Assembly (NCBI GenBank): GCA_921293015.1
Contig: OV121087.1
Location: 6,832,501 to 6,896,500 of the forward strand
Length of the DNA: 64,000 nucleotides
From: Phorcus lineatus
Taxonomy: Eukaryota; Mollusca; Gastropoda; Trochida; Trochidae
Reading direction: 5' to 3'
This document shows, one piece after another, positions 1-64,000 of the stretch (position 1 is the stretch's first letter; every line of letters begins with the position of its first letter). Made by a program: the position numbers and the translations under genes. Under the pieces are notes generated by a model that saw only the letters and a program-made list of their open reading frames with translations, was not told where the DNA came from and did not search any database.

Positions 1-3000
1 GACTGCTGGGGCGTATCACCAAACGATTTGACCCTTTGTGACGAGGGGTCATCAAGGGTGCAAGCTCTGGTCGTGCACTTTTCGACACGTGATTGGCGGA
101 GAAATTGACGTTTCCACCTGATTTATTCTCTCAAATATGTTTTAGAAATAGAAAAATGAGTAAAGAGGACGCCTTAGAATACAATTATGAAGGGAAAGTC
201 GAAGAAATTGTTCTGTTCGAAGAAGTCTGTAGTCAAATGTTTTCTTGACATGACAAGTGATAAGTCATTAACAATTATGAAATGTTTTTGCTTTTTGTGA
301 ACCATTTTAATAATATTTTCATGATGTTGCTTTCAGAAAGTTTAAAGCTTGAACTTTTAGTGTTTTTTTCTCAAATGAATAGGGTTTAAATTCCCAAAAT
401 ACTGCTTAAAGGGATTGAAATTCTAAATTAGTATCTATCATAACACCGTTTATTTTAGAAAATTTGGAACCTAATAGTGTATAACATTAATAAAATACGA
501 CTTCTATTATTCTTAACTAGATTTATATCAATTCTAAATTATTTTTGGTATGATTTTACTTTTATTTTCCTGTAAAACAACGCCAAGTTCGATCACTAAT
601 TTCAATGTTTTAAAAAGAAAAATAATGAAATATTTGAAAGTCTGTCAAATATTGTAAACTAAGTGTATAAAATTATTTTCTATAGCGTGTAAAAAGGCCA
701 ATGGCCGCGGTAAGAATCAGCGACGCTAACACATTGATCAGTATAAAAAATACATGCGCTTATTCTTTATATTGTTTATGATATTAATAAAGACTCTATT
801 TCTTCTTATGACCAAAACATTGATTGGCATTAATGATTCACCCGTATCAACAGTGAGAGACCGGATTTACGGGATATAAGCCGGAGCAGCTACTAGAAAA
901 TAGGTCATAGAGACGAGACTGTTGTTTACATGTTCACAGCTTGGAAAGAAAAAAGATGAGAAATCGTATCATTTTTCTGCTTATGATTTGATCTTCTCCT
1001 TTTATTTCTAAAAACTATCTACAGCGGAGACAAGGTAGTGATCATTTGGTTTAAACATTAGCAATTATTTGTAAGTTGTTGTTTTTTACTGAATCTACAA
1101 AAACTCACTCATTAATCATCATAAATATATTATATAATATTGTACAAAATTAACCAATTCACTTGAAAAATTATATTGGGTTTTTTTTTCAATATAAATT
1201 TAATTAGTTTTGATTATAATGAACTCGTTTGCTTCTTCATAAGACTCCGTCATGGTTATGTTGATATGCAAATTGCTATATCTTGTGAATTAAATATTTC
1301 TTTAAGAAGCTAATCATATAATATTTTATGAATTCATATGAATTTTATTTCATTTTAGTGAATAGGGGTACTGAAACACTCAACATTTTACATGATTAGG
1401 ACCCTTTTGATCCTCAATAAATTCAATGTGTATTGCGTTTATGTCAATCAAGCATAGAGGGCACTAACTTTGACGACAACAAACCGTTCGCGTGCTTAAA
1501 ATCTCCTAAATCAATTTAATTACGTTTTGTAAGCACTTGCACTAAAATCGTTGGCTAAACACTATTGAAAGCGGCAATATGGCATGGCTTTTCTCTTCAT
1601 CGCCTCTTTGACAAATCGCCGACAGTATATTTACAGTTAATAACGGTACCTCGCTGTTCAGAGGGCATTAGCAATAAACCACGGGCGGTGAGGTTAGGAG
1701 GTTTGATATCAGTCACTCAACCATTGAAGCCTGTCCGAGGTTCGAACCTGCATCTGTCAATGTATCACAGGTAATAAACGCACCTTTACTCGGCACCCAG
1801 GTAGGACTCTTATACAAAGGCAGTTAAGGCGCCCTCGTGCTGTACGGAGAATCGCAACCAAATCGGAACAGATTTTTAATTAGAACTGTTATCGAGCTTT
1901 TCATCTTAATGGACCTGGATCGGTGAGAAGGCTTCCCATCCGCACAGGTAGCCGCTTTGTGTTGAAGGTCACGTGACTCCGACGTGTCCCGTTATTCGTG
2001 TAAACATTTCATATTATTTTCTAATCATCAATAACGCTGCCGAAATTATTCCTGAATAAAGTCCCCGTTTAACAAAAATCAATACATTGTTTCTATTTTA
2101 GCACGGAATCTGTTTATTTAACATATGTCGGGTCACATTATTAGGACCCATTTAATCATAGTTGAGCAGAAAAAGACACATTTTGACTTTGAAGTGATTT
2201 AATCGATGAATAAATGGACCTAGATTTACTGAATTGCGACCTTTGCAATTATACCGTGATTAATCAAAGGGCTACCCGGGGTGCAATGGAAAGGAAATGG
2301 TTGATTATAGTCATAATGAATTATATTAATATGATTATTTCGGGAAATAGACAATGAAAACAATGATACGAGGGTTGCTCAGTTCAACATCTTCAAATAT
2401 CATTTCAATTAAAATGATATTAGGTTAATAAAAACCTATTTTCTCACCGTTTTTTTTAAAAATCCATTTTTTCACTTTTTAATCTTACTCGTTATATAAA
2501 TAGTTACTTTTATTGAAATATGTAAGTACAAACATTGAAAGTGGAAAAAAAATAATAAGATAATATGATAAAAATTGTACGAAAACCTAATCAAATATAT
2601 CACGAAGAAAATTAATACCTCAATAATATCGACATTCCAATTTATCGCTAAATACCAATGATAATATATGAATTTGAAATCTACACATGACTGCTTACAA
2701 AAACTGAAACAATCAATAAACTGTTCCTTTTTTTACAAAAGCTACCTAAAAGCGGACCATTTGATCTCTTGATATGTGAAAATTTCCTGTCGATCTGAAA
2801 CCGAGTTGCCCTTTCCGATATCGGAATAAAGTCATTGTTTTAAAGGAGTTGAGGTCTGAACGTTTGATCGATACGCTACATAATATTCCTCAACAAATGG
2901 CTCTGCAAGACGTTTTTTCTGTGTAACATTAGCATAGTAAATACATAATTGATTTACTGTTTATACAATTCAATCGTAATAAATCGAATGTAAATTACCT

Positions 3001-6000
3001 AAACCTTTTATTTATCATATTTTTGGAAAAGTTTGGCGAAAACATAACGAACGATTTTTTTTATTAGAATCATTCCATATATCTTTTTAAACGCAACTTT
3101 TACAATGTCAGAGAGACAAGTATTAAAAAAGCCCATCAAACAAATTATTCCCTTTGGATTGCGATGATTACTTATAAACTTCAACGAAGTATCACTACCC
3201 AAATACATATGTTCTGAATAACTATATTTGAAATATATTTTAAAATACAGTACTGAACATATCTAAGGGCATTATAATAAGCACATTTATCCCAAGCAAG
3301 TATTGATTTTAACAAAAAGATGGCCATGCCATATGAAGAACAACTCAATGTCAAAGCTGAAACGTTCATATTCATTTCAAATAAATAGCTGTCATTAAAT
3401 CAATTACTAAGTGACTTCTAAGTGTTTGTCGGAACAACAAGGGACTGAGACCATCTCCGCGGTGCAGCCCATTTGAAGGACCTTCTGAAAGCTTTCTTAT
3501 CTCAATAAGGGTTAAGTTCCAATAGCTCGAGCCTCGATGGCGCAGATATGTATAATTGTGCACAGCATGTGCTACACGTGCTCACCAACAAAGACATGTG
3601 CTCAATTGGCTCGATATTGAGCTAAATCTGAGTACTCCATCTTTCGGAATTTGACCCCGGTCCGCAAACGACCTGTTACCAGGAACATTCATACTGCATA
3701 TGGTTGTCGGCAACCGGCTGGGCTCCTTCTATAGGAACCCGTTGTAAGTGGGGTAGCGTTATTGTGTGGAGGCACTGCGCGGAGGGCTCGGAGTCCCATG
3801 TTTGCACTGTCGAGTAGGGGCAGATTGAACCCAGGCAGGGTGTATCAGTCTGCTATAGGGGTGTGACGGTATACATGATAGCCGCTTCTACTCCTCACGG
3901 ACAAACGGGTGTTGTAATGAAAGAAATAATAAATGACAGATGCGTTTCGTTATTTTGCCGTCTTCGTCAGAGATAGCGTCATGGCGAAAACATTTCCAAG
4001 TTGGTATGACGATGATGATGATAAAGATATGATAAAATTTTCTAATTCATGATATGCATCGTTTCGACAAACAAACGTCGGATGTCATAATAAAGTTCTC
4101 GTTATCAATATATTTCTCTTTATGGAAGGTAGTTTGAATAATAATGATATTTTTTCTGAATACTCAAATGAAATCTATCGAATGGGTAACCTTTTTTGGA
4201 CGATTTCAACTATAAACCATATATACCCTTCCATCTATGTACTTTAAGTCATTCCCTCAACTTAGAAAATAATCAAATCGTGGTGGCCCACGTAATGTTA
4301 TGTGGGAAAATTAAAAAAAGATTTAAAACTTAATTTGCAAAAGATAACAAGAACATTTTGTAATATTACTGAATACTTTTTGGATGAAAAATGTGATTTA
4401 TGGAAAGATCATCAAATTATGCAATACTGCATTATCGCATTAACAGTTTACCTTGTCAAGAAAAATATGGAAACGATAATCATCATGGTTTTTTAAAAAA
4501 AGAAATCGAGCAATTTCTTTCGGAATGCAAAGTGCGTCATTAAATAATGAAATATGAAAGTGAGTGCTTGCAATTGTTTGATTCATATGTGCAAATACAG
4601 ATTTTAAATTCTGTAAACATTTACGAGTAACTGATTTTGGGGAACTGACCAAAATAAATATACCCTACCTTGAGCATTTCTGCTTTTAGTTTTCATTATT
4701 ATCATTATAATTATCATTATCGGTTTCCTGAAAATACGACGATCTATATACTAGTATACGACAGACAGACAAACTATTCTATTATTATGTCATATGTTTA
4801 TGTGACAGTTTAAAAAGATAAAATAATATACAAACACCAGGCCATATGGCAAATGAGAAACATAAAACATATTAAGATACAAGAAATATTTTTTTAAATG
4901 GGTGGCTTAGAATCAAAATTATTGTAATTGAGTTGTCATCCTACCCCGATACTTGCGGCTAACTAAAGCGGCCAGTGGATTAACAATAGTTTCTTGTTGT
5001 AAGAGGAATGTAGTTTGTCTCTGGACGATCTATTTGTCTTGCTCGACAGTCTGGCAGATAGGCCCCATATGAAAATCACCAACAAGGCAATTCTATAAAC
5101 CGTTCTACGAATGTTTCTACAAAAATTTACTCACAAGAACAAACATTTAGTGGAAGATCAATTTAACTTTAGATTTGGCATTAAATCATGCATATAAAAC
5201 CTTGATATTTCGTTTGCATTGAGGGTTCAAGGATTCTGCTGGTAGTGATGAAAGGGAAGAACGACAGTAATCCTCTATCCCCGCTCAACGCGTCACCAAG
5301 GTGTTACGTCCCTTTCACTTTACTCGTTCAAATTCATGCCTCGGTTAAATAGAACATGATTTGTAAAAATTTGCAACATTTAAAAAATGAAAACCGTATC
5401 CCGCATAATCTCCAATTTATCGACCAATGGTGGCGTAATGAATTAAATGAAATAAGACTCGATCGAGATGAGAAATTTTTGTTTTTCCGTTCCATGATAA
5501 TTCTAACAGGTGATTGCCGAGGTGGGTTGGCGTCAATAATTGATGATGCTGTACATACCCTCTGTCTCTAGTTAAAGAATTATCAAGGAGGGGTAGTGTT
5601 GTCCCGTATTGGCGGCATTGAGGAAAGAAGTCTTTGAAGTATCTGCATGTTAGGAGATGCATGGGGTCTCTGGTCGCGTATTTTGTGAACCGATGGACAC
5701 ATAGGTGGGGGGTAGCTGTTAGAATATATTTGGCACTGTATGATAATTTTAGATCCTTGCAGGTGAGGGTCTAGGCTTGGATAATAGGTCATGGATAAAG
5801 TTCTGATGGATTTCGATACATAATCTAACTAAATGAAAATGTGTTAAGATGTAGAAGCAATTATCAAACAATTTCTGTTGGTGACAGTATGAATTTCGAA
5901 GCAGTAAGTACATGCCGCATTCCTTGAATGTTATGAGTACAAGTTCACAAACAATTATTTTCTTATTTACATGTAGTTATATGTGTTTTTTGTTGACACG

Positions 6001-6840
6001 TTGATATGTGGTTTACAAGGAAACCAATATATCATCAAAACCAATTTCTTATTCAAATAAAATGAAGTTTAAGATACAATACAGAAGTTTGAACTACAAT
6101 TATAGTTTACGGATGAGGAGTAACTTACTGTATATATGTGGAAACGAAAATCTATTAAATGCCAACGTTTCTGTATTAGTCATTTTATGACATGGTTAAA
6201 ACAAGATCTATTAAAATATACCCCGTCTTATTGTCCCCTTAAGAGAAACAATCGCTTTCTAGTAATCAATGAACGACAAAGCCAGTTTTCAATTTCGTTC
6301 GTATTCCGTGGCTGTTTTACCCGAGTGCGGTTATGAATATTTGATGACTCAACTATTCGAAAACTGATTTCTTTGTAATAGATTTCTTAGTTTTGTAGTC
6401 TTGTTGAGAAAAGAAGACAGGTATAAATTCACTGAATCATTACCAGTCGGGGCTGTACAGGAAGAATAGTTCACTTTCGTCACAGAGCAGCCATAAAAAT
6501 TATCACAATAGAAATACAAAAACACAGACCCAGTTGTAAGATAATACCAAACCAGTTTTAAGGCTATCTTTATGAGTCAATTTTTGAATTCAATTAAAAC
6601 CTTTTTTCAGTTCAACAATTTGTGTGTTACATGCAAAATGTTAAGAAATGATAATTACTGGTGAAATATAAGAATAATTTATTAATGGTTATCACTTATA
6701 TTTTATAGTTTTCGTAAACAACATATCTTTGCTGTATTTATCCAACAAACGCCAAAATTACTGTAATGATTTCTGGTTCATTTAAAAAGGAACAATTATT
6801 TGAGTTGAGAATTGTTGGTCTGTCTAAATAATCTCAGGCG
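1..6840. other. Gene-free AT-rich stretch
   Basis: No recognisable gene on either strand; open frames are short and of accidental composition. Slightly GC-richer patches occur near 1650-1980 (with GTCACGTGAC at about 1969-1978), 3400-3900 and 5220-5330. A tRNA-B-box-like GGTTCGAACC lies near 1740. A GGCC-AAT-GGCC motif occurs near 695. A Brn-3-like CTCATTAAT is at 1108-1116. Nothing here supports an annotation beyond these motifs. Confidence 0.6.
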
Positions 6841-6848
6841 AAATGGAC

Positions 6849-7114
6849 TTTATAAGAAATTTTCCTACAACGTGACAGGTATATTCAAACCAAGCGAGAA
6901 GATAAAACCTAATAGTGCTTACATACACTATATGGATGTTTATGTATGTAGGTTTATTCAAACCAATTACTTATACGTTAATGAAGTTTCACTGAAATCT
7001 AATGGTTTGACACTGGTGACATTGATGTCGCGCTTCCAAAGATAGAAGAAGTTATCATCAACTTCTTGCCTGGTTTGAATGAACCTGTCACGTTGTAGGA
7101 AATTTTCTTATAAA
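6849..7114. repeat. Inverted repeat A, 44-bp arms
   Basis: 6849-6892 and 7071-7114 are reverse complements over 44 bp with three mismatches by my reading. A second, interleaved pair lies at 6917-6949 and 7284-7316. A perfect 8-bp inverted pair around ATCATC lies near 7045-7068. The spacer holds no ORF of note. It may be a decayed MITE or a local rearrangement. Confidence 0.75.
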
Positions 7115-7316
7115 TATCATTACAGTTTAGTGTAAGGAAAATCAGCATTTTAAGCAATCTTTTAAGACTGAGTATATTGTCAAATTAGAGCGATGTAAGT
7201 TCGTTTTGAATTATGAATACCCATTAAATTTGGTATTTAATGATATGATGCTATCTATATTCAAGAGTTAATTCATAGATATAAACATACATAAACATCT
7301 ATATAGTGTATGTAAG
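6917..7316. repeat. Inverted repeat B, 33-bp arms, interleaved with repeat A
   Basis: 6917-6949 and 7284-7316 are reverse complements with one mismatch. The order along the DNA is A, B, A', B', so the two pairs cross rather than nest; a single hairpin cannot form with both. Confidence 0.72.
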
Positions 7317-8221
7317 CAATAAAACATTCGTGGTATATCAGTTAGCAATTTATTATCTTCATTACAGCCGAGAAATGGGCAGTTATCACGACATACTTAG
7401 AATAAATACACCCCAGCTAAATTCCTTCAAGATAGTCGGTGTTCCTTATACCAAAGGATGATTCGACGGAATTAGTTATTGATTAGCTTAAGTGGTTTAG
7501 ATGCACATAACAACGAATTAAGGTTAGGTATGTGGAATGCGGTGAATATTCAACATGTTAGAAACTTTAGTAATCCGACCGTTTATAAGAATCTAAATTT
7601 TTTAATCAGGGTATTACAATGTAAAATAGAACTGAAGAGATGAATAGATTGTTTGTCTTAACTGTCCCGAAATGTTTCGACATTTTGAATTCATAACTTG
7701 GCATTTTTGTTAATCCAACATAATTATTTTTGGAAAAATTGTATCCTTTTCATTTTAATTTTTGAGAAAGTGTTTATCAATGAAATAGAGTAGCACTTAT
7801 ACCACCATTTTTTGGGCCTCAGGTGATTTGTTTTGTCATTTTTAAATGCCTTTTCAGTACATTACAACTACGTGTTTTCAATGCAAAATCGCGATTTTAC
7901 ACTATTATAATGTTCCTGTACTAAACAGATTACATTTTCATTTTCAAAAACAGTTTTTCTCGAAGAAATAACACTAACACTACGGCAACAAAATACTTCA
8001 TGTACATTTTAACATTATGAATTTGGTTAAATTCGTTCAATTCACACTAAATATCAAGTACATTTACCTTATCGTTTTAAATTATAAAAACCTATGTATT
8101 CTTAAATTGTTAACCTGAGGATTAAAATTGGTAATAATATGCACAAAGTTTTTTCAACAAAATCGAAAAGCTTATCTAGGAAAGAAAATTGTAGTTATGC
8201 CGTTGGAAGAAAATCGAACTT

Positions 8222-8236
8222 CACGTGCATCACGTG
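8222..8236. promoter_or_regulatory. Tandem CACGTG E-boxes
   Basis: Two TCACGTGCA units repeat with a 9-bp period (CACGTG at 8222-8227 and 8231-8236), followed by a GC-rich stretch with ClaI/XhoI-like palindromes. Paired E-boxes at this spacing can bind two bHLH dimers, but nothing else in the area points to a gene. Confidence 0.25.
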
Positions 8237-10069
8237 CATCCCGCCCCTCGAGCTCGCGTGCAATAGACGATGTTTCAGCTCGAGGCAGATGAAGTTAGCG
8301 CCAAGGCTTGGCTGTGTCCCAAATTAGCTCCGAGTGATCTAGATTGATTTATTTTCTAATAAGACAGAGGTTCTAGTCGCTTGATTACACCGTAGATGGG
8401 ACAGAATTTAATCAGAAGAGACAGCGAGGCTAGATTTGAGAGCTACTTGATGCATGCGATGGAAACGTTATGGACCCGTGCGTCACTGATATTAGCACGT
8501 AGCCGGCACAGAGACTTCGATGAAGAGAAAACACGCAATATGGAATATAACGCCATTCCGGACCCCCCTCCCTTTTCCATCCCCTAAACACCTTCCCCTC
8601 CTCCCGAGTGGTTTTCAAGGCCTACTGCACCTGTCGGCTAACGTCTTGCGCTCAATTTTAGATTCAGGTTTATTATAGGAACGATAATCACTGGAAGCCA
8701 TTTTTTAGTTGTTGTTCTTTTGCTCGTGTATAGTGTTTTCCTCGATGCTTCAGCAAGATTACATATATTGTTCTTTCACAACCAAAAATATTGATGGTAG
8801 ATCCTGTATAGATTTTCGTTATGTTTTATTACACCAAATAATCACTCGTTAGGAAACTTATCCTTACTGTAATAGTTATTGTTCAATTATAAAGATTAAT
8901 TATGTAATATTATATATATTTTATATTTTACTTATAAAACTTTTAACTCGTTATAATGCTTCTAACATTATTAGCATACGAAGACGAAGATATTTCAAGC
9001 ATTGGTCAGAGTATTGGATTAAATATTAAGAAAACATAAGTAAGAGTAAATCATCAGTAAAGGAAAATATTGTTACAAACGTACAAATGAGGGTTTTCTT
9101 TAGCTTATGTTGTTTGGCTTTCTATGTCAAGCTGACTCATGAAAATCAATTTGAAATCAGAAAGTTTATTCAATATAACAATACTGTTTAAATGTAATGT
9201 TCTGAACAATTATTTCACACTATCCATTACTATTTGGCGATAGTGCTATTTGCCTATAAACTATAAAGACATTTGGGGTAAGTGTCATTAGACTTTAGAA
9301 AAGATTCTAAAAACAAGTTTATCTGAAACTATTTTATTTAAATATTAATAACTTGTTGTGTGTAAACGTTAGTAATGTCATCCAAATGTCCCCAAAAAAT
9401 ATATATATATTTAGTTATTTAACCCAACTTCATGGTGTTCCAATTATATGTTCATGTTAGATTATCAGTTTACTTAAAACATTTTTAAAAACAGTTTTTA
9501 GTTAAGTATGAATGTGTATTTTTTCAATATTTTGCGGGTAATAATTTCATAAGACTTCAAAATATTGCCATAGAATATTTATATCACAAGGTTAATTTCC
9601 TCATGTAAAAAAAAGTCTGTCGATTTAAGTTTGATAATATCTATTAATGTATATATTTTACACAACTCTAAGGCGTTCCATTCATTAAGATTCTAGTCGA
9701 AATTATCTTCTATACCAAAGTACACATCCGTATCAAAATATCTATCCTCATACAATTTCAGCACGTTAATTCATAAATATTAGTAAAATAATTGATGTTC
9801 TAATAATGAATCGATGAAAATACCAAAACGGAATAACTCGTAACGTGGAAGCCTAGGGCTTCACTAGCCGATCAGATAAAGAGAATTATTAACAAGCTGC
9901 AGACATTCATATCTATGAGAAATAGGACTGGAGTGAATTACGTGTGCATTGTGAGATGGGGATCCATTATTTACAATATAGTAGACAGTCGTTGCGAATA
10001 TCAACACACCATTAATATTTCAATCCAAAACACTTCCCCTCACTAGGACGTAGTAAGCAGACAGAGCTG

Positions 10070-10077
10070 TATAAATA
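10070..10077 (+). promoter_or_regulatory. Isolated TATAAATA promoter-like motif
   Basis: A strong TATAAATA lies in a small GC-richer island (10021-10140). No ATG-plus-donor follows closely, so it would start a non-coding leader exon if functional. It could be chance in AT-rich DNA. Confidence 0.2.
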
Positions 10078-11678
10078 CGACAGCGTAATTCGGCGCCTTG
10101 ACGCTTCGAGAGGTCTGTTGGATCATAGCTGCTTTCCAACATTTTTTGTCTGTAGCAAAACGGACTAAATTTGAGGAAGGTTTTAAATGGATTTTAATGT
10201 TTTTGAATTGATTATACGTTTAGTTTTGATGTACATGTAAGGATATCGGACTCAGTTTTCAAGGTATTTTTCAGTTTCTTTAATTTCTCCAAGGATTAAA
10301 ATGTCAAGTACAAAGTATTGTATCAACATGCTAGTTTCTGCTTCATGAGAGTGTTAAGAATTTTTCACGTTGGTGTTGATTGTTGTTATAAGCGTTTGCT
10401 GTCTTGAGAACATGTAACTATTTGGAATAACAATAACCATTTAGCTATTATTGTGGCAAAGTATGGGACGAGTTCGAATTTATTGTGTTTGATTTAACAT
10501 ACAGTTTATATTATCAAGAAGGAAAATATTATCTAAAAAATTGAAAATAGAATTGAATCGATACTACATATTGTCATTGTTGTTTACACCAGGTGTTATG
10601 ACGTATACTTGCTGTTTTTTAGCAATTATTTGTAATTACGTGTTTCAAAAATGTTATTTAGATTATAATGATCATAAAAATTCAGCAATGTACGATATGG
10701 CTTCCTTTTTTATATAAATGTGCACAAGGTTTCAATTTATGATAGCAATTTTGTTGAAATGTGCACATTATTGATTGAAGTTAATTCTCGAAGATAAACT
10801 GTTCAGAACTCACAAACATAACATAGCTCACAGACCGGATATTCAATAACGCATTATCCAACAAATAAATAAAGGAATGACTTAATGTTTGGTGGGAAAT
10901 AGTAATTGGAATCTTCGGAATTTGAGGATAAAATAACCCTTGATGAACTGACTGGGTTTTTGGTTTTTTTAAACGACACACAGTAGCGCAACGAAGACAT
11001 GTAACATCAGTTTAAAACTCACAGAAATTGCCAATGAGAGATATGTTTGTCCAATTATTACCAAAATTGCTGAAAAAATTCTAAAAACATGTTACCCTAT
11101 ACCCAACGAAAACCACCCTTAAACTCACCGTCTTGAAAACCACAGCATTCGAGAAATCAAAATGGCTTCTATTTTCCTGGCTAACCAAGACAGTTAATGA
11201 AGAGCGAATGTCAGAATTTTAATTTCTACGGAATTGAGACTCCATTAATATTTCACCACAACTGTTTTAAACTCGATACAATGCCGGCGTCCGAAGCGTA
11301 TTTATTTTGTAAAATACATTGACATGTAAAAGATAAATTTATTTGATATTGAATTTGAGGAATAAACTCGTCCCAGCCTCCAAGAGTTGAAACCTGAGAA
11401 GGGGTATATCCGGGAACTCTTCTCCAATAGCAGAAAGACTCGTACTAATCGGTGCCTTCCTTTCGGACTAAATATCACATTTTTATTAAAATTGTATAAG
11501 CTCGATAAGCAAGTGGATGCCCCGGTTGGTATAGAGAAGCCGGTTGGTACCTTCGAGATAAAAATAGACAACATCTACATTTTGGTAAAGACTTCCGACA
11601 AAGGACATCATACATTTTGTAGGAGCACGGGTAGCGTTCACATCGACGAATGGAACTAGACTTGAAGGTATGTACGTA

Positions 11679-11707
11679 TGTATGTGTGTGTGTGTGTGTG
11701 TGTGTGT
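11679..11707. repeat. (TG)n microsatellite
   Basis: About 14 TG units, preceded by GTAT/GTAC tetranucleotide-like sequence. Confidence 0.9.
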
Positions 11708-12319
11708 TTGCCTGTTCGCTGCACGGAATTAATTCGCAGGGCAATGAGCTTTTAATTAAGTCAGGGGCTGTCAAATTAACAGATTCGTTCGTCTAATTAT
11801 CAGGGGCCCTTAGGGAGAATGGACATATGTTCGCGTATATAGTCAAATTTACATGGCGGCGCCATTAAATATGCCTTTACTCATCGGGAGGGAATTCAAC
11901 TGTTTTACAATTTTTATTGTTAAAAAGGGTCGAAACCATCATTTTTTAAAAAGATTCGTTTGAAATTGACCTTAGGTATTTGTGTATAGAACGCAACCAT
12001 TGAGCGCCGTTCATCTCGGCACAGTTGGCACACGAAGGCAGTACAGATCGAAAACGAGGCTCTGTATTCGCGGTCGGTGCCTTTGAAGTTGAACAGGTAG
12101 CGTAATTACTGAAGCGGCCTGTATCGCTTCAGCCAATCAGCATCAAGCGTCCACTCATTGATTAGCTTTAGAGTAATATTATTAATGCACCCTTAAATTC
12201 CTACCTGTGGCTGATTTGTATTATTTACGAAGGCGATCTTTCCAAAGTCAGAGTGCTCCCCAGTCCGCTATAGAGATTTCCGCCACTGGCCACAGGCTTG
12301 GCGAGTTTATAGCATCCCC

Positions 12320-12367
12320 ATGTCTTCATACGGACTATATCACCCCCACCAGATGCCTCCCCATCAG
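12320..12367 (+). CDS. Candidate alternative first coding exon (16 codons, phase 0 donor)
   Basis: The sequence reads ATG followed by 15 sense codons, MSSYGLYHPHQMPPHQ, and ends exactly at CAG|GTAGGA, a good splice donor in phase 0. The His/Pro/Gln/Tyr composition is typical of transcription-factor N-termini. Upstream lies a GC-richer block with a CCAAT motif in CAGCCAATCAGC (about 12129-12140). Phase 0 is compatible with the POU4 exon 2 acceptor (29077) and with a CAG acceptor at 28704. It may instead belong to another gene whose other exons lie outside recognition, or be chance. I do not recognise the peptide. Confidence 0.35.
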
Positions 12368-15000
12368 GTAGGATAAGCTTTTAAACTTTAAAACGGTTTT
12401 AGAAGTTTTCTCTAAACTTTTTTGCTACTTTTATGCCTCTCATTCCGTTCTCATTTCTTATGGATGATGTCAATGCAACTTTTATCAAAACATATAACCA
12501 CGCGTATTATTTGTCGGCGATTTGTCAGCGACACGGGTAACAATTAGCATGAATAATTTCACACTTCACCTCCAGATTAATTTTATCTATTTATGATGTA
12601 TTAATAATTTCTCCTTTTTTCCCTGTTGGTACGCCCTAAGCTATAGCAATAGTTCATTATTTGTGTTCTGCGTGGATACTAGACTACAACTTCGTGTCTT
12701 CTCGTCTTGTCATGTGAGTTGTCTTCTGTTGGTTATGAAAATATAAATATGAAAAATAGTTTCCTTACGTTTTGTTATTCAATCAAATTTAATCTCTAAG
12801 TCTTTTTGAAATAATATTTAAATTTAAATTTGTATCTCGAATCATATTTACATTAACATAAATAGATGATACATTTCAACAAGAGGAGCTTCTGTTTCTT
12901 TTGATGTTAATGTTGAAATAGTTAATGTTAGTTCGTTGGCAGTTTGATATAAGTAAATGATTATTTACGTTTCAAATAACATGCTAATATGTTCGGAGTT
13001 GTATAAATGAATAATGACATTACACACGATAGTAGTTAGATTCTTATGTGTCGGGTAACATACATTCTTATATTGGTAAACAAGGTAACGAGTACTTGTT
13101 ACCAAAAATACATCATTGCTTATTTATCTCATTTATCTCATTGGAAATATGTGATTATTAACTCGAAATTGATTTAGATTTAAGTGGCTTTGAAGTTATC
13201 TTTTTACATTATTAAAATCGTTATGGCTAATATAAAACCATATGTATGTACCGTTAGAAAATGTATTGAAGTGTGTATCGTTAAAATATATAGTATTATT
13301 TTGAGTAGTTTTCTAAGTACAAGTGCAAACATGGGAGAATATCTTCGAGTTTTGCTTTCACATGAAAACTCAGTCTTAAAATATCTTTCACTGCGCACAA
13401 ACATTTCATTGAAAATGATGAAGTCACCGGGATGACTAACTATAAATATGCAGCTGTGAAAGATACGATAAATTACACTTATATGAGAATGAAATGTGGT
13501 GTAAATTCAAAACCTTTTCATTTTAATTTATATTAACGTTATCGTCAATTTATCTGCCGTACACTCCTTCAAACCTCTTATCAACACTTCCGCGTGATGT
13601 GTTTGTTTGTCGAGAAAATGGAAATTGAATTAATCGAAGAATTGAGGAATCTTAACCGTGGTGGAAACCTAAAACGGTTTCATTTTTATTCTACATAACC
13701 TTATTATTTATCTAATTTGACTTAAAACCTCTTCATGACACTTTCGCTGGAGGTTAAGTTTGTAGAAAATTGAAAATTGGAAAATATTCTGGTGGATATT
13801 GAATGTGACCCTACGGATATAACTTTAGGCAACCGGCTAAATCAAATCTTCAATTTAATTAGTCCTTATTTCAGTTCTTTTAAGATACGAATACAAACAA
13901 TGTGGACACACTGTGTGCTTCTGAGGTGCTATGGTAAATCTTTATTTATCTCTTCGTGTTTATAACTACCATTATTTTCCGTTTTAGCCTTTCTTATATT
14001 ATAAATCTAATTACTTGACAAAAAAATGCTTTCAAAAATATTCATTTCACTCTGTATTTTTATAACGTAGGAGATTCGACAAAGAACATAGCTGACCAGC
14101 CTCTTAAAATATTCTTTATTTTCATATAAACGAAAACACTTTCAGTTTTGAAAAATTCTTTAGCAATAACAAAAATTATATCAATTGACTCATCCGTCAA
14201 TTGAAATAACCATCTGAAGCTCTAACAAGTTTGTAAATTAAATTCTGAATGATTCATTTTCATTTTCATTAAAATATTGTTGAAACATGGAGCGTCTGAC
14301 CTCTTCCATGCAACTTTATTCGTAAGCTATCTTATTTCAAATTACACAATAAATTTGGCCATTTTGTTACATGTTTTTATCACTTTACACATTAAATGGT
14401 TTGTAAAATATCGTTGCAATCAAAAATCATTACGAAGGCTTTTCCCACGATTAAATATTTAAACGAATATCATATTCAGCCCAACAGAGTGAAATGTTGA
14501 AATGATTTACAATTCGTTTTACGTTGGAGAACCAAGAGAACAATTGACATTTCTCATAATTTTATTGTTTCTTCGAAATATTTCTCTGCTATTAGATTTT
14601 AATTCCATTATTGTTTGAAGAAGTGTTTAAATAAAACCGTTTTTAATTTCACTGCTATCTATTTTCGGGATTTTAATTTGCGTCCGATGTCACAATGTGT
14701 GGAATAAACTTTTTTTTCGTTGAAATAAACACCTCAAAAACAGTCCTGAACTTTTTAAAATACTCAAAAAGAATGATTATCATACATTAGCTTTTATTAA
14801 CTTCTCACGTAGGCAACCACGAACTGCCCGTCAAGGACTCCTAATTTGTGTTTTAAGGAAACAACAAAATCTCCTAGAATTCTTCTTGAAAGATCAGAGA
14901 TAATCGTCAATTATCATCAAAGTGAAGGCACGGGACGATCAAAGCGAGGCAAAGAGAATAACTTACGTTAGCTTTTGTGCGGGAATTTCGCCAGTATCAG
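12368..15000. other. Gene-free AT-rich stretch
   Basis: No gene or repeat family recognised; only short accidental frames. If the candidate exon ending at 12367 is real, this is the start of a long intron. Confidence 0.55.
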
Positions 15001-15559
15001 CATGCGAGGAAATTACATACAATCTAGCGGAGCGCACGCTTTGCACGTGCCATGTGTTGCACGAGCCGGCGTCGCGTGCACGGGTGTTGGCTGTGACCTG
15101 AACAAGCGCACATGGATACCGTAACAAAGGGTGAGAGGTAGCAGCTCCTAAATGGCCATTATATATCGGCTCAAGCGATATCAGATGCCTTAACGCAGTT
15201 TGTCGCGTGGACTTAACCTGTTCTTTCTTTGTGCAAATTAACCGCTCGTGTGTATTGTTATAATAACGGCGGTATGCATTTCTCAGTTCGCCCAGGTGGA
15301 AAGTGCCGAAACGCGTGCGTTATTATAAACGATACAACATATTTCGTTTCCAACAATTCACATGGCACTTTTAGATAAAGTATAGTCTCGATCACGCATC
15401 AAACGTAGATACGCTAAGGTATTTAGGTCTTTCTTATAAAACCCTAAAAATAGAAGTAATCTTTAGATTTCTTAAACTAATACTTTGACACTAATAACAT
15501 GGAAATAGTACGAAATTATTTACTTGTGTACATAATTTTCGTGCCAAAATAAGCTTCTA

Positions 15560-15750
15560 TTCTGAATCCATTTAAGCCCCGCCTCCTTTGATAAGCGAAC
15601 AATCCGATTGCATCACGTAGCCCGTAGCCACGCCCACTCGTCCATTCGGCTCGATGCAAACAGGTGCGCGGCGGTCAAGCGAGCGCGTGCGGTCAGCTAA
15701 CAGCTGGTAGGCAGTGTCCACTCGACGTCCAAGCGAGACCGTTGGAATTT
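15560..15750. promoter_or_regulatory. GC-rich promoter/enhancer-like island
   Basis: A GC/CpG-rich island in AT-rich DNA. It contains a GC-box (CCCCGCCTCC, about 15577-15586), a CACC/KLF-type CCACGCCCAC (about 15629-15638), CAGGTG at 15661-15666 and CAGCTG at 15701-15706. No ORF of note is seen. A Brn-3-like ATTAATGAG lies nearby at 16225-16233. Confidence 0.35.
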
Positions 15751-16424
15751 GATTGTTGAGTAGATCGGAGATTAATTGGAGAATTATATGGATTTGATAG
15801 ATTTACTTTTTAATTTCACACTATAGTATCTCTCAACTCCACGGTGTGAAGATATGGTCTTTTTGTTCGTACCTTATTAGAATTGAAAAAGGAGAGCGGC
15901 TATAGACCATATTAGGTGTAAAATTGAGATTTTCGTTATACGGTTTCCGTATGTAAAAACATGATTTAAAGACCGAATTTATATGTAATGATTAGTGGCG
16001 ATGCGATCGATAATAAATATAGCGCTTGATTGCTTAATAGATTCATGTGACGATGAGGTGGGTAGTCATGTTACTGCACATCAGTCATTTCAAAAGAAAT
16101 AAATTACGTCGTTTTTTCTAACAAAACAGAATGTTTCATGCGACTCTAATATGATTTAACATATAAAAAATGTTATTCACTTAACGCAAATTGCGAGTTA
16201 GCGTAATCTCAGCCCACTTAATATATTAATGAGGGGTGCTAGCGACTGGAACACAGGACTCGGGGGAGGCCGGTCTACAAACCGCCCTGTTTTGTGTGAT
16301 TAATCGTGACCCGGGGGGACAAGCGACTTGTTAGCGCCCTCTGTAATTAATCAAGAAGCAATCAAGGTAAAATCTGATAGTCGGGATGATGTCATAAACG
16401 CCCACTGCACGCGCGCGTTCTCAG

Positions 16425-16734
16425 CACAGGTAAAACACTGCACAGGTGTTCAGATGACAGTATCTCGTGCACTTAACAAAACTCTGACATTCAATTCATT
16501 ACAAGCAGTTGATGCAACTTCACTCTACCTGTGCACATAAAGGGTTCTATGCCGTTGGGAACAACTAAACTGATCGCTGCGTTTAGAAACATTATCAGAG
16601 TTCATTATGTGAAGGGTTGCCTCCCTTAGGTCGTGTGCCGAACGCGTGCACAGGTAAATTTGAGTAATTACTTGCAATGAATCGCAGGAATAAACGATTA
16701 GTGCGCTACCTGTCTATTGTAAATAACACAGGTG
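16425..16734. promoter_or_regulatory. Cluster of five CACAGGT(G) E-boxes
   Basis: CACAGGT occurs on the + strand at 16425-16431, 16441-16447 (as CACAGGTG), 16649-16655 and 16727-16733 (as CACAGGTG), and on the - strand at 16527-16533 (read as ACCTGTG). A CAGATG E-box is also present at about 16451. The block is GC-richer than its surroundings. CAGGTG-type boxes are bound by Snail/Scratch/ZEB and proneural bHLH factors. It is a plausible enhancer or silencer of the neighbouring neuronal gene; this is inference. Confidence 0.4.
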
Positions 16735-16739
16735 TAATC

Positions 16740-19300
16740 AGTAAATGTGGCCACATAAATTTAATGCAATACTGTTAGCCGCTCTGAGACACTTCGTTAC
16801 TTTGGAAATTATGAAATTTTGATGACCCATAGGGTTTTAAAAAAGCACACGCTGTCATATTTAATCATAAGTTGATGTGTTAATATCGGGTGTCGCAAAC
16901 TACGATTCAATGAATCTATATGAACAGATGCGCCTATCTTTATGCGATCGAGATTTGTTGATGAATCGTTAGAAATTGGAACGGTAGTGCTTGACTGATT
17001 GATATTGCTAAATTGACGGCTTTCGTGCTGTCAAACTTTTTTCTTTTTTTTTAAAACAATGATTTTGAATCACTCGGTTCATAGCGTCTGCTGTCTGTTC
17101 CGCTGTTCAAGTTTTCTTGTCACTCAAATTCTTCTCTATGTATCATTTGATAGATGATGAAATATTATTTTTGAAAAAAAAACTATTTCCTCGTTTTTGG
17201 TAAGTTATTTAAGGCATTGGCGGGCCCAAAAGGGATTTAGGTTTTGGTTTTTGTTTCATAGTCCTGAAAGTTTCAAAATTGATTTATACTACATGGTTTC
17301 TTTGAGAATCTATTTCTCTTATTATCATTGTTATGTAGCTCTGTCGTTAAGTTCGCCCCTTCAGTCGAAAATCCGCCCATAGTAAGATGCCAACACATTT
17401 CCCCACTCCTCATTACGATTGACTAAACAGAGTTACTTCCCTTGAAACGTTGAATCATTTATGAATGCTTCTTTTAGTTCTGATATCCGAAATTGTCTTT
17501 ACTTTTATCATAACTGATGTTAGATTTTAAAATGAAAAAGTTTATTCATTTGACCAAAATGTAAAATAATCTGTTGTATTTTGTTCGCCATGATATTTGA
17601 TGAAGAAAAAGCTACTGCCATGTGATCAATGAACGGGGACGTGTTCATCCAATAGCATAAAAATGCTGAAACGAAAGAGTTGTTTCGGGTGATCATCACC
17701 AATAAATTTTTTTTATAAACTATAATCTTCATTCGGCAAATAGAGAGTGGGATCACCTTGTAGTTTTCCAGCCATATATGCTTCATTTGGCACACATAAT
17801 TAATCATGATTTTGAAACTGTTTTATATGTTCTTATGTATTGCTCGTCTACCGTCTACAAGAAAAACTGATTGAAGCGTCTGTATAATCACTACTACCCG
17901 CCCATTACGCGTACGGCACAAGTACCAACCATCAAGTGCTTGCTAAATAGTGAGTGAAGCGCCAAGCCCAACAGCAAGTTGTACTGATATTAACAAGTCC
18001 GAGCAGTCTCAAAGGGGGCTATTACAAAAGTTTTTTTCACAAGTTTCACAAACTTTTTTATGAATTTGATTTAAGACTATTCTTTGACTTTAAAGAATCA
18101 TCAAGACATGGCGATTATTCTAAAACCGAAATGCTAATTGCTTAATTCATCAGTAACACTGAGGATCTTCATATTATTAATGTCATGCATTTTAGTTCCT
18201 ATATTCAACTCTCATATATGCCGGATGCCTAATATATGCTTGACATCACACATGGGGACACAAAATGTCAACCTAATATCTTGTTTTCATATCACTTCAA
18301 ATAGGTTTTCACATCAAGTTCAATATATTGCACTTTAATTACTTTTGTTGCAGAATTTCTGCAACTCTGTAAAACATCTGAAGGCGTCAGCAAAGTTTCT
18401 TTGATAGTAAATTAATTCCATTTTTTTTTCAAATATCTTTTTTTCGTTTATTCAAGTATTTTCTAGACAAAAGATACAAGTTCCACGTGAAAGTATAGCC
18501 CAATCACCTATGCTTAGAGAATCTGACCCTGGATAGACATGTACAGCCGCCTCAAACGGTTGGTGATACAAAACAACTACTGTCATTTTCCTTATAAGTG
18601 CCACCTATTACTGATGATATTCAGCTCATATTACACACACACATGGTGGTAGCGACGGCGTTTTGTCGCCAATGACGTTTGGTCTAGGGTCACGTCGCGA
18701 AATTATTAACATGTCAACCGCAGCCGTTATTTCCCGTACACTCTCGTTTATCAAGGCGAGATTTGGACGTGAAGCCTGGGGGAGGTTGAGGTTATCTCGC
18801 GAGATTAGGGCGAGAACGAGTCATGGCATTTATTGCAGTAATTGTACAACTGGGATATTTCATAGAACGTAATTTGTCCAAGACGGAATTGGAATCGTTT
18901 GATTAGAGAAAGGAAGAAACACACGGCATTGTGTCTAATAGAGACGGAGCTTCAACATTAACTCAGACATAATCTTCTAAAATTGTAGGCCTATTTGTGT
19001 CAGATTCTTTTGTCAAACGTCATCAAAGCTCAGAAACAAGCAAGCCCAGCCTCGAGCAGTGCATACTTCATTTCGTCTATGCTAATTCCGATATAAATGC
19101 CTGTAATTTTTTAACGTTGGAAGAAATCAGCTACAGTCTATTTCTGGTGCTTGTTTGGCTAACGGTAAAAACACACGGGGTCGAGACATAAGATATTCCC
19201 TTTGAATACACTATGGATGGGTGTCTAGATTGAAGTACTGGAGCAAGTAGCAGAGTAAAACACCCAAAAAGGCAACTCTGGTACCCACTGCGCCGCAAAT
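16740..19300. other. Gene-free stretch, mostly AT-rich
   Basis: Nothing is recognised apart from the CpG-rich island at 18640-18830. Frames of 60-95 codons are of accidental composition. Confidence 0.55.
18640..18830. promoter_or_regulatory. CpG-rich island with TCTCGCGAGA palindrome
   Basis: The 10-bp palindrome TCTCGCGAGA at 18795-18804 is the element known from CpG-island promoters in animals. It sits in a CpG-rich block with other CGCGA and GTCGCC motifs. The reading frames here look accidental. It may be a distal promoter or a non-coding RNA start; no direct evidence. Confidence 0.3.
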
Positions 19301-19318
19301 CAATCTATCTTCACTTGA

Positions 19319-19326
19319 TGACGTCA
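19319..19326. promoter_or_regulatory. Palindromic CRE (TGACGTCA)
   Basis: A full cAMP-response-element palindrome lies at the left edge of the GC-rich block 19.3-20.7 kb that contains the candidate promoter/exon at 20 kb. Binding by CREB/ATF-type bZIP factors is family knowledge; function here is inference. Confidence 0.3.
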
Positions 19327-19940
19327 TAACTCTTGGTTCCATTTTTGTCCCGCCAGTTGTCTGTGATGTTGCGTTAATGTCAATGCGGTCTTCCCTCCTG
19401 ACGCGCTGTGCTTCTCACTACACAACAATCCCAGCCTGTTTGATGACTCGGCCGTGCAACTGGCATTTCTAGTCGAGTCTGATCCACTCTGATATATTGC
19501 CTCACCGATGCCAACAAATGTCGTCAAATCCCTAGACGCCATTCCGTCCCTCTTCCCAATCTGCTCAGCGTCTCCCCTTTTCCCCCTCTAATGCCCGGCC
19601 GTCTCCTCTCTTCTGTCCCCACGTAATCAGAGCAAGAGCCCAGCCAGAAGCTCCGAGCTCCAGTAAGTCTCTAAAGACGCCGTGAATCGGGGGAGATGTC
19701 CGCTTTTATCTCTCTCCCTACAGACCTAACCGGTTCCATTCGAATCTAATGCTTGACCAACTCGACTCGAAAATCTGATTCTAATTTACAAATATCAATT
19801 ATATTTTAGCTCTAACAATGTACACTGCAACGACAGCATCGCGTCATGAGCAATTTGGCTCCGGTGTCTCGAAAGCTCGGTGATTTGCTCTATTATTTAT
19901 GAAATTCTACTAAAATATTGATGCGATAAGAAGACTGGTG

Positions 19941-19947
19941 TATAAAG
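19941..19947 (+). promoter_or_regulatory. TATA box of candidate promoter at 20 kb
   Basis: TATAAAG lies in a GC-richer context, 54 bp before the ATG of the candidate exon at 20001, consistent with a start site around 19970. Confidence 0.33.
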
Positions 19948-20000
19948 AACGGACGTGAGGCTAGCGAGTCAAACCCTCGCAGAGCTCACGTACAAGCAAC

Positions 20001-20038
20001 ATGCAGGGGGGAAGTTGGCATCTACCTCTGCAGCTAAG
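20001..20038 (+). CDS. Candidate alternative first coding exon (12 codons, phase 2 donor) with TATA box
   Basis: A TATAAAG motif at 19941-19947 lies 60 bp upstream of an ATG that opens MQGGSWHLPLQL and ends AAG|GTATGT, a strong donor in phase 2. That phase does not fit the exon 2 acceptor at 29077. It does fit a CAG acceptor at 28697 behind the CT tract, where AG+C restores Ser and continues KQHSTIGL of POU4 exon 1. The block is preceded by a GC-rich stretch. This is an inference from motif spacing and phase only; there is no similarity support for the peptide. Confidence 0.3.
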
Positions 20039-23000
20039 GTATGTTATGTTTATTTGCAGTGATGTTAGAGCCAGAGATAGGAGTACCATCCCGGATCAGG
20101 ACTAGATCGGCCCGCCACCGTGTCAGGTCTAGCAACATTCACCCGCCGTGTTCCCAGGCGCGAGTAGAGAGGCGAAATTTAATAATTTCCAAAGACAACG
20201 CGGTATAGTTGTCAAGACGCGCCGGTAATCCGACATTGAAGTTTGAAGGAAGGGCAGAAAGTGGCCTCGGCTTGGTGTGAAGGGAGCTGGATGCGCGAAT
20301 TGTCCTCACACCTTGCCCCGGGAACAATCGGCAAATTCTCTTTATTGCTGCGAGTAATGCGCGGCCGAGACCGTCCATACAGAGCGGCAGGCACGTCGCC
20401 GGACAAACCTCCTCGCCATTAGTCGATGAGCCGATCTGGACCTAGATTAATTTTATCAATTACACCGATAATCAATTCCCACTGAGCGCATCCAGGGCCT
20501 TTTCTCACTTGGGTCTAATGGAGGGAGAGCGGATCTGAGGGAGACGACTATTGCCACACGTGGACCGCGCGGAACCCTTGCCTTTACAACTTGTAAAAAC
20601 ACTGCCAACGGGTTCACTCGTTTTTGGCGCGAATCTGACACCCACCATCTTGCACGTGCGAATGTAGCTTCTTTGCGCGTGCGTAACACGGTTTGGGAGG
20701 TCCCCGAAGGACTCATTTAAGACAATGGTATACCTGATTTGTCCGAACCCTCTTGAGAGTCATTTGAGTCCCGTACCCGGAGTCGGGAGTTCGAGAAACA
20801 TAACGCGTTTTAGTTTTAGGACGATCGGGCTCGTAACTTTCTGGATAAATGTTGTTTCAATGTTTTTATGTTTTTCAATAATGTCATGCGGATTTTTGTG
20901 CAGATTTAACAGGAAGTTGTCACTACAAACTAGTTTTGAATGTATCTGGTCTTTCTTCTGAATACATGATCTATATCAAAGGATTTTATGATAACTTTTT
21001 GTAAGATAAAGAATCGCTACAAGGGCTCCGCATATTTCAGAATCAAAATATTTGATGGCTCCGAACAAAATAAGTCTTTCTTGTAAGACACATCTTTCAC
21101 TTATTTGAGGATGGCAATATATTTTGAAATATAATCCTTTTGTCACTTTGCATAATTGTCAATATATCAAAAAATCAATGTTTTATTTAGAATAAAGGCA
21201 TTTATGACTTTTGCCTTTTAGTTTAAGGTCAGTACTAAAATACTTGAATTATTCAAAATTTATACAAAAACACAAATTTATCGACCCCCTTTTAAATTCT
21301 GATGTCTTGATATTTTCTATTAATAGAAAATAATCACTCGTTTAAGTTTAAACAGTGCTGTTTGGTGAGTTTACATAACCTGAAGACGCCGAGCTTTTTT
21401 TTTTAGCTCTGTTTGTGCAGGTATTGCTTTCAAGAGCAAATACCACATATGTAAACAATACATCCTTTGAAATAAAGGGTGTCCAAGAAACGTCGCTGTA
21501 CGGGCCCACAGTGTTCCGAGTTTGGCCAGGTGCTTTAATTCCCGCCACTTCTTTTCTTTCATGGCGCACGTGCATTGATCAAGCCTCGTTTTCGATCCGC
21601 GGTGTTCTCTAGCCTGTAATTACAACTTAAACACTGCTAATCTTCAACTGGTAATGTGTGATTAGACTCCCGTTCTTCTTGTTTATTGACACTGTTAATG
21701 TAAACATGGTTTGTTCAAAATTCTTGTGCATGCTTTTCCGGAGATAAACGCCATATTTGAGACACGTCTCACTTCTAAACGTTGGCAGTGCCATAGATCG
21801 GCCGTGAGTTCCACTGAGTCAAGTGTTTGCTTTGGTACCGATAATTTAACCGAACCGTTTTGTCATTAAACCGTTATCCTCTCCCAAACGGTGCAGCGCC
21901 ATCATGTGTTTGACAATGAGTCCGGGTAACTAGCGCGTGGTTTTCTTCACGCTCTTATCTTTGCCTGTAACTAATGAAAATAAACAATTGTTTAACATTT
22001 GTGGAAACATGTTTGATCAGTTGCCACACATGATAAGAAATCAACACACATGCGTAATTCGCTCCATTAGATTGTGTTAAACTGTGCAATTTGGAAAGGT
22101 ATCTCATTTCAAATTAGTAATGCGTAACGTTCGGCCAACATTTTATCTGATGGTTTGTATGGGATGTATGCTTGTTCTGGGGCCAGGAATCGCCTGTGAG
22201 CATACGTTATATAGTCATGGATTAATTATAATGCTTCAGTGTTTCCAGACGATTAACTCTGCAAAATAACTATCACTCTTCAAATATTTTTAGGAAAAAC
22301 TATGAGGAAAGTGTTGTTAATGAAATATAAACAATGTTGATAGCTGGATCTAATTTCCTAACAAAGCTTGTCAGTTATATAATGTACATATAGATTAAGC
22401 TTGTTTCATTTCAGAAACATTCAAACAAATAGAAATCTTTAGATTTAATTTTCCTATGGCTTGTTCTCATAATTGATTTATTCTTATCGTGAGATTAGCA
22501 ATGAAATTTGTTTTCATATTAACCACATTAAATAACTAACACATTACTAACATGGTAACATTAAATATTACATTTCTTAATTATTTGTAATTGCAGACAA
22601 TTAAGAGATTACAGCGTTTTAAATCAGATACATGTCGAAAGATATAAAATCATCAAAATTTTTCCAGTCTGGCTAATCTTGTGTAGGATGAAATTCTATC
22701 ACCATTAAACATAATAAATACATGCAATAGACACAAAACAAATTTGTAGGACAAATGCTTTTAAAAGATTTTAACTCTTTCTACAGCATGAATGAGACAC
22801 ACAAAAAGTATAATCATATATGAAAGACTCTCGTATGTAGTCAGAATAACCTTTCAGTTTTAATTGTTTAAAATATGGATGGTATTCTTCGAAATTGCTT
22901 ATGGTTATTTGTAAAAGTATATTTGTTTAGCATATTTGCTCTCTTACTGTGTTTATCCCTGCGAACAATGGTTTGAGATTTACAACAACAAAAAATATCT

Positions 23001-23225
23001 CTTTCGTTTTGGTTTGTGTCTTGGGAAATGAATGAGTCGGGAGCGAACTAATGGCAAACCATTTATCAAACAGTCACTTTCTTTCTCCAAGCGTGTTAAC
23101 AGTTTTGTGGACGCCATATGAGTCTGTCTCTTTTATTTTGTTTCTGAATATCAAAGCAGAGGTATATTTATCTGCAAACGTATAACAGCGTATATCTTTC
23201 AGTATTTTTACAATTATCAAATCAA

Positions 23226-23471
23226 TAGTGTGTATATCAACATTGTATTCGTTCGCAGTGTCACCTAGGAGTTGTTCAATACAATAATTAAATCTAACTT
23301 TTGTATATCAACATTGTATTCGTTCGCAGTGTCACCTAGATGATGTTTTATACAAATCAATATTTTTTTTACATCAGCATTGAATTCGTTCTCAAAGTCA
23401 CCTATGAGAAGGTTTATACGATAATCATATCAATTCTTTGTAGATCAACATCAGATTCGTTTATAATTTTC
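23226..23471. repeat. Degenerate ~75-bp tandem repeat, four units
   Basis: Units share ATATCAACATTGTATTCGTT followed by CGCAGTGTCACCTA. Units 1 and 2 are nearly identical over that core, unit 3 is diverged and unit 4 is the most decayed. Confidence 0.75.
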
Positions 23472-24474
23472 ACCAATTAATAGGACATGTTTTGACATCA
23501 GTTCTCCATAGGAAGGACAGGACTTGTAACCTTTATCTGTGGGGATGGAGTTAGCATATGAGATAGCCCGAGCTATGACATTTGTGTCTAGTTCTCCGCT
23601 GAGACTATGCTCTCAATTAGAAAATGCGTTCCGACCCTCGGGAGAACGTTTTTGACATTTGAATCTAATTATACCATCGTGCATTGTAGCTCTTCAATAC
23701 CCATAAAAGACGTAACACTTCTCTGCTTTTCCATGCCTTAACTTTTACAACCTTGTTTTCCTTTCCAGACGCTTTTCTTTTCGCTGTGTTTATGCTTTTA
23801 TCTATTGGAACACTAAATGGATTATAATATCCTTAAAATAATTAGTTTGATGGAATATATCATCGCTTGTTATCGGTCCTCGTTTTTTTATAAAGTGCTG
23901 ATGAGTTGTTGCATAGCGCATGTCCGCCACTTGGTTTGCACGTGCGCAGCGCCACTGACAATAAGAGCCAGGTCTGACGAGCATATGATATTTCCCTAAC
24001 CCCATATGTTGTCTTCACGTACGGCCGCGCATTTCCTGTCGGCAAGTCGTTCTCAGGAGGGATTTCCCCTTGGCGCGTGATCGCACGTGCATCATGAATT
24101 AACTGTCAACCGCTAGAACATTCTACTCGGAAGTAATTACTAGTTTTGTTATTTCCTAAAGATCACCGTAATTAATTACATAATGGTAGAAACGTTGTTA
24201 CAACAGGCAGAATAATTTCCGGTTGTTCCCCAAACTATGGCTTAAAATTATATATTTTATAATTTGATCGTTCTATTTATATTTTGCAACCGAAGCATGA
24301 CAAAATCTTGATGACCATATGTAACTGTATTTAGTTCCTATTCTTTGCTCGAAATTCCCTTTTTAAGTACATTTAAACCGAAAGTAAAATTATCAAGTAC
24401 GATGTTTGAATGGTAATAATATTGTACTGCCTGTACATCGTTTCTAGGATTGTTTCAAACACATTAAAAGTATA

Positions 24475-24475
24475 C

Positions 24476-24532
<57 letters not shown>

Positions 24533-24570
24533 AAGTAGTAGTAGCAGTAGTAGTAGTAGTAGTAATGGTG
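24475..24570. repeat. (TAG)n/(AGT)n trinucleotide microsatellite
   Basis: About 30 units with a few interruptions (GTGG, GCAG), ending in GGT units and a purine-rich tail. Confidence 0.95.
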
Positions 24571-26782
24571 GTGGTGGGAGAGAGAGGATGGTGTAAACGT
24601 TCTGCAGATAATATATTTACGTTTATATTATTCTAGTTTATATCATTCTAATTTACGACATTTACATTCAAATATACACACTTTAAATTCATTTTACATT
24701 CCAACGACCAGTCATAAAAAGTATAATTCGTTTGAAAATATTACACATTGATACTTAGTACCTTTATACATATTCATTCATAGATCAAACATGGATGCAT
24801 TCACCAAGAATGCTCAAAGACCATATTCATCACCAACCAGAGAGTTAACAGCTATACATGTACAATGTATTTGTTTACTGACAGTGTCTATTCAAGGCTA
24901 CCTGTTGGTTGGCTACTAGCTGTGTTACCGATGAATAAATAATTCGTATCGAGTGAAAGCAATCAGGAATCCACGGAGAATGATGCAGCCCTCAAAGCGG
25001 AGGGTTGGAGACTGGTTTAACTGCACCCAAGGGCAGACGGGTGGCTCTTGCAGTGGAAACCTGAACCCAAGGGTACTGTCCGGTCACATGAGTTAAAGGG
25101 GTAGTCGTATTATGGGTAGCTCATCCGTTAAGGTCAACGAGTGTTATCGTGGTGTAGTGGTCGCCCTGTAGTGTTTATTGCTTTTAATTGTACACGCGGG
25201 TCTTGTTTTTATTGAAAACATGTATATCGATAACAACGTCGTTAGCCTCAATGGAGGATGTCTTGAGAAACAATTTCCTTCTTCGGAAGGCATTTTGGAA
25301 GCTGGTAGCATGAAAGAAAAAAAGTTCTATAAATGATGAAAAAACAGGAAAATAGATATATATTAACTGGCTTGATAGCTGTGTTTATGTCTAACACCAA
25401 AATGTAGCATTGCCGCAATAAGGAACTTGTTTATGGACCAAGCTGTTCTTTTAAAACAATTTCGTGTCCAAGTTCATTGAATAAATGTTATACACATAAT
25501 TTTCATTATTAGCATGTATTTTGGATATTTTTTCATGCTGTTACTTTTTCACAAGTTCGTATTTATTTTATTACCCTTATTCAAAAATTTTTTTATATTT
25601 TCATATTTTGTTTAATGTATTTTTCTAACATAATACAAATTCCAAAATTCATGGTCGTTAAAAATTAAACATTAGTTATTCGTTAAACAATTCCTTCTTC
25701 AATTCTTCCATTCGGAGTTAAACATTCTTCCGTTTTCGTTGTGAAACGAATTCAGCAATGGAAGTTATACCGTACTGAATCCGATTGGTCATCTAAAAAT
25801 ACGCCATGTACCATGCCATCGAGGCTAGCACTCGAGGAAGTACTTATAGATCCAAACGCCATGGTTCTCAAGATAAAGTAGAAATATAGCTTCACAATTT
25901 CCATACTACTAAATACCCTTTGATAACACTTTCATTCCCTGTCATTTCTCTATAATACCCATTAATATGTGATTTGTTTTTTTTAATAATAGTCTTAAAA
26001 TTTTACTGATATTCATTTATCAAATATTAGGTTAATTTTCATTCGTTCCTTTACCATCATTTTTGTTCTTCTTAACACTACCCAAAGTGTTGTCGTATTG
26101 TCAACTCAAGTTAATTCATCAAGTGACAAATTTATATTTTTTTTAAAAACGTGTGTGGTTTTCTAAAAAATCAATTCTGAAATTCTATTGAAGTAACATG
26201 CTAATTTATTTCTCAGCTAGCAGAACAACAGGCTCGGCATGAAAAAGCCATCTATCTCGATCAGGGAAATGTTAACTAGATTAAATTATCAAAGAAGGGA
26301 GAGTTCATTATTTATTTAAAGTTCCGTTACCGCAGATGATACATGTGAAAAGGCTATCGCCGTTGCTAGTCTTCCTTCACACACTGCTACCAATGAGCCA
26401 TAAGACAAGTGCGATCGCCTCCATCAAAAAGCCTATTGAAACATACAAGACAACAAACATGTTTGTATCTTGTCAAGTCCCACGTGGTTTCAACACACGG
26501 CTAGATCTTAGCGTATACTTTTTCATCGCTCAAGCGACACGTAAAGACGACGCTCGGGGGACGGTCCCCCCTAGCCTCCTCCCGACACACCTGCACGTGC
26601 GTCACGCTTCAATTGCATGATAAGACAAGGGTGCTGCCATCCTTCCACAGGTTACTGTTTTGCTACAGGAGCCTTTGTACATTTCATAGCGATCCGGTTC
26701 CATCTCAGTGAATCTTGTGTTGTAAGACAGCTCTCAATATTCATTAGGTCTAATTGACATGTCGATGACTTATCCCCTTTGG

Positions 26783-26790
26783 TATATAAA
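26783..26790 (+). promoter_or_regulatory. TATA box of candidate upstream POU4 promoter
   Basis: TATATAAA sits about 30 bp before a CA dinucleotide in a TCATTG context (about 26811-26816) that could serve as initiator, and 61 bp before the ATG of the candidate exon at 26851. The short implied leader and immediate donor fit a true first exon. Confidence 0.4.
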
Positions 26791-26850
26791 GTATTAATTT
26801 GAGACACATCTCATTGCCCCGTGTATCTATACAAGAGCAAGCATACAAAC

Positions 26851-26892
26851 ATGGATCTGCCTCGGCCGGATATGTTCATTTCATCGTCAGTT
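26851..26892 (+). CDS. Candidate alternative first coding exon (14 codons, phase 0 donor) with TATA box
   Basis: A TATATAAA box at 26783-26790 is followed about 60 bp later by AAACATGG, a good start context, opening MDLPRPDMFISSSV and ending at GTT|GTAAGT, a near-perfect donor in phase 0. Spliced to 29078 it would give a short POU4 form lacking the first half of the POU-IV box; spliced to 28705 it would replace only MNSKQ. It lies 1.8 kb upstream of POU4 exon 1 on the same strand with no other gene between. The promoter-ATG-donor arrangement is the best of the three candidates, but transcription is not shown. Confidence 0.42.
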
Positions 26893-26899
26893 GTAAGTA

Positions 26900-28340
26900 G
26901 CGATTTGTGTCAGTGCGTACGTCAAATATTTATGTACATTTCACATACTGATTGCTGATCTGTCTCTGAAGAATTCACTTTTGTTTTAGTCTAGACAAAA
27001 CATTATGAATTTAAAAGAAGTAGGTAAAATGTTCACATGAAAAATTCATTTCATTCAATCCTGGTAATCGTTTTTTTTTTTTTTGCTGCTCGGATCGTTT
27101 TGCATGAATCGTTGGCACTTTCAAATGATTGGTTGAATAAGAGATAGTCGTGCTATTGGTAACTCGTTGTAAATCTAGGATTTTAAATAAATATTGATGA
27201 ATAAATTCGCTTTTGATTTTTTAAAATTAGAATATATATCTCTATTATAGTTAAACTAAACTTACTTTAAAAGTTGAATCTGTGTGTAGTCTTTTTGTTA
27301 TAAATTTGTTCCATAATATGTCTGAGAGTGGTTGATCACTTTGCTTTTGTTTGAATTCCCTTTGATTTACATGCAATGAATTGTTTGCGGACAGCACTCA
27401 ACTTCTAAATTAACATTAAAGCTGATGAAATCTACACTCATCCCTTTGAGTGACATACGGGATGTATCTATCAGATCAGCGTACGTCAATCAACAGCAGC
27501 ATCTGTGTGAATCCACACGTGTAAAACACGCGCGTTGTCAGTTTCCTGCAAACATGTTAATTTCATTCTAATACATGCAATTTTCTAGTCTTATTCAGAG
27601 ATAATCCCATCATCAGAGCTATCATGTTTCAATAGATTAGTCTGTGATATCTGATATACGTCCAGTTATTAACTTCTTTATACCCTCAATTACTCCCTGC
27701 GCTTTTGACTGCTTCTGACGTTATTAACATGTTTAGAAGGCGCTTTATTTTATACAAAGATAATCACTAATTGGAGAAAAATTAGATTTAGAAATCATTT
27801 GGAAATATTCTCTTGATAAAAATTCGCATTCTTCTGATGAAAACAACTAAAAAACCTTTTTTTCATGCATACATGTTTTTAAAATGTTGAATCAATCGCC
27901 AAGGTCCATTCAACATTTATTTAATTTCGTTGGGAAAAGAGAAATTCAAACTTCTTCTTTTGTTTAACTGTTGAAGACTTGAAGACAGTTATCTGTGCAG
28001 GTTTTACTGTCGTGCAGGAGAATCAAAGCATTTCGCACACATTAATTAGCGGAACTAACCGTCCCTTTAATATTTGATAGGTATGGTTAACTTGACGCCG
28101 ACCACCGCTAACTTTCCCGTGCCAGAGAGAGATACACTTGTCCGTTAGTTCAGATCAAAGGCCGCAAATCGAAAAGCATGGCATGACTAGTTTGGATAAT
28201 TTTTTTACCGTTTCTTGAACGACAGAAAGGTTGCGTTTTTATCCGCAAACGCCTAAGTCAGAACCATTCTTTCCTATTCTATAATCAAACGTTAAATGAG
28301 CAATGCGAAATTTCTGTTGATCATGCTTAATTACTTATTG
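26900..28340. other. AT-rich interval between candidate exon and POU4 exon 1
   Basis: No ORF of note and no recognised repeat. It contains a poly-T run near 27070 and a CACGTG at 27516. It would be intronic in transcripts starting at 26.8 kb or further upstream. Confidence 0.5.
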
Positions 28341-28689
28341 AGCATGCGTGCTGGCCGGTCACGTGACGAAGAGCGTGCACACAAACAGGTGCATAGGCAT
28401 TCTATGCTATTCAATACAAAAGCAATATTCATTTCTTGTCCAGTGGCACTTTCCCATACAGTGTGAGTTAGAGTAGAGGCGAGTTGCCAGTATAGGAACA
28501 CTGAGTCGATACTCTACTGACTCGGCGAGGCGAGGTTAGGTGCCGAGATAGGGAGGCAGGCGCTACCCTACAGTCCGTGAGCCGTGATAGGCTGGCCGCC
28601 TGGCAGAGCCGGGAGTCGGGAGTGTGCTGACCGGTGCGGCTAACGTGCCTCACTCTCTCTCTCCCTCCCTCTCCCTCACTCCCTCATTC
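28340..28689 (+). promoter_or_regulatory. POU4 proximal flank / probable 5' UTR with CT tract
   Basis: This GC-richer block directly precedes the MNSKQ start. It contains a CACGTG palindrome at 28360-28365, a CAGGTG E-box near 28387, and a pyrimidine tract (CT repeats) at about 28649-28689 running up to the ATG. No convincing TATA box is seen. The tract could be a 5' UTR, or the polypyrimidine tract of a splice acceptor: CAG occurs at 28695-28697 and again at 28702-28704, inside the first codons. The transcription start cannot be placed from sequence. Confidence 0.5.
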
Positions 28690-29986
28690 ATGAACAGCAA
28701 GCAGCACTCTACGATCGGGTTGTCCCCGGTCGTGAACGGTGGGGGTCTCCCCACGGGCCGCTACTCACCCCCTTACAGACCCCCGGAACGTATGAGATGT
28801 ATGTCCAGTACCTCGGTATGTACCTGTGTCCGTCCACTCGCCACACTGCCGGCTTCTAATCACCTTTATTAGCAATTCAAAGCCTTCCCGTCGGTATCGC
28901 TCTCATTATTTGCCATGTTTCATATTTTATGAAGTGAGTTTATCTTTGCGAAAGGAAACGTGACGTGACCATTTAGCAGCGTCGGGTTTCCCCAGCGGCT
29001 CGAAGAGTAGGTATTATTGATGTTGACTTTCCGTTAGGCGACAACTTGATACATTGGATTTTTTCTTGTGTTTGCAGGGCAACTTCTTTGGAGGGTTGGA
29101 CGACGGATTGCTGGCAAGGGCAGAGGCTTTGGCCGCCGTAGACATTCCAAAATGTCCCTCAGCCCAGTTGATGAAGTCGGATGGACTGTACGGCCACACC
29201 CCCGACATCGCACCCCACCAAGTGGCCTCATCCCGACCCCAGATGACTATGCACGCTCACACCTCGCCCTTCGGTCCGGGGGACTCGATGCTGGACCAAC
29301 TGACCGGCAACCCCCCGGGGATGACCCTCGGACCCGTGTCCATGCCGGAACACCACCACCACAACAACCACATGGTGACGAGTCACTCCCACTCCCATCA
29401 GATGTACCCCCCTGTGTACACCCACCCAAACACCATGAACACCCACCCCGGTCTCTCCTCCCATCACGCCGCCATGCACCACCCCGTGCACGACACGGAC
29501 TGTGACCCCCGGGAACTCGAGGCATTCGCCGAGCGCTTCAAACAGAGGAGGATAAAGCTGGGGGTGACACAGGCTGATGTGGGTTCGGCCCTGGCCAACC
29601 TCAAGATCCCGGGGGTGGGCTGTCTGAGCCAGAGTACGATCTGCAGGTTCGAATCCCTCACCCTGAGCCACAATAACATGATAGCCCTGAAGCCCATTCT
29701 ACAGGCATGGCTCGAGGAAGCGGAGAAGGCAGCCCGTGAAAGGAAAGCTGAGGGAGACATGATGGGCGCCGCAGACAAGAAGAGGAAACGTACTTCCATA
29801 GCCGCACCCGAGAAGCGATCATTAGAGGCCTATTTTGCCGTTCAACCCAGACCATCTGGGGAAAAAATTGCACAAATTGCTGAAAAGTTAGATTTGAAGA
29901 AAAACGTTGTTCGTGTGTGGTTTTGTAACCAGAGACAGAAACAGAAAAGGATGAAGTTTTCTGCTGGGGGACTAGTTCACCACTAA
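28690..29986 (+). CDS. POU4: POU class 4 (Brn-3/acj6/UNC-86 type) homeodomain transcription factor, two coding exons joined 28690-28815 and 29078-29986
   Basis: Spliced product is 344 aa, within the usual size range of the family. Exon 1 (42 codons) starts MNSKQ, like vertebrate POU4F proteins, and carries GRYSPPYR..ERMRCM, the first half of the POU-IV box. Exon 2 continues with GNFFGGLDDGLLARAEALAAVDI. A His-rich linker occupies roughly residues 131-180. The POU-specific domain spans about 181-260 (ELEAFAERFKQRRIKLGVTQ; LSQSTICRFESLTLSHNNM). The KKRKRTSI linker leads into the homeodomain (about 276-335) with recognition helix RVWFCNQRQKQKR, including the POU-type Cys at homeodomain position 50. 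The protein ends MKFSAGGLVHH, then TAA. By family knowledge it is a nuclear DNA-binding regulator of sensory and other neuron identity. The start is the only in-frame ATG before the POU-IV box; the upstream in-frame codon at 28624 is GTG. GC-rich codon use contrasts with the AT-rich flanks. Class assignment is near certain; species is not. Confidence 0.97.
28816..29077 (+). other. POU4 intron 1 (phase 0)
   Basis: The 262 bp intron begins GTATGT directly after the codon for Ser42 and ends TTTGCAG before Gly43 (GNFFGG). Both consensus sites are clear and the reading frame resumes exactly in the POU-IV box. The intron interrupts the POU-IV box just before the stretch ending LLARAEALAAVD, a position that resembles the first intron of vertebrate POU4F genes as I remember it. 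The frame of exon 2 stays open 8 codons into the intron; those residues (MDFFLCLQ) are not part of the protein. Confidence 0.93.
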
Positions 29987-30875
29987 CCAACTGTGAGCGA
30001 CATGGACTCGGCAATATTCACCCACCCACCCACTGCCCCACCCCCGGGCAAGAAGGTTGGGGCAGGGGTCGGGAACAGGTACTTGTGCAATGTACGTTTC
30101 TCAGGACTGCGAATCTCACTCGCTTGTGCTACTGTCGGTAGGTGGGTAACCTGTATACCTACTTACTTACATACGTACATATATACCCACCTACCCGGTT
30201 GAAGAGTGCTTTTGTGACGATTGAATTATCCGCGTGAACCACATGTGGATTTTCTTAGAGTTGAACAATTCTCATCTGAGCTTGGTGTATATATATACTT
30301 ACGTGAGTATGAATGTTACCACTGTTGATTTTGTACCATAACTTATTATTTATGTTTGAGAAATCTATTGTGGACTATTTTGACACAAGGACATTTGCAA
30401 GAAGAGCCCTGATTAGTGTCAATGTGGGACCAAACTTGCGGCGCGTTACTTAATCTTATACATACAATACACTGACGTTTCATCTAGAGACTCCTGCATG
30501 CTTTACGTGTATTTATTTGTTGAGTTTGTGTATCAAGGTTGCTATTTAAATTTTACAACGGACACACGGACAACACTCACAACCAAGCCCACCGATTTTA
30601 AAATTAATGTTTAAACTCGAATAGTTCGGTTGGAACAGCGTGCAGTGGGAGAATAGAGAGAGCCAATCTTGTTTATTGAATTTTTGAGAACCATTTGAGT
30701 ATTCCCAGATGGGTTTTGATGACATTACGGCTGTATATTGATCATAATGTAATTGTTAGAGTGAAATCGACATGACGAGAGGTCAATCAATTAATCATCA
30801 ATGACAGGTAAAGCTGTCAAACGTCCAGGAAATGTACAGCGGATGTTTCACTTGAACTTCATACTAGCGAATAAA
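29987..30875 (+). other. Probable POU4 3' UTR up to first AATAAA
   Basis: No other gene is recognisable after the TAA. The first canonical poly(A) signal AATAAA downstream of the stop is at 30870-30875, with another at 31298-31303. The interval starts GC-rich (a C-rich run just past the stop), includes a CTTA/CATA-type simple-repeat patch near 30150-30195, and then fades to AT-rich sequence. The real end of the transcript could be either site or further on. Confidence 0.4.
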
Positions 30876-30879
30876 TTTC

Positions 30880-33800
30880 ATGTTTTGAAATTTGAAAATC
30901 GAACTTTCATCACAATTGAAATCTTTATTCTTCGATAACCGTTTTTCAGGAAATTTAAACTAATCTTGAATGTATTATAATAATTTTGGACCTTGAATTC
31001 GTTTTGTAACACTAAAGTCAATATTTACACGTACGATATTTCTACACGTACCGAACATTGAGGTTAACAATATTTATTACATCGTTGATGATTCTTGAGT
31101 CGTTATCGATTTATTAAAAGTACCTTTGTAAATTTGCATTAGAATGCTTCATGCTACAGTTACAAACGAATGTTTTTTCAGAAATTGTTTACTACAAAAA
31201 TATCACGAGAATGTTGACTTTCTTCAAAGTATAATTTAAGTTTTGCGATGAAAAACAATGTTAAATATAACGTCCGCTGTACAAAGAAAACCAGCTAAAT
31301 AAATATTTCCCAATTAATTAATTTGCCCATTTACATCAATATATTGTTGAAAATTAAGTTTTTGAAATTTCAAAAAATATTGTTTGAATTTTAGATTTTG
31401 AATATTTCAAAAGTATCGTATGTTTATAAATGAGGAACATTAAATCTATGCTAGAATGTATGTTCTGAAATTCATATCGTGCATATTTACTACGTTCTTT
31501 ATTGGGCATTCATTTGGAATTTTAATCCATTTAAACACTATACTAATATAGTGTACAGAAGTTGAATATTCACTAAATTAACTATCTATTCTATTGATTT
31601 TAACATTTGACGTGAATGACCGTTACACATTTTAAATATTAATTTCGAAAAAATCATGTCTAATTTATCCATACCACTCATCCTACGAACGAATACTGAC
31701 CTTCATACGTTGACAATATGTTTTCAAACCATTATCAAAATTATTTTTTCATACAATCTTTTACAGATTTGCTTTTAATTCATTATTAAGCATTCCGTTT
31801 TTAATTTCAAGAATCTCTATTTCCAACTCAAAAGGATACCATTCCCGATAACTTTAAAGATATGTCCACTACCGATGTATTATTTCCTTCGATTTTCAAT
31901 TTCCCTCGACCCCCATCAGATGCAAGCCCTACCATTCCAAGTTCTATTTCAAGGAATCCTCTCCCCACCCAGTTCCACCCAGTGGCCTAATAAAGCAGGC
32001 GGAGGGTCGTTTGTCCCTCCCGTGGGGGTACTGAGAGAAACAGGCGCCATGTTAATCTCCCAAGCACTAAGCCGCTTACGGCTTGATAAGTCTGTCATTA
32101 CGGATGCTTCCAACCATTCTTCCATTAAAGGGATAACGGGCGATTTTGTCCGTCAAATGGTTTGTTATGACAATGTCTCCTTAAAAATGTAACGCATCAA
32201 ATACGAAATACGAAGAGTTGAATGGAATGGTTGGAAATGATGCTATTTTGTAATCGGTTTGTGTTGACATTGTCCTTTTAAAAGGATTGCAAAACGACAA
32301 ATTTTAGCTGATGTGATTTCTGAAAAAGTTTGGCATAATTTTTCAACAATGATAAAACTGATCTGAGGCACATATTGATTTAAATTTGTAATTAGTAACA
32401 CTCTTATTCATGACATATGTCCACAGAAACTCAAAACGTCATAAACGAAATATCACCTTCTGCTAACGTTAAAAGCTTGTTTAAACGTCCATTAGTGAAA
32501 CTTGATAGTCGTAGTTGGAATGGTGTTGTGATAGGAGGCCATAAACTAGACAATTATCCCCAATTTAGCCGAAAGTGTCCCCAAAACTAGCGCTGGTAAC
32601 TCCCTGGTCCACCTGATGACCCCGGGGAGGGGGACCAGCGCCCACACGCCTGTATTGTCGCCATGTACTGATACCGTTATTAAACTTCCCTCTATTGTCC
32701 ATGTTAACACTTCGGCCATCTGTGCAGGGTGCTCGAGAAATGTCGGCGAGATCAATTTCCCACCCGGAGCCATTATTCACCAATTAGCAATCAATTTCTT
32801 ACAACAGTTCTATAACAGTAGCCTGTTGCCGGATGCAAAATGTCGATACGAGTTTGTTTATCCTATCTTGACCCGTATTTTGTGACATTTCAACGTCTAG
32901 ACAAGGAAATTAAACTTCATGAAATATTCACTGGTAAATATTTGATTCGACCACAATTCATTCTAGTGTGGACGTCTTCAAGAAATTGGCATCGATTCTT
33001 CCATTGTATCGGCTGTTCATTTTTATTGATATTTTTTGTTGATATTGTAATGCTAAATACTTTTGTTAGCGTTTTTAATATTTATTTATTTATTGTTTTG
33101 TTGACGTTTTAACAGAGGCTCCCATGTGACCGTAGATTTGCTGCTATTTCTCAACAACTCTTGTACTGTATTTCTTACAACGAATTATTATTGTAGTTGC
33201 GAGGGGCGGGTGCTCGAACGACATCATGCCAGACATTTTCAGCAACGCCATCATTTTTTAAATGTTCATTGTAGTACCATATTGCATGCGAGCCTTTGTT
33301 TTTATTTTTCGTTATTTTTGTACATTTTTAGCTAGGCATAATATCATGAACTTTCACCTTGTGTCTGAAGTTTACCTATTTTTGTATGTAATGATACATA
33401 TTCTGTATGTTCTGCGTTGTTTCACCACAAATCATGATAAAACATTGATCTCTATATAATCCTTTCTGTTTTTATTGTCACTTCGGTCTCTATCGTTGAA
33501 ACTTGAAAGATACTCAACACAGAAATTATTTATTTTCAAAATCAAAACATTTCAAAACATTTCCTCTAAATTATATGAAAATTTTGCCACAATAACAGAT
33601 GTGTATTATTTTTCAATGAACAGAGGTTTTCCTCTTGATAATTTTGAAGACCTTTCCAAATTGAACTCACGAAATATTCTAAAGCGATGGCGTCGATAAA
33701 TTATTTCAGAATTACTATATATTTACGATTGTTTTGACTTCTGATATTGATCTCTGTATTGAATATCTAAAAGTTTGAACTCCAAGAGCCAACGTGAAGG

Positions 33801-33920
33801 ACCAATTAAACGCTGCTGTTTGATGATAATTATATACTGGACAACATAAGTTAGGGATATTTTTATAAGTGGTAATTTATCACTGCATCAATAAATAAAT
33901 CGTTATTCATAGTTTCAAAA
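30880..33920. other. Gene-free stretch downstream of POU4
   Basis: AT-rich except for 31900-32180 and 32560-32860, which are GC-richer and could be conserved non-coding sequence. A GTGGACC/GGACCAG-type inverted pair lies near 32610-32640. Frames of up to 105 codons here have no recognisable domain. Confidence 0.5.
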
Positions 33921-33926
33921 TCATCA

Positions 33927-34070
33927 AAGAAGAAGAAGAAGAAGAAAATTATTTTATTTAAGTGTCACATATTACAATACCAAATGAATACAGATATAAA
34001 ACATGTTTAAAAGTAACATCCGGCCAATAGGCCTACGAGACACTACATATTCATTTAAAACAATATATGA
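33927..34070 (-). mobile_element. 3' tail of a LINE copy, same family type as the 53-58 kb element
   Basis: On the minus strand the sequence reads GTCTCGTAGGCC-TATT-GGCCGGATGTTA, then a short AT-rich segment with GTGACACTTAAATAAA, and ends in a CTT microsatellite (33927-33946). The block GACACTTAAATAAA and the GTCTC..GGCC motif are shared with the 3' end of the large LINE at 53041-53170. Only the tail is recognisable; the upstream part (34070 onward) gives no ORF. Confidence 0.7.
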
Positions 34071-37020
34071 TAAAATATATTATATAAATATTAAACTTAT
34101 CATATATCTCAACTTGTATTGTCCATTATTTATGTGAAAGGTCTTGTACAGAATACACATGAGAAACCAGACACAAATATATTCAGCTAGTACAGAAGAC
34201 TAAAATACCTGTACACAAAACAGCAGGAAGGATACCATGGTTTCTAAAGCACGAGATTCACGCAGGTCATGCAAATCTCATGGCGTTATTATATTCAAAA
34301 AATATTTTAATACATCTTCGATTCAGTTTTCGGTGTTGTGACGATGATGAAAAATGATATCATATTCTAGATTATCAAAAAAATAGGAATTTATCTCTTT
34401 ACTCAGGAAGAATATTTTTTGTACATATAAGATGTAGATACCGTTAAAAATGTCACAATGTTGAAATAATTATTACATCACATGTTTATCAAAGCCATTA
34501 AAAAGTATTAATGAAAATTTCACAACAAAATCTACAATACACACGAGAAGAAATAAAACTTTTATAATGATTGATGATAAAATAGAATTATAGACGGAAG
34601 AACAAATTGTCTTAATCTTCTACTTTCTAACATATATATTTTAAAAATAATTTAACTTTGTAAAAATAAGAAACATAAGAAAACGTCAAGAAATACGCAC
34701 AAACACTTAATGACCCATTGTAATGAATTAAAAAAGGAACTTCAAATTAGAAAATTTATACCTTACAAATGTTAAAATATTTATCTTTGATAAACATGAT
34801 GAAACATTACAAAATCCTTTCTCATGAAATCATAGGAAACAGTGAAATTATGATTAATAATTTATGTAATGAATAAGTGTCATTTACCATACTTAAATTT
34901 TAACTACTTAAACCGTCATCTGTATATTCTGTATATCGAAAATATTTAGATATGTATACGCATATAAATCTCTTATCAAAGAGAAAATAATAATTTCATA
35001 AGTAAATTAATAAGTAAACAAGACGACGGCGGGCGATCTCTATATAGAAATAACTCCATGAATTATATATAACCTCTCCTACACTGTCAATCACACATCG
35101 AGTTATCTTTTGTTGTTACACATTTCAATTATGTATTTGTATATGTATTATCTAAATAAACGAGCTATTGTCTATATTTGAAAACACTGTGTTATGCCCG
35201 TCTGCCTGTGATAACGTGAATTCTAAAACGACACACTTTTATTTTAAGTAGGCATCTTTTAAAATGTTTTTCCTTTGGCTAACGAGTTCTGATAAGAATA
35301 CGCGGAAAGGCTAATGTTCTTGAACGTTTATTTATAATCGTCTTTCCCTCTATTTTTGTAATTATTTTTGATTAAATAACATTAATGAACCATTTGGAAA
35401 GACAAAATACGCTTTTACTCTGATTCCCTCATCTAGACGTGCTGAAATTCTTACCAACATAAAATCTTTCAATATGCTATTATCAGTTTTGTCATACAAA
35501 GAAACCTTATGTTAAAATTACAAACACTTGATGATATAGAACAGTCAGATATAATACAAAATTATAACAAAATGGTGTGCCTTAACGCCAAATTATTCAT
35601 TTTCATATATCAAATGTGTATTATTGCTCCAAACATGTCCTTTATATAACAAATGAAAAATACGATGTTGAGACAAACGAAAAAAGAAAAACTATATACT
35701 TAACAATATATGCACTGTTTTATTCTACTTGTATCACTTACATACAAAAGAAGAAAAAAATATGAAAACTTAATTTTTGCTTAAAGGAACAGAATTTTGA
35801 TTATGTTTAAAAAAATATGACTTCTATGATTTGTTAGTGATTTTTAATGAAGTAGAGTTAAAATAACTTTTATCCTTTGTTATTTAGCTACATTTAGCTA
35901 CATCATTTAGTGCTGTAAGCACTGATGTGGATTTTAAAAATCCCATGATATTCAAAAGTATTTACTCAATAAAGATATTCTATTATAGTTAAACATTCAA
36001 TATATTTGCAAAGGTTATCCTATGTAAACATCAATGTATTTCAAAATTATTTTTAACTCGTCATTATCATTTGAAAGATATATTGCCGGATATTGTTTAA
36101 AATTCATAAATTTCTAAATAATTTTTGTAGTCTTAATTTAAGTTACATCATTTTCTATCGTTAAAAAAACTGATTGTTTATCCATCGACGTTCTTAAAAT
36201 CGTGCATGGCCGTGTTTTATAATTTTAAAACTCCTTATCGATTAATTATTTATAATTCATATTTCGTATAAATGATTTAATAATAAACGATACCGTGCAA
36301 TAAACCTGCCTAAAAAAAAAGCCCCACTGCCATTTTCTTAAATGAAAAAAGATTCTTATTCACGTTTAAATCAAAGAGCACTCTTGGATTCGTGCATGTT
36401 CAGTATGATAATACAAAATGATAAATCAGTATATTTAAAGAGTAGAAAATGTATCATTATTAGATCGACCTTATGTATATCTATTCAAAAATAATTTTCA
36501 TATGTTGGTTTCAGACGTTTTCACACAGTCACTACACAACATTCAACAAACAACAAGCAAACCTTCAAAGATAATTCCTTTCTCAAAAGAAAGTATTATT
36601 CATTTTAATCAAAGTTATCCTACATAACACAGTCTTATAACAAGGTCGCAATCTCAATAAGTTAAAAGCTAAATCTACAATACTGTAACGTAAAGTAGCA
36701 AAATAATGCGCTTATTTTAATGAGATTGCAAAAGGTCGCTACATTACATGTCAATGCAAATATTGATTCGGAAGCAATTGTGTTTAAAATAGCAGCAAAC
36801 AAAAGCAAGTTGCGGGTTGACAAGAGGGATTCGTCTCCGAGGACGGGAGTGTAGACTGGTCGCGTTGGAAAGCAAATCTATGTCACTGGGTGTTTGTCTG
36901 ATTAAATATTCATAGCTAACATTTGGACGTCTTTCGTCACATGGCACAGTTGTCTAAGGTGCGTTAATACCGTGTAATCGTGTTACCAGACGCACAGCGA
37001 GCCTTCTCTTGTTTATAGAC
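34070..37020. other. Gene-free, very AT-rich stretch
   Basis: No gene, RNA or repeat family recognised. The first few hundred bases may be decayed 5' sequence of the LINE copy whose tail lies at 33927-34070. A CTCC-rich patch at 36830-36880 is the only GC-richer spot. Confidence 0.5.
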
Positions 37021-37029
37021 ATGAATGTT

Positions 37030-37480
37030 TTACATGCTCGTACGCATAATTGATAAACATATAAATAAAGGGATTAGTTTTGCCAAATGTGTCCTAGTTT
37101 TCATATTTAGAGGACTTTCATAACTGTGTGACAAATATGTAAATAAGGATATTTTGACAAATGTGTACTAGTTTTGGTATGTTATTGATTTTTAGAACTT
37201 TATAATAAAGATATACATGTGTACTAGTTTTGATAATTTAGATGAATTTTATAATTATATAATTAACATTTAACGTCTACTAGTTTTGATAATTCAGATG
37301 AATGTTATAACTATATAATAGTCTATAAATATATAAAGAAGGGAATTAGTTGTGACAATTGTGTGCTAGTTTTGATGTTTAGATATATTTAATAACTATA
37401 TGTTAAACATATAAATTAGGGAATATGTTTTACCAAATGTGAACTAGTTTTGATAATATAAAGGAATTTAATGAACTTGC
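37030..37480. repeat. Degenerate tandem repeat carrying a TGTACTAGTTTTGAT core
   Basis: The core recurs about six times (near 37092, 37163, 37219, 37275, 37362 and 37440) with irregular spacing of roughly 55-90 bp, linked by similar AT-rich ATAACTATATAA segments. It looks like an old, diverged satellite. Confidence 0.7.
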
Positions 37481-40400
37481 ATGATTGAATTATATTAATT
37501 TTGTATTAAGTATTAATTCCACATTCTTGGTCCATAATCAATTAGTCCCCTTAGTAAAATATATTTTTTAAATCTTAGGAAATGTATCAGATATAATGTG
37601 TGGTTCAGCCAACCTTTTCTGATTGCTGAATAACAAGATGTGAACATAAACTCAATTAAACGGGTTGAATAATTGAATTAATATTATCTTAAATATTATT
37701 CAATAACATATTGATATCTAATGATCGAACATACATGTATGTAATCACGTAGTACCGTAACAATGCCCTGTACCATACGCCGAGTCTTCACAGACTAAAA
37801 ACATCAATGTTTTAAAAACAAATAATAATTACACTCAAACCTTGAGAAATGAACTAAACTTTTGCGATGAATGAAACGTTTGATAATTAAAAGAATTTAT
37901 GGTAGAACTGCAAATTTCGAATTTATGAACACAATCCAGTTTGAGCATAATCAGAATTGCAATAGATAATCTACTAGGTATTTTATCAAATATATATTAA
38001 GTTTTAGAAGAATTACAAGACAAGTGAGTTTTTCGCTCATCAGTCAAATACATACGAATTTCAAATTGTTAATGTTGAATTTTTTTATTGTGAAAAAGAT
38101 GATCCATTTATCTCTAATCTAAATTGAGTTTTTGAAAAGACGACATACTAGGAGACATAAGTTGAATAATTCATTCATTTCATTCAAATTTTTGAAAGTC
38201 TAATTCATATATTTGTGGATGATATTCATTGATAATATGAGGTAAATGGTGACGTTGTTTATTTAATGTGTTTTTCTAAATAATTAATTGTTATATTAAC
38301 AACACGTTTTACATCGGAATATTACATAAGACTTTTATATGAAAAGGTTATTTTAACTCTTTGATTCAAAGACAACGTTCTGTTTTAATGTGTACAGAAG
38401 TAAATGGTCAGGGAAAATTAATTTATTTTTAACTGTATGTAAGGGAATTTTTCTTGTCATTTAATTCACAATGAATTAACAAATGAAGAAGTTTTTCTAA
38501 TTTAACTATCTAGGTAACTTTTGTTCAAGCTGTTTCTTGTAAAATAAATTATGTTTCAATCCATCAATACATCAATCCATCAATCCATCAATTCATCAAT
38601 GTTGTAAATTCACTGTAACACATTATGATAATGCATTCTGATTTTACCATTAACTTTATTCAAATTTGTAAAACATTACGTCAATTGACATCTAGACAGT
38701 ATGTTTATTAATCGTAGATAGGAATGCCATCTCCGCTATGAATGGTTTTGTTCGCCAAAGCATTTTTTTTAAACGTGACTGTCGGTAATAGAATGAGATT
38801 AGTAACTTTAAAAATGAATTATGAAAATAAAGAGAAAATATTTCGCTTCCAAATGTATGATTTGAAGTATACCAATCTTATTTTCTGAATAGACGTAAGG
38901 TAATTCACATGTGTAAAAATATAAGTATTCATTACTTACTATACATGTTCATGATGTAAACATGTATTAATCTAAGGTAACTATATTCATCTATCACACT
39001 AAAATTACGTTAAAACTCCACTCTTTTATTTTAAAATGCGGTAGTGCCTTTATTCAATTAAATGAAATATTTGAGTACATTTCAATTGACATTATCAAGT
39101 GAACTCATCAATTCATCGACAACCGATAATAACAGTGTTGATGTATGGCGTTGATACGATTAAATACCAAATAAAATATACTAATGTCTACAATTTAAGA
39201 ATAATACTTTCCGATTTCGTTAAAATGTTCTTGAAATTTGAAGACAAAAGTCCTAAACAAAGTTTTCCGGGATTTTATGCTTAAGGAAATAAAACCGTTC
39301 TATGCAAATGTTTGAATATCATTTTTGAGATGTAAGTTTTTAGATTACTGATGAGTAATATAATGATTAGGAAAAACCAATAAAATGTTAGTGTAAATTC
39401 ATTAGTTTTCATTTGAGTGTTGATACAAAATTACTGTGTACATTCTGTTGCTTTCTTACAGACCAACCTTTCAGGCCAAGAATCATAAATCAAGACATCA
39501 CCTAAAATCATCGACATTAGGGGCATAAGCCTTTGATGATTGATACATAAAATTCGATATATCCTTCAACTTTCACCCTAACTCTCATAACTAGCACGTC
39601 TGGCGTAATTTTTTAAAAAACGTCAACCAAAAACAGATTTTGTGACGGTGATCAGTGACGGTTCTTTCAATATCTGTACTAAAAAATCTATGATTTATCA
39701 AAAAGTGATTTTTCCTAAACGAATGGCCATCAAATCTTACATTACCACCATCGCCTCAACAAGCAAAGCAACCCCACAGTTGAACACATTAGCCAGTCGG
39801 TAAGTAAATCAATATGTCGTTACAGGTTGAGAGACGGTGGGTTTGAACTTCCATCGGTATTAGATTTAGCAATAGTTGGATCAAATTTAGGATAATAATG
39901 GAAATTTTGAGCATATTTATCACTTGGTAAATCAAATGATATTGGCCTTTTAAAAAAATTAAGAGTAGAAATTTAAAGGTGATAAAGTTTCTCCTTGTTG
40001 TCCTTTGTTTGACAATCAAATCTCATTAAATTATCCCATTACTAGTTCTAATCATATTCTTAAAAAATATTGTATGGCTAAACATGTCAATATCAAAACA
40101 CATGCAATTACATTTTTCCTTTTAATTGCACCAGTTTTTATTTCTGGCTAATTCAGACATTGCTGTCAACCCGGCAAAATTCATGTTTTGAGTGCAGTGC
40201 CCTCATCGGCGAAAAGTTGCAAATCCTATATAATTTCTCATTGGACCATATCTCATTGGCGATCTGTCGCAGAAGCCTGGAAGACAAGTACAGAAAAGTT
40301 GTAAGAATTGCAGTAAGGTCTTTCTTAGCGAGTCATAGGAGCTGGTATTGGCCGTGCGTGGGAAGGTGATATAATTACCAAATTTCAGTTTCAAAGCCAC

Positions 40401-40490
40401 CTGACGTTTAACTATGTATTGGGTAGAAATATTGAAAATTTTACGTATGTTCTGGCCTAGCTGGAAATGCAAACTTTCCCAATGTGATTA
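37480..40490. other. Gene-free AT-rich stretch
   Basis: Only a CAATCCAT-type minisatellite (38558-38600) is recognised. Confidence 0.55.
38558..38600. repeat. Short ATCAATCC minisatellite
   Basis: Five to six imperfect 8-bp units (CAATCCAT, CAATACAT, CAATTCAT). Confidence 0.85.
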
Positions 40491-40494
40491 TAGT

Positions 40495-41225
40495 TGTGAA
40501 GGCAAAAAACGAAGGTTTACCCCTAAGTTCTTAGCAGGTTCACCTTTGACACTTTCAAAATCTTGTTTTGTTCGATGGTACGAACCCATAGAGAACATGA
40601 CAAGTTCTCTATTCGCCAGACATGTAACATTTAAAATGATTTTTCCTTTGTAAAAACGAGAAAAGAAGTTTTAACTTCATGTTCATAGCAAGTCTACCAT
40701 AAACATAGTCCATCTTTCATTTTTAGAGAGAAAAACTTAAGAGAACCTGACTATAATCTAAGAAGTCAGTCATATAAACCTTTAAAGCATTCTTACCTTT
40801 GTGAAAAAAAGGTCTAACTTGTTCAAAGCAGGTCTTTCATAAACACCTTTCAAAAGTTTTTAGTTCTGAAGAGAAAACTTCATATCTGGCTATATATTAA
40901 GAACATAAAAACCTTAAAAAGCTAAGGTTTAACTTCAAAATCTAACCAGGTCGACCATAAACTCCTTTCAAAAGCTGTTTCAATTCTAGAAAGAAAAAGC
41001 TGCAGAGAATCTGGCTTTATTCTGAGAGGCCAAACATATCAAATGTTCAAAGACAATCTGTAAAGACGAGAAACGAAGGTTTCAGTTCAATTTTTAAGCA
41101 TGTCCACCATAAACACCTTCCAATGGCTGTTTCATTTGTACGACAAAAGCCTTAGAGAAGTTAACCATGGAAGCCAGACATATAAAGCATCTCGGAGACT
41201 CTTCCTGTAGCAAGCTGGAGACGTG
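40495..41225. repeat. Degenerate ~110-150-bp tandem repeat, about five units
   Basis: Each unit follows the same order: ACGAGAAACGAAGGTTT, then a TTCA-rich part, then TCTACCATAAACACCTTTC, then CTGTTTCATT, then AGAGAA(C)CTGACT, then CCAGACATATAAA. Unit starts are near 40505, 40656, 40800, 40910 and 41058. Divergence between units is high. No protein is encoded; the short frames inside are accidental. Confidence 0.75.
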
Positions 41226-41479
41226 AACCCAGAGAATCTGACTAGGAGCTGTTATTAACAACAAAGACAGATGAAGATTGAGAGTCGAGCCAGTGTTGGG
41301 TGTTCTAGGACAATTAGCACTCGGCTACAACACATCGCTTAAACAGAGGAAGCGATGCTAATTTACGGACATGTCTTTCAAACAACTGCGGCCTTTCGGG
41401 AATGAGGTTAAGGAAATTAGTGTCGAGACTGGAGTGAGATAGCCTTGTGATCGCACCTGCCCGGCAGGAGAGGGGAGGG

Positions 41480-41815
41480 GTAATGGAAGAGCTAGATTGC
41501 TGGGGGTGGTGGAGGGATCTGCAGAGGGTAGTGGAGGGATTAGCTGGGGGAAGTGAAAGGATTTACTAGGTGTTCGTTGGATAATTGACCTTTGAGGGGC
41601 AAGATCATGTAAACTTTGTAGGGGTGTTTTTTTGCACAGGTTACTCGTTGAATACCTGGTAGTAGTGGAGGGGTTTGCTTGGGACAGTGGAGAGTTTTGC
41701 TGTGGGTAGTGAGGCGATGTTGATGGTGTGTAGAGGTTTGCTGAGGATAGTGGAGGGTTTTGGAGAGATTTGCTTGGTGTAGTAGCGTGGTTTGCTCGAG
41801 GTAGTGAGAGATTGG
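41480..41815. repeat. GTAGTGGAGGGTTTGCT minisatellite
   Basis: A strongly strand-asymmetric G-rich stretch built from variants of (G)GTAGTGGAGGGTTTGCT, about a dozen degenerate 20-30 bp units. It produces a spurious minus-strand frame rich in His, Gln and Pro. Confidence 0.75.
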
Positions 41816-41868
41816 TTGGAAATTAGCTACATGTTTAAGCACCATGGATCACATTTAAAAGAATGTGC

Positions 41869-42467
41869 TTAAACGCACTAGTGCACACCAATATTTCGTA
41901 AACACAACGAATTCACAGATACTGCATATCTCTCGATATTACTCACTATCCTCACTCAATTAATCTACCGCGTAAGTTATTTAACAAATATTTACGTATT
42001 CAGGTAGTAAAATGAATTTTAAAGGCCAGAAGTATTTAATGTTACGTTACATTAAATCCGCATGAACTACGATATCGGAAAATTTTGCTCACAACCAGAA
42101 AAGCGGAAACGGCAACCGCTATGGTCAATCTAATAACAATGCTTATACTGTGTTATTAAATCGGTTAATTTACAACATTGCTTTCATAAAACATATTTCA
42201 TGATTTATTCTCAGTTCAGAGTTTAGGTAAATTCAATAGTTGCACACAATACTAGTTCAGCCGTTTCCAAGTGTCAATAATTTATCGTTTTGTGCATAGT
42301 TAACCATAGATTTTTATATGTCCAAGCCAACGTTTTCATTGTTGATTGCAGGTAAATTGTAAAGAATGTTTAGTATTTAATTGCATCGATAGATATTGAA
42401 TGCATAAGTCCTCGTAAACCTTAAAATAGCCAATTTAAACCGTAAAAGCGTTCACAAGTGCCTTTAA
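41869..42467. mobile_element. TTAA-flanked MITE, ~600 bp
   Basis: The left end is TTAA-ACGCACTAGTGCACACC (41869 on) and the right end is GTTCACAAGTGCCT-TTAA (to 42467), giving short inverted termini of type A(G/C)GCACT(A/T)G flanked on both sides by TTAA. The first ~280 bp align with 52778-53038, sharing blocks such as GAAGTATTTAATG and GCAACCGC. No transposase is encoded. TTAA duplication suggests a piggyBac-like mobiliser by family knowledge; this is not proven. Confidence 0.65.
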
Positions 42468-42469
42468 GC

Positions 42470-45400
42470 AGAGGGTGATGTGAATGATGTGTAACATATA
42501 TAGTAATTTGAGGTTCATTTGAATCTCACAGGCACAGCCACTGAAAGACTGTAAGTTGTAAAAGATATAATTTTGGATGAACAGTCTTTTAAGGTTTATA
42601 GGCATGGTAATTAGACAGGTGAATGTGACTTGGTTGGACTATTGCCGCATCAGATTGATAGCGTCTTTTAAACACAGTCCAAACATTGTGGTTTGCTTAA
42701 CCACAACTTCACTTTAAAGTTGGAGTGGTTTACTAATGCTTTTAATTGAAAATGGTTATCCTTATACTTGGTGTGTGGTTGACTGGTTGAGCATGCAAAC
42801 AATTATAAAAATGAACGTTAAAAATCTCGGAATCATGTTATCAGATCATCATATATGTCTAAGTGTACCAGGATAAAAGTTGATACGTAAATGAGCATGG
42901 TTAGCTTCAAAGCATCTCTCATACTTCCGGGTGGATTGTCTTCAGAAGCTTTTAATCAACGTGGTAAAGTGTGGGAGTGGTAGATCGGAGTTTAATCTGG
43001 CTGTCGGCACTCCTCAACTAAATACGTCCTAAGAGGAGGAAATTGAACACTTTGATCACGAGGTGTGAAGTTTCAGTTTGCTGTATGAATACTAGCCTTC
43101 AAAGGAATGATCACTTTGTAAAGGACTTTGCTGCATTTATCAGTTTCAGAATACTCAGCTTAAAATACTGTATTTCTGATGAAGATGTATTTATTAAGGC
43201 AACTAAAATTGTCAGAAAGGATACTTTTGACAGATTCCGGATACTTAGCTTAACATATTTTACAATACGTATTTTGATGAAGCTACTGATGTATCGGCTA
43301 CGGCAGTGTATCTTTTGATTCCATTTCTTGTATACAGATTACTGCGTTTAATATATCCTAATTCCAATCTTGATTTGCGGAATCTCTTGGAATTATGGCT
43401 AAGGCAGTTATTAATCAGAAAGATTGCACTTGTCAGTTATAGGGTACTGAACTTCACATATTTAACTTCAAATGTTGAACTGACGAAGCTCCTCTTGGAT
43501 TGGCTAAGGCAGCTAATCTTGTCAGAAAGATTACCTTGTTTAATTAACCGACCTAATCTTATTACATAATTTTAGCCTCCTTTATGAGAGAATAATCTAT
43601 GGTGACTTGTTTCACACGGTATCACCTCGTCAAAGTCTTTCACTTGGAGCGGTTTACTGACCGAGTCAGAAACATGTTTGGTAAAATTGATTTCCAATTA
43701 AGCAAGCACTGTTTATGCAAACGTATAGGCAGATTCAGGCAGATTTTATAAAACACTGTAAAGTTTAAATATATCATGCGTTGGTGATCTGTCTATGTTT
43801 ATTGGTCAGTAGGTATCAAAGATCTCTGATTTCATCAGATCATCTGGTGCGTTCAGACCCAAACAAGGACCCATGGTATTCGTCGCTCGTTAAGTCGCTT
43901 GCGGATAGCGTTGGCGGTGGTCTAATGCAACCGAGGCGTACCTTCATATTATCCGTCTTTTTATGTTATTGGTTTGTCTATACCCTACCAACCCGTCTGT
44001 GTTGTAAAAACACATTGCCAATAGAAATGAAAAATATATTTCGAATGTTTTAACGTATTATTCATGGCCAAGTTCTTATCCACATTTTTCTGGTATGACT
44101 TTTGTCAAATTTTAAGAGGGATTTTTACAATATAAAGTTGAAATTGATTATAAACAGCCGTTGGACCTCTGTGTCACGGAACTTTGAACCAAAAGCAACG
44201 TCATGTGTTTTAAATTTTTTGTCAAGTTTTACAAATGCGTGAATTTTGTTTCATTACGACCTCAAATCAACAACGTCAAGGCTTCGACTGGATGTATACG
44301 ATCTTTACTTTTGTGATTGTTATTATCCAATTTGCAAAATTTCAGTTTTATAAGGGATAAGTTTCTCTCTCCTTGAAGTTTTATGCTAAAAAAAGGTTCC
44401 AATATTTAAGAACCTTTTTGTATTAATTCAATAAGTTCAAATCTAGAAGAGCATCGTTATTGTTAAAGTCAATATGTCGTCTCTTCGCAAATATCTTATC
44501 ATTGTTTGATAATTTGTTTTAGATAAATTGAGAAACTGAGATGTGAACAAAAATATCGTTACCAATGTTAATGAAAATTCTGCTCGCGGAAAAAATTACA
44601 TAAATTTACAATGAAAATAAACAAGCAGAACATCACTTCAAACTATTGTTTTTGTTGTTGTTGTTACTTTTGTTATTTTTTTTATATTGACATTTTCCAG
44701 ATGATAAATGTTTTTGAAAATGGTTTGCAATTGTTCATCTCAACAGTCGCTCCTTTTTTTTGATTATATGCTGATTATACAATAAAACTATAAAACCAAT
44801 GAATTAGAGATAAAAACTAAATGGCTAAGGTTTTTAAACTTAAAAATATAATTCTTGACTCTTAGATAGAACAAAATGGAAAATGTTGTCCTTTAACGTA
44901 CATAATAATATATTGTTGAAGGTTATCGTGTCATTTCGTATTAATTAGCTGAATTCGGGGTAAAGTTGTTTTTAAAAATAAATATGTTTCATCTCCACGA
45001 ATTAAGATATTATATCACTTAATTTCTATCCATTCGACTTACGTCTATTGACAACATAAAATAAAAACATAATTGTGATTTATAAGATGTTTGTGTCCTG
45101 TGAAAGGAAATACGCGATTCAAAGGTGGTCTTATAATCCCGCACATCCTTTCAAAACACCATGTAACGAATGTTTTTAGTAAGACCTTTTTTCTGAACAT
45201 ATTTCATATTTCCGACCAAATTAGGTTATATTCCGTCTGAGATATAAACCCAACGCACTGAATAGATTCAACAAAAAAAGATGTTTTTGCTAAAAAAAAA
45301 TAACTTAAAGATCAAACCAATTTTCATTATTGACGTAATTGATTGCCTTTGTTATGATACGTTTAATGTAATACTGATAAAAGTTTATTGGGTTGGTCCT

Positions 45401-46050
45401 TAACTATTAAATAATAATGAATAACGATGAATACGATAAGTTGTTTATCCACAAACTGGACTTCAGTTCGCATACTTATGATAGAGTGTTACTAACATTT
45501 ATGAGTGACAAATGGGTTTCATACTTTGAAATAATATTACGTCATCACCATTGTAAGTATCAACACGAAACCTTTATCTAAAACTTTATTCCCTGAAATA
45601 AGTATATGTAAAAAAGCAAAAGAGAGAACAGATTCCTAAATGTATTTGATTATAAATTATCAATACAATCAACGATGATGTTAGTTTCATTCACTATAGC
45701 CCTGCCTACATAGACCTGTCTCTGAATCACCTGAGCTGGAGATTCAGGATAATTCTTCATAGGGTGCCACTTTACACAAACATATGAGTTAAACAACGTG
45801 CGTGACTCTACGAGACTGAATCATGTTGCAGCGTGCCAATTGTAAGACAATTAGCCTAGTCATAACCGGAGAGGAACATGTCTCCTGGGACTACGGCTGC
45901 TAACAATAACTTGTACGTATCGTATTCACGGACGACGATTGTGCTGTTCACGTTGATGACTTCAAGATAACAGTCATTGCCAGCTACTGCCAGACAACCA
46001 TAGCCCTCGTAAAATACAAACTCGTTTAGATAGTAGGTCTATTTTGCTAA
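42470..46050. other. Gene-free stretch
   Basis: AT-rich, with a degenerate tandem repeat at 43130-43555. Otherwise no gene or repeat family recognised; frames of up to ~90 codons near 43-44 kb derive largely from the repeat. Confidence 0.5.
43130..43555. repeat. Degenerate ~100-120-bp tandem repeat, three to four units
   Basis: Recurrent segments include GGCTAAGGCAG followed by TGTCAGAAAGATTAC (near 43395-43430 and 43500-43530), with older versions near 43195 and 43290. Units also share a GATACTTAGCTTAACATA-like part. Confidence 0.65.
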
Positions 46051-46475
46051 GGGGGTTGCTGAGGGACTTGCTGCGCATGCGCGGCGATAGAAATGGCGCC
46101 TACCTCTAGGGAGTCGTTTGCAGCATCCGCACTAATTTCGTTCAACTTGAGTTACAAAATAATTAATTAAAACGACACGCAAATGGGCGACAGTGGGCTT
46201 TTTACTGCGCGAGATACAGTCGGCAAACACGATTCATTTGGGCCGACTTGACGCAACATTCACGGAATCCAAGATGGCGGACGTTAGAAGTGTCGTCTGC
46301 TTTCAAAGTGCACGTGCAGGAGAGCCCAGTGGGAGGAGGGAAACCCGATCTTGTTTGTCGACGTCTTGTCCGATTGGTCTTCCGCTCCTCTTATTCTCGT
46401 CTCAGCGAGTGGGAAGAAGCAATCACATCACCGGATGTAGAGCTGAAGCGTCGTCATCTTTGGATAATTAAATAA
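46050..46475 (+). promoter_or_regulatory. CpG-rich island with AAGATGGCGGAC motif and small ORF
   Basis: The island carries AAGATGGCGGAC at about 46271-46282, which matches the YY1-type promoter element often placed at the start of housekeeping genes and is also an excellent ATG context. The ATG at 46274 opens a frame MADVRSVV... of about 66 codons to a stop near 46471. A GCACGTGC palindrome follows at 46310. The peptide is Arg/Ser-rich and not recognised. It could be the first exon of an unseen gene, a TSS, or chance. Confidence 0.28.
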
Positions 46476-46989
46476 CAGTTTGCTTGCTTTGATATCCCCA
46501 ACAAAGGACGAACAATTAAACTGCGCTGTCAGGGTCAGGTTGTACAGTAAAAGATGACATGGAACGCAGGGCCATACCAGCACAGATTGTAAACGTAGAT
46601 TTATAAAGAATGACTGAGGAACTTCATAATTTCCTAATGTGAACATCTTCAAATGTGAAAACCTACCAACATGCCTCTATGTATTCGTTTTACACTCTTG
46701 AAAATCAAAACTGTTTCGTAGTAAATTTACGTGTATGAAACAGTAGTTCCCAAACGTAGTGACGAGATTTTGTGGATACCATCACAGATTATTATATCTA
46801 CTCACACAGTCATCGATATAAGAACATATACACAAACGTCGCTTTCATAGTTAAACACCAAGTTCATCATCCAAAACAATTTGTAACTTAATCGTACGAC
46901 GTAATCTAAATGACTTTAAAACAAATTTTACAAGCATTTTGAAGTCTTTATGCAGTTCTCGGTTTGGGCTGAATGATTAAGTAATGAAC

Positions 46990-47382
46990 TTATTACCTTT
47001 GGGGTATGGATTCTTTTATTAATTATTACAAGAGAAAACAGCTACTTGTTTTTAAGTGTTTGCACAGTCTAGCTCCAAAATATCTTTCTGAACTTCTAAA
47101 TTCTTATAAACCTACCCGATCACTTCGTTCAAGCGACCAGTCCTTGCTTGAGATTCCACAGACAAGAACAAAGTCATACGGTGACAGATCATTTGCAAGA
47201 ACTGGACCATTCCTGTGGAACAGTCTGCCTTCCAGTCTTCGATCGGAAGTCCAGTTATCGACCTTCAAACTCAAAACTCACTTATTCACCAGTGCATATG
47301 TATAAAGAGACTCAGACAGCGCTCTTGAGCAATTGCATTGATAAAAAGCGCTATGTGAATCTTTGTATGTATGTATTATAAG
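46990..47382 (+). pseudogene. 3' fragment of an L2/CR1-type LINE (C-terminal end of ORF2 plus 3' tail)
   Basis: The ~99-codon frame 47006-47305 matches the typical C-terminal stretch of CR1/L2-group ORF2 proteins: LLVFKCLHSLAPKYLSELL, then a YKPTRSLRS motif, then RSFARTGPFLWNSLPSSLR and FKLKTHLF. The stop is followed by a short 3' tail with AAGCGCTATGTGAATCTTTG and TATG-type repeats, resembling L2-group tails. The endonuclease and RT domains are absent, so this is a 5'-truncated dead insertion. It is a different family from the 53-58 kb LINE. Confidence 0.85.
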
Positions 47383-47384
47383 AG

Positions 47385-48415
47385 CAATCTGGTCGCTTGA
47401 TGCATCCTAACAATAATAAGCCCTGAACTGTCAAATACAAATGTTTGAAACGGATGCCACTTCACCTTCCAAAACTAATGTCTTGTTTTCTTTCAATATG
47501 GCAATATGTGATGTATAATGAACCTTTCCAATAGGTTTCAATTCTGAACTGTATGTATACATAAAAATAATACATTAGCATCTTGAAATGTCAATAACCT
47601 TCCCAATAAGTAATTGAATATCATATTGTTTATAACTTACTCCTGCAGAAGTTTGGTGAAATGACATTGTAAGCTCTTCTTTAATTAAAAGTATCTAACA
47701 AATAAATTTTGGTCATCTGAACAATTTAGTAACTCTCTATATAAGTAACTGATTTATAATAAAATTGCAGCTCAAATAAATAAGAGTTTCTATACAAGTC
47801 AATAAAACCGCTCTGCGATAAATGTTGTTTACAATGGATACTATTTGATATTAGTGTTTTACAAAATTAAAGCAAAAATATTTACAATAAAAGATATTAT
47901 TAAAAGTTGTTATTTAATTGCTTAAAAAACATATGTCCCACGTCGAATATATAATGATGAAGTTTCATATCATTTTGGTAAAATATGTTGATAACAAATT
48001 TCTAATAACATCCACAACATATGACTTCTGAAAGTGATTTTAGAACTAAAAGCACAAATTAAAAACGTCTTTTACTAGATAGAAGGCTTAATTTCAATTT
48101 TAACCGTCAACCTGATATTTGCACAATGCTAAATGTAAAAAAGTAAATGTGCTCAAGCTTTTTGACGAGTTTTGAATTTCAAGAGAATTACTTTACACAA
48201 ACCATGCCAAACAGCACCAAAGATGGTGTTCTGAGCTATCGGTAGATGCCTGTCTGCAATAATGTTCTACCTTGTCCTATTTCTACACTGCATAAATGTT
48301 TGTCAAAGATAATCTTGAATAATCTTAAAATAATGACTTACACAAAAGGAAAAAAGTTAGTAGACGACAACAACAATGAAAGAAAAGAAATGAAATCAAG
48401 AATAATCATATGAAT
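47385..48415. other. Gene-free AT-rich stretch
   Basis: No features recognised. Confidence 0.6.
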
Positions 48416-48419
48416 ATAT

Positions 48420-48553
48420 GAACAAACATTGCACTCACATTAATACTCCGGAACAAACATTGCACTCACATTAATACTCCGGAACAAACATTGCACTCAC
48501 ATTAATACTCCGGAACAAACATTGCACTCACATTAATACTCCGGAACAAACAT
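48420..48553. repeat. 31-bp minisatellite, 4.3 essentially identical units
   Basis: The unit begins GAACAAACATTGCACTCAC and ends ATTAATACTCCG. Units 48420-48450, 48451-48481, 48482-48512 and 48513-48543 are identical by my reading, followed by a partial unit. The identity implies a recent expansion. Confidence 0.95.
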
Positions 48554-48559
48554 GGTACA

Positions 48560-49800
48560 TGATGAATGGTCTAGGAAATACCATCAAAGAGTGTACGAAA
48601 TTGAAAATGAATGACAACATTGCACTATATAATATATATTACTAATGGCGAAAATCCATAAAAAAGAAAACGCCAGAAAGGATTCCAAACATGGAAATGA
48701 TAGTAAAGTTCCAGGAAATTACAACAATGACAATGATGGCAATGCAGATTGAAGGGGCAGTATCACGGTTTTGGGGAACTTTATTTCATCTTTCTTTCAC
48801 CCCAAGAAACATTAGTTTATTCCTAATATATCAACTTCAGTTGGTCATGATATCTGAAAAATCAAATTAGTCGTAGATAAAAAAAAGCGAACAAAAACCA
48901 CTGGCGGCCACCTTTTAATCATTCGATGTAGAGATATGGATTTGCTTAACCGATCATGATACATCCGTATTAAAACTGCTTCTATTTATTAAAAAACACT
49001 GTATTGCAATTAGAACTTTTTTTTTTCGTTTTCGTGAGATCACTATATTCACCTATCAAAACGTGTTACTGACGCTTTAAAGCTCAATAAATACCGAGGC
49101 TAGTCAACATAAACTCTACATCGTGATACACCAAATTTATGAAATGAACATTGTACAAGGGCATTTATTCCCAAATGATAGTTCGAGGCTTCTATTGTCT
49201 GAAGTGAACTCAGTGGAGGTGTTACTTGAAATCTGATCCCTGCACTAAGCCCTGTTCTAACAGCCTCTCCTCACTTTATCACCAGCTCCCTTGGGCTCCC
49301 CGGCCTCTCTTAAGCTTCCTCGTTCAGCATTTCCTGCTTCCAGATCAGGCTTAAATTTTATACGATTTATGAGCTTATTAATGTCATTTTCTCATTAGAA
49401 CTTTTCATCAAAGATCACATTTGATATCCTTTGTTTACACGGATATGAGTGACAGTTATAACTTGATGAGGAAAAGTTATGTTGTCAGACGTTGATAAGC
49501 TTATTTCACCAGGCAATGTCATTTTGAGGGAAACTGTGCCCCGCCTTGACATGTTGGTTGAATATAGATTACAGTGCATCGAGTTTTTTGGATATCATTG
49601 TTGGTGACATTAATCGACGTTATTTTGGAGTAGGGCTAATGTTATCATTACGGCTTAGAGAGGTCACGCTTTGTCATCTGGGGTCACGCGAGTCGAACAT
49701 GTAACAGTCTAGTACTCGGGGACACGGTGTTACCCAATTCGTGATCGAGTGCTCGATGTTTAAGTTAAAGAAAGACACGGACAGCAGGATATTATGTTTT
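48560..49800. other. Gene-free stretch
   Basis: No gene recognised; a GC-richer patch occurs at 49500-49760. Confidence 0.55.
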
Positions 49801-49810
49801 ATTTTACCTT

Positions 49811-49936
49811 AATAGACTCGTCTCGTAGGCCAAATGGCCGGATGTTATGTGATATTGTTTTAAAATGTCATGAAAACGAAATTAGCATGTGAATAAAATA
49901 TCTTTCGTCTTCTTTCTTCTCCTTCTTCATAATTCT
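49811..49936 (+). mobile_element. 3' tail of a LINE copy on the + strand
   Basis: Reads GTCTCGTAGGCC-AAAT-GGCCGGATGTTATG, then an AT-rich segment with AATAAAAT, and ends in a degenerate CTT/TCT microsatellite. The motif order matches the minus-strand tail at 33927-34070 and, with more divergence, that of the large LINE. No coding part remains. Confidence 0.65.
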
Positions 49937-49939
49937 AGA

Positions 49940-52770
49940 CCCCTGCCCACTCAGTATCCGAGTACCATAATTCGTGTTGAAGTTTGATTAGAACTTATAA
50001 ATCGATATCGGATTAACGATAATCCCCCCCTACTATAATATTATTGATTTACCAGTTGAAATCTAATGTAGAACACACAGTGGGCAGTTTCAGAATTATT
50101 GAAACGTTTTGTTGAAATTATGTGTTAAATACCAAACATTAAATTCAATGGTCAGTTTTATTTGTTAAGTTCTGGGTATTTTGTGTTGAAATCCAGAGAC
50201 AACCACCGAACTTGTGGTTCACTAGTTCTGAAACAGTTTTGATGATTTAATACGTTGAATCGGTATAGTAATTTACATCAACCTCTTTGCTATTCTTCTT
50301 CGAAATAAGTAGTCTACATTTTACGCACTTGACAGATTGATATCTATTGTGACATGGTTCAGATTGATGGTTAAAATTTTGAAGTAGATACTATCTGTTT
50401 AAGCACGACGGTATGGTTGTTTGCAAGGGGGATTGAAATCTTGATTAAAAGCTAAAAAAAACTGGACATCAAACATGATAGCCGCGGCATTACACAAACT
50501 GTAAAAACGTCGTTTCGTTTGGGACACTTCAGTCATAATACACAATAATTATTTATATCAGTTCTGTTTTCTTCGGAGGAAAATATGTTAATGAAAATAC
50601 AACTTCAACAGTTCAACAATGGGAGATGGGATACCCGGAAGCGTCCACGTCATCTGCTACCGCAGCAAAATGTCATTCGGGTGACTTCACACCTTTTTAG
50701 GGGTCAATTCAAATGTTAATCAAATTATCTGTCCCCAATAAATCCACCTTCTGTTGTTTCGGATCAAATGGTACAGATGGATACAAAGTCTCCTTTCGTC
50801 ATCGTCGAGTGACCACCCCAAAATTATCCGCGCATATAATGAATAGACAAAGAGAAAACCCGTCACCTTGCCGCATCCCTTGTAGCGTTTAGTGGCCCGA
50901 ATCGTTAAAACAGGTGCAGCTTTTGTGGCAAGGAGTTTATACTAACTTTATTTGTGAAGACACTGGCTACTGACAGGTTGTACTGTTAGAAATAGTTTGG
51001 CACACGACGTATATGACCATGGGTGTCATACTGGTATTATGTCCAAAACAGGTGCTCCAGTCTGAGAAAAATCAAATTGAATAGATGCCTTGCTTTTCTT
51101 GCAAAACAATGTAGAAAAACGTTGTCGAGAACAAAACATTTTAATGTTTCTATTCAAACTAGTTGTCAGTTGTCAAAAAAGATATTGAAAAATTAACTGC
51201 AATTTAGAAATAATCATTGGGATTTTATTTGAATTTTAATTTCAAAATAAAGCTTAAGAAATATTGTCTTAAGTTATACCGATTAGCTATCATATATGGT
51301 AATAAAAATATTTCCATTCGTTGTGGTTGACTAGCTTTAATATCATCATCATTATCAATCATTTCAACTTGAACATACAATTCAATATCGGTTGTATCAA
51401 TAAGATTACCGTAAAAAGTGTTTCTTTGGTTCATAAAGAGCTCATCAGTGGTTTCCTATCATCACGGGTGGTGAAAATTCATCACAACACGGTTTTTATT
51501 ATATATTAGTTACCTATCTATCCTCATTCGAATCAAGGAAAGGTAATGTGAAGTGAAATGTCGCAATTAGAATGGCAACACTACGCAATACATAGCACCT
51601 TTATCACTTTAACATTTGTTGAAAACGTTCAAATTAACCCAACGCAATTATTCATAAAAATAACGGGAATCGTTTGATGTCTTAATTCGCCATGATCTGT
51701 TAACAGATGGACAGCACCCATCACAGATGGATGTCCCATTCAGTCCCATACCTGTCCCAGCCAGGTAGTGTGTTTATTGCAGGTAGCTCCAATATAACAA
51801 CTGTTAGAGAAACGTCTCTCTGTGTTGGCACATGTTGCTAATAAGTCTCTAATACCGACCACATGCCTTCAGACCCCGGGGAATCAACCACCCGCTTGTC
51901 AATCCCGATATCCCCCCCTCCCCAGCCTCCAGCACGCTTCCCCCTAGACTATGGGTCATTGCGCTGCGTTGAACAGGGCAAAAGGCTTTGAAGTCCCGTA
52001 ATGGCGGACGCGTAGTAATACAGCGTAAATGTCTAGTCGCGTGCTAACCCACGCGTCATAAGCGTGTCCTACCGCCGGGGCCATATGGCTACAGATATGG
52101 CCGAGTGGAGCGCTGTGTTTGTGGGGTCCGGGTAATTATCTCCCCTTCTCAGCAGGGAGGGGCAGTGGGACCTGACGGTGCTGCGGCTACTTTAATAAAG
52201 TTTAATATCAGTCATCACTGTCAATCACTGCCCCTAGAGATGTCATTAGCGATAGGCTGAGGACCTCGCTGAAAAGAAAAGCAGAAATTAATTTGGTAAA
52301 AGGTGCATAAATATTTTCACAAGCTCCCGAATTCATTCCCTTAATTTGTACATAACAGGGTTTTAATATTGTGCAGTGAAAATTTCTTCTGTCACCTTTC
52401 GCCTTTCAGGTCCCTTGTTTACTCAGAGAGAATCCTCTCATTTCATGAAATAAAGTTTTCAGAAACGAGAAGCCGAATTCAAATGAAATGAATAATATAA
52501 TGTTCATAACGCACCATTTCATTTTAGTTGAGGTATTTTGTGAGAACCCTAGCTACAAAGTACCCTAATCTATCTAATGCATCCTTTGATATGGTCATCA
52601 TAAAAGAGGGCAACATAAAATGAATAACAAAACAACGTATTTTGCTGTGAAATGTCATGTGTAATATAAATCTTAACAATATTTTCACGAAGGACGGGGC
52701 GAAAAGAACCGTAATGTAGGGCACGTGTTGCTTATTAAATATTCAGAGAAGGATTTCTTTTCTCAGAATA
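49940..52770. other. Gene-free stretch
   Basis: AT-rich up to about 51600. A GC-richer region at 51700-52250 contains ATGGCGGACGCG near 51999-52010, similar to the motif at 46273, but no recognisable gene. CACGTG at 52722. Confidence 0.5.
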
Positions 52771-52777
52771 CCTGTGT

Positions 52778-53038
52778 TTAAAGGCACTAGTACACATCCA
52801 TATTTTGTAAATAAAACAAAAGCACAGATAATACATATCTCTCTATATTAGCAAGAACCCGCACTTAGGTAATCCACCAAGTAAATGATTTGGAAAATAT
52901 TTGCGTATTGAGTTTGAAACGTTGATTATAAAAAGACTGGAAGTATTTAATGGTCTACGTTATCAGCAAATTAAAATAATTGCATACCACCTGCGGCAAC
53001 CGCAGTAGTTAATATAACGACAATGCATATACTATATA
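52778..53038. mobile_element. Left part of a TTAA-flanked MITE (same family as 41869-42467)
   Basis: Begins TTAA-AGGCACTAGTACACAT and aligns over its length with the first part of the MITE at 41869. It breaks off exactly at the GA microsatellite that forms the 3' end of the large LINE, so the LINE probably inserted here. A candidate right part ends at 58510. Confidence 0.6.
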
Positions 53039-53199
53039 GAGAGAGAGAGAGAGAGAATTGTTTATTTAAGTGTCAACATTTATACATACATACACTCACA
53101 TGGACATTAACATATTTAAAAGTATAACATACGGCCAAATGTGACCTATGAGACACGATCGACAGACATTTACAATCTAAAAATCAATATTAAGAAATG

Positions 53200-53590
53200 C
53201 ATTGTTAACGTTATACATACATACGTACACACACACATACAACGATAGTAACATACAGGCATGTGTCAATAAAAGTCATTGTACATACGTGATACATACA
53301 TGCACATACATTCCGACGTACAAACATACATACACACACATACATACATACACGCACGCATGCACACCCATGTGCACACATACATACATACATACATGCG
53401 TACGTACGTACGTACGTACATACATACGTACGTACATACATACATACATACATACATACATACACACATACATACACATATACATACATACAGACAGACA
53501 GACAGACAGACATACATACATACATACACACCCAAACAAATATACACCCGTGCACTTACATGCATATAAATACATACATTCATACATGCA
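53200..53590. repeat. Long TACA/TACG tetranucleotide array in the LINE 3' UTR
   Basis: Nearly 400 bp of (TACA)n, (CGTA)n and (GACA)n variants. It creates overlapping low-complexity frames on both strands (Tyr/Ile/His/Thr or Cys/Val/Met/Tyr) that are not genes. It lies between the ORF2 stop and the LINE tail, so it is part of, or expanded within, the element. Confidence 0.95.
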
Positions 53591-53659
53591 CCAAATGTAC
53601 ACAAAAATAACACACAATTTATATATAAATATTAAGTTAATAGCATTGAAGTAAAAATG

Positions 53660-56600
53660 TCAAACAAATGTTTTTCTTCTTAAGAACATATTAAGTATCA
53701 TTTTTGATATATTAAAATTCATGTGTTGCATAAGGTATATCAATTTGCTGCTAGGGTCCATATATGCAAATTCCGACACTTCCTCAGATAATTGAGAGAA
53801 AAGTTCATACCTTATGTCACTGTACAGAGGACAACTTATGACAAAGTGTTTCTCATCTTCTACATTGTTTGTGACCCAGAGTTTACAGTAACGTTCATCA
53901 GCTGGGATTGGAGGGGAGCTGAATCTGCCCGTTTCTAAGGCTAGTTTGAGAGATCCACACCTTAGAGACGCAACAATTGATCTGTGTGGTCGTGGGAGAG
54001 TTACATAGGGTTCCGTGCAAAAATCATGTTTGAACAACCTATATGTCCTTAGTTTTGGTAGACTATTAACTTCATTTTTCCAGTTCACTTTGTCAGTGTT
54101 TAGAAGATTTTCTTTAATTTTGTTGATTATCCAGTATGTTCCATGTATTGAATCTGTCAGTATATCACTAAGGTTATAATCCTCGAATATCTTCACAACC
54201 TTCCTTTCCCATGATTTTCCTCTGAGTTTAGACCACTGGTGAATAGACTTATTTACTCTATTCACCTCCATTCGCTCAAGCCTACACCACAAGCGGGCAA
54301 CCTCAGTGTAGACCTTGTACTGGGGGTGGAGCCACCCCATATCCCCCTGCACTGCCGAATTAGCTGAATTTTTGTTGACACCAAGGAATAGCCTGCATGC
54401 TCTGTTCTGAATCACATACATTTCCTTATATTTATTCACACCCCAGATCCCAGAGCAGTAGGACAGAACAGGGTACACAATATGATCATATAACTGGGTA
54501 AACACTCGGTAATCCATGTCACCTGACCGGTAGTACTTATCCATCACAAAGCCAAGCGCTCGAGATGCTGACTTGATGAGTTGTTTCACTGCATACCGTA
54601 GATCACAATATTCGGTAAACCAAAGGCCTAAGTATCTGTAGCAACTTGTATATTCCAATTCTTGTTCTCCAATATTAAACTTTATACCACTTTGCTTAAC
54701 AGATGCAGGTCTAAAATGTATCACTTTTGTTTTTGTCATGTTAATGCGTAATCTCCATTTTAGTGTCCAGTTGTGGAATATATCTAACAGATGTTGTAGA
54801 GAGTTTTCATCTGGGGACAATATCACAATATCGTCTGCATAGAGCAACACTGATATACTTGTATCATTATCTATGTTTATACCACAGTCAGCCTTCTTCA
54901 GCTCTTCGGCCAGATCATTTATATAAATTGCAAATAAAGTGGGTGACAGTTTGCATCCTTGCTTCACACCTGCAGTAACAGCAAATGATTCGGTGTGTAA
55001 ATAGTTCAGTTTGACATCACATGTAACATCTTCATATAAAGAGCGGATAGCATGAATCATCTTACCACTAACGCCACATCCCAGCAATTTAAACCAAAGG
55101 AGATCTCTATTGATGGAGTCGAATGCTTTAGAGAAATCAACGAAGCATGCGAAAGTCTGCTTTCTGCTGTTTTTCCTGTTGTTAACGAGGCTATAGAGAC
55201 TATGGACATGGTCAACACACGCACGTTTGCTGCGGAATCCGTTTTGTTCGTCCACAAGAATGTTGTTATTTTCAAGATAAGTTGTAAGTCTAGTATTGAG
55301 GACATCGGCATAGATTTTGGAGCAAACTGATAAAAGAGTTATGGGTCGATAGTTCAGTGGGTCCCTTACATCATTTCCGTCAGTTGAGTTCTTTGGAATA
55401 GGTTTGATAGTTCCATGGTTCCACACATTTGGCACAGTCCCTGATTCAAATGATTTGTGAATAAGCATTGTTAATAGTTCTACACATACTTCATTACGAA
55501 GCACTTCAGCAGGGATGTTGTCAGGACCACAAGCTTTTCCAAGTTTACATCTAAAAATGGCATTTCTAACTTCTTCTTTGCTAACAGGTCGATTTAGGGT
55601 GGGGCTTGATGTATTTTCGTTGTTTATATGTTGATCGTCATAGAGTTGACTACGTATGAACTCTAGGTGGTCAGAGTCGTACTGTTCATCGCAGTGTAGA
55701 CCAGAGTATAAGTTAGAATAAGCCTCTCTCCATTTACCTAGAACTGTATCGGTGTCTCTTATCATTTCTCCATCTTCATTTAATACTTCCAAAGGTATGA
55801 CTTGTGTTCGGTTATTTGCTGACCCAATTCTGCCTATCTTTTTCCAAAAGTCACAGTTATTTTCCATTAAAGTTGTAGTTAGTTCATATTTTTTCTGCTG
55901 TTGGTAGAGCCGCTTAGATTTTCTTAGGATCCTATTGAATTCTTTTCTATGGTGACAGAACTGGCTTTTCAGGGTTCGTTTGGTTTGTGGGTTTTTGCAC
56001 TGGAGCCAGTTTTTCTCTTTTTCACATAAGACATTGAAGCTATCAGTTAGTTGAGACGTCCAATATGGTTTGGTTTTACATCGTTTTGATTTCAGAGAAC
56101 AGTGCCCAGTGGCTGATGATAGGGGTCTTAGCTTTTCTTCCATCTCGGACTCAAGCAAATTATTCAGGTGGCCATAAGCTTCATCTAAGTTGTTAACTTC
56201 TAACGCTTTAGTCATATCCTTCATTGTACTGTTCACTTTTGTCCAGAGTCTGTCAGTGTTATCATCTAAAAAGTCAATAGGTACTGATTTAAAGTCATAT
56301 TTTCGTCCATTTGATTGCAGAGTGTTCTTAGACTCACATGACACTGAAGATGAGTCCAGCTTAATACTCCACTCAATGACTCCATGGTCTGGTATCTTGT
56401 CACTAGTTGGTATGTCAAATTCCTGAATTAGCTTAGTCAACCTGTGAACTTTAAAGTCTTGACAAAATTGTAACTGTTCATAGGGCACAGCGACGTAATC
56501 AACAACTGACTGTCCCCTGTATGACACATGAGTGTAGTCATTAACACCTAGTCTGCCATTAAGCATACACATGTTGCTATCTGTTAGGAAGTCTATAAAA

Positions 56601-57175
56601 TAATCACCATGTTTATTCTCAGTTTCGTCAATCACTTCTCTGGGGCATATGTCATCAACACTAGCAATAAAATCATCATTATATCCGCAGCGAGCGTTAA
56701 AGTCCCCACATATATAATGCAAGCCTTGACTTTGATATCGACATTCCTGATCATGTAGAACTTGGAAAAACTTTTCGGCATCATTTGAACGGGACGATCC
56801 ACATGGTGGAAGATAGCCGACACACACACAAAATATGTCGTTCTTGTTTTTACGTGACGTGAATCTCACCCATAAAATGTCTTCTACACTGTCATCAAGG
56901 ACATCATAATCATAGTATTCAAGTAGTGATTTCTTGACAAACATACCGACACCACCAGAGCCCCTTTTGGCATTTTTATGTAGGCTTTTTCTGTTGTGCC
57001 CGATCCAGATAAAAGAATCCGATACAAAAAGCTGGTTATCATTTGTTAAAAATGTTTCACATATACAAGTTACATCAAAGTTAAGGTTGTCAACAATTGA
57101 TTTTCTGAAGTCCGAATTGTCATTAGCTTTATTTGACCACCCTCCCACATTCCACAAGCCTATTCGGGCACGTCC
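53660..57175 (-). CDS. LINE ORF2: APE endonuclease and reverse transcriptase
   Basis: The open frame begins at the codon after the ORF1 UAG (GGA at 57175) and ends at TGA 53660-53662, about 1171 codons. Counting from TTG at 57157 as residue 1: endonuclease motifs WNVGG (2-6), CETFL (33-37), GDFNAR (151-156), SVVDY (217-221) and PDHGV (256-260); RT motifs GPDNIPAEVL (544-553), NYRPITLLS (602-610), FVDFSKAFD (672-680), VKQGCKLSP (731-739) and LLYADDIVIL (771-780) with the catalytic YADD; and a C-terminal Cys/His segment (RYCKLWVTN..VEDEKHFVISCP). Such proteins nick target DNA and prime reverse transcription there. No AUG precedes the endonuclease N motif; the first Met is residue 72. Confidence 0.92.
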   Translation of the reverse strand, partial: GRARIGLWNVGGWSNKANDNSDFRKSIVDNLNFDVTCICETFLTNDNQLFVSDSFIWIGHNRKSLHKNAKRGSGGVGMFVKKSLLEYYDYDVLDDSVEDILWVRFTSRKNKNDIFCVCVGYLPPCGSSRSNDAEKFFQVLHDQECRYQSQGLHYICGDFNARCGYNDDFIASVDDICPREVIDETENKHGDYFIDFLTDSNMCMLNGRLGVNDYTHVSYRGQSVVDYVAVPYEQLQFCQDFKVHRLTKLIQEFDIPTSDKIPDHGVIEWSIKLDSSSVSCESKNTLQSNGRKYDFKSVPIDFLDDNTDRLWTKVNSTMKDMTKALEVNNLDEAYGHLNNLLESEMEEKLRPLSSATGHCSLKSKRCKTKPYWTSQLTDSFNVLCEKEKNWLQCKNPQTKRTLKSQFCHHRKEFNRILRKSKRLYQQQKKYELTTTLMENNCDFWKKIGRIGSANNRTQVIPLEVLNEDGEMIRDTDTVLGKWREAYSNLYSGLHCDEQYDSDHLEFIRSQLYDDQHINNENTSSPTLNRPVSKEEVRNAIFRCKLGKACGPDNIPAEVLRNEVCVELLTMLIHKSFESGTVPNVWNHGTIKPIPKNSTDGNDVRDPLNYRPITLLSVCSKIYADVLNTRLTTYLENNNILVDEQNGFRSKRACVDHVHSLYSLVNNRKNSRKQTFACFVDFSKAFDSINRDLLWFKLLGCGVSGKMIHAIRSLYEDVTCDVKLNYLHTESFAVTAGVKQGCKLSPTLFAIYINDLAEELKKADCGINIDNDTSISVLLYADDIVILSPDENSLQHLLDIFHNWTLKWRLRINMTKTKVIHFRPASVKQSGIKFNIGEQELEYTSCYRYLGLWFTEYCDLRYAVKQLIKSASRALGFVMDKYYRSGDMDYRVFTQLYDHIVYPVLSYCSGIWGVNKYKEMYVIQNRACRLFLGVNKNSANSAVQGDMGWLHPQYKVYTEVARLWCRLERMEVNRVNKSIHQWSKLRGKSWERKVVKIFEDYNLSDILTDSIHGTYWIINKIKENLLNTDKVNWKNEVNSLPKLRTYRLFKHDFCTEPYVTLPRPHRSIVASLRCGSLKLALETGRFSSPPIPADERYCKLWVTNNVEDEKHFVISCPLYSDIRYELFSQLSEEVSEFAYMDPSSKLIYLMQHMNFNISKMILNMFLRRKTFV

Positions 57176-58096
57176 CTAGTTAGAATTTTGCTTATTATGA
57201 CTCCTGTCTCTTCTCACTAATCTTCCTGATTTGAACATAAGTGTCTCGTGCTTCCCAACCTCCTTCAGTAGCATTCTCATATTGGACTCTGATCTCCTCA
57301 CATCATATGGAATATCGTTTTCAATGTATATATTGCTGTACTGATTGTGCGACATGAGGTTCTTCTTGGCTTTTAAGACACTTATTTTCATTTCTACTGT
57401 TTCTGTGGTAGCTATGACGATACCAGGGTATTTCCCTTTACTTTCTTTCCGTTCTACTTTAGTAACGGAGAGATCCTTAAGTTTCAAACCATCCCTGATA
57501 AGTGAAAGCACTTTATTCTTTGTGAGGGTAGGATTTGACTTTTCCTGTTTGTCTTCTGGTAGATTTTTCACAACGAAATTACATTCGCGTGAGTTATTCG
57601 TAACTGCTTGTCCACTGTTTACTACTTCAGCATATGAAGATTTCATTTCATCTATCTTCTTATCCAACTCTGCATATTGTGTGTTAAATTCACTCCTTAG
57701 ATTCTCTATTTCTGTCTTTATGCAATTACTCAGTCTGTTCTCAATAATAGTGTCTATTCTCACAGCAAGCCTGTCTTCTAACGACACATTCATATCACTG
57801 ATGCGTTTGTTTACTGCACCGAACATAGTGTGTACATCGCGAGTGAGATTAAAGATCATGTCTTTTAAGTCTGTTATTTCCAAGTTATTCTGAGTTTGTA
57901 TTTGAGTACCTGAGGTAGGAGTTGGATTCCGTTGTGATTCTCGTTCGTCGGACGTGTTTGTGTCTGCCGCCATGACACCCGCTTCGGCGAGCTGACCTGG
58001 ATCCGTGTGCGGTGATTGATCTTCTTTTAACTTCTTCTCTTGGTTGTTCCCGCTTTCTGGGCTCAGATTTCGCTTCCTTGAGCAACCCTGCGACAT
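57176..58096 (-). CDS. LINE ORF1 protein (coiled coil plus RNA-binding domain)
   Basis: 306 aa from an ATG at 58096 to UAG at 57176-57178. The N-terminus is basic (KRNLSPES..KKLKED), followed by a Thr/Asn-rich segment, a long predicted coiled coil at about residues 72-160 and a probable RRM-like/C-terminal RNA-binding region from about 172 (ECNFVVKNLPEDK) through KYPGIVIATT and IYIENDIPYDVRRSESNMRMLLKEV. This layout matches ORF1 proteins of L1/transposase-22-like type found in many animal LINEs; by family knowledge they trimerise and coat the element RNA as a nucleic-acid chaperone. No disabling mutation is seen. The stop is followed in the same frame, with no further stop, by ORF2. Confidence 0.85.
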   Translation of the reverse strand: MSQGCSRKRNLSPESGNNQEKKLKEDQSPHTDPGQLAEAGVMAADTNTSDERESQRNPTPTSGTQIQTQNNLEITDLKDMIFNLTRDVHTMFGAVNKRISDMNVSLEDRLAVRIDTIIENRLSNCIKTEIENLRSEFNTQYAELDKKIDEMKSSYAEVVNSGQAVTNNSRECNFVVKNLPEDKQEKSNPTLTKNKVLSLIRDGLKLKDLSVTKVERKESKGKYPGIVIATTETVEMKISVLKAKKNLMSHNQYSNIYIENDIPYDVRRSESNMRMLLKEVGKHETLMFKSGRLVRRDRSHNKQNSN

Positions 58097-58272
58097 CGTG
58101 TCAGCTTTGTGTATTAATAGAATGTAAGTAAGTACAATATTTCACTAAAAATTGTTCAATTTTCACAGCAGCCAAATTTCACAGCTGATCGTCAGTCAGG
58201 TCACATAAGTAATGGGTAAAGTTACAAATATATCTATAAGGAATAATTCGTCTTTTGTCCTCCGTAAAGAAA

Positions 58273-58510
58273 TTAAAGGCACTCCAGCTCGCTTTTTCGT
58301 TTCAGATTGGTTACTTTATTGCACATGATGACATAGGTACTCACTTTAGCTTCGATGCTATCAATGCAATGAAATATTTGTTATTCTTTAAATCTAAGCT
58401 GTAATCAACTATGAAAATGTTTAGCCGGCCGCAGTCAGCTTAGAGATATAAAACATCTATGGCCAGCTGTGCACAACATAGAATAAATAAATGTACGCTA
58501 GTGCCTTTAA
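58273..58510. mobile_element. TTAA-flanked MITE end or short MITE (238 bp)
   Basis: Begins TTAA-AGGCACTCCAGC (58273) and ends GTACGCTAGTGCCT-TTAA (58510), so its ends are inverted over AGGCACT with TTAA on both sides. Two readings are possible: a short independent MITE, or the right part of the MITE that starts at 52778 and was split by the LINE. The right terminus (TTAAAGGCACTAGCGTACAT on the minus strand) matches the 52778 left terminus better than 58273 does, which supports the split model. Confidence 0.5.
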
Positions 58511-58800
58511 GATTGACATGGTCTCATCTTGATTCATTAGTGTATTAAATATTTAAGATTGACATGGTCCACCCTTGATTCATTAGTGTATCAAATACTT
58601 GTGTACGCTAGTGCCTTTAAGATTGACATGGTCTCATCTTGATTCATTAGTGACTTAAATACCTGTGTACGCTAGTGCCTTTAAGATTGACATGGGCTTA
58701 TCTTGATTCATTAGTGTATCAAATACGTGTGTACGCTAGTGCCTTTAAGATCGACATGGTCTACCCTAATTCATATGTATATATGATATTTTAAGATTGA
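58491..58800. repeat. ~64-bp tandem array built from the MITE end
   Basis: About five units, each with GTGTACGCTAGTGCCTTTAA, then GATTGACATGG, then TTGATTCATTAGTGTAT. Terminus copies start at about 58493, 58601, 58665 and 58729; one unit near 58550 lacks the terminus (46 bp), and the last is decayed. Confidence 0.85.
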
Positions 58801-60460
58801 CATGATCACATTAAGGAAATAGAGTCATAGAGTCAACTTAATTACCTAATCACTAATCCAAACTAAGTCCCAAACCTTTTTATAAAAGAAATCCCATAAA
58901 TTCCATTTTCAGTAACATAGAACAACTGGCAAATAGGAATGAATTCACACGTAATTTCTATGTTTAGAAACGTCATCTGAGCAAAATCTTGAGCAGATAC
59001 CAGTTAAAGAACCATGAAAAGTCAAATGAAATTACATGAGCGATAAATAAGATCGACGTGTTAGCCCAATGAAGATCAAAGCGGTACAAACAGATGTCTC
59101 CCCTAGCTGATGCCTTACATTAACACGCTTTAAAGAAATTCTTCTTCATTGTAGAGTGATCCAACTGAACGGGCTGGATAGCGCAGCGTTCGGCTTCGGA
59201 TCAAGAGGTTCGTGGTTCGAATCCCGCCAAGGGCTTGGCAACTTTGTCAGCATTAGAGAACTGTTCTACACGCAGTTAGCTTTGGGTGCAATGCTACATT
59301 GAGTTCCAGCGCAGTACAACCCAAGGTTTGCTAGTTCCAGGCGATGCTCGCAGGTTTCATCGCAATGCAAAATCACGAAGGCGTTGCCGGCTTTTTCACT
59401 GCAATAATACTAGCAGCTTTGATAGAAGTGAAATTCTCTTGAAAGCGACTTGAAACCCCAAATCACTTCCACTTCACATGTGGCAAACCAGTTTGTATTT
59501 TAATAGGTTTCTTTGGTTACAAAACCTTTGAACGGAGAACCGAAGCATTTGTTTCAATAATAGTTGACCGTTATTTTCGTGTTAACCAATTATATGTCAC
59601 AAATAAAAAAGGAAATGCTAAAAGGATGTCATACACACTACTCATTTACTATATTTTTTTCTGAATGATCCAAATATTTTTAATTTACTGATTTACGGAT
59701 AAAATCCGACTTTTCAAAAACAACGTTAAACAAGATGTCCAATTGGATTTGACGTTATATGAGATATTATTCACAAGTTCGTTAATATGACAATATTTTT
59801 ACTACTTATCATCGTATAATAAAAATCCATTCAATGATTCTCTTCGTTAAGTCAAATTAAGATATCCAAGTAACAAAAAATATATGCTATATGAAATGTA
59901 AATTCGGATATCGATGTTACTATTCTCTTCAGTAAGCTTCATTTTCATGTCTGACCTATATTTCTTTATTTTGGAATACCTACATGCTTTCCAGTTACAG
60001 CAAATAATGAACAATTAGATGGTCTCTTAAAATTATTCTCAAAATATGTAAATGTTTCTCAAAAGGCTTTACATACAAGAGACACGATACTCATTACAAC
60101 AATAAGGGCCATCTAAACATTTCATACTTAATAACAACAAACTAATACTTTCATATTGAACATTGGAATTGTTCTGAACGGTAATATTTCATATTCAGTT
60201 GATATAAGGGATATGATATCAGCATATTAATACCTCAACATTGAGAATAGCAGTGGACCTATTGTAATACATTGCTGTTACAAGCAAGCTTGCAAAGAAA
60301 GAAATTAGATTTTTATTAACTTCGTTGTCTAGATCTTAACCGTATATCAGCAATCATTTCCTCAAATAAAGTCAACAGTTTACCATTACAAGCCTCAACT
60401 AACCACACGAAATCGAAATGATAAAGAAGAAGGCGTCCATGTCCAAGTCATAGTCTCATA
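58800..60460. other. Gene-free stretch around a tRNA-like element
   Basis: AT-rich apart from 59160-59460, which holds the tRNA-like element and its GC-richer body. No protein gene recognised. Confidence 0.5.
59171..59450 (+). mobile_element. tRNA-derived SINE-like element
   Basis: A Pol III A-box-like TAGCGCAGCG (about 59179) and an exact consensus B-box GGTTCGAATCC (about 59214-59224) are spaced as in a tRNA gene. Stem pairing is too poor, and the distance from the 5' GGGCTGG to the CCCGCC end too short, for a functional tRNA. About 220 bp of GC-richer body follows, as in a SINE, but no clear tail repeat is seen. The alternative is a decayed tRNA pseudogene. Confidence 0.5.
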
Positions 60461-60463
60461 TTT

Positions 60464-60730
60464 ACAATGCAAATATAACAAAGAATTGCATCCGATATGA
60501 TCCGAAGTAACAGTTGCTAACAATGCAAATATAACATAAAATTGCATCCGATATGATCCGAAGTAACAAGTGCTAACAATGCAAATATCACATGGAATCG
60601 ACCCGATATGATCCGAAGTAACAGATGCTAACAATGCAAATATAACATAGAATTGCATCCGATATGATCCGAAGTAACAGTTGCTAACAATGCAAATATC
60701 ACATGGAATCGACCCGATATGATCCGAAGG
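60464..60730. repeat. 56-bp minisatellite, five units of two variants
   Basis: The unit contains ACAATGCAAATATAACA, then ATTGCATCCGATATGATCC, then GAAGTAACAGTTGCTA. Two versions occur, A (..AATTGCATCC..) and B (..TGGAATCGACCC..), in the order A-A-B-A-B. Starts are near 60464, 60520, 60576, 60631 and 60687. The minus-strand frames over it are shadows. Confidence 0.92.
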
Positions 60731-60734
60731 ATAT

Positions 60735-63700
60735 ATTCTGACATATTCTGAAATATATTCTCATATACTGACGATTGGCTGTACCGGATACGAATGTATC
60801 CATGTAGTATCAATATACCTTCCAATCTTCGTTTAACGCCTCAAGTGAGGGTTAAGATACGACCGGATCATATCCTCTTTCCAGAAACCTTGGTCCAAGA
60901 CGGAAATCAAAAGGCAACTGGTTTGACATCGTAAGAAAATATTTGATAATTTCAAAACGTTTATAGTTACTTCTGTAATACATTTGAATACCTTTAAAGC
61001 CTCAAGAGAAGACAAACACCAACCAGCTCAGTGAGAACCAGACAGCAGGGGTTCTGCAGCCTATACTGGATAGGGTAGACTGTCCACATCGTCCCGGTCA
61101 ATGCCAGCGCTTGGACGAAATTAAACACTTGATAAACACAATACCTGTCAGTGTCCTCACAGGTAAAAACGTGATAGTCGGCAGGTAGTATAATCGGAAA
61201 TCATTCACGGCAGTTAGACAGGCGGGGTGATTGTTGGGGGAATCTTGTGAAATGATTGGAAGGTTCGTTTGTACGTACATGGCAATAGTGAAAAAGAAAG
61301 CTCTGGTTGAGCGTTTGGTGTATCACAGCATGTTAAATGAAAGCAAAATCCCAAACGTAGAAGACGACGGTGACAATTTGTTTCAGTTATTCTAAATATT
61401 TAAGTGCTAGAAGCATGTTGTAGATTTTTTTAATAATCATATTTATGAGGTTATACCTAATGACGAAATAGTGGACGCAGCGACGCTAAATACAAAAAGT
61501 GCATTTCGCACTACAACAAAAGGCTTCGTTTTTCTAGGCTCTCCTAGTGCAACGGTAGCCGTAAGTTCTAAACATTAACATCGATTTCCGATTATCTTGG
61601 CAATGAAAGAGATTAAGAAATCTAGGTCATCGTCCGATTTAAGCCGCAACTTACTGAGTTTCACTGTTTACTCACTGACACCTTCACCTGGTACCCACTT
61701 ATACTGCCGGATTTGCATCTTGCCCACAGCTAACTTTCAAAGCAATGTCTTATTATTGGGTAGCTCTACAAACCCTTACCTTACCTAATTATAGGTCCAC
61801 ATCTGGTGATATCATAGGTCTACAATTATGGATCTGTTTGCTTATAGATATGCAGAGGACATCCCACCACATGAAGATGTTTCATTGAAGCACTTGGGAG
61901 ATGTCTAACTGGACGTTTGCAAGACTTACTGAGTTGAAACCTTACTAACTACCTGCGGCAATTTTGATGTTCATTTAACTGGTAGAAGAAGTCATAATTC
62001 AGGCCCTCATTTGATGGTACCGGATTTGAATCATCGTAGTTAAACCAGATAGGGAGAATTATGTGAATAGACATGCGATAAGAAGAGACAGAGCAACTCG
62101 CTAAATATCCCTGGGGTGAATGTCCATAGTGTCACAAGACATTGAACCAGAACAGAAACATTATCATAAAAAGGATTATTAAGCAAGAGGAACCATTATA
62201 CATGAAAGTCAAGTTCATTTCCCAAATCTTTTATCCCGCCAATCTTTATTTCATTAAATACCACATCATGAAAAGACTACATTAAAACCTGTGCAATTAA
62301 ACGTAACGACGAAAGGACACAAAGTTGTAATTACCAATACTTTTTCTGCTCTTGTTAAATTCACGCAATTGTTCATTGACGGAACAATCGACTTCTGAAC
62401 TGAAATGTAACAAGCAAATGAAGCATCATATTTGATCCCTAATAACTACTTGCATGTATTTCAACATCTTTACAAACACACAACTAGAAATTAGAGACTT
62501 GGCTAATAGTCTCCAACCGCACTCGAGCCTCCCAGCGTGGGAACCTGCACGTGCGACGTCTCAATTCAGAGCTGTTTGCAAGCAAGGTGACATAACGGCC
62601 TGTAGGGGTAGGAGAGCGCGTCGATATGATTGTTTTAAAGTCCAAGTGCGGGTAAAACTCCAAGCTATTATCGCCAAACCGTTATTTACCTCAGCAGGGA
62701 CTGCAACAAACCGGACATTACAACTTCTCGCAAAATATCGCTTGTGGTCACGTGACCTGGCCAGAAGCGAGAAATGCCAGGTGCACGTGGTGAGAACCCG
62801 TTATCGCGAGACCGCGGTCATATCTTTCATGTCATCTTCGTTCTTTATTGACTCTATCAAATGAAATTAGAAAATATTGTCTAATTAGTGGAATGAGCAG
62901 GACAATTGAGGAAATAATGGACAAACTGCTAATGGCGATCGGAAACGGCGTGATGCCGGAAATGTTGACTGATTGGAGTGTCATGTGAGTCGAGTAGAAA
63001 ACAGGGAGCACTCTGCGTGATTCCTCGCTGATAGATGGTCTCGTCTTCTCTCGTCTCGCCTCTAGGGGGCATATATCTTTTAGTTTTTTTCAAGGACGTT
63101 TATATAGGCTATATTAATCCTTGTTTTTTTAGTTCTGAACATATGTACACTCACATCTAATCTGAACCTCTAGCATTAATGATATAAATAAATATATATA
63201 TATAAACTAAAAATCAAGATTTTGGGAGGAGGTCTTCTTTTTTTAAAGACACAAAGATCCTGATCATGTGCTTAATCTTTAACTTCTTTTTCATTGAATT
63301 GACGAGGCACTTCCGAGTTTATGAACTCCTAAGAGTAAGTAAATACCTTGACACATCGTGTCGGTTCTCAATCGAATTGGATATTCAGCAAGTTTTTTCA
63401 GAAGCAATCCTTATGATTTTCCGGACGATGAGAGTCTTTATTGGCATTCAAGTATAATATATTTTTTTCGATCTCTGTCTTGTAAGAGTTTTTAGTTTGG
63501 AACAGGTTATGACATTCAAGGTGTTCATAGGAACAGACGAATGACCATTTGAAAAAACGTTGCTGATTGTATAACTACTTTTATTTGCAACCAAAAGAAC
63601 AAGAACACTACCTTATTAAAACAGTGGCTGGGTGTGAAGATTTGTCTTGATTGGCCTGTTTGGGTAGAGAACAAGGCCATTAGTTAGCATTCATTTGTTC

Positions 63701-64000
63701 TGCCACACGAACAGTAACATGCCTTCTTCTCAATGGATATTGAACTGATACGATAAAAAAGGAGCAGTTACATTTCTTTTACATATAAATAGTGTTTTCT
63801 TAAGTATGAACAGTGTCTCACATTGTTGAATACCATTAGGATGACAATGTTCTTGCATTTCCGCATGCCGTGAGCTCAGCATAGTCTCAGGATCGATATG
63901 AAGTTTACCTTATAGTATCAGGTTAGTCATTAAGTAGAATGACAAGACCCACATATTGTTTGAGACAGACAGCAGTTATGAAGTAATTCAATGTTCCCTA
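60735..64000. other. Gene-free stretch to window end
   Basis: No gene recognised. It includes the CpG-richer island at 62500-63070, a short (TA)n run near 63190-63205 and poly-T runs. GC-richer patches near 61020-61110 and 61540-61560 are not identified. Confidence 0.5.
62500..63070. promoter_or_regulatory. CpG-richer island with E-box palindromes
   Basis: Contains GCACGTGC (62547-62554), GTCACGTGAC (about 62747-62756), GCACGTGG (about 62783) and a TCGCGAGAC near 62812. A 136-codon open frame runs 62454-62864, but its composition looks like accidental translation of the island. Reported as a possible distal regulatory or promoter region only. Confidence 0.25.

Follow-up and report, generated by a model that had tools for sequence, protein, structure and literature searches.

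Type III stop codon readthrough sites generally consist of a UAG codon, a 3' G or a purine-rich octanucleotide and a 3' RNA structure of one kind or another, and they are used, among others, for the expression of the gammaretroviral reverse transcriptase (PMC3542737). The contexts listed in Table 5 of that paper are UAG-G for Gammaretrovirus, UAG-GGR for Tombusviridae and UAG-R for Epsilonretrovirus, and 3' structures are described there as common, but not ubiquitous, at readthrough sites. In the LINE SART1, reinitiation at an overlapping stop-restart site has been reported, and translation of ORF2 depends on ribosomes arriving from ORF1; for LINE-1, in which a spacer of 63 nt separates ORF1 from an ORF2 with its own AUG, an unconventional reinitiation of ORF2 has been proposed (both according to PMC5972666). 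A literature search on readthrough in the expression of LINE ORF2, with Repbase outside its scope, retrieved one similar proposal, namely for the Group 3 LINEs of Paramecium tetraurelia, in which ORF1 and ORF2 are located in the same frame; as presented in PMC5405496, this case rests on consensus sequences.

The LINE described here lies on the minus strand of the window, i.e., the whole stretch of 64,000 nucleotides of Phorcus lineatus DNA that was analysed, and comprises about 5.17 kb (53038..58204). Its limits were taken from the ends of its genomic copies: the 5' end is at 58204, and the 3' end lies within a (TC)n tail (53038..53056), which is closely preceded by an AATAAA (53066-53061). 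A tandem repeat of about 64 bp with 3.3 copies and additional degenerate ones is found upstream at 58506-58811; since the copies start at 58204, this repeat is located outside of the element. A 5' UTR of 108 nt (58097..58204), reaching from the common 5' end of the copies to the ATG of ORF1 at 58096, is followed by the open reading frame of ORF1 (306 amino acids, 57179..58096), a single UAG (57176..57178) with GGA behind it, which is the candidate readthrough codon, and the frame of ORF2 (1171 amino acids, 53663..57175), which ends with a TGA (53660..53662). The reading of the sequence thus bore out the claim of the original prediction that both ORFs share one frame and are separated by one UAG. 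On the minus strand, the junction reads AAT TCT AAC UAG GGA CGT GCC CGA ATA GGC TTG TGG AAT GTG. Sequences of the same base compositions should contain 81.3 stop codons over the length of ORF2 and 19.5 over that of ORF1, so that the open frames are not a product of chance.

ORF2 contains an APE-type endonuclease domain (Pfam Exo_endo_phos, amino acids 8-167, 56675..57154, E = 4.2e-07) and a reverse transcriptase domain (Pfam RVT_1, amino acids 593-851, 54623..55399, E = 2.2e-40), whose best sequence matches in the PDB are 8c8j, an RNA-directed DNA polymerase, and LINE-1 ORF2p entries. This order of domains is that of an APE-type LINE, as are the dispersed copies, some of which are 5' truncated, and the simple repeat at the 3' end. 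The endonuclease starts almost directly at the stop codon: the Pfam match begins at ORF2 residue 8, which corresponds to profile position 3, and only seven ORF2 codons lie between the UAG and the W-N pair. Asn9 of this pair (57149..57151) and Glu40 of the motif CETF (57056..57058) are invariant in an alignment of eight rows (A5), and by analogy with APE endonucleases, we take them to be the catalytic Asn and Glu. The first in-frame Met codon of ORF2 (56942..56944) is found downstream of both residues, as had been anticipated, although it encodes residue 78 and not a residue near 72; six out-of-frame AUGs precede it. An AlphaFold model of the endonuclease made from the single sequence had a mean pLDDT of 36.1 and gave no usable structure. 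ORF1 contains, as judged by eye, a coiled-coil-like stretch followed by a C-terminal region, which is conserved between lineages; searches of Pfam and the PDB with ORF1, including this region, returned weak matches below the threshold only. A first idea that the C-terminal region might be LINE-1-like was therefore left as unproven. The element resembles LINE-1 in having an ORF1 and an ORF2 with endonuclease and reverse transcriptase; however, the inter-ORF spacer and the ORF2 AUG of LINE-1 (PMC5972666) are replaced here by one in-frame UAG without a spacer.

A search with 501 nt around the junction against the genome of origin (958 Mb, 74 contigs) revealed copies with nearly 100% identity in at least eight places, including the window. 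Six of these eight copies (five of the seven besides the window) share the exact 5' end at 58204, two are 5' truncated, and the matches of the seven other copies end between 53036 and 53046. Small gaps aside, each of the five other full-length copies aligns colinearly with the window. It had been proposed to check whether the TAG is conserved with constraint on both sides. TAG is present at the junction in 8/8 copies found, and ORF2 is free of stops in all seven other copies. In ORF2, the comparison of these seven copies with the window gives 51 nonsynonymous and 45 synonymous differences (approximately 2785 and 728 sites, respectively), and five copies carry nine nonsynonymous and seven synonymous differences in ORF1 (728 and 190 sites); these totals are sums over the comparisons, in which differences that are shared or private to the window are counted more than once. 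Judged from these sequence differences, the reading frames on both sides of the UAG look constrained, as under purifying selection. The element is young and probably recently active.

More distant relatives were collected by searching the same genome at the protein level with residues 1-278 of ORF2, which yielded 139 matches with 41-100% identity, scored from 1243 candidates. The junction was read in 50 of the 139 matches of this one genome, i.e., the 30 best ones and a further 20, and an in-frame TAG directly before the endonuclease was found in 48 of the 48 readable junctions. In 47 of these loci, the TAG closes the frame that lies upstream of the endonuclease, and 41 of the 47 have at least 57 open same-frame codons above it, out of about 60 that the short stretches allow. 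The locus L078 has the TAG at the junction likewise, plus a later stop, and two loci (L031 and L036) lack a junction owing to a missing or rearranged 5' part. Neither a sense codon at this position in most copies nor a frame-shifted ORF2 with its own AUG, which the original prediction had named as findings that would speak against it, was seen among the 50 of 139 loci that were read. Clustering of the 47 junction loci at 85% nucleotide identity resulted in 19 groups, which are counted as 18 lineages since L090 combines the ORF2 side of L079 with another upstream part. The endonucleases of the 11 lineages with a full domain share 43 to 66% identity. In a tree of the 18 lineages, the end branches are long, with a median of 0.48 changes per column, and the tree is poorly resolved, with three of 15 inner branches being well supported. 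The genome harbours no fewer than 18 lineages of one LINE clade side by side; many of them have ORF2 frames of 1155-1182 amino acids, present in several near-identical copies, a picture that suggests many recently active families.

Across these lineages, the stop codon and the base behind it are less variable than the neighbouring codons of the linker. The junction stop is TAG in 18/18 lineages, the following base (+4) is G in 16 of them, and +5 is a purine in 17. In 16 of the 18 lineages, the linker starts with Gly, Asp or Glu, while codon 2 varies freely, which suggests a constraint on the bases rather than on the residue. The fixation of the TAG was judged against controls. Among 57 endonuclease columns with an invariant amino acid (11 lineages; Met and Trp left out), a single one has kept the same codon everywhere; dS was beyond estimation in all seven between-lineage pairs that were tried; and in the five lineages whose ORF2 is complete, the longest copies terminate ORF2 with TGA, TAA, TAA, TAA and TAG. 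A shorter copy, L056 (1120 amino acids), ends in TGA and its sister L057 in TAA. Since invariant columns change their codons, dS is too high to be estimated and terminal stops vary, the fixed TAG at the junction cannot be attributed to inertia, and it looks as if selection acts on UAG-GR as nucleotides. Upstream of the stop, A is found at position -2 in 14 and at position -1 in nine of the 18 lineages. PMC3542737 notes from tests in yeast that readthrough is stimulated by adenosines at the two positions preceding the stop, and the A-rich positions of the LINE junctions would fit this effect.

With its UAG and the 3'-adjacent G or purine-rich sequence, the junction corresponds to the type III class of PMC3542737, in agreement with the original prediction that UAG-GGA resembles known readthrough contexts. 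The likeness to viral type III sites extends to the shared frame and, in the case of the retroviruses, to a downstream ORF that holds the reverse transcriptase (PMC3542737); the differences are that the host is a non-LTR element and that no shared local 3' pseudoknot or stem-loop was found. We consider it probable that the locus represents an APE-type LINE that was active recently and belongs to a large clade, and that programmed readthrough of its conserved UAG yields ORF2 in the form of an ORF1-ORF2 fusion. Of the options that had been put forward initially, readthrough is favoured because the UAG (18/18) and the next G (16/18) are conserved while the neighbouring linker codons vary. Most ribosomes would stop at the UAG, so that mainly ORF1 protein is made; a minority would read the UAG by means of a near-cognate tRNA and go on to translate the endonuclease-reverse transcriptase, thereby producing a small and fixed amount of fusion protein, similar to Gag and Gag-Pol. 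The occurrence and rate of readthrough, the residue that would be inserted at the UAG and a possible cleavage of the fusion all belong to the predicted part of this model, which is deduced from sequence. If the model is true, readthrough would set the ratio of ORF1 to ORF2, and an ORF1-ORF2 fusion protein would be expected. The retention of UAG-G over a long divergence would make this a natural and easily tested example of a Gag-Pol-like strategy in non-LTR elements, and it bears on the question of how ORF2 is translated when a LINE RNA carries two ORFs.

The idea of readthrough in a LINE has a ciliate precedent; added here are the animal clade, the fixed UAG, which is mostly followed by G, and its conservation over many lineages. 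Paramecium uses another genetic code, and its Group 3 LINEs form a ciliate clade of their own, whereas the elements studied here belong to an animal clade with the UAG in 18/18 lineages; the two are set apart by their descriptions.

Folding of the RNA 3' of the stop, which had been suggested as a further check, did not add support. Single-sequence folds of 80 nt gave z-scores between -2.36 and +1.21 in 17 of the 18 lineages, with fold energies like those of shuffled sequences in 16 of the 17, the exception being L042 (z = -2.36); for the window, a fold of 120 nt had a z-score of +1.71. RNAalifold found zero pairs in an alignment of the 18 lineages anchored at the stop, and zero pairs in the shuffles as well, so that this test had little power. 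In a home-made pseudoknot scan, the lineages L037 and L079 stood out weakly, with no more than 3 of 60 shuffles attaining the observed score; in the other 16 lineages, 6 to 60 of 60 shuffles did so. Hence, no shared local 3' RNA structure was found with nested folds, RNAalifold and this crude scan, which have limited power and cover local pairing only. If readthrough takes place, its signal would seemingly act without the usual local 3' RNA structure. With less confidence, but still as the version we lean towards, we propose that this animal LINE clade expresses its polymerase in a gammaretrovirus-like manner, as a UAG-readthrough fusion without a 3' pseudoknot, that another stimulator is used and that ORF2 co-assembles into the ribonucleoprotein via its ORF1 part. 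Candidates for the stimulator would be the short UAG-GR context itself, the nascent ORF1 protein with its basic end, an RNA element at a distance or an action of the ORF1 protein on termination.

The main rival explanation is termination-reinitiation, by which ribosomes would stop at the UAG and restart nearby at a non-AUG codon to produce a free ORF2, either with the help of a calicivirus-type TURBS or in a LINE-1-like manner. It keeps this position because a near-cognate start codon is present at codon 3 in 11 of the 18 lineages and because, according to PMC5972666, calicivirus reinitiation tolerates changes of the start codon; the reinitiation proposed for LINE-1 ORF2 in the same paper points in the same direction. 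In SART1, stop and restart overlap (PMC5972666), whereas no AUG overlaps or adjoins the stop of the element described here. An in-frame AUG before the catalytic Asn occurs in one of 18 lineages, L046, in which it is ORF2 codon 2; its sister L077 has GTG at this position. Upstream of the catalytic Asn, five of the 18 lineages even lack any near-cognate start, and all lineages have no start position in common, which weakens the option of non-AUG reinitiation raised at the outset, even with the near-cognate codons at codon 3. A UGGGA resembling the core of TURBS motif 1 is located at 57257-57253 (minus strand), 79 nt upstream of the UAG; however, this is a weak hint, as 5.8% of the positions of the element have such a UGGGA 40-90 nt upstream by chance, and the 110 nt that end with the stop have an unremarkable fold (z = 0.08). 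Moreover, reinitiation provides no reason for the use of UAG over UAA or UGA, nor for the G at +4, in 18 lineages. Overall, we regard reinitiation as improbable compared with readthrough.

Two further rivals place the conserved UAG in RNA processing. If UAG/G were a 3' splice site, the removal of an intron would join ORF1 or a leader to ORF2, and UAG/G indeed fits YAG/G, the consensus of 3' splice acceptors. However, a pyrimidine tract is missing, with the 18 nt upstream leaning to A, and an equally good CAG acceptor is present in 0/48 readable junctions. Reverse transcription in cis would furthermore leave spliced copies in the genome, and the five other full-length copies have the same colinear structure as the window, which makes splicing very unlikely. 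Slightly less credible still is an ADAR-type A-to-I editing, by which UAG would become UIG (Trp) in part of the transcripts, as is the case in hepatitis delta virus. Editing to Trp could keep the UAG conserved, and a precedent is mentioned in PMC3542737, but edited RNA that is copied back would leave TGG, which was seen in 0/48 readable junctions, and no shared local pairing was found around the stop.

A private nonsense mutation in a single-ORF element, one of the options considered originally, or a private loss of the ORF2 start codon, for which codon 5 (ATA) is one base away from ATG, is refuted for the nonsense case and hardly tenable altogether, given the same layout in 8/8 copies found and 18/18 lineages and given that 4/686 one-step nonsense opportunities fall within -10 to +5 codons of the stop.

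Searches were also extended beyond the genome of origin. No relative was found in scans of viral contigs, and phages gave one weak reverse transcriptase match. Among other genome contigs, one scan found none, and another, with a LINE reverse transcriptase pattern, found five contigs filed as bacterial MAGs (L002-L006). When tested pooled with the eight own copies, reverse transcriptase matches with 23-31% identity and E-values down to 6e-60 were obtained, the locus not being specified; some of the five contigs may be eukaryotic contamination. Plasmids contributed 19 records, for most of which the annotation names a group II intron or another bacterial reverse transcriptase, plus an apparent eukaryotic clone, L001 (8001-9533). 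This record (NZ_CP104070.1), filed as an Alicyclobacillus plasmid, contains a LINE-like reverse transcriptase next to a cat gene and an IncFIA replicon, and has the appearance of eukaryotic DNA cloned into a BAC-type vector. Elsewhere in the window, an open frame of 319 amino acids, which presumably encodes a POU class 4 homeodomain transcription factor and would thus identify the host as an animal, was noticed by eye at 29027-29986 on the plus strand.
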